NCBI RefSeq assembly: GCF_024399475.1
Contig: NZ_CP101620.1
Coordinates: forward strand, 1,717,608 to 1,781,607
Length of the DNA: 64,000 bases
Direction of reading: 5' to 3'
From: Allocoprobacillus halotolerans
GTDB lineage: Bacteria; Bacillota_I; Bacilli_A; Erysipelotrichales; Coprobacillaceae
Position numbers and translations under genes: made by a program. Below the pieces are notes generated by a model. That model was not told the origin of the DNA. It saw only the letters and a program-made list of their open reading frames with translations, and made no database searches. Below are positions 1 through 64,000 of the stretch, piece after piece. Each line of letters starts with the position of its first letter. Within the stretch, counting starts at the first letter, position 1.

Positions 1-2
1 CT

Positions 3-1277
3 ATTACAACAGCGAACAATTTAATTGCAGCGATGTTGGATAACTCTATTCAACAAGGAAATCCTTTGGATATTGATACACGACAAATTGTTTGGAAAAG
101 ATGTGTGGATTTAAATGATCGTGCTTTAAGACATATTGTTGTAGGACTTGGTGGCAAAGTTAATGGTGTGCCAAGAGAAGATGGTTTTGATATTTCGGTT
201 GCCAGTGAAGTGATGGCGATTTTATGTTTGGCAACATCTTTAGAAGATTTAAAACAACGTGCAGGACGTATGATTGTGGCTTATAATCATGCTGGTGAAC
301 CTGTTACTGTGGATGATATTCAGGCAACAGGTGCAGTCACATTATTATTGAAAGATGCGATTAAGCCAAATTTAGTACAGACTTTAGATCATACACCAGT
401 TTTTGTTCATGGTGGTCCATTTGCCAATATTGCACATGGATGTAATTCAGTGATGGCGACAACTCTAGCCATGAAACTTGGTGACTATGCAATTACTGAA
501 GCTGGTTTTGGAGCTGATTTAGGGGCTGAAAAATTCTTAGATATTAAATGTCGTCAAGCAGGATTAAAACCTGATGCAGTAGTCATTGTGGCAACAGTCC
601 GTGCTTTAAAAATGCATGGGGGTGTAGCCAAAAAAGATTTAGGTGAGGAAAATCTTGAAGCTTTACGTAAAGGTATTGAAAACTTAGAAAAACATATTGA
701 AAATATTCATAAATATCATTTACCTAGTGTGGTGGCTATTAATGCTTTCCCAACTGATACAGAAGCTGAACTTCAATTATTAAAAGATATTTGCTTAGAA
801 AAAGGTGTGGATGTAGCGATTAGTGAAGTTTGGGCTAAAGGTGGTGAAGGTGGAGTAGAACTTGCTGAAAAATTATTGGATGTTTTAGAAACAAAAGAAG
901 CCAACTTTGAACCTTTATATGATTTAGATTTATCAATTGCTGATAAGATTAAAGTGATTGCTAGAGAAATATATGGGGCAGATGATGTGACTTTCACAAA
1001 GAAAGTAATCAATAAAATGAAAAAATATGAAGCACAGGGATTAGGACATATGCCTATCTGTATTGCCAAAACACAATACTCACTTTCTGATGATCCAACT
1101 TTACTTGGTCGTCCTAGTGGTTTTGTGGTGAAAATTAATGACTTGATCCCAAATACTGGAGCTGGATTCTTGGTTGCGATTAGTGGCGATATTATGCGTA
1201 TGCCAGGTTTACCTAAACAACCTGCTGCAGTGAATATGGATATAGATGAAGATGGAAAAATTGTTGGATTATTTTAA
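3..1277 (+). CDS. fhs: Formate--tetrahydrofolate ligase, 5'-truncated by window edge
   Basis: ATP-dependent ligation of formate to tetrahydrofolate gives 10-formyl-THF in the cytosol, the one-carbon donor used by PurN and PurH encoded downstream. The reading frame is open from base 3 ([10 protein letters not shown]), before the first visible Met at 33, so the gene starts outside the window. About 425 of the usual ~555 residues are present. The N-terminal P-loop part is missing. Visible family blocks are [27 protein letters not shown] and the C-terminal [14 protein letters not shown]. The stop lies 15 bases before purE, consistent with co-transcription. Placement of the formyl donor gene at the head of the purine genes supports a shared role. 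Identification is by family motifs and is secure. Confidence 0.96.
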
Positions 1278-1292
1278 GAAAGGAATGAAATA

Positions 1293-1778
1293 ATGAAAGT
1301 TGCAGTGATTATGGGTTCAACAAGTGATTTGCCTAAAGTTGAACCAGCGATTCAAATTTTAAAAGATTATGGTGTGGAAGTACAAGTGAGATGTTTATCT
1401 GCTCATCGTGCTCACGTTGGGTTAAGTGCTTTTATTGAAGAAGTCAACAATAATGGTACAGAAGTGATTATTACAGCAGCCGGCATGGCAGCTGCTTTAC
1501 CAGGTGTTGTGGCATCACAAACAGTCTTACCAGTTATTGGTGTACCACTTACAAGTGCCGCGTTGGATGGAATGGATGCCTTGTTGTCAATTGTCCAAAT
1601 GCCTTCTGGTATTCCCGTTGCAACAGTAGCGATTAATGGAAGTAAAAATGCTGCTTATTTGGCTTTACAGATGATGGCTATTCATCATAAAGAATTAAAA
1701 GATAAATTAGTGGCCTTCCGTCAGGACAATGAAAAACAGGCTTTAAAGGCTAATCAGGAAGTTATGGAAAAATATTAA
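1293..1778 (+). CDS. purE: N5-carboxyaminoimidazole ribonucleotide mutase
   Basis: Class I PurE of 161 residues, the normal length. It moves the carboxyl group of N5-CAIR to give CAIR in de novo purine synthesis. The nucleotide-binding start MGSTSDLP (about residues 7-14) and the catalytic SAHRAH motif (about 36-41) are intact, as is the AAGMAAALPGVVA block. The ATG follows an AAGGAATG ribosome site. It sits second in the purine operon, 15 bp after fhs and 18 bp before purC. No purK (N5-CAIR synthetase) is seen in the window. It may lie elsewhere, or class I PurE may be fed differently. No break is seen in this gene. Confidence 0.97.
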   Translation: MKVAVIMGSTSDLPKVEPAIQILKDYGVEVQVRCLSAHRAHVGLSAFIEEVNNNGTEVIITAAGMAAALPGVVASQTVLPVIGVPLTSAALDGMDALLSIVQMPSGIPVATVAINGSKNAAYLALQMMAIHHKELKDKLVAFRQDNEKQALKANQEVMEKY

Positions 1779-1796
1779 TAAGAGGAGAAAAGAAAA

Positions 1797-2501
1797 ATGG
1801 CAAAATTATTATATGAAGGAAAAGCAAAACAAGTTTATGAAACAGAAAACCCTAATGAATACATCATTCATTATAAAGATGATGCAACAGCAGGAAATGG
1901 TGTCAAACATGATCAATTTGAAGGAAAAGGTGTTTTAAACAATACGATTTCTTGTATTATCTTTGATATGTTAGAAGAAGCAGGAATCAAAACACATATG
2001 ATTGAAAAAATCAATGAAAGAGATATTCGTGTCAAAAAAGTAGAAATCTTCCCATTAGAAGTGATTATTAGAAATATCACAACAGGATCATTCTGTAAAA
2101 GATTAGGGGCTAAAGAAGGCATTGTTTTAGAAGAGCCTATCTTTGAATTAAGTTATAAAAATGATGATTATGGTGATCCATTAATTAATGATGATCATGC
2201 TGTGGCTTTAGGACTTGCTACTCGAGATGAATTAAAATATATTCGTGAAACAACATTAAAGATCAATGAATTATTAAAAGCATTCTTCTTAAAATTAAAT
2301 TTAAAATTAGTTGATTTTAAGATTGAATTTGGAAAAACAGAAGATGGAGAAATCTTATTAGCTGATGAAATTTCACCTGATTCTTGTCGTTTATGGGATG
2401 TTGATACAAATCAAAAATATGATAAAGATGTTTTTAGACAAGATATTGGTGATTTAATTGAAACTTATAAAGCTGTACTTGCAAGAATGGAAAATAAATA
2501 A
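1797..2501 (+). CDS. purC: SAICAR synthetase
   Basis: Phosphoribosylaminoimidazole-succinocarboxamide synthase condenses CAIR with aspartate using ATP. The 234 residues match the usual bacterial size. Signature pieces include LLYEGKAKQVYET at the N-terminus, GSFCKRLGAKEG near residue 97, and LADEISPDSCRLWD near residue 184. A strong AGAGGAGAAAAG ribosome site precedes the ATG. The gene lies between purE and purM with short gaps (18 and 11 bp), so translation within one transcript is expected. The reading frame is intact. Confidence 0.97.
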   Translation: MAKLLYEGKAKQVYETENPNEYIIHYKDDATAGNGVKHDQFEGKGVLNNTISCIIFDMLEEAGIKTHMIEKINERDIRVKKVEIFPLEVIIRNITTGSFCKRLGAKEGIVLEEPIFELSYKNDDYGDPLINDDHAVALGLATRDELKYIRETTLKINELLKAFFLKLNLKLVDFKIEFGKTEDGEILLADEISPDSCRLWDVDTNQKYDKDVFRQDIGDLIETYKAVLARMENK

Positions 2502-2512
2502 GGAGAAAATGT

Positions 2513-3538
2513 ATGGATTATAAAAAAGCTGGTGTGGATATTGAAGCTGGATATAAATCAGTAGAATTGATGAAAAAACATGTCAAAGCAACAATGCGTC
2601 CTGAAGTGCTTGGGGGTCTTGGTGGCTTTGCTGGAGCTTTTGATTTAAGTGCGATTAAAAATATGGAAGAACCTGTATTGCTTTCTGGAACTGATGGTTG
2701 TGGAACAAAAGTCAAATTAGCTTTTATTTTAGATAAACATGATACTATTGGTATTGATGCGGTGGCTATGTGTGTCAATGACATTGCATGTAGTGGGGGA
2801 GAACCATTATTTTTCTTAGATTATATTGCTTGTGGAAAGAACTATCCTGAAAAAATCGCAACAATTGTCAGTGGTGTGGCTGAAGGATGCATTCAATCTG
2901 AATGTGCTTTAGTTGGTGGAGAAACTGCTGAGCATCCAGGATTAATGCCTGAAAATGATTATGATTTAGCTGGTTTTGCAGTTGGTGTTGTGGATAAAAA
3001 AGATATTATTGATGGTTCTACAATTCAAGCTGGAGATGTTCTTGTAGGGATTGCATCAAGTGGAGTCCACAGTAATGGTTTTTCACTTGTGAGAAAAGTT
3101 TTTGAAATGAGCGAAGAATCATTAAACACTTATTATGATGAATTGAATGGGACTTTAGGTGAAGTGTTATTAACACCTACACGCATTTATGTCAAAGCTT
3201 TAAAGAATATCAAAAAAGCAGGTATTCAAATTAAAGGATGTTCACATATTACTGGTGGCGGATTCTTTGAAAATGTACCTAGAATGTTACCAGAACATGC
3301 ATTAGCTGTGATTCAAAAAGACAGCTATCCAGTTCCACCAATCTTTGATTTGATTCAAAAACAAGGACAAATTGAAGAAAACATGATGTATAATACTTTC
3401 AATATGGGACTTGGTATGGTCATTGCTTTAAAACCAGAAGATGTCAAAGAAGCAATGAAAGCTATTGAGGCAGCTGGTGATCATTGTTATGTTGTTGGAC
3501 ATATTGAAGATGGTGACAAAGGAGTTCAATTATGTTAA
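2513..3538 (+). CDS. purM: Phosphoribosylformylglycinamidine cyclo-ligase (AIR synthetase)
   Basis: PurM closes the imidazole ring, converting FGAM to AIR with ATP. The 341 residues match the family length. The N-terminal half carries the DGCGTKVKLAF loop (about residues 61-71) and DIACSGGEPLFFLDY. The C-terminal half carries the SSGVHSNGFSL and ITGGGFFENVPRML motifs typical of the PurM superfamily. The ATG is preceded by AAGGAGAAAATGT. Its last codons overlap the start of purN by 7 bases, which suggests translational coupling. It is fourth in the operon and its frame is intact. Confidence 0.97.
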   Translation: MDYKKAGVDIEAGYKSVELMKKHVKATMRPEVLGGLGGFAGAFDLSAIKNMEEPVLLSGTDGCGTKVKLAFILDKHDTIGIDAVAMCVNDIACSGGEPLFFLDYIACGKNYPEKIATIVSGVAEGCIQSECALVGGETAEHPGLMPENDYDLAGFAVGVVDKKDIIDGSTIQAGDVLVGIASSGVHSNGFSLVRKVFEMSEESLNTYYDELNGTLGEVLLTPTRIYVKALKNIKKAGIQIKGCSHITGGGFFENVPRMLPEHALAVIQKDSYPVPPIFDLIQKQGQIEENMMYNTFNMGLGMVIALKPEDVKEAMKAIEAAGDHCYVVGHIEDGDKGVQLC

Positions 3539-4125
3539 AGATTGCTGTGTTCATCTCTGGTGGGGGAACGGATTTACAGTCAATCATTGATGCCTGTGAG
3601 GCAGGAAAAATTAATGGCAAGATTGAACTTGTTGTTTCTAATCGTTTGAAAGCCTATGGTTTAGAACGTGCCAAAAATGCCGGTATTGAAACAGCTGTTG
3701 TCAAAAAAGATGATGCTTTATTGGTATCGATGTTAAAGCAAAGAAATATTGATTTAATTGTATTAGCGGGTTATTTAGCGATTTTAACAGATACATTGAT
3801 TGATGCTTATCCAAATCAGATTATCAATATTCATCCTTCCTTGATTCCTTCTTTTTGTGGAGCAGGAATGTATGGGATGCATGTCCATGAGGCTGTTTTA
3901 CAAAGAGGTGTGAAAGTCAGTGGTGCGACGGTTCATTTTGTCAGCAGTGAAATTGATGAAGGACCAATTATTAAACAAGTGGCTTGTGATATTTCTGATT
4001 TAGACAAGGCTGAAGATATTCAGGCGAGGGTTTTAGAAATTGAACATCAGATTTTACCTGAAGTTGTAGGATTATATTGTGATGGAAGAATACAAATAGA
4101 AAATGGAAGGGCAAAGGTGATTTAA
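3532..4125 (+). CDS. purN: Phosphoribosylglycinamide formyltransferase
   Basis: GAR transformylase transfers formyl from 10-formyl-THF to GAR. The N-terminal FISGGGTDLQSI is the phosphate-binding loop. NIHPSLIPSFCGAGMYG and GATVHFVSSEIDEGPII are the folate-binding and catalytic blocks, with the active-site His in HPSL. The length is 197 residues, as in the family. The start overlaps purM by 7 bases and the stop abuts purH directly. The folate cofactor would come from fhs at the operon head. The frame is intact. Confidence 0.96.
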   Translation: MLKIAVFISGGGTDLQSIIDACEAGKINGKIELVVSNRLKAYGLERAKNAGIETAVVKKDDALLVSMLKQRNIDLIVLAGYLAILTDTLIDAYPNQIINIHPSLIPSFCGAGMYGMHVHEAVLQRGVKVSGATVHFVSSEIDEGPIIKQVACDISDLDKAEDIQARVLEIEHQILPEVVGLYCDGRIQIENGRAKVI

Positions 4126-5649
4126 ATGAAAAGAGCTTTGATTTCTGTAACAAATAAAGATGGTGTTGTTGATTTTGCAAAAGGCTTAGTTGAATTAGGT
4201 TTTGAAATTGTTTCCACAGGTGGGACAATGAAAGTCTTACAAGATAATGATGTGGTTTGTATTGCGATTGATGATGTCACTGGTTTTCCTGAAATGTTAG
4301 ATGGACGTGTCAAAACTTTACATCCAAAAGTACACGGAGGTTTATTATATAAAAGAGATAATCCTGAACATGTTAAAACAATTGAAGAACATCATATTCA
4401 ACCTATTGATTTGGTATGTGTGAATTTATATGAATTTGAAAAAGCTTTAAAAGCTGGAAAACCAATGGAAGATATGATTGAAAATATTGATATTGGTGGT
4501 CCTTCAATGATTAGAAGTGCAGCTAAAAACTTTAAAGATGTCTTGATTGTCACTGATCCAGCTGACTATTCAAAAGTTTTAGAAGCCATTAAAAATCAAC
4601 AAGATGATTATGATATGAGATTGCATTTGGCATATAAAGCCTTTAGTACAACTGGTGCTTACGATGCCATGATTTCTCGTTATTTTGCAGATGTATGTCA
4701 TGATGAATTCCCTGATACTTTAAATATTTCTTTAAAGAAAGTGGAACATTTACGTTATGGAGAAAACTCTCAACAAGCAGCTAATAAATATGAAGATACA
4801 TATGTTCAAAAATCATTATTAGATTATGAACAGTTACATGGTAAAGAAATTTCTTTCAATAATGTGAATGATTTATATGGAGCAGTAGCTTTAGTCAGAG
4901 AATTTGGTGATCAAATTGTAACAGCTGCCATTAAACATTCAACACCTTGTGGTGTAGCAATTGGTGAAACAGGTTATGATTCTTATATGAAAGCCTATGA
5001 AGCTGATCCACAATCAATCTTTGGTGGCATTGTTGCAGTGAACTATAAAATTGATAAACAAACAGCTGAGCAAATGCATAAAATTTTCTTAGAAATTGTA
5101 GCTGCACCTGATTTTGATGAAGATGCATTAGAAGTTTTAAAGAAAAAGAAAAACTTACGTATTTTAAAATTAAAGAATTTAGATGCTAGAGATGCCAAAT
5201 ATGATATTAAATATCTTGAAGGAAAAGTACTTGTTCAGGAATTAAATACAAAGATGATTGATGACATGAAAGTTGTGACAGATGTTCAACCAACGAAGGA
5301 ACAGTTAACAGATATGGAATTTGGTATGAAAGTTGTTAAATATGTCAAATCAAATGCCATCTGTATTGTCAAAAATGGTGTCACTTTAGCCATTGGTGGA
5401 GGACAAACTTCACGTGTCTGGGCATTAGAAAATGCGATTAGAAATAATCCGGATAAAGATTTTACAGATTCTGTTCTTGCTAGCGATGCCTTCTTCCCAT
5501 TCAATGACTGTGTCGAAGTGGCAGCTAATGCTGGTGTTGGAGCGATTATCCAACCTGGTGGAAGTATTCGTGATCAAGATTCTATTGATTTATGTAATGA
5601 AAAGAATATTCCAATGGTCTTTAGTGGCTATAGACATTTTAGACATTAA
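4126..5649 (+). CDS. purH: Bifunctional AICAR formyltransferase / IMP cyclohydrolase
   Basis: PurH performs the last two steps to IMP. The N-terminal IMP cyclohydrolase (MGS-like) domain, about residues 1-130, shows STGGTMKVL and MLDGRVKTLHPKVHGG. The C-terminal AICAR formyltransferase domain shows HLRYGENSQQ and the KHSTPCGVAIG block that holds the catalytic Lys-His pair. The length of 507 residues is normal. The start codon lies immediately after the purN stop, and the GGAAGGGCAAAGGTG ribosome site lies inside purN. The frame is intact. Confidence 0.97.
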   Translation: MKRALISVTNKDGVVDFAKGLVELGFEIVSTGGTMKVLQDNDVVCIAIDDVTGFPEMLDGRVKTLHPKVHGGLLYKRDNPEHVKTIEEHHIQPIDLVCVNLYEFEKALKAGKPMEDMIENIDIGGPSMIRSAAKNFKDVLIVTDPADYSKVLEAIKNQQDDYDMRLHLAYKAFSTTGAYDAMISRYFADVCHDEFPDTLNISLKKVEHLRYGENSQQAANKYEDTYVQKSLLDYEQLHGKEISFNNVNDLYGAVALVREFGDQIVTAAIKHSTPCGVAIGETGYDSYMKAYEADPQSIFGGIVAVNYKIDKQTAEQMHKIFLEIVAAPDFDEDALEVLKKKKNLRILKLKNLDARDAKYDIKYLEGKVLVQELNTKMIDDMKVVTDVQPTKEQLTDMEFGMKVVKYVKSNAICIVKNGVTLAIGGGQTSRVWALENAIRNNPDKDFTDSVLASDAFFPFNDCVEVAANAGVGAIIQPGGSIRDQDSIDLCNEKNIPMVFSGYRHFRH

Positions 5650-5663
5650 TAGAGGTAATCAAG

Positions 5664-6092
5664 ATGAGTGAACAAGAGATGTGGGAAGCCTTTGAAGATA
5701 AAAAAGAAAATGACTCTTATCAGGCATGGGCATATGGTGAAAGTCCAGACGAACTTGCTCAATTGACATTAGATGGTATCAAGACAGCGACATCTTCAGC
5801 TTATGCCCTTTATGAAAATGAACCCTTACCTCAAGTGGGTGAGTATAGTATTATTTTAGATAGTCATAATCAAGCTGTTTGTATTATTCAAACAACAGCG
5901 GTTGAAATCAAGCCATTTTGTGAAGTGGATGCAACCCATGCTTATTTAGAAGGCGAAGGTGATCGTACATTAGCCTATTGGCAATCCGTCCATCGCTCAT
6001 TCTTTGAAAAAGAAATGCAAGCCAACCATCAAACATTTGATGAAAAGATGCTTGTTGTATGTGAAAAATTTCAAGTTGTATATCCAAAATAG
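5664..6092 (+). CDS. ASCH domain protein inside the purine operon
   Basis: A 142-residue protein of the ASCH superfamily, a PUA-like fold seen in RNA-binding proteins and in small amidohydrolases or nucleases such as YqfB. Visible family features are WAYGESPDELAQLTLDGIK near residues 22-40, then TATSSAYALYENE, a GEYSIILDS strand, and the C-terminal EGEGDRTLAYWQSVH block. There is no signal peptide or membrane segment. It sits 14 bp after purH and 11 bp before purD with its own ribosome site, so it is co-transcribed with IMP synthesis. A nucleoside- or RNA-related housekeeping role is inferred from this position only. The substrate is unknown. Confidence 0.82.
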   Translation: MSEQEMWEAFEDKKENDSYQAWAYGESPDELAQLTLDGIKTATSSAYALYENEPLPQVGEYSIILDSHNQAVCIIQTTAVEIKPFCEVDATHAYLEGEGDRTLAYWQSVHRSFFEKEMQANHQTFDEKMLVVCEKFQVVYPK

Positions 6093-6103
6093 AGGAGGAA
6101 ACT

Positions 6104-7360
6104 ATGAAAGTATTAGTTATTGGCAGTGGTGGTCGTGAACATGCGATTGCCTATGCTTTATCAAAAAGTCCAAAAGTTGACGAAATTCATGCGATTCCTG
6201 GTAACCCTGGTATCGCAGCTATTGGGACATGTCATCCTGGTAGTGTGGAAGATTTGGATGGTATTTTAAAATTTGTAGAAGAACACGCTATTGATTTTAC
6301 AGTTATTGGTCCAGAAGTTCCATTATGCATGGGATTGGCTGATTTATTAGAAAGTCATGGGCATCTTGTGTTTGGTCCAACGAAACATGCAGCGACTTTA
6401 GAAGGCAGCAAAGCTTTCTCTAAAGACTTTATGCAAAGACATCATATTCCTACAGCTGCATACAAAGAAGTCAATTCTTATGAAGAAGCTTTACAGGCTT
6501 TAGCACAATTCGATTATCCGGTTGTCGTGAAAGCTGATGGTTTAGCAGCAGGTAAAGGTGTTGTCATTTGTGAAAATGAACAACAGGCACAAGAGACATT
6601 AAAAGATATGATGGTTGATGGTGCTTTAGATGGTGCAGGTTCAAAAGTTGTTTTAGAAGAATTCTTAAATGGTTTTGAATGTTCATTATTATGTTTTACT
6701 GATGGTGAAACCATTGTGCCAATGGTCAGTGCCAAAGATCATAAACAAATTGAAGATGGTAATAAAGGACCAAATACAGGTGGTATGGGAACTGTTTCGC
6801 CTAATCCATTTTTACCTGAAGACATGGATGATATTTTTAAAACAGAAATTCTTGATCCTTTTATGAAAGGTTTAAAAGCTGATCACATGGATTATAGAGG
6901 GGTTGTTTTCATTGGTTTAATGATTGAAAACAATCAACCGAAAGTCTTAGAATTTAATGTTCGTTTTGGAGATCCTGAAACACAATCTATCTTATTAAGA
7001 TTAGATACAGATTTATTTGATATTATGTATGCAGTGAGTACCAAGACATTAAAAGATATTGATGTCAAATGGAAAGATGAACAGGTAGCTTGTCTTGTTT
7101 TAGCAAGCGCTGGTTATCCAGGAAGTTATGAAAAAGGGAAAGTCATTACAGGTATTGATAAGGTGAGTGATGATATTATTGTTTTCCATGCTGGAACATC
7201 ATTTAATGAAAATCATGAATTAATAGCAAGTGGTGGTCGTGTTTTAAATATTTGTGCTTATGGAAAATCATTAGAAGAAACAAGAGAAAAAGTTTATCAG
7301 GCTGCCCAAATCATTGATTTTGAAGGCAAATATTATCGTAAAGACATTGGATTAAATTGA
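6104..7360 (+). CDS. purD: Phosphoribosylamine--glycine ligase (GAR synthetase)
   Basis: An ATP-grasp enzyme that joins glycine to phosphoribosylamine. The 418 residues include the N-terminal VIGSGGREHAIAYAL motif, the ATP-grasp block PVVVKADGLAAGKGV near residue 143, the metal-binding FNVRFGDPETQ near residue 285, and the C-terminal domain. A GAGGAGGAAACT ribosome site precedes the ATG. It follows the ASCH gene by 11 bp and precedes purL by 9 bp. The frame is intact. Confidence 0.97.
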   Translation: MKVLVIGSGGREHAIAYALSKSPKVDEIHAIPGNPGIAAIGTCHPGSVEDLDGILKFVEEHAIDFTVIGPEVPLCMGLADLLESHGHLVFGPTKHAATLEGSKAFSKDFMQRHHIPTAAYKEVNSYEEALQALAQFDYPVVVKADGLAAGKGVVICENEQQAQETLKDMMVDGALDGAGSKVVLEEFLNGFECSLLCFTDGETIVPMVSAKDHKQIEDGNKGPNTGGMGTVSPNPFLPEDMDDIFKTEILDPFMKGLKADHMDYRGVVFIGLMIENNQPKVLEFNVRFGDPETQSILLRLDTDLFDIMYAVSTKTLKDIDVKWKDEQVACLVLASAGYPGSYEKGKVITGIDKVSDDIIVFHAGTSFNENHELIASGGRVLNICAYGKSLEETREKVYQAAQIIDFEGKYYRKDIGLN

Positions 7361-7369
7361 GGTGAAAAG

Positions 7370-10300
7370 ATGAGTAAAGTCTATCGTGTATATGTAGAAA
7401 AGAAAACAGCTTACGCTGTAGAAGCCAATGAATTATTAAACAATATTCAAACACAATTAAAAATGACAAATGTAACATCTGTGCGTGTTGTCAATCGTTA
7501 TGATCTTCAAGGAATTCATGAAGATGTCTTAAAACAGGGGATTCCAACGATTTTAAGTGAACCAATGGTTGATGAAGTTTATTTAGAAGATTATTCTGTA
7601 GAAGATAATGCGAGAGTGTTTGCGATTGAATTCTTACCTGGTCAATATGATCAAAGAGCTGATGCTTGTGAACAATGTTTTCAAGTTTTAACTGGAGAAA
7701 AGAATGTCAAAGTCAAATGTGCAAAACTCATTGTTTTACAAGGTGTTTTGACTGATGAAGATGTAAAACGTATTCAAAACTATTTGATTAACCCTGTTGA
7801 TCAACGCCAAGCTTCATTAGAAAAACCTGAACATTTAAATGATGAAGATGTGCATATTGATCCTGTACCAGTGATTGATGGATTTATGGAAATGAGTGAT
7901 GAAGATTTAAAACAATATCTTCAAGATAATGGTATGGCAATGAATGAAGATGATTTAAAAGTCACTCAAGATTATTTTAAAAATGAAGAAAAACGTAATC
8001 CAACAGAAACAGAATTAAAAGTATTAGATACTTATTGGTCTGATCATTGTCGCCATACAACTTTTGCGACAATTATTACAGATTTAGATATTGAAAATGG
8101 TGCGTTTAAAGAAATCTTAGAAAAAGATGTAGAAAACTATAAAACATCACGTCATTTGGTTTATGGTGTCGATACAAAACGTCCATTGACTTTAATGGAT
8201 TTAGCGACTATTTCAATGAAAGAATTAAGAAAAACAGGTTATTTAGATGATTTAGAAGTGTCAAAAGAAATCAATGCTTGTTCTGTAGAATTAACTGTTC
8301 ATACCAGTGATGGTGATGAAAACTGGTTATTGATGTTTAAAAATGAAACACATAACCATCCAACTGAAATTGAACCATTTGGGGGAGCTGCTACTTGTTT
8401 AGGTGGGGCAATTCGTGACCCACTTTCAGGACGTGCTTATGTTTATCAGTCAATGCGTATTACTGGAGGCGGCTGATCCTAGAAAATCATTGGATGAAAC
8501 ATTAAAAGGGAAATTACCACAACGTAAAATTTGTCAAGAAGCTGCCCATGGTTTTTCAAGTTATGGAAACCAAATTGGTTTAACAACTGGTTTTGTGCAT
8601 GAAGTTTATGATGATGGCTTTTTAGCAAAACGTATGGAATTAGGAGCTGTTGTTGCAGCAGCACCAAAAGATCAAGTGAAACGTCTAGAACCATTAAAAG
8701 GACATATTGTCTTATTAATTGGAGGAAGAACTGGACGTGATGGTATTGGTGGGGCAACAGGTTCATCAAAATCACATGAATTAAAAACAACGACAACAGC
8801 TGGTGCTGAAGTTCAAAAAGGAAATCCAGTGGAAGAAAGAAAAATCCAAAGATTATTTAGAAATCCAGAAGTTTCTAAACGTATTGTCCGTTGTAACGAC
8901 TTTGGAGCTGGTGGTGTCTGTGTGGCTGTTGGTGAATTAGCTGATGGTTTAGAGATTAACTTAGATGCAGTACTTAAAAAATATGAAGGTTTAACAGGAA
9001 CTGAATTAGCGATTTCTGAATCTCAGGAACGTATGGCGATTGTGATTGATCCAAGTGATGAAGCTTTTATCAAAGCAGCTTGTGATCAAGAAAACTTAGA
9101 AGTTGTGAAAGTGGCAACTGTTACTGATCAAAATCGTCTCACAATGACTTATATGGGTCAAACAGTGGTGGATTTAGATCGTGCCTTCTTAGATAAAAAT
9201 GGGGCTTCACGTTATCAAAAAGTCCAAGTTGAATTACCTGATTTTGATAACACACCATTTGATGAAGTGAAACAATCTTCATTTGTGGAAACATCAAAAG
9301 AAGTCTTAAGTCGTTTATCAGTATGTAGTCAAAAAGGATTAATTGAAAGATTTGACTCATCTATTGGTAATGGAACTGTTTTATCACCATTTGGTGGTAA
9401 AACATTAAGAACACAAACAGAAGGTATGGCTGCTTTAATTCCTGTTTTAGGTAAAGAAACAACAACTTGTTCATTAATGAGTTATGGATATAATCCAGTG
9501 ATTTCTAAATGGTCACCATATCATGGTGCTGTTTATGCAATTGTGGAATCTATTGCGAAAATTGTCGCAATGGGTGGAAATTATCAGACAATTCGTTTCT
9601 CTTTCCAAGAATATTTTGAAAAGTTATTAGATGTCCCATCAAGATGGGGAAAACCATTTGCCGCATTACTTGGTGCTTATCGTGTGCAATCTGAGATGAA
9701 ATTACCTTCAATTGGTGGAAAGGATTCGATGTCAGGGTCTTTTGAAGATATACATGTTCCTCCAACACTTGTATCATTTGCGATTACAGGGGCAGAGGTT
9801 GATGATGTGATCACACCTGAGCTTAAAGCAGCTGATCATACTTTAGTTGAAGTCATGTTACCAAAAGATCAATATCATATTTATGATTTTGATGCTTTAA
9901 AAGCGCAATATGATGGTATCATGCAGTTAATGAAAAATGGTCAGGTTTATAGTGCTTATACAATCAAAGATGGTGGTGTGATTGAAGCTGTTTATAAGAT
10001 GGCTTTTGGTAATAATATTGGTGTCAAATTCGCAGATGATTTAGCTTTAGAAACATTAGTTCAAAAAGATTATGGACATATCATCTTAGAAGTTGAAGAT
10101 GCCAGTGTGGTGACTTTACCACATACAAGAATCATTGGACAGACAATGGCTGAATCTGTTATGATGTATCACGGTGAAACTTTATCACTAGACGTGGCTT
10201 ATCAAGTTTATGAATCTGTTTTAGATGATGTCTATCCAACAACAGAAACAGCCCCAACACAGGATATGATTATCAAAGACTGTGATCAAAGAAGTGAATT

Positions 10301-11128
10301 AAAAGCCAAACAGACTTATGATGAAGTTAAAGTTGTCATTCCAGTATTCCCAGGAACAAACTGTGAATATGATTCTAAACGTGCTTTTGAACGTGCGGGG
10401 CAACAGTACAGCTTGTTTTAATGCGTAACAAGACAGCTCAGGAAATGAAAGATTCTGTTGATGAATTAGAAACAGCGATTAAACAATCACAAATTATGAT
10501 GTTACCAGGTGGATTTAGTGCTGGAGATGAACCAGAAGGTTCTGGTAAATTTATTGCGACAGTGTTAAGAAGTCCAAAATTAAAAGCTGCGATTGAAGAT
10601 TTACTAGATAATCGTGATGGTTTGATGATTGGTATTTGTAATGGATTCCAGGCTTTAGTGAAACTTGGTTTACTTCCATATGGACATATTAAAGATATGG
10701 ATGAAAATGATCCAACATTAACATTCAACACGATTGGTCGCCACTTATCACAGATGGTTGATACAAGAATCGCTTCTGTGAAATCACCATGGCTTACTGG
10801 TGTCAATGTGGGAGATATTCATACAGTGCCAATTTCACATGGAGAAGGACGTTTTGTCGCTCCTAAAGAAGTCATTGAAGAACTTTTTGAAAATGGACAA
10901 GTCTTCAGTCAATATGTTGATCCACAACATACACCAACAATGGTATCACCATATAACCCTAATGGGTCAATGATGGCGATTGAAGGTATTATTTCTCGTG
11001 ATGGACGTGTGTTAGGAAAAATGGCACATAGTGAACGTCAAGGTGAAAATAGAAATAAAAATATCTATGGTGAAATGGATCAGAAATTATTTGAAGCAGG
11101 TGTAAATTATTTTAAAGGTGGTAAATAA
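7370..11128 (+). CDS. purL: Phosphoribosylformylglycinamidine synthase, long single-chain form, read through two indels
   Basis: FGAM synthase converts FGAR plus glutamine to FGAM. Read whole it is about 1,250 residues, the long type that fuses PurS-like, PurL and glutaminase domains. Present are HNHPTEIEPFGGAATCLGG, two PurM-like halves, IPVFPGTNCEYDSKRAFERAG, and the class I amidotransferase GICNGFQALVKLGLLPYG with its nucleophilic Cys. The frame is broken twice. An extra G near 8468 makes TGA at 8474. A G is missing from the run at 10397-10400 and makes a stop just before 10421. Removing the first and adding the second restores a continuous protein (RITGAADPRK, then RAGATVQLVLMRNK). The two changes cancel in length. 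Sequencing error is the likeliest cause, since every neighbouring pathway gene is intact. Confidence 0.93.
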
Positions 11129-12504
11129 ATGGAAAGACAAGTTTTTGAAAGTATGACACTTTGTCCATTAGATGGACGTTATGCTGGAGTCAAAGATGCT
11201 TTAGCTGAATATTTTAGTGAATATGCTTTAGTGAAGTATCGTGTATTTGTAGAAATTCAATGGTTGAAATTCTTAATTGAGAATGTAGATAGTGATATTT
11301 TAAAATCATTTGATCAAGCGAATATGAATCAAATTGAAGCGATTGCGAATAACTTTAATGAAGAAGCCTTTGCAAAAATTAAAGAGATTGAAGCCACAAC
11401 ACGTCATGATGTCAAAGCTGTGGAATATTATATCGGTCAAACTTTAAAAGACATGGGATATGATGATTTGATTAGTTTTGTTCATATTGGTTGTACTTCA
11501 GAAGATATTAATAACACATCTTATGCTTGTATGATAAAATATGGTTTAAAAGATGTATGGTTAAAAAAGCCAATGAAGTGGTGGAAGCAATGAACAAATG
11601 GGCAAATGAACATAGTGATGATGCGATGTTGGCACATACACATGGACAACCTGCCACACCAACAACAATTGGTAAAGAATTTAAAGTTTATGCTTATCGT
11701 TTTGCTTCAAGTATTGAAAATATTGAAAATATTCAGATCAAAGCAAAATTCAATGGAGCTACAGGAAACTATAGTGCTATTTTAACTGCATTTCCTAATG
11801 TGGATTGGCCTGCTATGGCAAAGAAATTTGTAGAAGAATACTTAGGTTTAACATTTAATCCACTTACAACACAAATTGAAAGTCATGATTATACTTGTCA
11901 TATTTTAGATGGTATTCGTCATTTCAATAATGTTTTAATGGATTTAGATGTGGATATGTGGCTTTATATTTCAATGGAATACTTTAAACAGATTCCTGTC
12001 AAAGGAGAAGTCGGAAGTAGTACAATGCCTCACAAAGTGAATCCAATTCGTTTTGAAAATAGTGAAGCTAATGCTGATATGTCAAACAATATTTGTGTTG
12101 CATTATCAAATAAATTACCTAAATCACGTATGCAAAGAGATTTATCAGACTCTTCTAGTCAAAGAAATTTAGGTTTAGCATTTGGTTATTCTTTACAAGC
12201 TATGAATGAAACATTGAATGGTCTAGCAAAATGTGTCGTTAACACAGAAAAATTAGCCGCTGACTTAAATGAAAAATGGGAAGTTTTAGCTGAACCAATT
12301 CAAACAATGTTAAGAAAATATGGTGTTCCTGATGCTTATGATACTTTAAAAGCTCTCACAAGAGGGAAGAGTATTTCTAAAGAAGATATCTTAAAATTTG
12401 CTGAAAGTTTAGATATTCTTTCTGATGAAGATCGTGAAACTTTAGTGAATATGACACCAGCTTCTTATATTGGAAAAGCAAGTGAACTTGCCAAAATGAA
12501 ATAG
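11129..12504 (+). CDS. purB: Adenylosuccinate lyase, one-base deletion
   Basis: PurB removes fumarate from SAICAR and adenylosuccinate. The N-terminus TLCPLDGRYAGVKDALAEYF resembles the longer E. coli-type PurB, about 458 residues when whole. HTHGQPATPTT and the lyase signature GSSTMPHKVNPIRFENSEAN are present. The frame breaks in the A run at 11563-11568. Seven A in place of six gives a continuous VWLKKANEVVEAMN, whereas as written the N-terminal frame stops at 11593. The run followed by G could in principle act as a slippery site, but a similar deletion pattern recurs across the window, so base-call error is preferred. The start directly follows the purL stop. It is the last gene before the operon terminator. 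Confidence 0.92.
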
Positions 12505-12515
12505 TTATCAAAATA

Positions 12516-12564
12516 AAATCCTGTCATATTAGCAGTTTCGCTTATGTATTGGCAGGATTTTTTT
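12516..12564 (+). terminator. Rho-independent terminator of the purine operon
   Basis: AAATCCTGTCA at 12516-12526 pairs with TGGCAGGATTT ending at 12560, with one G-T wobble and a loop of about 23 bases. A run of seven T follows. It lies 12 bp after the purB stop. Confidence 0.88.
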
Positions 12565-12685
12565 AATGTATTAAAATCATAAATAAACGATAACAAATTT
12601 ACATATAATAGAATGTATTATGCTATTTTGATATATTGATAAATTTTTTAAATATGCTAATATAACAAATGTTAGGAGTGATAAT

Positions 12686-12922
12686 ATGAGATTTGTTATT
12701 CAGAGAATAAAATTAATGATTAATATGTATCTCAATGCGAAAGATGATAAATACAGAAAGAATGAATTATTGAAGTCATTTATGTATTTGTTTAAACATC
12801 CTTATTTATTTTTTGTTAATTACAAACAAATCGAATGTCATCATGATTCTGTTCTAAAAAATGTGAATACAATTTTTAATCGACCATATATTTTGAGTTT
12901 AAATTATGACACAATTTCATAA
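12686..12922 (+). CDS. Small hypothetical protein
   Basis: A 78-residue basic, AT-rich reading frame with a plausible TAGGAGTG ribosome site 8 bases before the ATG. I do not recognise it. It contains a mildly hydrophobic LFKHPYLFFVNYK stretch but no clear membrane helix. It overlaps the presumed beginning of the following nucleotidyltransferase-like frame (from 12906). It may be a real small gene or a leftover upstream part of decayed accessory DNA. Nothing in the sequence reveals a function. Confidence 0.35.
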   Translation: MRFVIQRIKLMINMYLNAKDDKYRKNELLKSFMYLFKHPYLFFVNYKQIECHHDSVLKNVNTIFNRPYILSLNYDTIS

Positions 12923-13434
12923 TCAATTTGATAAAAAAGAAATGCTCAAGACATTAAAAAATTTTAGGAAACAAATTACAAAGTAGTGGAATTGACTATG
13001 AAATATATTTGTTTGGAAGTTGTCTTGGGATGTATTTACTAGATAAATAATATCACATGAGTTTAGATGTTGATTTTCAATCAAATGATGAAATAAATTC
13101 ACAAGAAATAAAAGATTTTATGAATTTATTAAATATTCATGAAATTGGAGGGGTGATGAATGTTCCTCCTTTAGATGAGTTAGTTATTGTCGATGAACTT
13201 ACTTTTGGTTCTTTGACTGTCAAGATTCCAAGCATTGAGAATTTTGCTTTATCTAAACTTTTATCAAATAGACCAAAAGACTATAATGATTTAAAGTCTT
13301 ATCCAATATTAGATAGCTGTGATATTGGAAAATTAAGAAAATTGGTAGATGAATATGTAAAATATACTGTTTTTGAAAATAATCCAAATTATAATTATCT
13401 TGATGATCTATTGAAGGAAAGAAACCTCATATAA
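12906..13434 (+). pseudogene. Nucleotidyltransferase-like (DUF6036 / AbiEii-type) protein, broken
   Basis: Two frames together give a protein of about 175 residues. MTQFHNQFDKKEMLKTLKNF from 12906 is followed, one frame over, by SSGIDYEIYLFGSCLGMYLL and then MSLDVDFQSND from 13057. The LFGS...LDVDF spacing resembles the GG/GS...DxD metal site of minimal nucleotidyltransferases. The C-terminal FALSKLLSNRPKDYNDLKSY block resembles the DUF6036 group. Damage is a frameshift near 12975 and an in-frame TAA at 13048. The stop requires more than an indel, so this is called a pseudogene. Genes of this family are often orphan or toxin-antitoxin-like. No partner is visible. Confidence 0.5.
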
Positions 13435-13484
13435 GTTGAAATTTAATATTAGTTGATTTTATCTACTACATGATTAAGATTATG

Positions 13485-13513
13485 GACTATTCATTACGAG
13501 TAGTCTTTTTTTT
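13485..13513 (+). terminator. Rho-independent terminator
   Basis: GACTATTC (13485-13492) and GAGTAGTC (13498-13505) form an 8-bp stem with one G-T pair and a 5-base loop. Eight T follow. It ends the transcript of the broken nucleotidyltransferase gene. Confidence 0.85.
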
Positions 13514-13516
13514 AAG

Positions 13517-13675
13517 AAAAAACGAGGAAAAGTTTATTTTCCATTCTTAGATGAAGATCCAATGAGTGCTCAAATTTTAACAAAAGTCATCATGTTTGCA
13601 AAAGATACACAAATCAAAGACCCATCCATTTTGAAGCAGATACAAACAAAATCATCTTCATATTCTTTTGAATGA
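13517..13675 (+). pseudogene. Short orphan coding remnant
   Basis: Open frame with no start codon or ribosome site, beginning directly in the terminator's T run. It reads KKRGKVYFPFLDEDPMSAQI and then KVIMFAKDTQIKDPSILKQI before a TGA at 13673-13675. The composition is protein-like, so it may be the 3' end of a lost gene. The family is not recognised. The rest of the 13435-13762 gap shows only the terminator and AT-rich spacer. Confidence 0.3.
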
Positions 13676-13762
13676 AACAAAATATAGAAAACAAAGAGCT
13701 AAGAATTTGTTTTGGCATGCTGACATTTATGTTATACTTATGATATGAAAGAAGGTGAGATA

Positions 13763-14694
13763 ATGAAAAAAGCATTACCACCTGGAATTACAGAATACAA
13801 TGAATTAATACAAAATCAATATTATTTTATTGATAAAACATTAATGATTAAAGATTATTTAGAAAGAAAAAATAAAGTGACTTTAATTACACGTCCTAGA
13901 CGTTTGGTAAGACACTTAACATGTCGATGATGGCAGAGTTCTTTGATATTACAAAAGATTCAAAAGAACTTTTTAAAGATACCAAGATTATGGAAACAGA
14001 ATATGCTTCTTTTATAAATCAATATCCAACTCTTTTTCTATCACTTGCGAATGCGAAAGGGGATCAAATAAGTGTTGTAAGATCTATTAAACAAAGTTTA
14101 ATCAAACTTTATCAATTCAATAAATATCTTTTTCAAGATTTAGATGAATTTGATACAATCCTTTATCAAGGAATAATAGAAAGTTTAAGTCAATATAATA
14201 ATGGTAGTACGAATGGGATAGAGAGTGCTTTGTCTTTTTTGATGGAACAACTGGAAAGATATTATGATAAAAAAGTCATGTTTTTTTATTGATGAATATG
14301 ATACCCCATTTATTGAAGCACATGTGGGTGGATTTTACCGTGAAATCAAAAACGGCCTTGCTTCAATGCTTCATAATGCTTTAAAAACATCACGTAGTTT
14401 ACAGTATGCTATGTTGACAGGAATTCAAAGAGTGGCAAAAGAAAATATTTTTAGTGATTTAAATAATCTTGTTGTCTGTACTGTGAAAAATAAACAATAT
14501 GATCAATACTTTGGTTTTACAGAAGAAGAAACCAAAACATTATTAGAATACTATGGCTTATCATTGAGTGAAGAAGTGAAAGCCATGTATGATGGTTATC
14601 ATATAGGAAATCAGAGCATTTATAATCCATGGTCTATTATTAACTATGCTGATAATGATAGCTTACAGACTTATTGGGTTAATACGAGTGAGAA
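13763..14694 (+). pseudogene. AAA-ATPase / PD-(D/E)XK protein, N-terminal part, cut by transposon
   Basis: First part of an AAA-ATPase-like (PF09820 type) protein that ends in a DUF1703/PD-(D/E)XK nuclease domain, a common family in gut Firmicutes and Bacteroidetes with no settled function. The ATG at 13763 follows AAGGTGAG. GITEYNELIQNQYYFIDKT opens the family N-terminus. RPRRFGKTLNMSMM is the Walker A region once one T is added at the TTT run near 13903. The Walker B region VMFFIDEYDTPF appears once one T is removed from the seven-T run 14281-14287. The frame is then cut after WVNTSEN by the element starting at 14695. It resumes at 18232. Confidence 0.85.
14688..14694. repeat. Left target-site duplication (GTGAGAA)
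   Basis: GTGAGAA directly precedes the element end TGTTAAACC and recurs at 18232-18238 directly after GGTTTAACA. If the element ends are drawn at GTTAAACC instead, the duplicate could be read as the 9-bp AGTGAGAAT. Rejoining the flanks restores an open frame through the interrupted gene. Confidence 0.85.
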
Positions 14695-14733
14695 TGTTAA
14701 ACCGAAAACTCTACAAAATCAATTTAGATGAAA

Positions 14734-14790
14734 AACCGCAGATTAATATAATCAAAAGGATATAAGATTTGCCGTTAGAAACCGCAGTTC
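14734..14790. repeat. Left-end transposase-binding-type repeats
   Basis: Two direct copies, AACCGCAGATTA (14734-14745) and AACCGCAGTTCT (14780-14791), follow the terminal TGTTAAACC. Matching inverted copies occupy the right end. The arrangement resembles the multiple TnsB/MuA sites in related elements. Binding is inferred. Confidence 0.65.
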
Positions 14791-14812
14791 TTATATCCTT
14801 TATCTGTTTTTT
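14756..14812 (+). terminator. Hairpin/terminator at transposon left end
   Basis: AAGGATATAAG (14756-14766) and CTTATATCCTT (14790-14800) form a perfect 11-bp inverted repeat around a 23-base loop. TTTTTT follows from 14806. It could block outside transcripts from entering the element. It also contains one of the end repeats. Confidence 0.6.
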
Positions 14813-14875
14813 GATTTATAATATTCTATGTGTTATTTATTTTGACTGATTTTTTTAATCTTAAGAAAGGAAAAA

Positions 14876-14921
14876 GAGAAAAGATAGGTTCAGTTTTGCA
14901 GGCTCAATCTCATCTTTTCTC
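14876..14921. repeat. Second inverted repeat before the first transposon gene
   Basis: GAGAAAAGAT (14876-14885) and ATCTTTTCTC (14912-14921) are perfect inverses separated by 26 bases. They lie immediately upstream of the first element gene, where no good ribosome site is present. It could be a regulatory hairpin. The function is unknown. Confidence 0.5.
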
Positions 14922-14936
14922 CTGGGTTCATCTTTG

Positions 14937-15560
14937 ATGAATCCACCCGCTACTATGGTACAATCATTTTCTGTTTTAATCAAGCATATTTTTCAAACTT
15001 GTCCTATTAATTTTAACCATTCTCTCTCTGCTAGTGAATTTCAGCTTCTCGAAACCTTTTTATTAAATCATCTGGAACTCTCTGCGTTTCATATCCATGA
15101 TGATCATATATGTAAGTCACCTAATTTTAAATTCTTTATCTCTTATGATCGCTATTTTATTACTTTCCGTGATAATGCCGTTGTTGAGGAAACTGTTTCG
15201 ATTCCCGTGCTTTACTGTGAAAACTGCAAACATTTTCATGCTGTCCTTCCTCATCTTTTCATTGTGCCTCATTGCCAATATTCTATTCCTTTTATATTAT
15301 CTGTCCTTTTTGATAAATTTTATTCTTCATTGACTGTAAATGATGTTTCAAATAAATATGGAATATCTATTTCTACAATCTACAGATGGATCAAAAAATA
15401 CATGTGCTATCTACGCTACTATATGCAGCTTAGAAACAGTTACCGCATGTCTTTTTTTGTTTCAATGATTTATCTTTATGAGGATGTCATGAATGATATC
15501 TACGATTTGAGTTCCCATGCTTTATTTCAATATGACCGCAAATTATTTGCTCCTTCGTGA
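14937..15560 (+). CDS. Transposon accessory protein with Cys/His cluster and helix-turn-helix (DUF6431-like)
   Basis: About 207 residues with no convincing ribosome site. Possible starts are TTG 14934, ATG 14937 or the later ATG before VQSFSV. A mid-protein CENC (about residues 95-98) followed by a His-rich stretch and VPHC suggests a zinc-binding knuckle. VNDVSNKYGISISTIYRWIK near residues 135-154 is a helix-turn-helix. The pattern resembles DUF6431 proteins, which are known from Firmicute genomes. Its place as the first gene of the element, before the transposase, suggests a DNA-binding role in target choice, end recognition or regulation. That role is inference. It uses more G+C-rich codons than the host genes around it. 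Confidence 0.7.
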   Translation: MNPPATMVQSFSVLIKHIFQTCPINFNHSLSASEFQLLETFLLNHLELSAFHIHDDHICKSPNFKFFISYDRYFITFRDNAVVEETVSIPVLYCENCKHFHAVLPHLFIVPHCQYSIPFILSVLFDKFYSSLTVNDVSNKYGISISTIYRWIKKYMCYLRYYMQLRNSYRMSFFVSMIYLYEDVMNDIYDLSSHALFQYDRKLFAPS

Positions 15561-15649
15561 AATGATGATCATTAGAATATAAAAATAAATAAGATGGAAA
15601 TATCTTTATCATTTTCACTGTTCTATACTTTTTTGGGAGGTAAAAAGTT

Positions 15650-16990
15650 ATGAACAAACAGAATACTGATCGTTACGAGTACAGAAAACTCGTTGCACAG
15701 GTCAAATTTTCACTTATTGCACCTGTCGTTTCGGCTACATTTACGGATATATCCGCTGAAGCCTATTTTAGGCGTGTCTCCAAGAATGAGGTCGATTGGC
15801 CCGATGGTACCAGAAGAAAGTTTTCTGCTGTAACTTTAAAGAATTGGCTTTATATTTATAGAAATTGTGGATTTGATGAACTGATGCCTAAAGATCGTCT
15901 GGATGCCGGAAGAGTCAGGAAGCTGGACAATCGCCATAAAGATTTTATTAGCGATATGATCAAGGAATTCCCTAAAATGACAGGCGTCATGATCTATGAA
16001 AGAATGATTGAAAAGGGGCTCCTCAACGTAGGTGATGTATCGGTAGATACTGTTCAGAGGTACATTAAAAATTCAGGATTGCGTCATGGGTCAAAACCTG
16101 TCACAAAAGAAAGACGTACATGGGAATTTGCTCATTCATGTGATGGATATGAAGCGGATACCTGTCATACCTTTTATATTTTTGATGAAGCCGGTGAGTA
16201 CAGAAAAACTTATCTGATTGCCATCATCGATAATCATTCAAGAATGATAGTTGGTGCTGAATTCTTTTTTAATGATAATGCCGTTAATTTTCAGAAGGTA
16301 TGGCATGATGCAGTACTAAGATATGGGAGAAGTAAGATGATCATCCTTGACAATGGATCAAGCTACAAAAATAAAAGCACCAAGGAGATAGAAGCAAGGC
16401 TGGGCACAAAAATCATCTACAATCCACCTTATTCACCGGAAGGAAAGGCCGTTATTGAAAGGTTCTTTTCTACCATCAAGATGAGATGGATGAATGGGGA
16501 TCATGGAAGCCATTATCATTCATTGACCGAGCTCAATATGAGATTAAAAAGTTGGATTAACGAATATAACCGTACCCCTCATTCTTCACTGAAGGATGAC
16601 ATTCACGACAATCACACTCCATTGGAAAGATACATGTACGATATGAAGGACGTGGAGGTATGTCAGCTATCCAATAAATCATCCGTTGAATACAGAGCCT
16701 GGCTTGACGATGTGTTCATGCATGAAACGACACGTAAGGTAAATGGAGATTCAACCGTATTGATTGAAAATGTTTTATTTGATGTTCCGTCCATTTATAT
16801 CGGGATGAGGGTAATCATTCGATATGATCCAAGAACTTTTGAAAATACCTATCTGTATGATATATCCGAAAAAAGAAAGTTCCAATCAGTAGGACAGATA
16901 AGGTTGAAAACGGAAGGACAAGAAGAGAGGAGATTATTTATTAATGGAAATGACAACGTATTACGGAATGGACAGAAATCCATTTACTAA
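15650..16990 (+). CDS. DDE transposase (TnsB/TniA/MuA-like integrase)
   Basis: A 446-residue recombinase of the rve/integrase core group. N-terminal helical DNA-binding regions occupy about residues 1-150. The catalytic triad is visible as D170 in YEADTCHT, D234 in ILDNGSSYK and E270 in GKAVIERFFST, giving the D,D(35)E spacing. A C-terminal beta-rich region follows, with SIYIGMRVIIRYDP near residues 385-400. A TGGGAGG ribosome site lies 11 bases before the ATG. The stop overlaps the ATPase gene by 47 bases, suggesting coupled translation. It would cut and join element ends with help from the AAA protein. The codon bias and higher G+C indicate foreign origin. Confidence 0.93.
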   Translation: MNKQNTDRYEYRKLVAQVKFSLIAPVVSATFTDISAEAYFRRVSKNEVDWPDGTRRKFSAVTLKNWLYIYRNCGFDELMPKDRLDAGRVRKLDNRHKDFISDMIKEFPKMTGVMIYERMIEKGLLNVGDVSVDTVQRYIKNSGLRHGSKPVTKERRTWEFAHSCDGYEADTCHTFYIFDEAGEYRKTYLIAIIDNHSRMIVGAEFFFNDNAVNFQKVWHDAVLRYGRSKMIILDNGSSYKNKSTKEIEARLGTKIIYNPPYSPEGKAVIERFFSTIKMRWMNGDHGSHYHSLTELNMRLKSWINEYNRTPHSSLKDDIHDNHTPLERYMYDMKDVEVCQLSNKSSVEYRAWLDDVFMHETTRKVNGDSTVLIENVLFDVPSIYIGMRVIIRYDPRTFENTYLYDISEKRKFQSVGQIRLKTEGQEERRLFINGNDNVLRNGQKSIY

Positions 16991-17750
16991 AGATACAATG
17001 ATTAAAACATTATATGAATCTAATGATTTTAAACAGATGACGAACCGATTGGAATTTATCATCAAATCAAGAGGAATCGGTGTATTTTTAAGCAATCCTG
17101 GGATGGGAAAGACCACATGTCTGAGAAAAACATTGGAATCTCTCAACCCCAATCGATATGTAGTAATCTATATCTGTATGACAACGATTACAGCCATAGA
17201 TTTTTACAGAATGCTTAATGATGCACTGGGGCTTGAAGAGATGACAAAAAAGTCGAAGATGTTTCAAGCTATCCAGGATGAACTGAGAAGATTGACAGTA
17301 GAAAACAAAATGGAAGTCATTATAGCGATAGATGAAGCACAATTTCTCAGAAAAGAAGTGCTTAGAGAATTCATCATGCTTATGAATTTTGATTATGATT
17401 CAAAAGATTACTGTACACTGATATTCGTAGGGCAGAATGAATTTATAAGAACACTGCGACTTAAAGTCCTGGAACCATTTAGACAACGTATCAATATGAA
17501 TTATACGTTTACAGGATTCAATGAAGAAGAAGTAAAAAATTATGTGGAATCACGTTTGGAATCGGTCGGTTGCCGAACAGACCTGTTTACAAAAGAAAGC
17601 TATCATACACTTTATACACTGATGAATACCTCCGTCAGGATACTCAATCAGATCATCAGTAAGAGCCTGATATTAGGAATGCATTATAAAAAGGATATCA
17701 TTGATAGCGAACTGATCATGGAAGCAGGCAAGGAATTAATGATAGGATAG
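16944..17750 (+). CDS. Transposition AAA+ ATPase (TnsC/TniB/MuB-like, ExeA-type)
   Basis: A 268-residue P-loop ATPase. Walker A is SNPGMGKTT (about residues 50-58) and Walker B is VIIAIDEAQ (about 125-133), followed by the sensor-like LIFVGQNE. The N-terminus YYGMDRNPFTKD is typical of ExeA/TniB-like proteins. Members of this family choose target DNA and activate the partner transposase. It overlaps the transposase gene by 47 bases and is followed by a small gene 6 bp downstream. The frame is intact. Confidence 0.92.
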   Translation: MEMTTYYGMDRNPFTKDTMIKTLYESNDFKQMTNRLEFIIKSRGIGVFLSNPGMGKTTCLRKTLESLNPNRYVVIYICMTTITAIDFYRMLNDALGLEEMTKKSKMFQAIQDELRRLTVENKMEVIIAIDEAQFLRKEVLREFIMLMNFDYDSKDYCTLIFVGQNEFIRTLRLKVLEPFRQRINMNYTFTGFNEEEVKNYVESRLESVGCRTDLFTKESYHTLYTLMNTSVRILNQIISKSLILGMHYKKDIIDSELIMEAGKELMIG

Positions 17751-17755
17751 GAAAG

Positions 17756-18097
17756 ATGGATTATATATATAAAGATAGAGAAAATAAAAAACAGGTTGGG
17801 GAGATCGACTGCATAGAAATTAGACCATATTATACATTTAACATAAAAACAGAAAAAAGTATATATAGGTGTCAGATGCACGCAATAGCGGGGGAATGGG
17901 AATTGTTTATACATTACTACGATAAAATCATAAGAAAAAACCAGGATAGATTTATACCACTGGCATATCCAACAGATATCATGTGGAATACGGAATCTGT
18001 GTATGATAATATAGATGATGAATTAGAAAGCAGAAGGATTGCATACGCGATAAAAAGTATATTTGAACAATATAACTATGAGGATGTATCGATATGA
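17756..18097 (+). CDS. Small transposon-encoded protein of unknown function
   Basis: A 113-residue acidic protein starting 6 bp after the ATPase stop, with GATAGGAAAG as a weak ribosome site. It has no signal peptide or membrane segment. The C-terminal part, DDELESRRIAYAIKSIFEQY, is predicted helical. I do not recognise the family. Being the last gene of the element it occupies the place where TniQ or resolvase genes occur in relatives, but it shows neither the serine-recombinase motif nor the TniQ zinc pattern. A conserved partner role in transposition is possible but unproven. Confidence 0.6.
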   Translation: MDYIYKDRENKKQVGEIDCIEIRPYYTFNIKTEKSIYRCQMHAIAGEWELFIHYYDKIIRKNQDRFIPLAYPTDIMWNTESVYDNIDDELESRRIAYAIKSIFEQYNYEDVSI

Positions 18098-18145
18098 TAT
18101 ATCCTTTTTTCATTGATCACTTACTATCCATCAGCAGGTAGCAAA

Positions 18146-18204
18146 TAATCTGCGGTTAAAAATAAAAGGACGTGATAAATCAGTATAAATTAATCTGCAG
18201 TTAA
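18146..18204. repeat. Right-end transposase-binding-type repeats
   Basis: TAATCTGCGGTTAA (18146-18159) and TAATCTGCAGTTAA (18191-18204) are inverted relative to the left-end copies. The terminal GGTTTAACA follows at 18223-18231. Confidence 0.65.
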
Positions 18205-18231
18205 CATTATCGCAGAATTTGTGGTTTAACA

Positions 18232-18938
18232 GTGAGAATAATATGATTAAAGAAGCCATGAAAAAAGAGATGAAACTTTTGATAGAGATTATGAACAACT
18301 CATTACAACAGAGGCTGTTGAAACAACAGTTTATATGGAAACAAGTTTTTTTGAAGTAAGTAATACAGCAAGTTTATGGGGATTGTTTGTTAATGCAGGA
18401 TATATGACAATTGTGGATGAAGTTTCATCAATAGATCAAATATATAAACTGAAAATACCAAATCAGGAAGTACAAGATGAATTTAAAAAGTTGACAGCCT
18501 ATTATTTAAATGTCAATGCATCTAACTTGAATGTTATGTTTAATGCTTTGAAACTAGCAAAAATGGATGATTTTAGAGATAAATATCAAGCGATGCTTTT
18601 ACAGCTTCCATTCTATCATGACTTATAAAATGAAAATAGCTAGCATGTTTTGTTTTTAGGTATGTGCGCATGGCTGTCTTATGATTATAAGATTATCAGT
18701 AATCGAGAAACTGGAAAAGGGAGAGCTGATATTATTTTAGAAAGTCTAGCGGATAAACCATCATATGTGATGGAATTTAAGTATACAAAAGATAAAGAGA
18801 AACTAGATACTCTTGCAAAAGAAGCTATTCAACAAATAAAAGCTCAACAGTATGATATTTCATTAAAAGGACAAGTTATATGTAGGGATAGCTCATTGTG
18901 GTAAAAACATGAAGATAGAATGGCAGAAAAAAGAGTAG
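18232..18938 (+). pseudogene. AAA-ATPase / PD-(D/E)XK protein, C-terminal part
   Basis: Continuation of the gene cut at 14694. The frame NMIKEAMKK needs one extra A near 18262 to join TFDRDYEQLITTEAVETTVY and then METSFFEVSNTASLWGLFVN. In-frame TAA (18626) and TAG (18638) follow DL and NENS. These need substitutions, not indels. The nuclease part has GKGRADIILESL and YVMEFKYTKD, the D...ExK core of the PD-(D/E)XK domain, so the catalytic residues remain. A further indel near 18881 separates the final VGIAHCGKNMKIEWQ tail, which ends at TAG 18936-18938. The point stops fit decay after transposon insertion. Confidence 0.82.
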
Positions 18939-18939
18939 A

Positions 18940-18962
18940 CAGAGAGAAATCTCTGTTTTTAT
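18940..18962 (+). terminator. Rho-independent terminator
   Basis: CAGAGA-GAAA-TCTCTG (18940-18955) followed by TTTTTATTTT. It directly follows the end of the interrupted ATPase/nuclease gene. Confidence 0.88.
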
Positions 18963-18998
18963 TTTAGTGATATAAAGCCATAAAGGAGGAAACTCAAA

Positions 18999-19295
18999 AT
19001 GGCATATAGGATTTATAATAGGGGATTAGCAAAATCACAATTAAAGAAAAAAACTTGGATATGCGTTATGATATTTATGTTGGTAGTTATTATAGGGATG
19101 GGACTATTAGGTTTCTTGAAACTTGAGGGAAAGCAATTGATGATTTATTTGGGTTCTATCGGTTTTACTGGAATAATGTGTCTTTTGATATCTTTGTATG
19201 TCAAAATAAATGTGGTAGATAAAGAGTTGAAACAATTTCAAAAAGCATTAGAAAAAGGTTATCATGAAATGATTGAAAAGTTATTACAGGGATAA
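18999..19295 (+). CDS. Small two-helix membrane protein
   Basis: A 98-residue protein with a good AAAGGAGGAAA ribosome site. Two hydrophobic helices are visible, about residues 21-40 (TWICVMIFMLVVIIGMG) and 48-68 (YLGSIGFTGIMCLLISLY), with a basic N-terminus and a charged C-terminal helix (DKELKQFQKALEKG). There is no signal-peptidase site. I do not recognise the family. It lies between a terminator and the phosphate transporter-like gene, with a 150-bp spacer on the right, so it is probably a single-gene unit. Confidence 0.6.
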   Translation: MAYRIYNRGLAKSQLKKKTWICVMIFMLVVIIGMGLLGFLKLEGKQLMIYLGSIGFTGIMCLLISLYVKINVVDKELKQFQKALEKGYHEMIEKLLQG

Positions 19296-19447
19296 GTAAA
19301 TTTTGATACAGATCAACTTTTTGCTTTGAAAATATTATGTGAATAACAGAAAAAAATGTCGATAGAAATGTTAAGATTACGTTAAGAATATTTACATTAA
19401 GTTAGGAATATGTTAAGTTTTATTTGTGTATAAATAGGAGGGACATG

Positions 19448-21145
19448 ATGGAACTGACAAATATATTCTCTTTACTTGGAGGGTTAGCTTTATTCCTTTA
19501 TGGGATGACAATGATGTCAAATGGTCTGGAGCTGGCTGCTGGGAATAAGATGAAGTCAATTTTGGAAAAGTTGACAACAAATCGTTTTTTAGGTGTTGGA
19601 GTAGGGGCTTTAATTACTGCGATTATTCAATCGTCATCAGCCACAACAGTGATGGTTGTAGGTTTTGTCAATGCTGGTCTTATGCAACTTAAAAATGCTG
19701 TATGGGTGATTATGGGTGCCAATATTGGAACGACCATTACAGGTCAGCTGATTGCTTTGGATATTACAGCATTAGCACCAGTTATTGCTTTTGCTGGGGT
19801 TGTCTTGATTGCTTTCTTTAAAAGCAAGAAACTTGATGCCTTTGGTGAAATCATTGCAGGTCTAGGTATTTTATTCATGGGGATGGAAATGATGTCCACA
19901 GCCATGGTTCCATTACGTGAATCAGCTGAGTTTGCAAACATTGTATCCAACTTTGAAAATCCATTGATAGGAATTCTTGTAGGTGCTGTCTTTACAGCTA
20001 TCATTCAATCATCATCTGCATCAGTGGGTATCTTACAGGCATTAGCGATGAGTGGAGTCGTGACTTTACCGTCAGCCATTTATGTATTGTTTGGACAGAA
20101 CATTGGAACATGTATCACATCAGTCTTGGCATCGATAGGAGCCAACCGCAATGCCAAACGAACAACAGTGATTCATTTGTCATTCAATATCATAGGAACA
20201 ATTATCTTTGTGATTATTAGTATGGTGACACCATTTGCAGCGTTTATGGCATCATTGACACCAACTAATGTGGCAGCACAGATTGCCAATGTACACACAG
20301 TCTTTAATGTTGTCACAACAATTATCTTATTGCCAATTGGTGAAAAACTAGTCAATCTTTCTTATCTGATATTACCAGAGAAACCAGAACTGGAAGGAAA
20401 GATGCAGTTAAAATATTTGGACTTTAATATCTTCACAAATGATTATCATATTGGAACAAGTGCAATAGCGAATACACAATTATTCAATGAAACACAAAAT
20501 ATGTTGGATGTAGCGATTGATAATGTCAGAAAATCATTTGAACTGTTGATAGAGTTCAGGGAAGATAAATATGAAAAACTACAAAAGAATGAGGAATATA
20601 TCAACTATCTCAATAAAAACATCGTAGAATTTACGACAAGTGCCATTTCAACAGAGTTTCCAGTAGAAGGGGCACAGCCAATAGGACTGTTCTTAAAGGT
20701 GGCAGCAGATATTGAAAGAATCGGGGATCATGCGATAAACATAGCCAATCGCGCAGAATTGCTCTATAAAGAGGATAAGCAATTCTCACATGAGGCGATG
20801 GATGAAATCGGAATCATGAGCAGTCTATGTGTAAACATTCTAGATGAATTGAAGATCATGAACTATGATGAATTCAGTGGTATTGTTGATAAAGTTGATG
20901 TGATAGAAGAAAATATTGACAAGACACACCATCAGTTCTCAGTGAATCAGCTAGTCAGATTAAAAGAGAAGAGATGTACAACAGAGAACAGTGTTGTCTA
21001 TACCAAAATCTTAACAGACTTTGAAAGAATCGGAGATCATGGATTAAATATTGCACAGGCTTTCTATAAAGCTAGAGAAACTATGAAAGCTATGAAAATG
21101 GTTAAACCAGAAATGATTGAAGAAACTGAAAATAAAGAGAATTAA
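19448..21145 (+). CDS. Na/Pi-cotransporter family protein with PhoU-like tail
   Basis: A membrane protein of about 565 residues. The N-terminal ~300 residues are two inverted Na/Pi-cotransport repeats, each with the family QSSSA motif (QSSSATTVMVVGF and QSSSASVGILQAL). The C-terminal ~220 residues are a cytosolic PhoU-like helical domain with two ERIGDH motifs (ADIERIGDHAINIANR and TDFERIGDHGLNIAQ). It likely imports phosphate, or senses it, at the cytoplasmic membrane. AGGAGGG at 19437-19443 favours ATG 19448 over ATG 19445 or the upstream TTG 19424. A terminator follows immediately. The frame is intact. Confidence 0.92.
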   Translation: MELTNIFSLLGGLALFLYGMTMMSNGLELAAGNKMKSILEKLTTNRFLGVGVGALITAIIQSSSATTVMVVGFVNAGLMQLKNAVWVIMGANIGTTITGQLIALDITALAPVIAFAGVVLIAFFKSKKLDAFGEIIAGLGILFMGMEMMSTAMVPLRESAEFANIVSNFENPLIGILVGAVFTAIIQSSSASVGILQALAMSGVVTLPSAIYVLFGQNIGTCITSVLASIGANRNAKRTTVIHLSFNIIGTIIFVIISMVTPFAAFMASLTPTNVAAQIANVHTVFNVVTTIILLPIGEKLVNLSYLILPEKPELEGKMQLKYLDFNIFTNDYHIGTSAIANTQLFNETQNMLDVAIDNVRKSFELLIEFREDKYEKLQKNEEYINYLNKNIVEFTTSAISTEFPVEGAQPIGLFLKVAADIERIGDHAINIANRAELLYKEDKQFSHEAMDEIGIMSSLCVNILDELKIMNYDEFSGIVDKVDVIEENIDKTHHQFSVNQLVRLKEKRCTTENSVVYTKILTDFERIGDHGLNIAQAFYKARETMKAMKMVKPEMIEETENKEN

Positions 21146-21178
21146 GAACTTTATGCAAGAACATAAGGTTCTTTTTTT
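21145..21178 (+). terminator. Rho-independent terminator
   Basis: AGAACTTTATG (21145-21155) pairs with CATAAGGTTCT (21162-21172) with one G-T pair, then seven T. The stem starts at the stop codon of the Na/Pi gene. Confidence 0.88.
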
Positions 21179-21286
21179 GATTGAATCAATATTCATTTTT
21201 ATGGACATAATTCAACAATTCTAGAGTCGTCCAACAAATTTTAGAATATATATGCGAAAATCAATCAATATTAAAAATATTATAGG

Positions 21287-21315
21287 CAATCCAAACAATA
21301 TTTCCTGTAAATGGT
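21287..21315. repeat. 29-bp direct repeat, left copy (IS target duplication)
   Basis: A 29-base segment beginning CAATCCAAACAATATTTCC is repeated exactly at 22862-22890. The bases on either side differ. The two copies bracket the ISNCY/IS1202-type element, so they read as an unusually long target-site duplication. Confidence 0.88.
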
Positions 21316-21424
21316 GTCAAGCAATTTTGAAAATGTCCTAAAAATTTTTAAACATTAGCACCGCAATTTCGGTGCTTTTGCTTTGCAAGATACCTTAAAT
21401 AAGAATCTTGTTTCCATGGATGAC

Positions 21425-22746
21425 TCATTGGTGGAATATATTTATTTTTTCTTTCTTTGGCTTTATTTCTTCATCAAATTCTTTAGAATATGGACTGTGT
21501 TTCGGAACTTCCTGCATCAGGTAAATTTGATTAAGAATATTCACATATAATCCTCCATCAAATGATTCTATGACCATACAATCCATCTTATTTTTCATAT
21601 AGCATGGGGTCCCGTTTGATGTCACCGGTATGTATATCTTATTTTTGAATTTGATACTGTGTCCTGCATCTATCTTTCTTGGTGAAAGAACCGCCAATGT
21701 ATGATTAATCTTCTCCAATGATGGTTGCATTTCAAAGACCGATTTGGTACTATTGAGGTGTAGAGCAAATCTGTCATTGAATTTTTTAGGTAGGAGTTTA
21801 AAAATTCATTGGCTGACTCTATATCTTTGATATGAGCACGTTTAAGCTCGACAGGCAATCTTGATTGAAAGGTCTGATTCAATCGTTCGATTCTGCCTTT
21901 GGCTTGAGCAATGCTCGTTGTTTTAATATCAACGCCAAGATTATGACAGGCATAGGAAAACTGTGTAAAGGTGTCTTCGTCATCAAAGGCGTTGTTTTTT
22001 CTTTTATATTCAAACACAGTGCGGCGATCAGTATAGAACATGGCAGGGATTCCATAGTTAGTGAGAATTTGATAAAAGACATGATAATAGCCATTTAATG
22101 TTTCCTGATGATCAAAACAAGCCCCAACCACCTCACCGGTAGCATCATCGACAGCAAGGTGAAGATGCCAAATTTGACCAGGAATCCACTCATAGCTGGA
22201 TGCATCCATTTGAATCATCTCACCCTTATATTTACATCTGGGTCTTCTAGGATGAGCATCATTTTCATCAACAGAGGCAATGACTTCTTTGATTTGATTT
22301 TGAATTTTTCTAGAAGAAGTATTATTCAATTGAGCCTTCAGTTGATTTTTAAGGATTTTTCTAGTTTTTTTGGTAGCTTTAGGAGAAATAATATTTTCCT
22401 CTCTAAGCCATTTATTCAAGGTAGTATCACTGATTTTGACATTAAGATCATCATGAACGATTTCACAGAAATGAGTAAAATTGGCATTAGAGTAATAATC
22501 GACATATAATTTAATGATCTGATTTTTAATATCAAGAGGGAAGGTAGTAGCAGGAGCTCTACCTCTATTGCCATGAACGAAACCAGCTTTTCCATAAGTT
22601 TTATATTTAATGATCAATCTATTAATGGTTCTGACAGAGCAGTTAAGTTTAACAGCAGCACGCTTTTTATTACCATTAGTTTCAACAAGTTTTTTAATAG
22701 TCAGATATTTATTTTCTTCATTCATTCTTAAAACAACCTTTCTCAT
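21425..22746 (-). CDS. ISNCY/IS1202-type DDE transposase, one-base deletion
   Basis: About 440 residues. An N-terminal helix-turn-helix (KLNCSVRTINRLIIKYKTYG) is followed by a DDE core. Candidate acidic residues lie in QMDASSYEWIPG, FYTDRRTVFEYKRK and KGRIERLNQTFQSRLP. GGGAGGTTATTCT before ATG 22746 fixes the start. The longer TTG start would lie inside that ribosome site. The frame breaks in the six-T run at 21782-21787 on the + strand. One more base joins NSYLKKFNDRFALHLNSTKS to the C-terminal part ending KKEKINIFHQ. With correction the transposase is whole, so the element may be active. Confidence 0.88.
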
Positions 22747-22792
22747 AGAATAACCTCCCAACAAAAGTGAGATTATATAATAACATGAATTT

Positions 22793-22824
22793 TTGAATAT
22801 GTCCTGCTAGCAGGACATATTCAA
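22793..22824. promoter_or_regulatory. 32-bp perfect palindrome upstream of the transposase
   Basis: The left half TTGAATATGTCCTGCT is the exact inverse of the right half. It lies about 47 bp upstream of the transposase start, near the right end of the element. Its core repeats the ATGTCC word found in both terminal repeats. It is a likely binding site for transposase or a regulator, or a cruciform. Confidence 0.6.
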
Positions 22825-22861
22825 CTTGGATACATTAAGACATTATCATATTTGAATCAGA

Positions 22862-22890
22862 CAATCCAAACAATATTTCCTGTAAATGGT
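22862..22890. repeat. 29-bp direct repeat, right copy
   Basis: Exact copy of 21287-21315, abutting the right end of the insertion sequence and lying 20 bases before the ridA -10 box. Confidence 0.88.
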
Positions 22891-22909
22891 AGTTTCCCTC
22901 ATAAAAATT

Positions 22910-22918
22910 TGTTATAAT
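22910..22918 (+). promoter_or_regulatory. Extended -10 promoter of ridA
   Basis: TGTTATAAT matches the extended -10 form TGnTATAAT, 30 bases before the ridA ATG. No strong -35 box is seen. The upstream DNA was replaced by the insertion sequence beyond the 29-bp repeat. Confidence 0.6.
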
Positions 22919-22947
22919 AAATAAATCAAAAATAGGAGGTAATGATA

Positions 22948-23322
22948 ATGAAAAAAGTTGTACAGACAACAAAAGCACCAGGTGCCATTGGACCATATAG
23001 TCAAGGAATAGATATTGGAAATATGATTTTCTTTTCAGGACAAATTCCTTTAAATCCAGAAACAGGTGAAATGCCTGAAGGAATTGAAGCCCAAACAAAA
23101 CAGGCTTTAGACAATGTCAAAGGTTTACTAGAAAGTCAAGGTCTTGATTTTTCCCATGTTGTAAAAACAACAGTCTTTTTAGACAATATGGATGATTTTA
23201 ATACTGTTAATAGCATTTATGCTCAATATTTTGTAGAGCCTTATCCTGCCAGAAGTGCTGTTGAAGTAGGTCGTTTACCTAAGGGTGCGCTTATAGAAGT
23301 GGAAATTATTGCAGTTAAATAG
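22948..23322 (+). CDS. ridA: RidA family enamine/imine deaminase
   Basis: A 124-residue YjgF/RidA protein that hydrolyses reactive 2-aminoacrylate-type enamines in the cytosol. APGAIGPYSQG near residue 10, the FFSGQIPLNPETG block and the C-terminal YPARSAVEVGRLPKGALIEV with its substrate-binding Arg are all present. AGGAGGT at 22934-22940 is spaced for ATG 22948, not for the closer ATG 22942. It appears to be transcribed from its own extended -10 promoter. The frame is intact. Confidence 0.95.
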   Translation: MKKVVQTTKAPGAIGPYSQGIDIGNMIFFSGQIPLNPETGEMPEGIEAQTKQALDNVKGLLESQGLDFSHVVKTTVFLDNMDDFNTVNSIYAQYFVEPYPARSAVEVGRLPKGALIEVEIIAVK

Positions 23323-23659
23323 AAAAGTTGTTTTAGCAGAACGTTTCCAGCATTATATACGTTTATATTATGATGATGGACATGCTGAAGTGTTGTTTGA
23401 AGATATGCAAAGCTATCTTCAACGAAAAAGAGATAAAAAGGGATATAAGAATGCTATAATGTTACATGAAAATTGGCTCTATCCGACAATGAATCAAAAA
23501 GACTCTTCATGTCATTGGGTTAATCTCCATTATTTACGTGAATATAATGTCTATTGTCGTCATCTATTAGAAAATAAGAATTTGTATCAAAAAGTCAAAG
23601 TCATGTATATGAAACAAATACAAAAGGAAATGAATACTTATCGTATCAAAGAGCTGTAA
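23309..23659 (+). CDS. Hypothetical protein downstream of ridA
   Basis: A 116-residue basic, soluble protein beginning at a TTG that overlaps the end of ridA by 14 bases, with a terminator right after its stop. The overlap and terminator support co-transcription with ridA. Sequence features are few: an aromatic-rich middle (HENWLYPTMNQKDSSCHWVN) and a charged C-terminal helix. No family is recognised and the start is uncertain. Confidence 0.55.
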   Translation: MQLNRKVVLAERFQHYIRLYYDDGHAEVLFEDMQSYLQRKRDKKGYKNAIMLHENWLYPTMNQKDSSCHWVNLHYLREYNVYCRHLLENKNLYQKVKVMYMKQIQKEMNTYRIKEL

Positions 23660-23697
23660 CGAAATACTTTTGAAAGGTGAATTCGTTTAGCTTTTTT
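23652..23697 (+). terminator. Terminator after the ridA operon
   Basis: AGCT-AACGAA (23652-23663) pairs with TTCGTT-AGCT (23682-23692) with a small internal bulge. Six T follow. Confidence 0.7.
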
Positions 23698-23781
23698 ATT
23701 TATGGTAAAAATAGGAAATATGAATATTTATATTATTAATTATCAACAAATTAATCAAATGTGGCTATTCTTTTTTTATTT

Positions 23782-24478
23782 CTAAAAACAGCATAGATTT
23801 TTCAGTATCTTTTTATAACTATCGCGAACCGTCAATATATCCCTGTTTATCAGGGCTTTCTGCTCCTTTTCTTTCTCGTACAGGCAGAAGTAGACAGGGC
23901 TGTTCTTTGAACCGATATAAAAGGTCTTTGCGGTATCTCTGTCTGCTCCCGATAACTTCCCGCTGTTTATGCCCTCATATTTTCTGGAACGTTTCCATAC
24001 CTTGTTGGCGTAATAGCGTTCTCTTAGGATTGCTATGTCCAGCAGTCCGCCCATGTCATTGATTGCCAAGTCCAGACGCTTAAAGATACCCTCATAGTCC
24101 ATGCAACGGCTCAGAAAATTGTACCAGTTTATCCCTCTTGCCTGTAAGACGTGTTCCAAGTGCCGACAGCCCGTAATCCTCATGGATAAAGTATTCTATC
24201 TTCATAGCCAGCACGTCTTTGATAATCTCCAATGCGTCCGTTGTAGAGAAGCAGACACGCAGGTAATCAACGTTTAGCGTAAAGGGCTGTGTACAGTTGC
24301 AGTAGTCTAAATAATGCAGGAGCGTATGCTTCATTTCTTTGCTGGCTCTTGTTTTACCGTTCTCAATATCATTTAGATTTTGCTTGCTGATATGCAGTTC
24401 CTTTGCCAGCCTGCTTTGAGAATAACCACAAGCGTTCCGTTTTGTTTTCAATGCTTCGATAAATTCCATGTCGTTCAT
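23782..24478 (-). pseudogene. Tn916-type replication initiation/relaxase protein (Rep_trans, MobT-like), deleted
   Basis: The N-terminus has a Cro/C1-type helix-turn-helix (GYSQSRLAKELHISKQNLND) and then a Rep_trans start (TQPFTLNVDYLRVCFSTTD), as in Orf20/MobT of Tn916-like elements. GGAGG lies 8 bases before ATG 24478. The frame then jumps from HEDYG straight to GCRHLEHVLQARGINWY, skipping about 45 residues of the normal protein, and it also shifts. A later part, MDYEGIFKRLDLAINDMGG, is Rep_trans-like. The C-terminus ends early at KKILKNLCCF. About 230 of ~400 residues remain, so this is a real deletion relic. Its G+C is higher than the surroundings, indicating transfer. Confidence 0.8.
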
Positions 24479-24741
24479 GTTCGTTCCTCCAATCAAAAAA
24501 GGCATACGCCCATAGGAGCATACACCTTGTATCATGTGTTTTCTTGTGCCAATATGCTGTTTTCGATCTGTCGGGTAGAAAAGACAGGTTGTGAAGTACA
24601 GTAAGTCCTTATAACTTTGTAGATCGTTTCATATCGGGACTTTTGTATGTGTTTTGTCTTTTGTTTTTTGTAATAGTATCCCCTGTTAGATAACGGGGGC
24701 TTTGAACGGCTCACTCCGTCGGTACAAGCAATTAGCATAAC

Positions 24742-24912
24742 TCATATCCAGTTAAACGGGTACAATGCTTCAATAAAGAAATTCCAAAATGTTTCCCTAA
24801 AACATATCATTCTTTCATTTCTTTTTGAGAACAATGCACGTATAAAGGCAATAATAATACAAATTATAAAATAAAGCACAATTCCGACCAGAACGCTCAA
24901 TATTCCTATCAT
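24742..24912 (-). CDS. Small one-helix membrane peptide, possible
   Basis: A 56-residue frame starting 9 bases beyond the end of the exporter gene on the same strand. MIGILSVLVGIVLYFIICII forms one membrane helix, and the tail FFIEALYPFNWI is short. There is no good ribosome site. It could be a leftover small gene of the conjugative element. The rest of 24479-24920 shows no other gene that can be supported. Confidence 0.35.
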   Translation of the reverse strand: MIGILSVLVGIVLYFIICIIIAFIRALFSKRNERMICFRETFWNFFIEALYPFNWI

Positions 24913-24920
24913 CGTCTATA

Positions 24921-26734
24921 TTATCTTTTTCTATGCAAACTGGCTGTTATATAAATCGCATAAGAACCCTTTGCCTGTAAAAGCTCTTTGTGATTTCCCT
25001 GTTCAATGATATTGCCATTTTGCATAACAAGTATCAAATCAGCGTCTACAATCGTAGAAAGCCTGTGAGCTATCACAAAACTTGTACGATTTTTCATAAG
25101 TGCTTTCATTGCCTTACCAATCGCCATTTCCGTGCGTGTATCTACGGAAGAAGTCGCTTCGTCTAATATAAGTATCGCTGGATTACAGAGTACAACACGG
25201 GCGATCGTCAATAACTGCCTTTGACCTACGGAAATATTTTCAGCGTCATTAGTAAGAACCGTGTCATATCCGTCAGGCATTGTTCTGATAAAGAAATCAG
25301 CATGAGTCACTTTCATGCTTCTATGATTTCCTCTCTTGTTGCGTCAGGCTTTCCATAAGCAATATTTTCAGCAATCGTTCCCTCAAACAGCCATGTGTCC
25401 TGTAACACCATTCCAAAATGACTTCTTAATTCCGTACGTGTCATATCTTGTGTGCAGATACCGTCTAAAATAATATGTCCTGCACTGATTTCATAAAAAC
25501 GCATAAGGAGATTGATAATCGTTGTTTTTCCTGCACCAGTGCTTCCCACGATTGCAATTTTCTGTCCTGCCTTTGCACGAAAGCTAATATCCTGCATTAA
25601 AATTTTATCCTGCGAATAGCCAAAGCGTACATTCTGAAAACCAACATTGCCTTTTACATCTGTTAAGGTCATTTTATTTTCAATATCTGATACAAGTTCT
25701 TTTTCGTCTAAAAATTCATATACGCGTTCCACAGACGCCAGTGCTGACTGCATGGAATTAATCATATAAGACATTTCCGTAATCGGTTCGCCAACCTGAT
25801 TGACATATTGGAAAAATGCCTGAAAAACACCTGGCGTCATTTTTCCCTCAATCAGCATAAGCCCACCGAATACAGCAATCAGTATTTGCCCCAAACGATT
25901 GACAAGTCGAATCAGTGGATTGATTGCGTTCATGATGAAATCTGTCTTTCTTGTAGCTTTTGCCAGTTCTTCCGTAGCGTCATGTATCATTTTTGAGCTT
26001 TCTTTTTCATGATTGAACGCTTTGATGATAACACGTCCGCTGTATGCTTCCTCTATCACACCTGTGAGATTGCCTGTGCAACGTTGTCTTTCCGTTGCAT
26101 ACTGTAATGTCTTTTTCGCAACAATATTCGTTAAAAATAAGGAAATAGCTAAAAAGCCAAGAAATATCAAAGTTAGGCGGATACTAAATGAAAACATCAT
26201 TACTAGCGAACCGATAACTGTTCCCATCGCAGTCAAAAAGCGAAGTAACCCACTTTGCAAAGCTTCTGACATTTTATCAAGGTCATTCGTTGCACGGCTC
26301 ATCATCTCGCCAGTTTTATGATTGTCAAAATAAGCAAGCGGCAAGCGGTTTATTTTACTACTGATTTCTTTTCGCAACTGTAAATTCAGCTTTTCTGAAA
26401 AACTTGCCATTAAGAAGTTTTGCAAAGCATAAAAACCAGCACTTGCTAAATAAATGAGAAGAAGTATGGTCATCTGCATACCGCCAGCCTGCCATGTGAT
26501 ACGGAAAGCATATTCCTGACTCAAAGCCTGTTGAATGTTGCTCCAAATCAAATCAACGACCTTAGCACTGTACAAAGGTGCTATGATGGTAAAAAGCGTA
26601 TAAAATATAACGGATACCAAAACGACGATTAACCGTATCTTTTGTTTCATCATCGTGCCTAAGAAACGCCACATTGTATGTTTGGCATTTTTCATTTCAT
26701 AGGCTTCTTCAAATAGTTCTTGATTATTGTCCAT
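24921..26734 (-). CDS. ABC exporter subunit B (fused permease-ATPase), frameshifted
   Basis: An ABC transporter half of about 604 residues. An N-terminal six-helix exporter domain precedes an ATPase with Walker A GSTGAGKTT, signature ISVGQRQLL and Walker B ILILDEATSSVDTRTE (canonical Glu). The start ATG 26734 overlaps the end of the upstream subunit by 11 bases. GTG 26743 is less likely because it falls in the AAAGGCGG ribosome site. One base is missing between GAAGC and ATGAAAGTG (about 25315). Restoring it joins REEIIEA to KVTHADFFIRTMPDGYD. It works with the upstream half as a heterodimer. The drug or peptide substrate is unknown. Confidence 0.88.
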
Positions 26735-28457
26735 TCTTAACACCGCCTTTCATCTGTGAATTTGCTATATCACGATATACAGAGCAATGCTCCATAAGGT
26801 CATCGTGTGTACCTATTCCTACAATTTTTCCGTCATCAAGTACGACAATCTGTTCTGCGTGAAGAATCGTGCTGATTCTTTGTGCGATAATCAGAACCGC
26901 AGCATTTTTTGTTTCTTCTTCGAGAGCTTTTCTAAGAGCGGCGTCTGTCTTAAAATCCAGTGCCGAAAAACTGTCGTCAAAAATATATAAATCTGCCTTT
27001 TTCATCAAAGCACGGGCAATAGATAAACGCTGCTTTTGTCCTCCTGAAAAATTTGTGCCGCCTTGTGCCACATGAGAGAAAATACCGTCAGGCAGTGTGA
27101 AAACAAAATCAGATTGTGCAACCTTTAAGGTGTGCAACATTTCTTCCTGTGTGGCATTCTCGTTTCCATATCGAAGATTATCTGCAATCGTTCCAGAGAA
27201 CAGCCATGCCTTTTGTGGTACATAAGAAATGTGACCTCGTAATTCCTGCTGTGTCATATCCCGAATATCACAACCTTTTAACATGATTTTTCCTGCCGTA
27301 ACATCATGATAACGCAACAATAATTTCGCAATCGTTGTTTTTCCACTTCCTGTTCCGCCAATAACAGCAGTTGTCTGTCCTTTTCGGCAAACAAAGTTCA
27401 TTTTTGACAAGGTATCTTCGTCAGCGTCGCCAAAACGAAAGGTTGCATTTTCAAAGCGTACCATTTCATCTGTTGTTTCATCAAACGTTGTTTGTTCCTG
27501 CCCGTCTGCTATTTCGGGAGTATAGTTGATAATTTCGCCGATACGATTTAAACATACCTTTGCCCTCGGAAGCAATACCATGACCATTTGTGCCATGATG
27601 ATATAAAACAAAGTCAAAATAGCATATTCTGTCAATGCTGTAATATCGCCTATATTCATTGTACCGTCCGCGACAAAATTACCGCCAAAATAAAGAATGA
27701 GAACGATACAGATATTGATAGCGAACAAAGCTCAGCTATCCAAAAGCGAAAAAAGCTGGTTTGCTTTAATCGAAGCCTTTGCATAATCTTCAAAGGATTT
27801 GTTCATACGCTCTTGTTCATGCGGCTCTTTATTAAATGCTCTTATCACACGGACTCCCGTGATATTTTCACGCAAAACAACGTTCATTCTGTCAAGAAAT
27901 TTCTGTAATTTTGAAAATATGACAGAGGCTTTTTTAATAATGAACGAGGCAACTAGTACAACAAGAAACATTGCTCCTAAAACAAGAACCCCCATATCTT
28001 TGTTGATATTAAATGCAAAAACAATACCCATGATACACATGAACGGTACAGGGACAATCATCTGTATGCCGATCACAAATGCCTGCTGAATGATATTTGT
28101 ATCATTTAAAGTTCTGGTAATCATAGAGCCTGTTCCAAAGCGTTCAAAGTCAGAGGACGAAAAGGCAAGGGATTTATCGTAAACTTCATCACGGATATCT
28201 TTGCCGATTCTTGAGGATAGTTCCGCACAGAGCCAGCTTCCAAGCAATGCTCCTAAACCTGATAACACAGTAACCAATAACATAAACAATCCTTTTTGTA
28301 TCATCTGTTCAATCGTTCCGCCATTGACACCAATGTTTATCATATCAGCAGTAATCGTCGGTATCATCAAAGCACCGACCACATCAAAAATAACAACAAT
28401 TAAAGTAATTAAGCTCATTTTCCAGTAAGGCTTTAAAAAATGTAAAAAAACTTTCAT
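26724..28457 (-). CDS. ABC exporter subunit A (fused permease-ATPase), in-frame TGA
   Basis: An exporter half of about 577 residues encoded first after the MarR gene. Six transmembrane helices precede Walker A GGTGSGKTT, signature FSGGQKQRLS and Walker B LYIFDDSFSALD. The Asp in place of the catalytic Glu marks the degenerate site usual in one half of heterodimeric exporters. A TGA at 27734-27732 interrupts the frame between QLFSLLDS and ALFAINICIVLILYFGG with no frame change. It is therefore a substitution or substitution error, unlike most breaks here. If real, subunit A is lost and the pump dead. It lies 18 bases after marR on the same transcript. Confidence 0.85.
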
Positions 28458-28475
28458 ATATCTTCATAAGCTCCT

Positions 28476-28922
28476 TTATTCGGTTCGGTTTCGTTTCTTG
28501 TATGCTTCTTCAAAATATTGAGCATAGCGTTCATACGCAAGGATAAAATCCTCAGAAAATTCTTCAATCACTTTTTTCATAACATCATTTTCTATTTCAT
28601 AGACTGGCTTTAAAACTTTTTCTGCAAATTCTTTCCCTTTTTTGGTAAGAGAAATAGTCTTTTCTTTTGAGTGTTGTTGATTTGATAAAATAATATATCC
28701 GTCATTGATACATTCTTTGACAACCGTATTAAGGGTTGTTCTGGGCATAAGCCATTCTTCGCAGATTTGTTTTTGAGAGTGTTCTTTTTCATCGCCTAGC
28801 ACATACAATAACCATAGCGTATTTTCCTTTATGTGCGTGTTTTTAGCAATTTGATAATAAAGCTCATCACACTTGTTCATCGCAAGACATAACCTATAAT
28901 TTGCTTCTCTGTAATTCTTCAT
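28476..28922 (-). CDS. MarR family transcriptional regulator
   Basis: A 148-residue winged-helix regulator. Its HTH region, HSQKQICEEWLMPRTTLNTV, lies near residues 53-72, followed by the wing (SNQQHSKEKTISLTKKG) and a C-terminal dimer helix. AAGGAGG precedes the ATG by 7 bases. It is the first gene of a three-gene minus-strand operon with the two exporter halves. The promoter is flanked by two identical palindromes (28933-28980), so it very probably represses its own operon until a ligand binds. The frame is intact. Confidence 0.92.
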   Translation of the reverse strand: MKNYREANYRLCLAMNKCDELYYQIAKNTHIKENTLWLLYVLGDEKEHSQKQICEEWLMPRTTLNTVVKECINDGYIILSNQQHSKEKTISLTKKGKEFAEKVLKPVYEIENDVMKKVIEEFSEDFILAYERYAQYFEEAYKKRNRTE

Positions 28923-28932
28923 TGAAAATCCT

Positions 28933-28984
28933 CCTTATTACGAATTCGTATCAAAATTATAATACGAATTCGTAATAAGGTCAA
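28933..28984 (-). promoter_or_regulatory. MarR-operon promoter nested in paired palindromic operators
   Basis: On the minus strand, -35 TTGACC (28984-28979), a 17-bp spacer and -10 TATAAT (28961-28956) make a near-consensus promoter. The palindrome TACGAATTCGTA occurs in the spacer (28963-28974) and again after the -10 box (28939-28950). Together they extend to a perfect 19-bp inverted repeat, CCTTATTACGAATTCGTAT and its inverse. Binding at either site would block RNA polymerase. Confidence 0.93.
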
Positions 28985-29065
28985 GAGAGATTTTATACTT
29001 TTTGAATTTGTTGTATAAGACCTTACCCAAAATATATGTAAATAACAGTCTTTTTCTCTAATAAG

Positions 29066-29096
29066 AAAAAGACGCTCTGTTTCAAGCGTCGTTTTT
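29066..29096. terminator. Bidirectional terminator hairpin
   Basis: AAAAAGACGCT and AGCGTCGTTTTT enclose CTGTTTCA. A and T runs on both sides allow it to act on either strand. It sits between the MarR promoter and the first 148-bp repeat. No gene upstream on either strand obviously needs it. Confidence 0.65.
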
Positions 29097-29238
29097 CCAT
29101 AACTCTGTATTTCTCTTTATCAGTCGTTACACAAGGCTCTTTCATTTGTTGTAATTTTCCTTATTTTCTTTTTGCTACTTTGCTGATAGACACTGTATTT
29201 ATACAGATTTCCTCATTTCTTATCCGATTTTCATATAA
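29091..29238. repeat. 148-bp direct repeat, copy 1
   Basis: Identical to 29750-29897, 659 bases apart. It contains TATTTTC/TACAGAT-type AT-rich spacer and no complete gene. On the minus strand a short frame reads MKEPCVTTDKEKYRVMEK, possibly a leader or gene start of a former mobile element. Confidence 0.9.
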
Positions 29239-29352
29239 CCTGACTTTGGTATCCAACATTAAAATATAGTGAGAGTTTTATTAAAAGAAAGTGTTTATCT
29301 TTTAAATGATTTCTACTGGCTTTTATATTTTATAATTGAATATTTGACTTAT

Positions 29353-29566
29353 TTATCTTTCTATCAGGTAATAATTTGCTAATGATAATTTTGCCATCTT
29401 CTCAAAAATCTTTGATGAATTGACTTGATGTCTAGACGTTAATATATTGGCTTTCCAAGATTCAACAGAAGTAAGAGATTTAAAAGTATGATGTGCACCA
29501 CAACGTTTTTGAGGGGAATAATCACTTTCAATGATTGATGAATAAGTATGCTCTTTATTATGGTTT
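29353..29566 (-). pseudogene. C-terminal coding remnant between the direct repeats
   Basis: A minus-strand frame of about 65 residues, without a start, reading ESDYSPQKRCGAHHTFKS, then LTSVESWKANILTSRHQ and ending MAKLSLANYYLIER before TAA. Its composition is clearly protein-like. No family is recognised. It is the tail of a lost gene enclosed by the 148-bp repeats. The remainder of the 28985-29939 gap holds only the repeats, a hairpin and AT-rich spacer. Confidence 0.4.
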
Positions 29567-29749
29567 TTTTAAGAAAATAAGCCATAATGCATCTCCAGAG
29601 TATATATCACTAGTATCACTATATAAAATACAATGCAAAAAAATAAACAAAAAAATAGAGAAGAAAGAAAAAAACTGATAAAATCAGCATAATTTGATAT
29701 TATATAAAAAGGTATTCCTAAAAAATATAGTGAGAACTTCTAAAGACGG

Positions 29750-29897
29750 GTTTTTCCATAACTCTGTATTTCTCTTTATCAGTCGTTACACAAGGCTCTT
29801 TCATTTGTTGTAATTTTCCTTATTTTCTTTTTGCTACTTTGCTGATAGACACTGTATTTATACAGATTTCCTCATTTCTTATCCGATTTTCATATAA
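29750..29897. repeat. 148-bp direct repeat, copy 2
   Basis: Exact copy of 29091-29238. Another short match, AAATATAGTGAGA, occurs inside the interval near 29264 and just before this copy near 29722. Confidence 0.9.
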
Positions 29898-29939
29898 ATA
29901 AAGAAAGTTTATTTGACTATCTTAAAAAATTGTCTTTAT

Positions 29940-29968
29940 TTGGCAAGAAAGCATGTTATACTTATATA
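29940..29968 (+). promoter_or_regulatory. Promoter of the coiled-coil gene pair
   Basis: TTGGCA (29940-29945), a 17-base spacer and TATATA (29963-29968) lie just upstream of AAGGAAG and ATG 29983. This position argues against the earlier ATG at 29953, which would lie within the promoter. Confidence 0.55.
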
Positions 29969-29982
29969 AAAAGGAAGTGAAA

Positions 29983-31056
29983 ATGATGCTTTGTTACTAT
30001 GTGGAATTTCCAACAAAACACTTAACGCAAGATATACTTATTCATATGTTATTGGATTGGTTAGAACATTCTAAAAATAAAATGGAAGGTCTAAGTTATG
30101 ATGGACGTATACCTTTTCAATATCAACTTGATCAAAAATTATTAAATATTGAAATTTTTGAGCAACAGTATTTGACTTTATTTTTTTCAACAAAAGATAA
30201 TCATAAAAATACACATTTTATTGTAGAAGTTATTTATGATTTTGTGAATGAAAAAATACATTTACGTTTTTTTAAAGAAACATTTAATGAATCACGTTAT
30301 ATATCAGCTGTTTCCATTCCATCTTTATTTAAAACCATTATCACATCTCCTTATATACAAAGTGATGTTTATCCTTTTCAAGCAAAAGCCCATCGTTTAA
30401 AAGACATTGATATAATAAAAGAAATCAAAACACAGACACCGCTTATTTATATGCGTACTAAATTTATAGATGCGAATCAATTAGCTAGAGAAGTTTTAGG
30501 ATTGGCACATGTTTGTTATTGTCCACGACAAAAGGAAGAAGGCTGTATAGAGATTATTGATGAACATGGTAGTCGTTTTTATCCATTAAATAAAAAGATT
30601 GCTTACATTCATCAAATACATGAAATCAATGAATTATTGAGAAATGCTATGATTGAACGTTATAAAGATACGATGCCTTCATATGAAACATTATATCAAA
30701 ACTGGGTTTATCACCAACAAAATTCAGCTATTAAAAACAGTCAGGAATATCAAGAAGAATTTAAAGAAGAAATTAAACGTCGTCAACAAGAAATACTTGA
30801 GTTGAAAGAAATTTATAATATGTTATTACAAGATATTGAAGAATTGAAAGTAAAGAATTCTAAATTATCTCAGATTCATTATCATCAAGAGTCTTCATTG
30901 TTATGTATTGATGATATTGATAAAGTTTCAAAATATCAAAAGAGTCTTTTACAATATATTCAAAACAAAGCACATAATTTAGAAACGACACATGAAATTT
31001 ATCGTCGTTTAGATATTTTACATGCGTTAATTAAAAAGAATGGAGGGAAGTTATGA
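29983..31056 (+). CDS. Uncharacterised coiled-coil protein A of a two-gene pair
   Basis: About 357 residues, with AAGGAAG before ATG 29983/29986. I do not recognise the family. The N-terminal ~140 residues are mixed alpha/beta. A middle block, TPLIYMRTKFIDANQLAREV and then LGLAHVCY, has a clear counterpart in protein B (LPVLYINYEQVVDPIYLANQ, then LRGIAYVMY), so the two are related. A long charged coiled coil follows (EYQEEFKEEIKRRQQEILEL and beyond) before a helical C-terminus. There is no signal peptide, membrane helix or nucleotide-binding motif. It overlaps gene B by 17 bases. A structural or defence-type complex is possible. The function is unknown. Confidence 0.75.
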   Translation: MMLCYYVEFPTKHLTQDILIHMLLDWLEHSKNKMEGLSYDGRIPFQYQLDQKLLNIEIFEQQYLTLFFSTKDNHKNTHFIVEVIYDFVNEKIHLRFFKETFNESRYISAVSIPSLFKTIITSPYIQSDVYPFQAKAHRLKDIDIIKEIKTQTPLIYMRTKFIDANQLAREVLGLAHVCYCPRQKEEGCIEIIDEHGSRFYPLNKKIAYIHQIHEINELLRNAMIERYKDTMPSYETLYQNWVYHQQNSAIKNSQEYQEEFKEEIKRRQQEILELKEIYNMLLQDIEELKVKNSKLSQIHYHQESSLLCIDDIDKVSKYQKSLLQYIQNKAHNLETTHEIYRRLDILHALIKKNGGKL

Positions 31057-32326
31057 AATCATTTTCTACTTATTTAAGGTTGCGGAAAAATGGAGCATCT
31101 CTCAATTTGTCAAATCTTTATTTCAAGTTTACGATATCCCGTATGAAGATATCGATTTTCATCAAAAAAAGATTGAAGAACGTGATTTTGATATTTATCA
31201 ATATCCTCAAGATCATAGTGTTGTTGTGCATTTGTATCATCGTATGGAGTATATCTATAACGAACAAGAAGGTGGATTGTGTATTCATAATGATGGATAT
31301 CAAAAGGGATATCGCTATATTGATGAATTGTTAAGGTGCCATTTGATTAAAGATGATGGTATACCACTTACAAATCAGCCTATTATGATTAGTCAAGACA
31401 ATTACCAGCAAGTTATAAATTGGTTAGAAATAAATAAACTATTACCTGTTTTATATATTAATTATGAACAAGTTGTTGATCCTATTTATTTGGCAAATCA
31501 ACTAAGGGGTATTGCTTATGTGATGTATGAAGAAAATAAAGACATCAATCAACGGATGAAAAAACAATGTCAAAATATACCACTTCATGGACGTATTATG
31601 ATTGATTATTTAAATCATGATTATAAGGCTTATCGTCTTTCTAAAAAAGAATCACAAGATCAGTTACAACAACGTATTTTGCATAAAATGAGTCTGTTTT
31701 TAAAACAAAGACGTTATGGTAATCGTTATGATTTTCATTATTTACAAAAAAGTTATTTAGATAGTTTAAAAAGTTTGGCTCAGGATTATGAAAAACAAAC
31801 CATTGATGAGTTGGGAAAGGAAATTGATAAATTAGAAGAAGAAAAGAGAAAATATTGTGATTTGATTCGTCAATTGGAAAAAGAGTCAAGTTTATTACAG
31901 ACACAAAATGATATTTTAGAAGAAGAACTTTCTTTTCAGGAATGTTATACTATTTTAGATAAAGGGGATATCAAAGAATATTACCAAGCAGAACAAAAAG
32001 ATGTCCTTTTAGATATGTTAGAGGATGATGTGAAAAAGAAAAATGTTGGGGATGTGGATATAAATATATTGGAAGATATTTTAAAGCAGAATCCAAAAGA
32101 TGGAACAAGGGATGAATATTTAGAGAAGATTTTTAGAGTTTTGATTAGTAGCTATGATATTCATAGATTAAAGAAATATGGGATTTATATAAAAGGTGAT
32201 AAAAGCAAACATCCTATTGCTGTGTTTTTTGATGATCCTAGATATCAATCAACGATTTCTTCTACACCAAGTGATCAAAATGCTTGTCGCCAGATTTATA
32301 GACAGTTTAGAAAATTTTTCTTTTAA
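31040..32326 (+). CDS. Uncharacterised coiled-coil protein B of a two-gene pair
   Basis: About 428 residues. It shares with protein A the block LPVLYINYEQ...LANQLRGIAYVMYEE (about residues 135-170), then a coiled coil (IDELGKEIDKLEEEKRKYCD region, about 260-310). The C-terminal domain ends KHPIAVFFDDPRYQSTISST followed by PSDQNACRQI. That KHP...TPSD pattern is reminiscent of small HicA/dsRBD-like folds, but this is only a resemblance. The start is uncertain. ATG 31040 is in frame, but the best ribosome site (GGAGGGAAG) points to ATG 31053 in another frame, so one base may be missing close to the start. The pair is a self-contained transcription unit. Confidence 0.72.
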   Translation: MEGSYEIIFYLFKVAEKWSISQFVKSLFQVYDIPYEDIDFHQKKIEERDFDIYQYPQDHSVVVHLYHRMEYIYNEQEGGLCIHNDGYQKGYRYIDELLRCHLIKDDGIPLTNQPIMISQDNYQQVINWLEINKLLPVLYINYEQVVDPIYLANQLRGIAYVMYEENKDINQRMKKQCQNIPLHGRIMIDYLNHDYKAYRLSKKESQDQLQQRILHKMSLFLKQRRYGNRYDFHYLQKSYLDSLKSLAQDYEKQTIDELGKEIDKLEEEKRKYCDLIRQLEKESSLLQTQNDILEEELSFQECYTILDKGDIKEYYQAEQKDVLLDMLEDDVKKKNVGDVDINILEDILKQNPKDGTRDEYLEKIFRVLISSYDIHRLKKYGIYIKGDKSKHPIAVFFDDPRYQSTISSTPSDQNACRQIYRQFRKFFF

Positions 32327-32834
32327 ATAAAAAGAAGGGAGTATGGTGATAATTGAAAATTAATTATACTTATCAATATTTTATAAAACATGCTGAAACA
32401 CTGAATTGAATATATTTATTTTTATGAAATTTGTAACATGCTATTTTTTAGTCAGAAAAAGATTATGTTTAAAAGTTTAAAATAGCTTATAGCTCAATTG
32501 AAATGGATTTCATGACATGATTCAAAAATTAAATAAGTATCGAGCTATTTAATATAAAGATCATTTGAAATAGTGATTGCCTATTGCTTTAACATAAAAA
32601 TCATATATGTATTAATTTAGTGAATATGCCAAATTTAGTATAGTTAAAAAACATGATTGTTTATATTTTTATTCTTTGAAAGTGACAATTAAACAAAAGC
32701 TAGGAAAAAGTTTGTAGAAAATAAATGTAAAGATTTATATAAAATCCTTTTAATATAATGGGATATATAAATTCTTCTTTATTCTGTTAGATAATTTATA
32801 TTATAATTATTTATAATTGTGAGGGGGATAACTA
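32327..32834. other. AT-rich intergenic spacer
   Basis: About 500 bases with stops in all frames. I see no gene, RNA motif or convincing terminator. A TATAAT-like box near 32802 and GAGGGGGATAA at 32820 serve the next gene. Confidence 0.5.
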
Positions 32835-33577
32835 ATGGATAATAGAACAAAAGTAAAGTATCTACGTATAGGCATGATAGTTGGATATGCATTATTTGCA
32901 ATATTATTTATTTTTTATATGCTATGATAGCAGGACGTATAACAGCACCTCTTGGTACAGATGAGTGGAGGGAACAATTTAATTATAGACATCAATTGAA
33001 TGTTAATATGCCTATATTTTTTGCTATAGGTTGCGTAGGGTGTATTATAGGAAATTTATGTTATAGACCATATAAAAAGTTAAAAAGTGGAATACAGGGC
33101 GAAGAAAGAACTCTTAACATTTTGAAAAATCTTCCAATAAACTATACTGTTCTATCAAATGTTCAAATTGAATATGATGGGAAAAGAAGTGAAATTGATA
33201 ATTTGATTATTAGCACAAGAGGATTAATTATTGTTGAAACTAAAAATTATAAAGGTACGACAACTGGAAAGGAAAATGATTCAGAGTGGATAATTAGCAA
33301 AACTTCATCAAAGGGAAATACATTTCAAGATTCTATCAAAAACCCAATAAAACAAGTCAAAAGACAAACTTATATTCTTTCTCAAATACTAAAGGAAAAT
33401 AGCATTTATTGTTGGATTGATGGATATGTATATATGGCGGGAGGACAATGTCATACTGATTCCGATAAAGTATATACTGAGGAAAGAAAACTTCTTCAAA
33501 TCATTATTGATTCAGGAAGAGATAATGCATTGAGTGATGAGGATATGAGAAGAATTCAACAAGTGTTAAAATTATAA
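32835..33577 (+). CDS. NERD (nuclease-related) domain membrane protein, frameshifted
   Basis: About 247 residues when one A is restored near 32923 (FYML joined to MIAGRITAPLG). Two N-terminal membrane helices (about residues 11-35 and 60-78) precede a cytosolic NERD domain with GIQGEERTLNILKNLP, EIDNLIISTRGLIIVETKNY and a C-terminal helical tail. The D...ExK arrangement is that of the PD-(D/E)XK-like nuclease fold, so the domain may cut nucleic acid. NERD proteins are frequent in plasmids and defence regions. GTGAGGGGG precedes the ATG. It follows the coiled-coil pair by 500 bases and has its own -10 box, so it is not clearly in the same operon. Confidence 0.78.
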
Positions 33578-33654
33578 GGAAACTATGCATAAATGATATA
33601 ACGACCTCCAAGTAGACTACGTAAAAATTAAATGTTGATATAGGAGATAATATG

Positions 33655-33755
33655 AAGTGACCTCCTACTTGCCAAAACGTGGATTACGATTCATAATATA
33701 AATGCAAAAAACAAATTATGAAAGTCGATACCATAACGACAATAGGAGGTCACTT
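33655..33755 (+). promoter_or_regulatory. Hairpin sequestering the IS110 transposase ribosome site / candidate guide RNA region
   Basis: AAGTGACCTCCTA (33655-33667) is the perfect inverse of TAGGAGGTCACTT (33743-33755), whose AGGAGG is the transposase ribosome site. The 75-base interval between them could fold internally. If transcribed together, the stem would hide the ribosome site. IS110 elements are known to encode a guide (bridge) RNA next to the transposase, so this may be part of it. Confidence 0.6.
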
Positions 33756-34870
33756 ATGAATAGTATAGTTTATATTGGAATGGATGTCCATAAAAATTCT
33801 TATAGTTTATGTGCAGTAGATGGAGAAACTGGTGAAATTTTAGGAGAAACTAAGATTTCTCCCGATGTTGATCTTATTATCAAATTTATCAATAACGCCA
33901 AGAAAAAGCAAACGAACCTGATGCAGATGTTCTTGCTGGTTATGAAGCAGGATGTTTAGGATACTCATTATACTGGCAATTACAAGCAAAAGGTATCAAT
34001 TGTGATATATTGGCACCAACAACCATGCAGCGTTCAGCCAAGAACAAGGTTGTCAAAAATGATAGAAGAGATGCTAGAAACATTGCGACAAATTTAAACA
34101 ATGGAACATATAAAGCTGTGTATGTTCCACAGGATCAGGATGTAGAAATCAAAGAATATATAAGAATGATTGATGATTTTAAAGATGAAACCAAGAGAAT
34201 CAAATAGCATATCAATGCATATGTATTGAGATTAGGACATCGATATGAGGGGAAATCACATTGGATTCCCACACACATCAAATGGTTGAAAGAGCTAGAG
34301 CTAAAGGATATGTATAGAGAGATATTAGATGAGTATCTTTCACATCTAGAAGATCTCGAAGCAAGAATCGAAAGATTTCAATCTAAACTAGAAGAATTAT
34401 CTCATGAAGAAGCATATGAAGATAAGATAGGGCAATTGCGCTGCTTAAAGGGTGTAGATACCTCATCAGCGATGATCTTTCATGTAGAAGTATCAGATTT
34501 CAATAGATTTCCAAATGCCAAAGCCTTTGCATCATTTTGTGGATTGACACCATCTGAGGATTCAAGTGGAGACAAGACAAAGAGATTAAGTATTACCAAA
34601 CAGGGAAATACACATTTAAGAAAAACGTTGATTGAGTGTTCGCAGGTGCTTGTAAGAGGCACAGTTGGAAAAAAAGGGAAAAAATTGAAATCAAAGCAGA
34701 ATGGTCAGGATGTAAAGGTCATAGATTATGCAGACAAGGCAGTACTAAGATTGCAGAAGAAATATCATAGAATGATATTGAGAGGCGTTAATAGAAATAT
34801 AGCGATAACAGCAGTAGCAAGAGAGCTTGCATGCTTCATATGGGGAATTGAAACAGGACATATAGCATGA
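33756..34870 (+). CDS. IS110-family DEDD transposase, broken by one indel and one stop
   Basis: About 371 residues when read through. The N-terminal RuvC-like DEDD domain starts VYIGMDVHKNSYSLCAVDGE with the first catalytic Asp. KNKVVKNDRRDARNIA carries the later acidic pair. The C-terminal transposase_20 domain shows LRCLKGVDTSSAMIFHVEVS and ASFCGLTPSEDSSGDK, and the catalytic Ser is expected nearby. One A is missing near 33912 (joining KKKQ to NEPDADVLAGYEAG). A TAG at 34205-34207 replaces what should be Gln in RIKQHINAYVLRLGHRY. The stop needs a base change, so the copy may be inactive. AGGAGG lies 6 bases before ATG 33756. Confidence 0.87.
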
Positions 34871-34874
34871 AGCT

Positions 34875-35215
34875 AATCATGTTTGTTTTATTCCTGAAAT
34901 ATATTTTATAAAAGAGGAAAGGAGGAGTTGTGGAGTAGACAAAAATCAAGACAGCATCAAAGGCATAGATGGATCCCAAAATAGCAGACAGGTTCAACTA
35001 TCTAAGAAAAGCCTCTTATGGCAGTCATAATATATATAAAAAGTCGCGAGTTTATATATATACCAATATGACTGATCCACGCAAGGAGATTATAGAGTTA
35101 TGCGACGAACCATTAACCTTTTGGTACCCAATCCACGAATAACAGACTGGTTAACTGTCGCTAGAACACTATTATGGGGTCTTTGTATGCCTTTGATGAA
35201 ACAATTTAATAAAAA
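34875..35215 (+). ncRNA. Structured non-coding 3' region of the IS110 element (candidate RNA)
   Basis: About 340 bases without an open frame but richer in G+C than the flanks. They contain a long hairpin at about 35020-35080, where ATATATATAAA and TTTATATATAT enclose AAGTCGCGAG, extended by GTCAT and ATGAC arms. Some IS110/IS1111 relatives place their guide RNA downstream of the transposase. Which flank encodes it here cannot be settled by eye. Beyond 35260 up to 35667 I see only AT-rich spacer and a TATAAT box near 35602. Confidence 0.35.
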
Positions 35216-35667
35216 TATTATGAATTGTGAATTTATGTCTTGACAAAAGTCACTTCATAACAGGTTTTTATAATTAGAAGAATCAGTTCTTATTTTAACT
35301 AAAGACATAGATTGCGTTAAATCAGTTATATTGAGATAAAAAATATCAGATATGTGGTGATTTTGAACATAATATATAACTCGTTTACAACTTTTTTCGT
35401 AGCATGTAAATTTTACAGTGAGGTTATAGTTATGTCCATTTTTATAAAATAGAGATATTTAGATTTAATGATGTATATTTAAACTTTATTTTTCTGTGGA
35501 AAAATATTTAGAGTTCATGATAATCAAGAATGGTATCCAAATATTTCTATTAGGAGTTATCTTGCTACAAATATAATAAGATGCGATTTTTTTGTTTTTT
35601 GTTATAATGTAATCAGAAATATTAAGAAAGGGGCAAGGATAATATCAGATTATCCATTCTATTTAAT

Positions 35668-37965
35668 ATGGATAAAAAAGCATTAACAAATTATTATAAG
35701 TCAAAAATAGATGAGGAAATTATCAATCGATTAAGAAATCAAAACGAAAGGATTCTAAATATTCAATATGATAATTGTTTCAAATTAATTTTAAATTTTA
35801 AATTTGAATTATTAAATACTTTAAAATATCAAATTATTAATTTTGATGAATTAATTGATAATACCAGTACTCATAATGATAAACCACTCCCAATTATGCA
35901 AGAATTATTTTCTAAATTATGTTCTTGGTATTTTTCATCGTTAATAGGTTCTTTGTATTTAGGAGCTGATCTTTTACTAGAATTAGCTTATACATTATTC
36001 AAATATAAGCTTTCTCAAAGAGAAACAGAATTGATATTGGGAAATTTGAAACCATACCATAAAAAACATAAAGAATATAAAAAAGTAAAAAAATTATTAT
36101 TGTAAGAGATATTAACGCTCTAAATGATGACCAAACAAATTTATTGAATTTTATTGAATACTTAATTCATGAAAAATATATATGTAATGCCCTTTTGATA
36201 AAAACATCTTCACTGCCATTTGAAGATATAAACTATAAATTTATATTAGACCTTAATGAAATCAGAACCGTTTTTAAATTCACTTTAATAAACAAAAATA
36301 ATATCGAAATATTTAAAAATTTAGATATTGATTTTTTTCCAATGTTTTATTCGTGTTTACAAAATAATAAAGATTTATCAAATGAAGAGCTCTTTAAAAA
36401 AATAATTTTTAATATTATTACTAACTCAAAAACAAAGATTGCAAAACAAGATTTATATAATTTTTTTAAATTATGCTCTTATTTGTTTCCGTTTTTTAGT
36501 CAACGTGATTTAGAAAATAACTTTAATAAATTATTGAGTAATATTGTTTTATATTTAAATGATGGTAAAAAAGCAAATATTTTAGAATCTACTGATAAGG
36601 GCTATTATTTTACAGAAATTTATATCAGAAATTTCTTTTTAAATGGTGTTCCCAATATGTTAGATTCTACTCAAAAAGATAATCTATATAAGTATTTACA
36701 AACTACATATCCAACGCAATATTTCAATTTAGCTATTGCTTCAATTAAACTTAATCAACCAACATCAGAAATATATTCACGTATTCTCATTGCATATTAT
36801 TACAAAGATGAATTAGCAAATGATGAAAAAAGCATATTAATAAAACAAATTAACAAAGAATACAATACAAATTTATTTACATATATTAACAATATTGAAA
36901 AAAATATAAATATAAATCTAAACATCAGATTATTACTGATTTCTAATGATTATTCTTGCTTAACTATTGCAGGAAAACTTTCGTGCTTGGGGATAATTTT
37001 ACCAAAAGCATACGAATTTTTTGGTGAAGAAAATATTAATATTTTTAATCAATATGAAGAAATTTTAAATTCTACAAAACTTTTTTCTAACCTGAACAAT
37101 CATTTTTATCCTTATATAATTGATTTTATTATTTTATCAACCGCTATAGAATTGGATCAAAGACAAAGTAACATTATTAATAGACTTACTGCATTGATAG
37201 AATCTAATCAAGAGGAAATATCTAAAAAATACAAACTTAAGTTCTTAAGACTATCAAATTTAATCTCTTCTGATCCTGAAAAATTATTGAAATATGCCTT
37301 TGATATTACAATCAACAATAAAATTGAACATGAAATTTTTAGAACTAATTACTCCGTAAGTTTGCTCTTTTCTTCAAAATATGAGAAAGCTTTATCTTTA
37401 TTCGAAGATAAAGATAAAATTTTAATGAAATCAATAAACGAAGACATTTATATTAGTTTGGAAAACAATAAATATGTTACTAAAAGCTTATTATATCAAA
37501 CAAAAAGAAATCCATTTAAAAGAATTTTAAAACAGATTTCTATTAATAATCAAAATAGTGATTGGTTTATTATAAAAAATAATCAAATAGCTCATGATAT
37601 TCTATTAGGTAATAAAAACCTTGAAAAAAACATAAAATTAATTAATGAAATAGAACAATCTCAAGACTGTTTTCATATTTTTTCTTACAATATAATTTAT
37701 TAACACACGCATATATTAATAAAAATATAGATTTGTTTGATGAGTTATATCAAAAGATTAAGGTACCAACATTGTTAAAAGATTATAAAGATTATTTTGC
37801 TGATAGATTGAATAAATTAAATTCATTGAAAGAAAAGAAAATCTTTATGAATACTCATGCTTTAAAAAAGAATTTGAATTGATTGATGAGAGATACGAGA
37901 CTTTACGTATTGGTCACTTTAAGGAAATTGTTTTATTTGGATTGATTGAAAGATGGTATGAATAA
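35668..37965 (+). CDS. Large unrecognised helical protein, possible STAND/AAA-like NTPase relic, three indels
   Basis: About 765 residues once single bases are restored at the A run near 36099 (KKIIIVRDINALNDDQTNLL), the T run near 37680 (IFLQYNLLTHAYINKN) and the A run near 37845 (KEKENLYEYSCFKKEF). It ends at WYE, stop 37963-37965. IIIVRDINALNDDQ followed by FIEYLIHEKYICNALLIKTS looks like a Walker B strand with its sensor, as in STAND or AAA ATPases. No Walker A is present upstream and the start lacks a close ribosome site. The rest is repeated amphipathic helices resembling TPR-type arrays. It is very AT-rich. The function is unknown. A defence or regulatory role is only suggested by architecture and setting. 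Confidence 0.6.
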
Positions 37966-39000
37966 TCCTAATCCAATAAGCTTAACATAAATTAATAATT
38001 CATATACACAACTAGATTCTGCTGATAACTTATCACAGAAGATCATATTAACTCCATTTGTTTCTGAAATTGTGGGATTAGCCCCGATATCTTCAATATA
38101 TATTTGATTGTTTGATATTCGAAAATCAATTCGTGATATACCCTCAAAATTTAAAGACTTAGCTACCTCTATTGAAACGTCTATTAATTGTTCTTTTAGT
38201 TCTCCCTCATATTCTTTGAAAGAATATCCTTCTAACATAACAGTATCATAATCAAGATAGTTTTGTTGATTATGAAAAATAACTTCACTAATACCTGGAC
38301 AATAATATTCCTCGTTAAATTTTAATAAAGGTACTGCCACCTCTTGTCCATCTATAAATTTCTGAATTGAAAATATAGGATATTTATTCTGATACCTATG
38401 TATGTAGTCTTCAATTTCCTGTTTTGATTTTGCTGAGAAATCTATTACATGAACACCTATGCTTGCAGATTCATCATTGGGTTTGATAACCCACTTACCA
38501 TTGCTTAGCATTTTACATATCTCTTCAAAATCATTTTTTTCAACGTGATATTTTGTGATTGGAAAATACTTAGCAAGATTTTGTGATAAAATATTAAACA
38601 TTAATAGTTTGTTATCGCTAAATGTTGATGCCATGAAATCAGCACTAATATTAATTAAATTATAGTAGTCACACAATAAAGGAATGAGACATCTTCTTCC
38701 AATTCCATCAATATTTTGTGCCATTGAATAAACAAGAACATACTTATGTTTTTTCCTTATTGATTCAATTTTATTGATAAATGATTCTTCTCCATCTATT
38801 GTGTATACATATTCAAATACTTTTCTAAAAGATGACTCAATCATATTTTTTTCTGCTGGTAAAACACATTCAGATAAATGTTCTTTATCTCTGACTGTTT
38901 TATCACTATTATAAACAAATATCATCCCATATTCTTTATTAAGTTTACTTTGTTTTTTTATTAAATGATAAAGTTTGATAATTACATTGAAGTCCATCAT
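37933..39000 (-). CDS. ATP-grasp ligase (D-Ala-D-Ala ligase-like)
   Basis: About 355 residues from ATG 39000 (or 371 from 39048). Neither has a strong ribosome site. An N-terminal pre-ATP-grasp region contains NIDGIGRRCLIPLLCDYYNL. The ATP-grasp core shows KWVIKPNDESASIGVHVIDF and the metal-binding end RIDFRISNNQIYIEDIGANP and then TISETNG, similar to D-alanine-D-alanine ligases. It probably forms a peptide-like bond between amino acids or adds one to an amine. It overlaps the end of the convergent helical-protein gene by 33 bases and diverges from the polysaccharide promoter. It is not clearly a housekeeping Ddl, as no cell-wall genes adjoin. Confidence 0.75.
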   Translation of the reverse strand: MMDFNVIIKLYHLIKKQSKLNKEYGMIFVYNSDKTVRDKEHLSECVLPAEKNMIESSFRKVFEYVYTIDGEESFINKIESIRKKHKYVLVYSMAQNIDGIGRRCLIPLLCDYYNLINISADFMASTFSDNKLLMFNILSQNLAKYFPITKYHVEKNDFEEICKMLSNGKWVIKPNDESASIGVHVIDFSAKSKQEIEDYIHRYQNKYPIFSIQKFIDGQEVAVPLLKFNEEYYCPGISEVIFHNQQNYLDYDTVMLEGYSFKEYEGELKEQLIDVSIEVAKSLNFEGISRIDFRISNNQIYIEDIGANPTISETNGVNMIFCDKLSAESSCVYELLIYVKLIGLGLFIPSFNQSK

Positions 39001-39155
39001 ATTAATTACAGATAATCTGATATTATCTACTATTAAGAAAATAATCAAAGATATTATATGAAAAAATGCTATTGTATTTTGTTGATTGGAAAGAAAAAAT
39101 GGTATATTAGTAAAAAGAGGAAGAGAGATGGAGATTGAAAAGTGTGGAGATTTTG

Positions 39156-39184
39156 TTGAAATATGACATGATATTAGCTATAAT
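39156..39184 (+). promoter_or_regulatory. Polysaccharide operon promoter
   Basis: TTGAAA (39156-39161), a 17-bp spacer and TATAAT (39179-39184), about 60 bases before the first gene of the polysaccharide locus. Confidence 0.75.
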
Positions 39185-39224
39185 GACATTGATAGTTAAA
39201 ATTTATATTTTATTATGGTAAAAT

Positions 39225-41117
39225 ATGATTTGGGAGAGAGATATATATGTTACATGTTTTTTTAAAAATGATATTTATAGAAAACACAGAGAAAAATTAT
39301 TGCTTGTTTTAGATTTGCTCATTGTACTATTGTCTTATTTAATAGCATATTGGTCTAAAAATGATTTTCAATTAAGAACAGTACAATGGGATTTGACAGG
39401 AAATGAAGTGGCGATTGGATGTTGTATATTATTGATTGTCTATACACTTTGTTTTGCGTTTTTTAAAGTTTATAAAAGTTTATGGAAATATATTGGTGTC
39501 GATGAACTTCTTCGTTTAACAGCTTCTAATATATTAGCCATGATTATTGTGATGTTTTTATCACAATTATATTTTGGAATGTTTTCTTTAATTAGTTTGG
39601 AATTGATTGCTGGTGTTTATGCACTCATTATTATGTCTGGTGTTCGTGTATTATATCGTTTGTTAAGACGCTATAGTATTAATAGAGATGCTAAAGAAGT
39701 GAAAACAATTGTGATTGGTGCAGGGGATGCTGGTAACTTATTATTAAGAGAATTAAGACAAAATGATAGCTTAAATTATAAAATTGTTGGATTTATTGAT
39801 GATTTTAAGAAAGATTTAATGATTGGTGGGTATCCTATTTTAGGAACAACTGAAGATTTAAAAGTAATTAAAGAAAAATATGATGTAGAAAGTGCATTAA
39901 TTGCGATTTCACATGTTAATCAAAGAGATTTAAGAAGAATTTATGATGAATGTGTGAATAATGGCTTAGATACAAAAATCATGAATTTTCAGTTTAAGAA
40001 TGATACAAAGAATAACAGTGTTGTTGCAGATATAAAGATTGAAGATTTGTTAGGACGAGGAGAAATCCATTTAGAACAAAATGAGATTAGTTCTTATTTA
40101 ACAGATCAGGTTGTTGTTGTAACTGGTGCTGGAGGAAGTATTGGTTCTGAATTATGTAGACAGATTTCTAAATTTCAACCTAGAAAATTGATTATGATTG
40201 ATATTAATGAAAATAGTTTATATATGCTAGAACAAGAATTTAAAAGAGATATTGAACATGGAAAGATGAGTCAAAATATTGATTTAAAATCATTGATTGC
40301 ATCTATTAGAGATAAGAAAGCTATTGATGAAATATTTGATAGATATCATCCAGATGTTGTTTATCATGCGGCTGCACATAAACATGTGCCATTGATGGAA
40401 ACAAGACCAATGGAAGCTATCAAAAATAATGTCTTTGGAACAAATAATGTGATTCATTCATGTATTGAACATAAAGTGAAAAGATTTATTATGATTAGTA
40501 CAGATAAAGCAGTTAATCCTACTAATGTTATGGGAGCTACCAAACGTATGACAGAAATGATTTTACAATCACATGGTCATAATGGTGTGACAAAGATGGC
40601 TGCTGTAAGGTTTGGAAATGTATTGGGATCTAACGGTTCGGTTATTCCTATTTTTAAAGCACAGATTGCTGAAGGTGGACCTGTTACATTAACAAGTAAA
40701 GAAATTATTCGTTATTTTATGACAATTCCTGAAGCTGCACAGCTTGTTTTACAAGCAGGATATTATGCTGATCAGGGTGATATATTTGTATTGGATATGG
40801 GAGAACCAGTAAGAATCTTAGATTTAGCAGAAAAAATGATTAGATTGGCTGGATTAAAACCATATGAGGATATAGAAATTAAAGAAATTGGTTTAAGACC
40901 AGGAGAAAAAATGTTTGAGGAGTTACGTTTAGACGGTGAAGATACAACACGTACAAAGAATGATTTGATTTATAAAAATGCACCAATGAATATTACAGTG
41001 GAAGATATTGATGCAAGATTAAGTCAATTACATAATGTACTTTATAAAGAAGATGTGACTCCATCAGAAATAAAAGAAACGATTTTAAATCTTATTATTT
41101 CTGATAAGAATTCATAA
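39225..41117 (+). CDS. Membrane NDP-sugar 4,6-dehydratase (CapD/PglF/FlaA1-like)
   Basis: About 625 residues. Four N-terminal membrane helices (about residues 25-140) precede a first Rossmann fold (VIGAGDAGNLLLREL) and a short-chain dehydrogenase domain (VVTGAGGSIGSELCRQI). The catalytic region STDKAVNPTNVMGATKR carries the Met-Lys pair typical of PglF-type 5-inverting or retaining 4,6-dehydratases. Its product would be UDP-4-keto-6-deoxy-HexNAc. ATG 39225 lacks a ribosome site. GGGAGAGAG before ATG 39247 plus one more A in the run near 39272 would give MLHVFLKNDIYRKHREKLL, a better N-terminus. It is the first gene of the locus. Confidence 0.9.
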   Translation: MIWERDIYVTCFFKNDIYRKHREKLLLVLDLLIVLLSYLIAYWSKNDFQLRTVQWDLTGNEVAIGCCILLIVYTLCFAFFKVYKSLWKYIGVDELLRLTASNILAMIIVMFLSQLYFGMFSLISLELIAGVYALIIMSGVRVLYRLLRRYSINRDAKEVKTIVIGAGDAGNLLLRELRQNDSLNYKIVGFIDDFKKDLMIGGYPILGTTEDLKVIKEKYDVESALIAISHVNQRDLRRIYDECVNNGLDTKIMNFQFKNDTKNNSVVADIKIEDLLGRGEIHLEQNEISSYLTDQVVVVTGAGGSIGSELCRQISKFQPRKLIMIDINENSLYMLEQEFKRDIEHGKMSQNIDLKSLIASIRDKKAIDEIFDRYHPDVVYHAAAHKHVPLMETRPMEAIKNNVFGTNNVIHSCIEHKVKRFIMISTDKAVNPTNVMGATKRMTEMILQSHGHNGVTKMAAVRFGNVLGSNGSVIPIFKAQIAEGGPVTLTSKEIIRYFMTIPEAAQLVLQAGYYADQGDIFVLDMGEPVRILDLAEKMIRLAGLKPYEDIEIKEIGLRPGEKMFEELRLDGEDTTRTKNDLIYKNAPMNITVEDIDARLSQLHNVLYKEDVTPSEIKETILNLIISDKNS

Positions 41118-41141
41118 GACTGACATTACATTTTTAGGCAC

Positions 41142-41170
41142 TTGCAATCTTAATGAATTTGTAGTATTAT
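41142..41170 (+). promoter_or_regulatory. Internal promoter before loaP
   Basis: TTGCAA (41142-41147), a 17-bp spacer and TATTAT (41165-41170), with a 5' leader of about 165 bases before the loaP ATG. This suggests the rest of the locus is transcribed from here under antitermination control. Confidence 0.6.
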
Positions 41171-41188
41171 GTCTTTGGTTTTATTAAA

Positions 41189-41207
41189 GGATAATAGAGA
41201 GTTATCC
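41189..41207 (+). promoter_or_regulatory. Leader hairpin upstream of loaP
   Basis: GGATAA-TAGAGAG-TTATCC forms a small hairpin early in the leader. A second imperfect stem, GGCAGGC-GAA-GCCTACC, lies near 41307-41323. LoaP-type antiterminators act on leader RNA hairpins, so these are candidates for its target. Confidence 0.4.
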
Positions 41208-41343
41208 GTGAAAAGGAATGCTGTAAAGGGAAATCGTTGCCGTGTCACGTTTGTCTTGAGGTATGGTCATAGATGTGATGGCTGGATGTCATTTGATGAT
41301 GTCTGGCAGGCGAAGCCTACCCTTTTTCAAGGAGGTCAGGAAC

Positions 41344-41856
41344 ATGGAATGGTATGTCATGCAGGTCAGGAGCGGACAGGAAAGGAAGATTGCCGATAGA
41401 TGCAGGTTTCTCATCCCATCGGAAATCCTTCATGAGTGCTTCATTCCCGAGTTTGTCGCAAGGAAGAAGTTTCGAGGCGTCTGGAAGGATGTCAGATGCG
41501 TGCTCTTTACGGGATATGTCTTCATGATCACCGAACGCATAGAGGAGCTCTATGTGGAGCTCAAGAAGATACCAGACCTGACGAAGATCATCGGGAAGAA
41601 GAAGGATGTCATCTATCCGCTCAAGGATGGAGAGGTGGAATTCCTGAAGAGGTTTACAGGAGACGACCATCTTGTGGACATGTCGACAGGCTTCATAGAG
41701 GGAGAGAATATTCACATCAGCGAGGGACCATTACAGGGGCATGAAGGAATGATAACGAAGATAGACAGGCACAAGCGCATGGCGTACATCAGCCTGCATA
41801 TCTTTGGCAGTGATACAACAGCAAAGGTAGGATTAGAGATCATAAGCAAGAATTAG
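41344..41856 (+). CDS. loaP: NusG-like antiterminator (LoaP family)
   Basis: A 170-residue specialised NusG paralogue. The N-terminal NGN domain has MEWYVMQVRSGQERKIADRC and VLFTGYVFMITERIEELYVE. The C-terminal KOW domain has ISEGPLQGHEGMITKIDRHK. CAAGGAGG lies 8 bases before ATG 41344, fixing the start. Related LoaP proteins let RNA polymerase read through long polysaccharide or antibiotic operons, which fits its place ahead of about 20 co-directional genes. Codon use (many AGG/AGA, more G+C) differs from the flanking genes, suggesting it travels with polysaccharide cassettes. The frame is intact. Confidence 0.9.
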   Translation: MEWYVMQVRSGQERKIADRCRFLIPSEILHECFIPEFVARKKFRGVWKDVRCVLFTGYVFMITERIEELYVELKKIPDLTKIIGKKKDVIYPLKDGEVEFLKRFTGDDHLVDMSTGFIEGENIHISEGPLQGHEGMITKIDRHKRMAYISLHIFGSDTTAKVGLEIISKN

Positions 41857-41890
41857 GCAATTCTTGTTTTTTTATTGGGAGGAAAGAGAT

Positions 41891-43116
41891 TTGGAAAAGT
41901 TCAAGAATAAAGTATGGCTATCCAGTCCAACCATGCATGGCGATGAGCTGAAGTATATCACTGAAGCCTATGAAACAAATTGGATGTCTACTGTTGGTGA
42001 AAATATTAATGAAATTGAAAAACAGATCAGTCAAAAGGTAGGTTGCAAATATGCTGTTGCATTGTCATCTGGAACTGCAACTTTGCATCTTGCTGTGAAA
42101 CTCGCTGGCATCAAGCCAGGCGATCATGTCTTCTGTTCAGATATGACATTTGGAGCAACTGTCAATCCCGTTGTCTATGAAGGAGGAATACCTGTTTTCA
42201 TTGATACGGAATATGATACATGGAATATGGATCCTGCTGCATTGGAGAAGGCATTTGAAATGTATCCTGATGTCAAGGTCGTTGTCCTTGTCCATCTTTA
42301 CGGAACGCCAGCCAAGATTGATGAAATCAAAGCAATATGTCAAAAACATAATGCCATCATCATTGAAGATGCAGCTGAATCCTTAGGAGCAACCTATAAG
42401 GGTGCTCAGACGGGTACATTTGGACAATACAATGCCATTTCATTCAATGGAAATAAAATAATTACTGGATCAAGTGGTGGTATGTTTTTGACAGATGATC
42501 TTGAGGCAGCAAACAAGGTCAGAAAATGGTCAACACAGTCAAGAGAGAATGCTCCATGGTATCAGCATGAGGAAGTTGGCTACAATTACAGAATGTCAAA
42601 TGTCATTGCAGGTGTTGTCAGAGGCCAGATTCCCTATCTTGAAGAGCATATCGCCAAGAAAAAGCCATCTATGAAAGATACAAAGAAGGATTCAAGGGAT
42701 TGCCAGTCATGATGAATCCTTATGATGAAGAAAACAGTGAACCTAACTTCTGGCTTTCATGCATGATCATTGATAAGGATGCAATGTGTAAACAGGTACG
42801 TGGAGAAAATGAACCGTTATATATCAGTGAACCTGGCAAATCATGTCCAACAGAAATATTGGAAACGTTAGCACAGTATAACGCAGAAGGACGACCAATA
42901 TGGAAACCGATGCATATGCAGCCAATCTATAGAATGAACCCATTCATTACCAGAGAAGGCAATGGACGTGCTAGAACAAATGCGTATATAGAGGGAACAG
43001 CAACTGATATAGGAATGGATATATTCAACAGAGGATTATGCTTGCCAAGTGACAACAAGATGACAGAAGAACAGCAGGATCAGATCATTGAAATCATCAA
43101 GGGGTGTTTTCATTAA
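41891..43116 (+). CDS. DegT/DnrJ/EryC1 sugar aminotransferase, one-base deletion
   Basis: About 408 residues, starting at TTG 41891 after GGGAGG. PLP-enzyme blocks are ALSSGTATLHLAVKLAGIKP, IIEDAAESLGATYKG and ISFNGNKIITGSSGGMFLTD, with the PLP Lys in GNK. The frame breaks near 42663. One more G gives AKKKAIYERYKEGFKGLPVM and joins the C-terminal part. Placed after a PglF-like dehydratase and before a PglC-like transferase, it probably aminates C4 of UDP-4-keto-6-deoxy-HexNAc (PglE/WcfR type). No acetyltransferase of the PglD type is visible, so the amine may stay free. Confidence 0.9.
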
Positions 43117-43784
43117 TGTATAAACGATTCTTTAAGAGGTTTCTTGATTTCATTCTGTCATTAGTAGCCATTATCATATTGAGTCCAGTTTATATCATCG
43201 TAGCCTTGCTCGTAAGAACAAAACTGGGAAGTCCAGTCATCTTTAAACAGGAAAGGCCTGGGAAGGATGAAAAGATATTCAAAATGTATAAGTTTAGAAC
43301 AATGACTGATGAAAGAGACAAAGAAGGTAATCTGCTTCCCGACGATGTAAGACTGACATCATTTGGAAAGAAACTTAGATCAACATCATTGGATGAACTT
43401 CCTGAACTGTTCAATATCCTTAAAGGTGATATGAGCATCGTTGGGCCTAGGCCCCAATTGGTAAAAGATATGATTTTTATGACAGAAGAACAACGAAAAC
43501 GTCATACAGTCAGACAAGGACTTACTGGATGGGCACAAGTCAATGGAAGAAATGCAATCAGCTGGGAAGATAAAATCAATTATGATTTGCAATATATACA
43601 AGATATTACTTTTATAAATGATTTAAAAATAATCTTTCAGACATTGGTAAAAGTATTCAAAAAGGAAGATATATCAACTGAAGGTATGGAAACAGCTGAG
43701 GACTTAGGCGATTATTTATTAAGAACTCATCAGATTAGTCAACAAGAATATGATAAAGTAATAAGGACGACGCAAACTCTATGA
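43116..43784 (+). CDS. Initiating phosphosugar transferase (PglC/WcfS-like)
   Basis: A 222-residue bacterial sugar transferase. One N-terminal membrane segment (FLDFILSLVAIIILSPVYII) precedes the conserved catalytic part FKQERPGKDEKIFKMYKFRT, then DELPELFNILKGDMSIVGPR. It loads a phosphosugar onto undecaprenyl phosphate at the inner face of the membrane, starting the repeat unit. AAGGGGTG precedes ATG 43116. Its size is that of PglC-type monotopic enzymes. It overlaps the next glycosyltransferase by 4 bases. The substrate is inferred to be the 4-amino-HexNAc made by the two enzymes upstream. Confidence 0.92.
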   Translation: MYKRFFKRFLDFILSLVAIIILSPVYIIVALLVRTKLGSPVIFKQERPGKDEKIFKMYKFRTMTDERDKEGNLLPDDVRLTSFGKKLRSTSLDELPELFNILKGDMSIVGPRPQLVKDMIFMTEEQRKRHTVRQGLTGWAQVNGRNAISWEDKINYDLQYIQDITFINDLKIIFQTLVKVFKKEDISTEGMETAEDLGDYLLRTHQISQQEYDKVIRTTQTL

Positions 43785-44530
43785 AAGAATTAGTAAGCAT
43801 TATAACACCTTCATATAATACAGCCAATTTTATATCCCAGACTATAGAAAGTGTATTGAATCAAACCTATACTAATTGGGAAATGATTATTATAGATGAT
43901 TGTTCAACAGACAATACTAAAGAAGTAGTAGCAAAATATAAAGATTCAAGAATCACGTATATTGAAAATGAAAAGAATTTAGGAGCAGCTATTTCGAGAA
44001 ATAGAGCATTAAAAATCGCTAAGGGAGAATGGATCGCATTTTTAGATAGTGATGACTTATGGGATAAAAGCAAATTAGAAAAACAGTTGAAATTCATGAG
44101 AACTCATAACTGTTTTTTTCGTATACTAATTATCGTGAAATCAATGAAGATAATGATGTCATTAATCAATGTATATCTGGACCAAATTATATAAATAAAA
44201 GAAAAATGTATCAATATTGTTGGCCAGGGTGTTTAACAGTAATGTATAACGCTAAAAAGATAGGTATTATCCAAATAGGAAATCTAAAAAAATAACGATT
44301 ATGCCATATGGTTAAAGGCTATAAGAAAAGCCGATTGTTTACTTTTAAATGAAACTTTGGCAAGTTATCGAAAAAGAAATGGATCTATATCTAATCAATC
44401 TTTTTATAAACTAATCAAACACCACTATTATCTTTTCAAATTAGGTGAGCATAAAAATATTTTTATTTCTTTATTGTATACATTACAGAATCTATGTTAT
44501 GGATTTATAAAGAAAATAAAATATAAATGA
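43781..44530 (+). CDS. Glycosyltransferase family 2, two indels
   Basis: About 250 residues. The N-terminal GT-A fold [20 protein letters not shown] is followed by [10 protein letters not shown] and the metal-binding AFLDSDDLW. One T is missing from the run near 44113 ([17 protein letters not shown]). The A run near 44286 has the wrong length ([20 protein letters not shown]). The frame then runs to TGA 44528-44530. It overlaps the transferase upstream. It would add the second sugar of the repeat unit on the cytosolic face. The sugar is not predictable. Confidence 0.85.
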
Positions 44531-44543
44531 GGAGGCATATTTG

Positions 44544-45710
44544 ATGAAAATAGCAGTTGCAGGAACAGGATATGTAGGATTGAGCATCGCTACATTGCTG
44601 GCACAACATCATGAAGTTGTTGCTTTGGATATTATTGAAGAAAAAGTTGATATGATTAATAATCATATCTCTCCTATTCAGGATAAGGAAATTGAAGAAT
44701 TTTTAAAAAACAGAAATTTGAATCTAAAAGCAACTCTTGATAAGGAAGTTGCTTTTAAAAATGCTGATTTTGTGGTTATCAGTACTCCTACCAACTATGA
44801 TGAAAAGAAAAACTATTTCGATACTTCAAGTGTTGAAGAAACAATTGAATCAGTTATGGAGATTAATCCTGATGCAGTCATGGTTATCAAATCAACAATA
44901 CCTGTTGGTTTTACCAGATCTATGAAAGAAAAGTATAACATCGACAATCTTATCTTTTCACCTGAGTTCTTAAGAGAAGGAAAGGCATTATATGATAATC
45001 TTTATCCTTCAAGAATTGTTGTTGGAGAAAAGAGTGAAAGAGCTGAAGTTTTTGCTGATCTACTTAAAGAAGGAGCCATCAAGGAAGATATTCCGACATT
45101 GTTTACAGACAGCACAGAAGCAGAAGCCATCAAGCTATTTGCCAATACCTATCTAGCTTTAAGAGTATCGTATTTCAATGAACTCGATACATATGCAGAA
45201 ATGAAGGGACTGAATACAAAGGAAATCATAGAAGGAGTCTGCCTTGATCCAAGAATTGGCAATCATTATAACAATCCATCATTTGGATATGGCGGATACT
45301 GTTTGCCAAAGGACACAAAACAGTTGAAAGCTAACTATAAAGATGTTCCAGAAAATCTAATCAGTGCAATCGTACAGTCTAATACAACAAGAAAGGATCA
45401 TATTGCACAGATGATTATAGACAGAAATCCAAAAATTGTAGGTATCTATAGATTGACAATGAAGAGCGGATCAGACAATTTCAGAGCAAGTGCAATACAA
45501 GGAATCATGAAGAGAATCAAGGCTAAGGGAATAGAAGTCGTTGTATATGAACCAGCGTTGAAAGAAGATAATTTCTTTAATAGCAAAGTTATTAATGATT
45601 TAGAAGAATTCAAACGAATCAGTGATGTCATTGTAGTAAACAGAGTAAATGAAGAATTAAATGAAGTTAAGGAAAAGGTATATACAAGAGATTTATATGA
45701 AAGGGATTAA
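44544..45710 (+). CDS. ugd: UDP-glucose 6-dehydrogenase
   Basis: A 388-residue NAD-dependent enzyme making UDP-glucuronate from UDP-glucose. The Rossmann motif [20 protein letters not shown], the substrate block [19 protein letters not shown] and the catalytic Cys in [14 protein letters not shown] are intact. GAGGAGGC precedes ATG 44544. The preceding TTG 44541 is ignored. This indicates an acidic sugar in the polysaccharide. The next gene overlaps its end by 14 bases. The frame is intact. Confidence 0.95.
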
Positions 45711-46498
45711 TCAGAAAAGAAATAGTGTAGAAGTTCTTATAACAACAGTTAACTGTAATGATTATATTCGATTATTAAACAAAATGAATATTCAAACGGA
45801 TGCAATGATAGGTAATCAAACTTCTTATAACAAAATAGACAAATTTAATTACAATTCTTTAAATATAGCAACTTATGCCTTTAATGAACGCGTGTTGGAT
45901 TAAATAGAAATAATTTGCTTATGAGAAGTAAAGCAGATTATTGCTTATTTGGAGATGATGATCTTATCTATGTAGATGGATATGAAAGCATTGTGCAAGA
46001 CTATTTTGATAAATATCCTGATGCAGATGTTATTATTTTCAATCTCGATGAAAAAAGAAAACGAGATTTGTTACTAAAAAAGATTTTAAAGTTAACTATT
46101 TTAATTTTATGCGTTTTGGTGCTGCAAGAATAGCAGTACGAAGAAAAAGCATTTTGTTGAATGGTATCAGTTTTAATACTTGTTTTGGAGGAGGGACTGA
46201 CCATAGTCATGGTGAAGATACATTATTTTTATCAAGCTGTCTAAAACAAAAATTAAAGATATATGCAGTATCAAAAACAATTGCCTATCTTCCTGATAAT
46301 CGAGAATCAACATGGTTTGAAGGATACACAGATAAATACTTTAATGATAAAGGTGTTTTATATTTTATTATGTCTAAAAGATTTTATAAGTTATTGTGTT
46401 TACAAGACGCTATTAGACATTGTAAACGTTATGGAAAAAAACCTAAATATATTTTAAAAATGATGTTTAAGGGAGTAAAAGATGAATCTAAAATATAG
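45697..46498 (+). CDS. Glycosyltransferase (GT-A type), two indels
   Basis: About 267 residues when whole. It begins [20 protein letters not shown], overlapping ugd. One G is missing near 45893 ([20 protein letters not shown]) and one A near 46062 ([19 protein letters not shown]). [15 protein letters not shown] carries a DxD-like metal site. [18 protein letters not shown] is a typical acceptor-side block of capsule GT2-like enzymes. It ends at 46498, overlapping the next gene by 17 bases. The donor sugar is unknown. Confidence 0.8.
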
Positions 46499-47439
46499 CA
46501 TAATTGTTCCTGTATATAATACAGAGCAATATATAAAGAAATGTATTGATAGTTTAGTAAACCAAACATATAAAAATATAGAAATTATTATTATAGATGA
46601 CGGTTCTACTGATAGATCAAAATTAATCTACTCAAGTTATTCTGATACAAGAATCAAATTATTTTATAAAGAAAATTCAGGATTATCTGATACAAGAAAT
46701 TTTGGATTATCAAAGGCTTCTGGCAATTATATTTTGTTTTTAGACTCAGATGATTATTATGATATTGATGCTATAGATCGCTTAAATTACGTTATTAGTA
46801 ATAATAACGAACTTCCTGAAATAATTAGTATTTCATTAAAAAAAGTATTACCTAATGAAGAAATATTTGATACTTTGACCCATACCAATCAATCACATAT
46901 AAATATAAAAGGTATAGACTTTTTAAAAAATGAAATGTTAAATGGAACAATGCACATGGCAGCTGTTATGAAAGTATATAGTCGTACTTTTTTAATTGAA
47001 AAAAATATTCTTTAAATCTAGGATTTTGCACGAAGATGAAGAATTTACTCCACGAGCTTTATTAGTTGCTGAAAAAATTTTACCTACATCTTTGGATTTT
47101 TACAATTATGTTATACATGAAAATTCTATTACTACCAGTAAAGCTTCTTTAAAAAATTTTACTGATTTATTTAATACTTTATCTGAATTAGAAATATTAT
47201 ATAAAAAAATCGATGACAATGAAACAAAAAAAATTTTTATGAATAATTTATTGGAAAAATATTTATATATGTATGCGAAAGCTAATATTTATAAAAAAGA
47301 ATATATTACATTTCAGCATAAGGAGTTTGTTCATAAAAAAGCAAACAATTTAAAAAACAAAATGAAAGTATTGCTTTTTTCTATCAGTGATAGCTTATAT
47401 TGCTATATTTATAGAAAAAAGGAAAACAAAAGGAGTTGA
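46482..47439 (+). CDS. Glycosyltransferase family 2, one indel
   Basis: About 318 residues. IIVPVYNTEQYIKKCIDSLV, IIIDDGSTDRSK and LFLDSDDYYD form the GT2 core. The frame changes in the A/T-rich stretch near 46998-47012 and continues FKSRILHEDEEFTPRALLVA, where HEDEEF is a conserved GT2 motif. The C-terminal part is helical. It sits between another transferase and the polymerase. The donor is unknown. Confidence 0.86.
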
Positions 47440-47443
47440 TAAA

Positions 47444-48701
47444 ATGCTAATGGAATTTAATTATAAGAAAATTTTATTTTTTCTCTTGTGCTGTTTAAAT
47501 TTCTATAGTGTTATTTTTGAAGATATCAAATTTTTAGGTTATATATTTTATTATATTATACCTGTTATTTTTTGTGCATTTAACTATAAAATACTTTTAA
47601 CTATTTTAAAACAAATTATCCAAACTCCTTTCATACATTTTTTTATCACATGTATTCTAATAGGTATTTTAAGCATAATTATTCCAATTGCATATGGCAC
47701 ATTTGATTTTTCATACTTTACAATAAGAGTAATGCAAATTACAAAAGAGTTAGTAAAAATGATTTTTTTGCTAGTGTTTTTTATAAAATATATCTCACCT
47801 AATTATGATTACAAACTCTTTATGAAATATTATGTTATCTCTACATGCACTTATGTTATGTTTACAATATTGACAATTGCTTTTCCAACATTAAGAGAAT
47901 TGATTATCGATCATTTAGAGGTTTCAGCAAATACTATAAGATTATTCCATCAAGAAAATTATTTTACACGTTTTGGATGGTGTGGATTTTCAGGTTTTAC
48001 CTTTACACTAAAAGCCTCATTATCAGTTATTTTTTCTTTATATTTTATTGTTATTAATCCCAATAAACATCTCGTTGAAAATTTGATTATGTTACTAGTT
48101 TCTTTTTGGGAAATCTCTTTTATGGAAGAATTGGCCTGATTGTTTCTGGAATAATGATTTTGATTACACTATTTTGCTTATATAAAAATAACAAAATGCT
48201 TGTAAAAAAATAATTCTTATTTTTACATATTCGTTTTTTGTTTTAATACTTTTTTCGTTTTATAATGAGAGATTACAAATGTGGTTTAATTGGACATTCC
48301 AAAATTTCATTAATTTCTTTACCACTGGTTCTTTTTCAACAACTTCAACAGAAGCTTTAGAAAATATGTATGTTCTTCCTTCATTAAAAACCTTTTTTAT
48401 TGGAGATGGATACTATTCAACAAGTTCAGGTTACTATATGAATATTGACATTGGTTTATTGCGTCCAATATATTTTGCAGGGATTTTCTTTCAGTTACTG
48501 AGATACTATACATTATATATTCCCTTAAAACTTATACATATTTCTAAAATCAAATACGCACGATATTTCAGTTTTTGTTTATTAATATTATTTATTATAT
48601 TTGAATTGAAGGGAGAAAGTATTTTTCCTGTAATAAACCTAATTCTCATAATTTCAATTATTATAACATTAAATAAAAATAAGGTGAAAATAAATGATTA
48701 G
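47444..48701 (+). CDS. wzy: Oligosaccharide repeat-unit polymerase (Wzy-like), two indels
   Basis: About 419 residues of polytopic membrane protein with around ten hydrophobic segments and a large extracytoplasmic loop (WNWTFQNF to SGYYMNIDIGLLRPI region). One T is missing near 48105 (LLVSFLGNLFYGRIGLIVSG) and one A near 48210 (MLVKKIILIFTYSFFVLIL). The GRIGL block and the loop DGYYSTSSGYYMNID are typical of O-antigen/EPS polymerases. Sequence conservation of Wzy is low, so the call rests on topology and on neighbouring transferases and flippase. AAGGAG precedes ATG 47444. Confidence 0.78.
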
Positions 48702-49643
48702 TATTATAATTCCAGTATATAATATGGAAGATTATTTAGAGCAATGTTTATCTTCTATTATTTGTCAAAAAAAGAATAATATTCAAGTAATTATCGTTGA
48801 CGATGGTAGTACTGATGATTCTCAAATAATTATAAAGAAGTTTTGTGATAAATTTCCTAATATTTTTGAATATCATTATAAAGATAACGGGGGATTAAGT
48901 GATGCAAGAAACTTTGGAGTTCAATTTGTTAAAGGAGAATATATTTGGTTTGTTGATAGTGATGATTATATAGATTCCCAAGCTTTATTTCATATTAGTT
49001 CATGTATTGAAGAATATAAACCTGATCTTATTATTATGGACTATTTTGATTTATGTAAAGATGTAATATCGTCTAAAACAATCTTATCTGAAGATGCTGG
49101 TTTTTTATCTAAACAGCAATACTTGTTGTCTGTACCTTGTGCATGGAATAAAGTAATAAATGCAAAAAAATATATTGAATCCAGAGTATCTTTTCCATTA
49201 AATATTTGGTACGAAGACAGAGCTACTACTGGTCAGTATTTGAATTTTTGTAATTCCATTTTTTATTTAAAAAAAAGTTTATATTTTTATAGACAACGCT
49301 CAAATTCAATTATGAATCAAATAAAATATAATCCTAAGATGATGGATATTATAAAATCAGTAAATTTAATGCATCAAACAATTTCATCCGATAAATATTA
49401 TGATGAATTAGAATATATTTCTATTACTAACCTCATTTATCAATCCGGAATAAGATTATTAAATTTTAAAAAATATAAAGAAATTGGTGAATGTATTTCA
49501 TATTGTAATCAACTATATCCTAATTGGAAAAGAAATAAATTTTTTTAAAAAGAAGTTTAATATATAAATTGTTTTGTTATAGTATTTCAAAAAAATTATA
49601 TATGATTGCAAGATTAATTATGTTTATTTATTCAAGACTATAA
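48694..49643 (+). CDS. Glycosyltransferase family 2, one indel
   Basis: About 316 residues. ISIIIPVYNMEDYLEQCLSS, VIIVDDGSTDDSQ and WFVDSDDYID form the GT2 core, and WYEDRATTGQYL is the acceptor-side motif. One T missing in the run near 49540-49546 truncates it at NKFF. Restoring it gives KRSLIYKLFCYSISKKLYMI to the stop at 49641-49643, a usual C-terminal membrane-associated helix. It overlaps the polymerase gene by 8 bases. Confidence 0.87.
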
Positions 49644-49664
49644 TAAAAGAAAAGAGTTGAAAAC

Positions 49665-50674
49665 GTGAAAAAAAATTATGTAATTGATGATGTTTATAGA
49701 AACTCAAAACAAAATAATGCAGGATATAAAGCTAGAGATGATATTAATGATATTCTAAAAGAAGAGTTTGAAATAACTTATTTTTTGAAAGGAAACAATA
49801 AAATTTCTAGATTAATAAATTATTTAAAAATTATATGGAATATTAAATTACATTCAAATATAGTTTTAGTTCAATATCCTTTTTACATAAAAAAATATAT
49901 GTTCAATTGCTAAAACATTGGTTACCTCGAGGCAGTATTTTATTGATACATGATATAGATTCATTAAGAAATCAATGGTCTATGAAAGATATAGATAGAG
50001 AAATTGAAATTTTTAATTTGTTTGATTATGTTATTTCTCATAACACTAAAATGACATCTTGGTTAGAAAAAAATGGATGTAAATCGAAAATTGTTAATTT
50101 GGAAATATTTGATTATCTTTCATTAAATAAAATAGATATTACGAAAAAAAGAGAAAATGCGATTGCCTTTGCTGGGAATCTTTCCCAAGATAAGAGTGGT
50201 TTTCTATATCAAAGCACTTTAAATCATATAAACTTAAATGTCTATGGATCAAATTTTAAAGATTTATCTTTACAACATATAAATTATAAAGGTTCATTCC
50301 CAGCGGAACTACTTCCAGAAATTCTTAATGAAAAATATGGACTGATATGGGATGGAAAATCTATTGAAAATTGTGATGGATTATTTGGAGAATATTTAAA
50401 ATATAATAATCCCCATAAAACATCATTATATTTAGCATCAGGATTACCTGTAATTGTATGGAATAAAGCTGCAATAGCCTCATTTATTGAAAAAAACGGT
50501 TTAGGTTTCTCAATTCAATCAATAAATGAAATTGAAGAAAAACTAAAAAACATTTCAAAAGAAGATTATCTAATTATGTTAAACAATGTTTATAAAATAT
50601 CCGAAAAGTTGCAGCAAGGATATTTTTTGAAAAAGGCACTGAATAAATGTAGGGAGGAAAAATATGAGGTATGA
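49665..50674 (+). CDS. Galactofuranosyltransferase-like protein, one indel
   Basis: About 336 residues starting at GTG 49665. One A is missing near 49897 (YPFYIKKIYVQLLKHWLPRG). Then HDIDSLR, the IAFAGNLSQDKSGFLY block and GLIWDGKSIENCDGLFGEYL and then KYNNPHKTSLYLASGLPVIV resemble WbbI-type beta-1,6-galactofuranosyltransferases with a GT-B fold. It overlaps glf by 11 bases, which makes UDP-Galf the natural donor. The donor is strongly suggested by context. The linkage is unknown. Confidence 0.82.
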
Positions 50675-51761
50675 TTATTTAATAGTAGGTAGTGGATTGT
50701 TTGGGAGTATCTTTGCTTATGAAGCAAACAAAAAAGGAAAGAAATGTTTAGTGATAGATAAAAGAAATCATATAGGTGGAAATATCTATACAGAAAAAGC
50801 AGAAGGAATAAATGTACATAAGTATGGTGCACATATTTTTCATACTTCCAACAAAAAAGTATGGGATTATATTCAACAATTTGCTCAGTTTAATAGATAT
50901 ACAAATTCACCTATTGCTAATTACAAAGGTGAAATCTACAACATGCCCTTTAATATGAATACTTTTAATAAATTATGGGGTGTTGTTACACCTGAAGAAG
51001 CCAAAGCAAAAATTAATGAACAGATTAAAGAATCAGGAATTACTGAACCTCATAATCTTGAAGAGCAAGCCATTTCTTTAGTTGGAAAAGACATCTATGA
51101 AAAACTTGTTAAAGGATATACGCAAAAACAATGGGGTCGACCATGTCATGAACTCCCAGCATTCATTATTAAACGATTGCCAGTAAGATTTACATATGAC
51201 AACAACTATTTTAATGATTTATATCAAGGAATACCAATAGGTGGATATACACAAATCATTGAAAAAATGCTTAGTGGTATTGAAGTGAGATTAAATTGTG
51301 ATTTCTTTGAACATCGAAAGGAATTGGAAAATATTGCAGATAAAATTATTTTTACAGGAATGATTGACCAGTATTATGATTACTGCTATGGAGAACTAGA
51401 ATACCGTAGTTTGAAATTCGAGGAAGAAATCTTAGATACAGAAAATTATCAGGGAAATGCTGTTGTTAATTACAATGAGTATGAAGTGCCATATACAAGA
51501 ATTATTGAACATAAGCATTTTGAATATGGACCACAGCCAAAGACAGTTATTACAAGAGAGTATCCAGCCACATGGCAAAAGGGAGACGAACCATACTATC
51601 CAATGAATGATGAAAAGAATAATGCATTATATAGCAAATATAAAGCATTAGCAGATAAAGAAGATAAAGTCATTTTTGGTGGAAGATTAGGTATGTATAA
51701 ATACTTTGACATGCATCATGTTATTGAAGAAGCATTGAAATGTGTAACTAAGGAATTATAA
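50664..51761 (+). CDS. glf: UDP-galactopyranose mutase
   Basis: A 365-residue flavoenzyme converting UDP-Galp to UDP-Galf. It has the FAD-binding YLIVGSGLFGSIFAYEA and KRNHIGGNIYTE, the family blocks HKYGAHIFHTSNKKVWDYI and GYTQKQWGRPCHELP, and the C-terminal FGGRLGMYKYFDMH. All key regions and the length match. AGGGAGGAAA lies before the ATG inside the preceding gene. The frame is intact. It shows the polysaccharide contains galactofuranose. Confidence 0.96.
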   Translation: MRYDYLIVGSGLFGSIFAYEANKKGKKCLVIDKRNHIGGNIYTEKAEGINVHKYGAHIFHTSNKKVWDYIQQFAQFNRYTNSPIANYKGEIYNMPFNMNTFNKLWGVVTPEEAKAKINEQIKESGITEPHNLEEQAISLVGKDIYEKLVKGYTQKQWGRPCHELPAFIIKRLPVRFTYDNNYFNDLYQGIPIGGYTQIIEKMLSGIEVRLNCDFFEHRKELENIADKIIFTGMIDQYYDYCYGELEYRSLKFEEEILDTENYQGNAVVNYNEYEVPYTRIIEHKHFEYGPQPKTVITREYPATWQKGDEPYYPMNDEKNNALYSKYKALADKEDKVIFGGRLGMYKYFDMHHVIEEALKCVTKEL

Positions 51762-51774
51762 TTTAGGAGGCTGT

Positions 51775-53220
51775 ATGGAAAAAATAAAATCAGTAAAATT
51801 TAATTTCATCATGAATTTTATTTTAACAGCTTCCAATTTTATTTTTCCATTAATTACTTTTCCATATGTTTCTAGAATCCTTTTAGCAAGTGGTAATGGA
51901 AAAATTGCATTTGTCACATCTGTTGCAAATTATTTTAGTATGGTAGCTTCTTTAGGAATACCTACCTATGGAATTCGAGCCTGTGCTTCAATTAGAGATG
52001 ACAAAAAAAGTTATCAAAAACTGTACATGAATTAATATTTATTCACTCTTTTATAACTATTATTTCATTATTTTTTTATTTTATATCTATTTGTTTTATA
52101 GATAAATTTTATGCTGAAAAAGAATTAATGTTCATTAATGGAATTGGGCTGTTTCTAAATGTTTTGGGTGTAAACTGGTTATATAATGCTTTAGAGCAAT
52201 ATAGTTATATTACTATTAGAACAATTGCTTTTAAAATCATTTCTGTTATTCTTATGTTTATACTCGTACATCAAAAACATGATTATATTATATATGGGGC
52301 TATTTCTGTTTTTGCAGCTGCAGGATCCAATATATTGAATTTTTTAATATGCGTAAATTTATTTGTTTAAAAAGATATGATAATTATGATTTAAAAAGGC
52401 ATATTAAACCAATACTTGTTTTTTTGCACAAACAGTAGCTATTACTGTTTATACAAATTTGGATAATGTTATGTTAGGATTTATGAAAAATGATACTCAA
52501 GTTGGTTTGTATTCAGCAGCTGTCAGAGTCAAAACCATGCTTGTATCTTTAGTAACATCGTTAGGCACTGTTTTAATGCCTAGGTTATCATATTATGTTC
52601 AACAAAACAAAAATAATGAATTCAATATCTTGATAAAAAAATCTGTTAACTTTGTTTTGGTTATCAGTACATCGTTAACTGCTTTTTTTGTTATTATGGC
52701 AAGGCCTAGTATCTTATTGTTATCAGGAAATAGCTATATTGAAGCTACTTTAGCTATGCAAATAATTATGCCTTCTATTATTTTTATTGGATTGTCGAAT
52801 ATAACAGGAATGCAAATATTAACACCCAAAGGCAAGGAAAATATAGTATTAATTTCTGTTATTGTTGGTGCATTAGTAGACTTAATTTTAAATTTAATGT
52901 TTATCCCTAATTTAGGATCAGCAGGAGCATCGTTAGGAACTTTAATAGCTGAACTTTCTGTATTAATAGTTCAAGTACTATATTTAAAATCTACTGAAAT
53001 TAGTATCTTTAATAAAAAGAATTTGATGAAAATAATATTTTCAACAGTGATTTCTAGCGGACTATTAATTATGATGATAGACCTAACTAATCTTTCAGTT
53101 TTTATGCAATTATTTTGTGGAGCTATTGTTTTTTTTGGAATCGAAATTATTCTTTTGATGTTTTTAAAAGAAGACTTTATTAGTTCCCAAATGAAAAGTA
53201 TTTTTAGTAAATATAAATAA
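51775..53220 (+). CDS. wzx: Polysaccharide flippase (Wzx, MATE/MVF-like), three indels
   Basis: About 482 residues of a 12-14 helix exporter. The N-terminus FIMNFILTASNFIFPLITFP and then YVSRILLASGNGKIAF is typical of Firmicute EPS flippases. Single bases are missing at the A run near 52016-52020 (YQKTVHELIFIHSF), the T run near 52340 (NFFNMRKFICLKRYDN) and the T run near 52420 (LVFFAQTVAITVYTNLDNVM). It would flip the lipid-linked repeat unit across the membrane before polymerisation. A GGAGG ribosome site precedes the ATG. Confidence 0.87.
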
Positions 53221-53256
53221 AATTATGTATTAAAAAGGGGGAGGCTTATAAATAAA

Positions 53257-54973
53257 ATGCTCATAAAGTACTTCCATCGTTTTATTAATTTTAGCCCATT
53301 TAAATTATCCTTAAGTATTAATTTGTTTTTCTTAATTACTTACCTATTATTTGGCCATATAAAATATGAGGTTTCTGATGATTTTATAATGCAACTTCTC
53401 GTTTCAGGTGGATATACAGGGACTCCATCTCCTGAAATTGTATTTATGAATATTTTAATTGGATATTTTTTATCTTTTCTTTATACATATCTACCTCATA
53501 TTAATTGGTTTTTTTGGATGCATATATTTGTTATCTTTATTTCGTGTTTTAGTATATGCTATATTATTTTAAAAATAAAAAACACAGCAATTATAAAATT
53601 TTTAATCGTTGTTTTTTTATGCTTTTTTAGTCCGGATTTATATCTGCTAATACAGTTCACAAAGACTTCAACCGTAGCTTTGTTAGCCTCAGCTATGTTT
53701 TTTTTGTATTGGCTAATTTATAGTACACAATTACATTATTTGATTTTTGCTTCAATGATGTCTTTTATAGGTTTAGCAATTAGGGATAAATGTATTAATA
53801 TTATACTACCATATTTTATATTAATTGTTTTTTTCTATTTAATTATTAATAGAAATATTATAACTAAAAAAAGATTCTTAATATATTAATTATCTTTTCT
53901 ATTAGTTTTGGTAATTTGACACTTCTAAATATTATAAATAGATATTATGAAGATAATCATGCAAATTATAAATCGTATATTCAATATAACTCCATTAGAG
54001 CTTCAGTTTTGGATTATCCATATTATGATTATTCAAAATTGCAAGAGCCACTTCAAGAGATTGGAATAAATGAAAATGATTATTTGAATCTTACCCATTG
54101 GAATTTTATTGATACGGATTTTTTTGATTATGAGAAATTGAATAACATATATGATGTTTTAAATGATTATCGTGATGAGCATCCTTTAGGAATAAAAGCA
54201 AGTATATTACAATTGATGAATCAAAATTATTATAAATATGTAAGTGTTATGGGATGTTTAAGTATTTTTTTTATTGGAATTCTTATTTGTAAAAAATATT
54301 TTGTTTATTCTTCAATAGCAATTTTAGGAACTGGTATAGTTCTTTTTTTATACGCTTATATTGGAAGGTTGATGTACAGGGTCGAATACTCGACGTTTTT
54401 AGCACTGTCTATTTATTTGATAGTTTTACAATTGTTTTTAAATCAAAGAAAATTTAAATATAAAAAAACTTTAATTATTGCTTGTTGTTTTCTTATTTTA
54501 GGAAGAACTCCTTTATATATTGGCGAAACATCTTATGCTTATCATAATTTGTTTTTTTCTATGATTAATGTTGTTGGTAAATATAGAAGTCAATTTAATC
54601 AAGAAAATCGTCATAATAATTTAATAAAGGAGTTTAAAAATAATCCTAATAATTTATATTTATTGGGCTTTCAAACGATGACACAAACTTATTATTTAAA
54701 TTATAGTCCTTTTACTTCAGGGTGCTTTTTAGATTTTCAAAATACTATATATATAAGTGGAGTGGAAACTAATCATCCCGAATGGAAAGAAGCATTGATG
54801 AAATGGAAAATTAATAATCCTGCATTAGGATTATTAGAAAAAATGTATATTTGGTTGAGAATGTTGATCAAGAGAATATATTTCAATATTTAAAGATACA
54901 TTTTACTGATGAAGTGAAGATAGTACTTTATAAAGAATTAGATGGTTTTAAGATTTGGAAATTTTATATATAA
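53257..54973 (+). CDS. Large polytopic membrane protein of the polysaccharide locus, two indels
   Basis: About 572 residues with roughly ten membrane helices in two groups, around residues 15-210 and 330-430. The soluble region between and the tail are hydrophilic. One A missing near 53881 (RFLNILIIFSISFGNLTLLN) and another near 54860 (WLRNVDQENIFQYLKIHFT) are needed, then the frame ends at 54971-54973. A conserved-looking SDDFIMQLLVSGGYTGTPSP lies in the first outer loop, where GT-C glycosyltransferases carry acidic catalytic residues. I do not recognise a named family. A GT-C-like sugar or modification transferase is possible. Confidence 0.62.
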
Positions 54974-54984
54974 GGAGAAAAATA

Positions 54985-56106
54985 ATGAAAATATTAGTAA
55001 CAGGTGGAGCAGGATTTATTGGTGGAAATTTTGTTCATTATATGGTGAACAAATATCCTGAAGATATGATTGTGAATTTAGATTTATTAACTTATGCAGG
55101 GAACTTAGAAACTTGTAAACTCGTAGAAGGAAAACCTAACTACAAATTCGTTAAAGGTGATATTGCAGACAGAAAGTTTATCTTTAATTTATTTGAAAAA
55201 GAAAAATTTGATGTTGTGGTTAACTTTGCAGCCGAATCACATGTTGATAGAAGTATTGAAGATCCTGAAAGTTTTGTCAGAACAAATGTCATGGGAACAA
55301 CAACATTACTAGATGCATGTAATCAGTTTGGAATCAAAAGATACCATCAGGTATCTACTGATGAAGTCTATGGCGATTTACCATTAGATCGACCAGATTT
55401 ATTCTTTACAGAAGAAACACCATTACATACATCAAGTCCATATAGTTCATCTAAGGCAGCAGCTGATTTGTTTGTATTAGCATATCATAGAACATATGGT
55501 TTACCAGTAACAATTAGTCGATGTTCAAATAACTATGGGCCATATCATTTTCCTGAAAAACTTATTCCATTAATGATTTCAAGAGCATTAGCAGATGAAT
55601 CATTACCTGTTTATGGTACAGGAGAAAATGTCAGAGATTGGTTACATGTTTATGATCATTGTGTTGCCATTGACTTGATTATCAGAAATGGAAAAGTTGG
55701 AGAAGTCTATAATGTTGGTGGACATAATGAAAGAACAAATCTTCAGGTTGTACAGACAATCTTAAAGGCACTAGATAAACCTGAATCATTGATTAAATAT
55801 GTGGAAGACAGAAAAGGACATGATTTAAGATACGCTATTGATCCAACAAAATTAGAAACAGAACTAGGATGGAAACCAAAATATAACTTTGATACAGGAA
55901 TCCAACAAACAATTCAATGGTATCTTGATAACAAAGAATGGTGGCAAAATATTCTTTCAGGAGAATATCAAAACTATTTTGAAAAAATGTATAGTAATAG
56001 ATTAAAGGGAGAAAAAAATGAAGGGAATTATTTTAGCTGGAGGATCAGGAACAAGATTATATCCTCTTACAAAATCAGTTTCAAAACAAATTTTACCTGT
56101 ATATGA
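54985..56106 (+). CDS. rfbB: dTDP-glucose 4,6-dehydratase
   Basis: Converts dTDP-glucose to dTDP-4-keto-6-deoxyglucose. The N-terminal [20 protein letters not shown] binds [32 protein letters not shown] and [20 protein letters not shown] (catalytic Tyr/Lys context) are intact. TAAGGAGAAAAATA precedes ATG 54985. As written it runs 88 bases into rfbA with an unrelated tail after SNRLKGEK. One more A in the run near 56013 would create a TGA at the rfbA ATG, giving about 345 residues and the usual ATGA overlap, so the long tail is probably artefactual. No rfbC or rfbD is present, so the product is not rhamnose. Confidence 0.95.
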
Positions 56107-56920
56107 TAAACCGATGATATATTATCCATTATCAACCTTAATGTTAGCAGGTATTAAAGAAATTTTAATTATCTCTACTCCAAGAGATGTTGTAGTATTT
56201 GAAGAATTATTAGGTGATGGGAGTCAATTAGGAATATATATAGAATATGCAATTCAAGAACATCCCCGAGGACTAGCAGAAGCTTTTATTATTGGAGAAG
56301 AATTTATAGAAGATGATAGTGTGTGTTTAATATTGGGAGATAACATCTTTTATGGGGCAAACTTTACTGAAACATTACAAAGAGCAAGTCAACTAACAGA
56401 TGGTGCTTTAATCTTTGGTTATTATGTAAATGATCCAAGAGAATATGGAGTTGTATCATTTGATACACATAATAATGTTATATCAATAGAAGAAAAACCA
56501 CAACATCCTAAATCGAATTATGCTGTGCCAGGACTATATTTTTATGATAACGATGTTGTTGAGATTGCTAAGACGATTAAACCTTCAGATAGAGGTGAAC
56601 TAGAAATTACTTCTGTTAATAATGAATATCTTAAAAGAAAACAATTAAAAGTTGAGCTTTTAAGTAGAGGCACAGCATGGTTAGATACAGGAAATCATGA
56701 CAATTTGCTTGAGGCTTCACAGTATGTAGCTAGCATTCAAAAAAGACAAGGTTTATATATTTCATGTATTGAAGAAATTGCATTTGCAAAAAAATATATC
56801 AATAAAGAACAACTTTTAAAATTAGCTGAAAAACAATCAAAAACTGAATATGGAAAATATTTAAAAAGAATTTCTATTGAAAATACAATTAATGAAGACA
56901 AAGTTAAAGCAAAACAATAA
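56018..56920 (+). CDS. rfbA: Glucose-1-phosphate thymidylyltransferase
   Basis: Makes dTDP-glucose from glucose-1-phosphate and dTTP. The 300 residues include [52 protein letters not shown] and [20 protein letters not shown]. The gene order rfbB-rfbA, overlapping, with a GGGAGAAAA ribosome site, indicates coupled expression. With rfbB it feeds the 2,6-dideoxysugar branch encoded by the 2,3-dehydratase and later genes. The frame is intact. Confidence 0.96.
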
Positions 56921-56935
56921 GGAGATATTTTTAAA

Positions 56936-58072
56936 ATGGAAGAAGTATATGAAAAAGCTTTAAAATTACATAAAGAATATAATGGGAAAATCGAAATCGG
57001 ATTGAAAAAGGATTTTAATGAAGATGAATTAAAACTTGTTTATACTCCTGGAGTTGCGCAACCTTGTAAAGAAATTGTAAATGACAAAAAAAATATATAT
57101 AAATATACTATGAAATCAAATACAATTGCAGTAATAACTGATGGAAGTGCTGTTCTTGGGTTAGGTGATATTGGTCCAGAAGCAGCTTTACCAGTAATGG
57201 AAGGTAAATGTGCTTTATTTAAAAAATTTGGAGATGTTAATGCATTTCCTATATGTTTAAATGCACATGAAGTTGATGAAATAGTAAATATTATTAAAAA
57301 AATATCAGTTGGTTTGGGAGGAATTAATCTTGAAGATATATCAGCTCCTAGATGTTTTGAAATTGAAGAAAAATTAAAAAGAGAATTAAATATACCAATT
57401 TTTCATGATGATCAACATGGTACAGCAATTGTTGTTTTAGCTTTCCTTATCAATGCTTTAAGATTAACAAAACAAGAAAAAAGTAATTTAAAAATAGTTG
57501 TAAATGGTGCTGGAGCTGCAGGCATAGCAATTGTGCAACTATTATTTGAATATGGTTTTAAGAATATAGTTGTATGTGATTCAAAAGGAACAATTAATTC
57601 AAAAAGAAACGATTTAAATAAATATAAACAAAAATTATTAAGTTATACAAATAAAGAAGATATTCATGGTAATTTAAAAGATGCTATAAAAAAAGCAGAT
57701 ATTTTTATAGGTGTTTCTAAAGGCAATATTGTTACAAAAGAGATGGTTGAATCAATGAATGCAAACCCAATTATTTTAGCTATGGCCAACCCTATTCCGG
57801 AAATTTTCCCAGAAGAAGCTAAAAAAGCTGGGGCATACATAGTAGGAACCGGACGTTCTGATTTTGATAACCAGATAAATAATGTTCTTGTTTTCCCTGC
57901 TTTATTTAGTGCTATATTAGAATTAGGCATTACTAATATAGATGACAGTATTAAAATCAAAGCAGCAGAAGCTATTTCATCTATTATTAGTGATGAGGAA
58001 TTAAGTACAAAATATTTATTGCCTAATGCCTTTGATAAGCGTATAAGAGAAACTATATTAAAAAAATTATAA
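56936..58072 (+). CDS. NAD(P)-dependent malic enzyme
   Basis: A 378-residue short-type malic enzyme that oxidatively decarboxylates malate to pyruvate. LVYTPGVAQPCKEI, VITDGSAVLGLGDIGPEAAL, PIFHDDQHGTAIVVL (metal-binding Asp residues), VNGAGAAGIAIVQL and ALMANPIPEIFPEEA-type blocks are intact. It starts 16 bases after rfbA with AAGGAGAT, so it is transcribed with the sugar genes. A central-carbon enzyme in the middle of a polysaccharide locus is unexpected. It might supply pyruvate or balance malate for a decorating group, or simply be a passenger. The frame is intact. Confidence 0.94.
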   Translation: MEEVYEKALKLHKEYNGKIEIGLKKDFNEDELKLVYTPGVAQPCKEIVNDKKNIYKYTMKSNTIAVITDGSAVLGLGDIGPEAALPVMEGKCALFKKFGDVNAFPICLNAHEVDEIVNIIKKISVGLGGINLEDISAPRCFEIEEKLKRELNIPIFHDDQHGTAIVVLAFLINALRLTKQEKSNLKIVVNGAGAAGIAIVQLLFEYGFKNIVVCDSKGTINSKRNDLNKYKQKLLSYTNKEDIHGNLKDAIKKADIFIGVSKGNIVTKEMVESMNANPIILAMANPIPEIFPEEAKKAGAYIVGTGRSDFDNQINNVLVFPALFSAILELGITNIDDSIKIKAAEAISSIISDEELSTKYLLPNAFDKRIRETILKKL

Positions 58073-58109
58073 TAATTGAAAATCATTTAAATTAAAAAAG
58101 TTAAATTGT

Positions 58110-58377
58110 TTCGCTCTTTCTAATAAATTTATTGCTGAAAATATAACAAATTAATTTTAACGCCGTTTTTTTAATATTAAAACGTTGTTTCTCTAATCAT
58201 TATTATTAGTGAAAAAAGTTATTGATTTCTCATAAGTACAAAAGACATCAGCATTTAAGAATGAATTTGTATTGGCAATACTAATGCCCATATCTCTTAA
58301 AGAAGTATATTATGAATATCGTTATGATATCTTTGCAGAATAGTCACTTTAGCAACATTTTTCTTAAAAAGAGCGAA
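58110..58377. repeat. Inverted-repeat bounded spacer, possible MITE or IS remnant
   Basis: TTCGCTCTTTCTAA (58110-58123) and TTAAAAAGAGCGAA (58364-58377) are inverses with one mismatch and enclose 240 bases. Inside, a + frame without a start reads FKNEFVLAILMPISLKEVYY and then EYRYDIFAE before TAG, which looks like a transposase tail but is not assigned. It fills most of the 450-bp gap between the malic enzyme and the dehydratase gene. Confidence 0.45.
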
Positions 58378-58522
58378 TTGTTTTAATGATTTAAACAAAA
58401 ACGAATCAACAAATTGAAAGAATAACACAAAAATCATATAGAAATATGTTTCTATACAGTTGAAATATCAATTTAAAATGAAAGTGTTAAATCAAATCAG
58501 TCTAAGAAGAGGAGGATATATA

Positions 58523-59903
58523 ATGACTAATGATTGGATACGATTATTATTCGATTCTTGGAAAGATCAGGAAGGCATACTTCATACAAATGAAGAAATC
58601 GACAATTGGATAAAGGAATTAAATCAAACAATTAAAGTAAAGATAACACCCAATTGTTTATCAGAAAGTACATACTGGTATTATGATAAAGAATTAGGAA
58701 TTATTACGAATAAAAATAATAGTTTTTTTCAATAAAAGGAATTCAAAAAATAAAAAATGATAAAGTTATTTATGAACAACCAATAATTATACAAAATGAG
58801 ATTGGGTTTCTTGGAATTATATGTTCAATTATTCAAGGGAAATTGCATTTTTTAATGCAAGCAAAAATTGAACCTGGAAATATAAATAATATCCAAATTT
58901 CTCCAACAATTCAAGCAACAAAAAGCAATTTTACACAAAAACATGGTGGGAAAAAGCCAAAATATTTAGAATATTTTTTAAATGTAAAACCCGAAGATAT
59001 TATTGTTGATCAAATTCAATCTGAACAATCTTCGCGTTTTTTTCATAAAAGAAATAGAAATATTATCATTATGTCTAAATCTGATATACCTATTGAAAAT
59101 AATTTCAAATGGATGACATTGGGGCAAATTAAAAGATTAATGCATTTTGATAATATTGTTAATATGGATACGAGAACTGTTATTTCTTGTTTACCTACTT
59201 ATAATACAATGACTACAAAAGAAAAATTAGTCGAAATATCACGTATAAAAAATCAACCATTGGCTAAATCTATTTTAGATTTTAGTGAGTTAAAATTGAC
59301 AAATGTTTTTCATGAGATAAATAATGCAAAGATGTTTGAAGAAGCAACATTAAAATTTGTACCACTTGATAAATTAGAATCATGGAATATGTCGGATAAA
59401 GAAATTTCAAATCAAAAATCAAATTTTAAAGTTATATATTGTGATATTAGTATTGAAGGTAGAGAAGTAACACATTGGACCCAACCTTTATTTAAAGCAA
59501 CAGGAATAGCAATGTTTGGACTATTAACTAAAGTCATAAATGATAAAAGAATGTTTTTGATTCACATTCATCAAGAAATTGGATGTTTTGATACTGTTGA
59601 GTTAGGTCCATCTATCCAACTGGAAGCAAATGAACTGCATAAAGAATCACAAAATATAGTAGAAAAAATCTTCTTTTCATATCTAAAAAATAAAAAAATA
59701 TATTAATAGATGTACTATTATCCGAGGAAGGCGGTAGATTCTATCATGAACAAAATAGAAATATTATTATTGATATAGAAGAAGACTTCAAGATTCCTAA
59801 AAATTATTTTTGGGTAGATTATGCTACTTTAAATCAAATGATACAGTTTAATAACGTTTGTAATATACAGTTGAGAAATTTGATTTCCTTACTGGAAATT
59901 TAA
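58523..59903 (+). CDS. NDP-hexose 2,3-dehydratase (EvaA/TylX3-like), two indels
   Basis: About 460 residues with GAGGAGG before ATG 58523. This family removes the C2 hydroxyl of dTDP-4-keto-6-deoxyglucose, giving the 3,4-diketo-2,6-dideoxy intermediate. It is an internally duplicated protein. The first half has MQAKIEPGNINNIQISPTIQ and NFTQKHGGKKPKYLEYF. The second has SNFKVIYCDISIEGREVTHW and MFLIHIHQEIGCFDTVELGP. Each half carries a substrate-binding S/G-RFxHxxN block (SSRFFHKRNRNIII and GGRFYHEQNRNIII). One T is missing near 58730 (NSFFSIKGIQKIKND) and one A near 59697 (KKNILIDVLLSEEGGRFYHE). The family is best known from antibiotic deoxysugar clusters, so this setting is unusual. Confidence 0.9.
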
Positions 59904-59936
59904 ATGATTTATATAAAAAATGGAAAGGAAATAACT

Positions 59937-60901
59937 ATGTATAAAATTGGAGTTTTAGGAGCAGCAGATATTGCATACAGAATGTTTATCCCTGCTTTAA
60001 AAAAAGTGTGGATTTTGAGTGTATAGGTATTGCAGAAGAATATAATACTGAAAAGTTACAGAAATTTAAAGATGATTATGGATTAAATATATTTCATTCT
60101 TTTGATGATTTGATAAATAATCCAAGTATTGATGTATTATATATTCCCTTGCCACCTGCTTTACATTACGAATATGCAAAAAAAGCTTTGTTAAATGGAA
60201 AACATGTATTTTTAGAAAAACCACTAACAACAAAGTTAGAACATACAGAGGAACTAATTAGCATAGCTAAAAGTAAAAATCTAGTTTTACAAGAAAATTA
60301 TATGTTTCAATTTCATCATCAGCTAGATGTCATAAAAAATATTATTTCATCAAAAAAATTAGGAGAAATACGATTAATACGTTCATGCTTTAGTTTTCCT
60401 AAAAGAGCTCAAAATGATTTTAGATATTCAAAGAAATTAGGTGGTGGAGCATTATTAGATGCAGGTGGATATGTTATAAAATTAGGGACACTACTCTTAG
60501 GTGACGATGCCAAGATTAATGATGCTCATTTATATAGTTTTGAAGATTATGATGTCGATATATTTGGTGATTTTACTATGAGTAATGGAAAAATTACATA
60601 TCAAGGTGCGTTTGGAATGGATAATGTTTATACTTGCTCTTTGGAAGTATATGGTTCAAAAGGCAAATTATATACAAATCGTATTTTTACATCACCACCA
60701 GAAAATAAGCCAATATTGATATTGATGGTAGAAAATCAAGAAGAAATTATAGTTGATGCTGATAATCATTTTTTAAAATCAATTTTAAAATTTAAAAATG
60801 CATTAGAAAATGATGAGATAAGGGAAGAATTATATATAACACTTTTTAAACAAACACAAATGTTAATGGATTTAAAAGAATTGGGGGAAAGATATTTATG
60901 A
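59937..60901 (+). CDS. Gfo/Idh/MocA oxidoreductase, probable dTDP-hexose 3-ketoreductase, one indel
   Basis: About 321 residues from ATG 59937 after GGAAAGGA. MYKIGVLGAADIAYRMFIPA is the NAD(P)-binding start. One A missing in the run at 59999-60005 is needed to join LKKSVDFECIGIAEEYN. IPLPPALHYEYAKKALLNGK and HVFLEKPLTTKLEHTEELIS carry the EKP catalytic Lys. Members of this family (TylC1, KijD10) reduce the C3 ketone after the 2,3-dehydratase, which is the immediately preceding gene. The product would be a dTDP-4-keto-2,6-dideoxyhexose. Stereochemistry cannot be read from the sequence. It overlaps the aminotransferase by 4 bases. Confidence 0.88.
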
Positions 60902-62022
60902 TTAAATTCAATAAACCAAGTATAACAGAACAAGAAGAAAAATGTATAGTAGATGCACTACATAATAGTATACTTTCTGGTGATGGAAAATATACAACAA
61001 AAGTATATGAAGAATTTGAAAAACGTTTTGGCATAAAAAATATGTTATTAACAACTTCAGGAACAACAGCTTTAGAAATGGCATCAATTTTGTCTAATTT
61101 GCAACCTGGAGATGAGGTTATTGCACCTTCGTTTACTTTTTCTTCTACAATCAATGCTTTTCTACTAAGAGGAGCAAGTGTTGTATTTTGTGATATTAGA
61201 GAAGATACATTTAATATTGATGAAAATAAAATAGAAAAATTGATTACTGATAAAACGAAGGCAATTTATGTTGTACACTATGCTGGTTTTCCTTGTGAAA
61301 TGGATAAAATTATTGAGATTGGAAATAAGTACAATTTGTTTGTTATTGAAGATGCTGCTCAAGCAGTTGGTTCCACATATAAAGGAAAAGTAGCTGGAAC
61401 AATGACTGAATTTGGTTGCTATAGTTTCCATGAAACAAAAAATTATGCTATGGGCGAAGGTGGAGCTATCATAGTTAATGAGCAAAAATATATGGAACGT
61501 GCTGAAATTATTAGGGAGAAAGGAACAAATAGAAGAAATGTTTTACGTGGACTTGTAGACAAATATACATGGCATGATATTGGGTCATCTTTCTTACCTT
61601 CAGATTTATTAGCAGCTTTATTGTATGCTCAAATGACAAGATATGATGAAATAATGGAAAAACGTATGCTTGTTTGGAACACATACTATGATGGTTTAAA
61701 ATCTATTGAAGCTCAAAATAAATTAAGATTGCCTATCATTCCAGACAATGTAACACATAATGCTCATATGTTTAATATTTTATTGCCAACGTCAAAAATA
61801 CGAGATCAATTGATTAATGCACTACGTGAAAAAGGAATTATTGCATACATTTGTTATGTCCCATTACATTCTTCACCTTATGGAAAAAAATTGGGTTATA
61901 AACCTGTAGATTGCCCAATAACTGAAGATATATCTGCTAGGTTACTTAGATTGCCTCTTTATGCAGACATGACAAAAAATGATGCTCAATATGTTGTAGA
62001 CACTATTAAAGAGGTGTTATAG
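60898..62022 (+). CDS. dTDP-4-keto-6-deoxyhexose 4-aminotransferase (WecE/RffA-like)
   Basis: A 374-residue PLP enzyme closely resembling WecE. IKFNKPSITEQEEKCIVDAL, LQPGDEVIAPSFTFSSTINA and FLLRGAS, VHYAGFPCEMDKI, VIEDAAQAVGSTYKG and SFHETKNYAMGEGGA (PLP Lys) are present, followed by REKGTNRR and YTWHDIGSSFLPSDLLAA. It adds an amino group at C4 of a dTDP-4-keto sugar using glutamate. Acting after the 2,3-dehydratase and 3-ketoreductase it would give dTDP-4-amino-2,4,6-trideoxyhexose. Overlap with the previous gene supports coupling. The frame is intact. Confidence 0.92.
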   Translation: MIKFNKPSITEQEEKCIVDALHNSILSGDGKYTTKVYEEFEKRFGIKNMLLTTSGTTALEMASILSNLQPGDEVIAPSFTFSSTINAFLLRGASVVFCDIREDTFNIDENKIEKLITDKTKAIYVVHYAGFPCEMDKIIEIGNKYNLFVIEDAAQAVGSTYKGKVAGTMTEFGCYSFHETKNYAMGEGGAIIVNEQKYMERAEIIREKGTNRRNVLRGLVDKYTWHDIGSSFLPSDLLAALLYAQMTRYDEIMEKRMLVWNTYYDGLKSIEAQNKLRLPIIPDNVTHNAHMFNILLPTSKIRDQLINALREKGIIAYICYVPLHSSPYGKKLGYKPVDCPITEDISARLLRLPLYADMTKNDAQYVVDTIKEVL

Positions 62023-62025
62023 TTC

Positions 62026-62958
62026 ATGGATTATAACAGTAACTTTTCTATTGTGATACCATGTTATAAGTCAAGTCAAACTATTGAAACAGTAGTAAAA
62101 TTAACAAGTGATGAGTTATTAAAAATAGGTATTGAACATTTTGAATTTATTTTAGTTAATGATTGTTCTCCTGATGATGGTAGAACAATGACGGTGCTTA
62201 AACAATTAACAAAAAAATATAAAAATATTACTGCAATAGATTTAGCAAAAAATGGTGGACAACATAATGCAACTATGTGTGGATTAAACTTTGCAGAAGG
62301 CGACTATATTATTTCAATGGATGATGATATGCAAACTCATCCTAGTCAACTCATAAAATTAATTTCTGCAATTGACGATCAAACTGATATCGTTTATGGA
62401 TACTATCCAGACAAAAAGCATAATATTTTAAGAAATTTATTTAGTATAATAAATTATTGGAGCGTTCGTATTTTGATAGGAAAACCTAAGGAATTAAAAA
62501 CAAGTAGCTTTTGGATAATTAGGAGATATGTAAGAAATTATATAGTTCAATTTAAAAATAAAGACTGTTATTTACAAGGACTTTTTTAAGAACCACAAAA
62601 AATATTAAGTCGATTCCAATAGAACACTTTGAAAGAAAAATAGGAACGTCAAATTATACATTCAAAAAACTCTTAATGTTGTATATAAAAATGTTATGCT
62701 ATTCTATCATCCCAATACGTATGGCATCAATTTTTGGTTTTTTATTTTCTTTTATTGGCTTTATCGCCTCAATAATCGTATTTATTTTAAAATTAATGAA
62801 CCCACAAGTTGTAAGTGGTTATACATCATTAATGTTTGCAATTTGTTTTTTTCTGGATTAATACTTTTTTTATTGGTATTATTGGAGAATATATAGCAAG
62901 AATATTTTCTTCAGAGAGTAATGATCCACAATTTGTTATTAGAAAGGTATATAAATAG
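62026..62958 (+). CDS. Polyprenyl-phosphate glycosyltransferase (DPM1/ArnC/GtrB-like), three indels
   Basis: About 311 residues. The GT2 domain has FSIVIPCYKSSQTIETVVKL, ILVNDCSPDDG, AKNGGQHNATMCGLNFAEGD and YIISMDDDMQTHPSQL. Two C-terminal membrane helices follow (FGFLFSFIGFIASIIVFIL and the segment after MFAICFF). Single T bases are missing near 62585 (GLFLRTTKNIKSIPIEHFER), 62847 (CFFSGLILFF) and 62873 (IGIIGEYIARIFSSESNDPQ). The frame ends at 62956-62958. Such enzymes load a sugar onto undecaprenyl phosphate for transfer outside the membrane. Here the likely cargo is the 4-amino dideoxysugar. Confidence 0.87.
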
Positions 62959-62980
62959 TTAATATTTTAAGGAGGCTTAT

Positions 62981-64000
62981 ATGAAAAAATTAATGATTTT
63001 AGGAGCAGGAATATATCAAGTTCCACTTATAAAAAAAGCAAAAGAAATGGGAGTATATACAATAGTTGTTAGTATTCCAGGAAAATATCCTGGTTTTCAA
63101 TTAGCAGATAAAGTATATTATGAAAATACAACGGATTATGATACGATTTTAAAGATAGCTAAAAAAGAAAAAATAGATGGTATTATGACTGCCGGTACAG
63201 ACGTAGCTGTTATTACTATAGGTTATGTATGTGACCAATTAGGCTTAAAAGGATTATCGCGTAGTGCAGCAGAACAAGCAACAAATAAAATGTTAATGAA
63301 AAAAGTTTTGAAAAAGAAGGTGTACGTACAGCTCGTTTTAGAGAAGTACATTTTAATGAAAATGAGATTGTACATGAAACAAAAGAATTAAAATTCCCAT
63401 TAATTTTTAAAGCAGTGGATACATCAGGAAGCAGAGGAATCATTAGAGTAGACAATAATAATGATTTTAAAAATGCAATGGAGTATGTTCGTGCAGCAAC
63501 AAAATTAGATTACTTTATTATAGAAGAATTTCTCATAGGTGATGAATTTGGTGCACAAGCATATGTACAAGATGGGAAAGTTGAATTTATTCTACCACAT
63601 GGTGACTATGTTTTTACAGGTGAAACAGGTGTTCCAGTAGGTCATTATGCACCATTTGAACTTGATGAAGTGATTATCAATGATATAAAAGAACAGTTAA
63701 AAAAAGCTGTGAAAGCTCTAGGACTTAATAACTGTGCAATTAATGCAGATTTTATGCTTGCTGATAATAAGCCATATGTATTGGAAATAGGTGGTAGATC
63801 GGGTGCTACTTGTTTAGCAGAATTAACATCTATCTATTATGACTTTGATTATTACGAAAAAATGATTAGAGTATCTTTGGGAGAAAAAGTTGATTTTTCT
63901 AGCAATAAAACAATACCAAATGCTAGTAAATTATTGATATCTAATAAAGATGGAATAATTGTTGATCAAGGTATTCAAGGCAATATAAAGAAAAATGTAG
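62981..64000 (+). CDS. ATP-grasp ligase, 3'-truncated by window edge, one indel
   Basis: An ATP-grasp protein open to the right edge, about 340 residues visible. The N-terminal Rossmann-like part is MKKLMILGAGIYQVPLIKKA and GIMTAGTDVAVITIGYVCDQ. One T missing near 63316 joins LMKKVFEKEGVRTARFREVH. The core has FPLIFKAVDTSGSRGIIRVD, FIIEEFLIGDEFGAQAYV and NADFMLADNKPYVLEIGGRS (metal-binding end). It resembles carbamoyl-phosphate-synthase-like and amino-acid ligases. AGGAGGC precedes the ATG. Following the aminosugar genes, it may attach an acid or amino acid to the sugar's amino group. That role is inference. Confidence 0.88.

Follow-up and report, generated by a model that had tools for sequence, protein, structure and literature searches.

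We report two adjacent genes of Allocoprobacillus halotolerans, here named A and B, that may encode a two-subunit derivative of a HEC-07-like defense candidate, arising from an old duplication of a single-gene protein (S), with B as the effector and A as a partner lacking the effector domain. We hold this reading tentatively. It draws on homology, domain layout in predicted models, gene pairing, an ATGA overlap, co-inheritance, and purifying selection, together with the mobile-element and defense-associated setting of S. The pair lies in a 64,000-nucleotide stretch of contig NZ_CP101620.1, referred to here as “the window,” for which a preliminary description had been made from the sequence alone.

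The two same-strand genes recognized in that description at positions 29983 to 32326 are present as open reading frames of 357 aa (A) and 428 aa (B). Gene A (29983 to 31056, plus strand) is laid out, by its whole-length profile match to S and by a structural model of S, as a beta-rich N-terminal domain, a thioredoxin-fold-like domain, a coiled coil, and an RRxDI helical end, without a HicA-like domain; the thioredoxin-fold-like block, with TPLIYM...LAREVLGLAHV, falls at approximately 30432 to 30700 (plus strand, placed by A-B alignment and the S model). The uninterrupted frame of B (31040 to 32326, plus strand) contains the corresponding block, with LPVLYI...LANQLRGIAYV, at approximately 31373 to 31710 (B model and alignment), a long coiled coil (helix 232 to 298 of the B model) at 31733 to 31934, and a HicA-like C-terminal domain (KHP...DDPRYQSTISSTPSD) at 32156 to 32323 (profile matches and alignment), all on the plus strand.

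In seven complete pairs (genomes G001, G002, G003, G004, G011, G015, and G026), the stop of A and the start of B share a 4-nucleotide ATGA overlap, and B begins with MKSFSTYL, MKHLSTL, or MNYLSTKL. The window also has an ATGA-type start of B, at 31053 (gene B from this start, 31053 to 32326, plus strand), and one base is absent near 31077 to 31085, so that the conserved B frame is lost by frameshift in this assembly and only the start at 31040 stays open. The gene overlap described earlier therefore stands as the 4-nucleotide ATGA of relatives, whereas the start at 31040 is simply the remaining open frame, relatives starting at the equivalent of 31053. The single promoter proposed for both genes fared less well: a promoter scan performed at chance level (22 found versus 27 expected), and the operon reading is based instead on the ATGA overlap.

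S is related to both A and B and is 460 to 505 aa long. BLASTP of window A against window B gave no match (E = 0.62), although a profile-profile comparison of the two was well beyond chance (E = 1.4e−14 over 228 columns), and thus the common central motif noted from the sequence is real. Both proteins match S over their whole lengths in profile-profile comparison (A, E = 4e−28 over 342 columns; B, E = 6e−41 over 421 columns), which bears out the proposal that A and B are paralogues, explains it by duplication of the S family, and makes a single-gene protein of a catalogued defense-candidate type the likely ancestor. In the alignment, the HicA-like domain is absent from A and part of the front is absent from B. 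The A and B clades are well supported in a phylogenetic tree (0.998 and 0.984, respectively), their branching order within the genus is the same, and A and B appear as sisters among S proteins with weak support (0.67). The simplest reading of these sequence relationships would be one duplication before the three genera carrying the pair parted, followed by joint inheritance of A and B; alternatively, the two may stem from distinct S genes. Searches of A and B against Pfam, NCBIfam, and PHROGs gave chance-level or coiled-coil matches, except for phrog_2053 on the C-terminus of B, and A and B themselves fit no named family, as the preliminary description had stated.

The sole named match of S is HEC-07 (PADLOC-DB v2.0.0, PDLC04158-04161), a predicted Hma-embedded single-gene defense candidate. 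The match covers profile positions 39 to 399 of 553, with E values down to 8.9e−15, and most members of S tested gave E values of 1e−7 to 1e−14 at low bit scores (20 to 53). Like HEC-07, S is a single gene, accessory, and defense-associated; unlike HEC-07, A and B are two genes joined by the ATGA overlap, and the pair falls outside a single-gene definition. A itself matched HEC-07 over 26 aa (E = 0.0058), and B matched none of the HEC-07 profiles; by sequence, A and B would belong with HEC-07 via S only. In the literature searched, we found no mention of HEC-07 by name and no published test of it. According to a paper on archaeal immunity, several Hma-embedded candidates, HEC-06 included, have been shown to be active, and most related ones are yet to be tested (PMC12988326). 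Weak matches of S to LmuB of Lamassu and to other coiled-coil defense proteins (E = 2e−4) fall over the coiled coil and the helices that follow it; such matches are usual for coiled coils, and neither A nor B nor S showed an ATPase or SMC signature.

An AlphaFold2 model of S built on 36 sequences (mean pLDDT, 83.8) predicts a beta-rich region at residues 1 to 103, a block with the order beta-alpha-beta-alpha-beta-alpha-beta-beta-alpha at approximately residues 118 to 260, then a long coiled coil followed by a helical linker that carries EFYPGEIKD and RRxDV, and finally a C-terminal domain of alpha-beta-beta-beta-alpha order. The motif shared by A and B, (L/I)Y(I/M)...LA..(L/V).G(L/I)A(H/Y)V, corresponds to strand 2, helix 2, and strand 3 of the block. 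In VIA-align comparisons with thioredoxins, the S block gave Z = 10.5 (rmsd, 2.8; 106 residues aligned) and the B model gave Z = 10.4 (rmsd, 2.8; 100 aligned), two results that are not independent given that the models share most of their alignment. The block thus has the same predicted topology as thioredoxins (rmsd of 2.6 to 2.9 over about 100 to 106 residues), an assignment that belongs to predicted models and for which the best Foldseek E value was 0.026. Foldseek searches of PDB and viral libraries gave no E value below 0.001, and searching PDB sequences with the profile of S and with its C-terminus returned coiled coils or no match. Where CxxC would lie, as the second helix begins, no cysteine is conserved among the 36 S proteins, so this would be at best a redox-dead thioredoxin-like fold, and a redox thioredoxin was ruled out.

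The HicA-like C-terminus attributed to B from the sequence is weak but real (PADLOC HicA-like, E = 0.024; phrog_2053, E = 4e−4). The same end of S matches PADLOC HicA-like (PDLC02910) with E values down to 6e−7 and phrog_2053 at 2e−11, and the C-termini of B and S match each other by hhalign at 1.8e−13. All of the 36 S and 8 B proteins compared share one histidine (His 391 in B). As in the HicA mRNA interferase/dsRBD fold (PF07927), the predicted order is alpha-beta-beta-beta-alpha. The invariant histidine stands in a G-K-H motif, which falls on the G-S-H of HicA in an alignment with true HicA, but that alignment is not significant (hhalign E = 0.019). Unlike HicA, the domain is fused to a long multidomain protein, and it departs from the HicA motif in the latter's second half. 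The Pfam HicA_toxin model gave no hit to A or B or to any of five S proteins at E values up to 10 or 1, and A matched neither HicB nor another antitoxin; with no HicB, a HicAB module was ruled out. The HicA-like domain (residues about 440 to 502 of L052 10001-11506) apparently also exists as a stand-alone phage protein of 64 to 72 aa (phrog_2053), and the best viral Foldseek hint was a 64-aa phage protein (BFVD A0A2U7NBJ7), which we take to cover the C-terminal domain.

Beyond the pair, S has a patchy distribution in Bacillota and was found in three further genera of the same order. The named genome collection yielded 55 occurrences of S, most of them in gut Bacillota, along with a Streptococcus, an Ancylobacter, and a member of the Lentisphaerae. 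At least partial matches to S are present in 34 of 5,426 complete Escherichia coli genomes. There, S lies within lambdoid prophages between ren and ybcN, on the strand opposite the nin genes (L161 9788-11206, L160 8708-10126, L162 9788-11206, and L157 9838-11256, all reversed), where it is 472 aa long and likely a moron; in another setting, its neighbors are an integrase and a tRNA-Phe gene. Small plasmids of Klebsiella and related bacteria also carry S. On 5.9-kb mobilizable Klebsiella ColRNAI plasmids, it follows a RelE/ParE-type pair and is larger than any other annotated gene (L154 2952-4373). A Citrobacter plasmid with this replicon type (L155) has a shortened S near ISKpn6 and KPC-3. Viral contigs yielded seven S genes, with no A and no B; one S follows two large serine-recombinase-like genes, and another directly follows genes read from the sequence as McrB, McrC, and a Vsr-type endonuclease (L153 295-4503). 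Phage records had no match to B, S, or the Klebsiella S.

No conserved partner gene for S was found among its neighbors. We pooled 141 neighbor proteins from about 42 S loci for a PADLOC scan and compared the top 25 families with those of 141 control proteins taken arbitrarily from five genomes, a small set from genomes that differ from those with S. Among the families listed, S neighbors matched WYL, type IV REase, PDC-S01, HEC-05, HEC-06, PARIS AriA, pAgo, and DpdF models, whereas the control proteins matched mainly ABC-type (mad), reverse transcriptase, and methyltransferase models. The defense spectrum beside S is therefore different from and richer than that of the control, a contrast that is qualitative and carries no enrichment value. 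The prophages, plasmids, McrBC genes, and defense neighbors point to a role for S in defense or in conflict between mobile elements.

The A-B pair itself is distributed otherwise. It was found in all five genomes of the genus examined and in two further genera. A profile of A, run against 395 genomes of the class, recovered six true A genes, each adjoining B, plus one S. Homologues that never pair had been named beforehand as a refuting outcome; instead, each true A in the genomes sampled adjoins B, the other matches being the single-gene S. A B- or S-like gene is present in 15 of 148 relatives, which is too patchy for an ordinary housekeeping complex, and that candidate was ruled out. Within the genus, dN/dS is 0.13 to 0.31 for both A and B, indicating purifying selection. 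The preliminary description had placed the pair in a variable island beside a NERD protein. The variable island was not borne out: in the window, G003, and G004 (at least three of the five genus genomes), the pair is a stable locus upstream of the same exopolysaccharide cluster. The NERD gene seen in the window is absent from beside the pair in relatives. In the other genera, the neighbors are ordinary genes (GntR-aminotransferase, CstA, PheT, and a HIGH nucleotidyltransferase), and no defense genes were seen beside the pair there except for weak mad models in one genome. This stable place and these ordinary neighbors make the A-B pair a resident rather than an island passenger.

Several nearby genes are described here in their own right. 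The NERD-domain protein of the window (32924 to 33577; Pfam, 3.4e−24) weakly resembles PglW and Mokosh MkoA in their NERD parts. Two adjacent genes at 35668 to 37703 encode proteins of 145 and 519 aa, the larger without a Pfam or PADLOC match. In two genus genomes, a protein with AAA-ATPase-like and PDDEXK_9 parts adjoins the pair (L095 7381-8955 and L096 11096-12649).

B is damaged in 4 of 10 A-B loci and A in 1. The damage to B takes the form of the frameshift at the gene start in the window, a stop 13 residues before the end in G004, a frameshift at approximately residue 65 in G034, and, in G031, contigs that break within B, with foreign sequence there; A is damaged in G034 by extra sequence near its end. 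The pairs in G001, G002, G003, G011, G015, and G026 are undamaged. Elsewhere in the window, two ABC transporter genes are split (24921 to 28457), one by an in-frame stop and the next by a frameshift, and an IS110 element is broken (33702 to 34870). The occurrence of broken ABC transporters, IS110, and B in one stretch suggests an error-rich assembly or local decay. That the copy bearing the putative effector is so often lost fits a costly function, with some cases perhaps being assembly faults.

We propose, with the same reserve as for the two-subunit reading itself, the following chain of events. S, with its beta-rich N-terminus, cysteine-less thioredoxin fold, coiled coil, and HicA-like end, would have been duplicated, and the work then divided, A keeping the N-terminal part and losing the HicA-like end while B kept that end and shortened its front. 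A and B would bind as a heteromer via their coiled coils, the front half of A/B would sense a phage or plasmid cue, and the HicA-like domain of B would act as an effector on RNA or DNA, probably RNA, and stop the infected cell. Taken by itself, action of B as an RNase is doubtful. The anti-phage role first proposed for the pair gains indirect backing only, through S (the HEC-07 match, prophages, small plasmids, McrBC, and defense neighbors); the neighbors of the pair itself are ordinary genes.

Pairing and damage also bear on a different account, to which we give a low probability, in which the pair is toxin-antitoxin-like: B would be a HicA-like toxin that A neutralizes via the matching domains, serving self-maintenance or stress rather than action against phage. 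The tight 4-nucleotide overlap, the obligate pairing, the presence of an effector-type domain on B only, and the breakage of B in more loci than A all agree with such an arrangement. However, S has all of these domains on one chain and no partner, so any toxicity would be controlled within the protein; A is unlike HicB or any known antitoxin; and broken B beside intact A is also expected from random loss of a costly defense gene.

Similarly unlikely, in our estimation, is co-option of the pair for a host task, for example, scaffolding or regulation connected with the adjacent surface-polysaccharide cluster. Presence throughout the genus genomes examined, the position upstream of that cluster, purifying selection, and the ordinary neighbors in other genera would suit such a task, but those neighbors are unrelated to polysaccharide, and frequent damage to B ill suits a needed host gene. 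Less probable still is that the pair is a decaying relic with no present function in the window genome. The 1-nucleotide frameshift at the start of B, together with the split ABC transporters and broken IS110, would be expected of a relic; against this, dN/dS is 0.15 to 0.31 when the window copy is among the sequences compared, such a cluster of broken genes may indicate assembly errors, and undamaged pairs persist in six other genomes.

Under the two-subunit reading, A-B is a two-gene variant of a HEC-07-like candidate and not a new kind of system by itself. That a dedicated sensor (A) and a dedicated effector (B) form a two-subunit immune complex that has a redox-dead thioredoxin fold as its base and differs from every defense system described strikes us as rather unlikely. 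The analysis gives a domain layout and a candidate effector residue for the widespread HEC-07-like S, which was hitherto a profile name alone and which is carried by prophages of E. coli and by very small plasmids of Klebsiella. The two-gene variant is useful because it separates the halves of an S-type protein, and the prophage copies of S would be easy to test in E. coli K-12.
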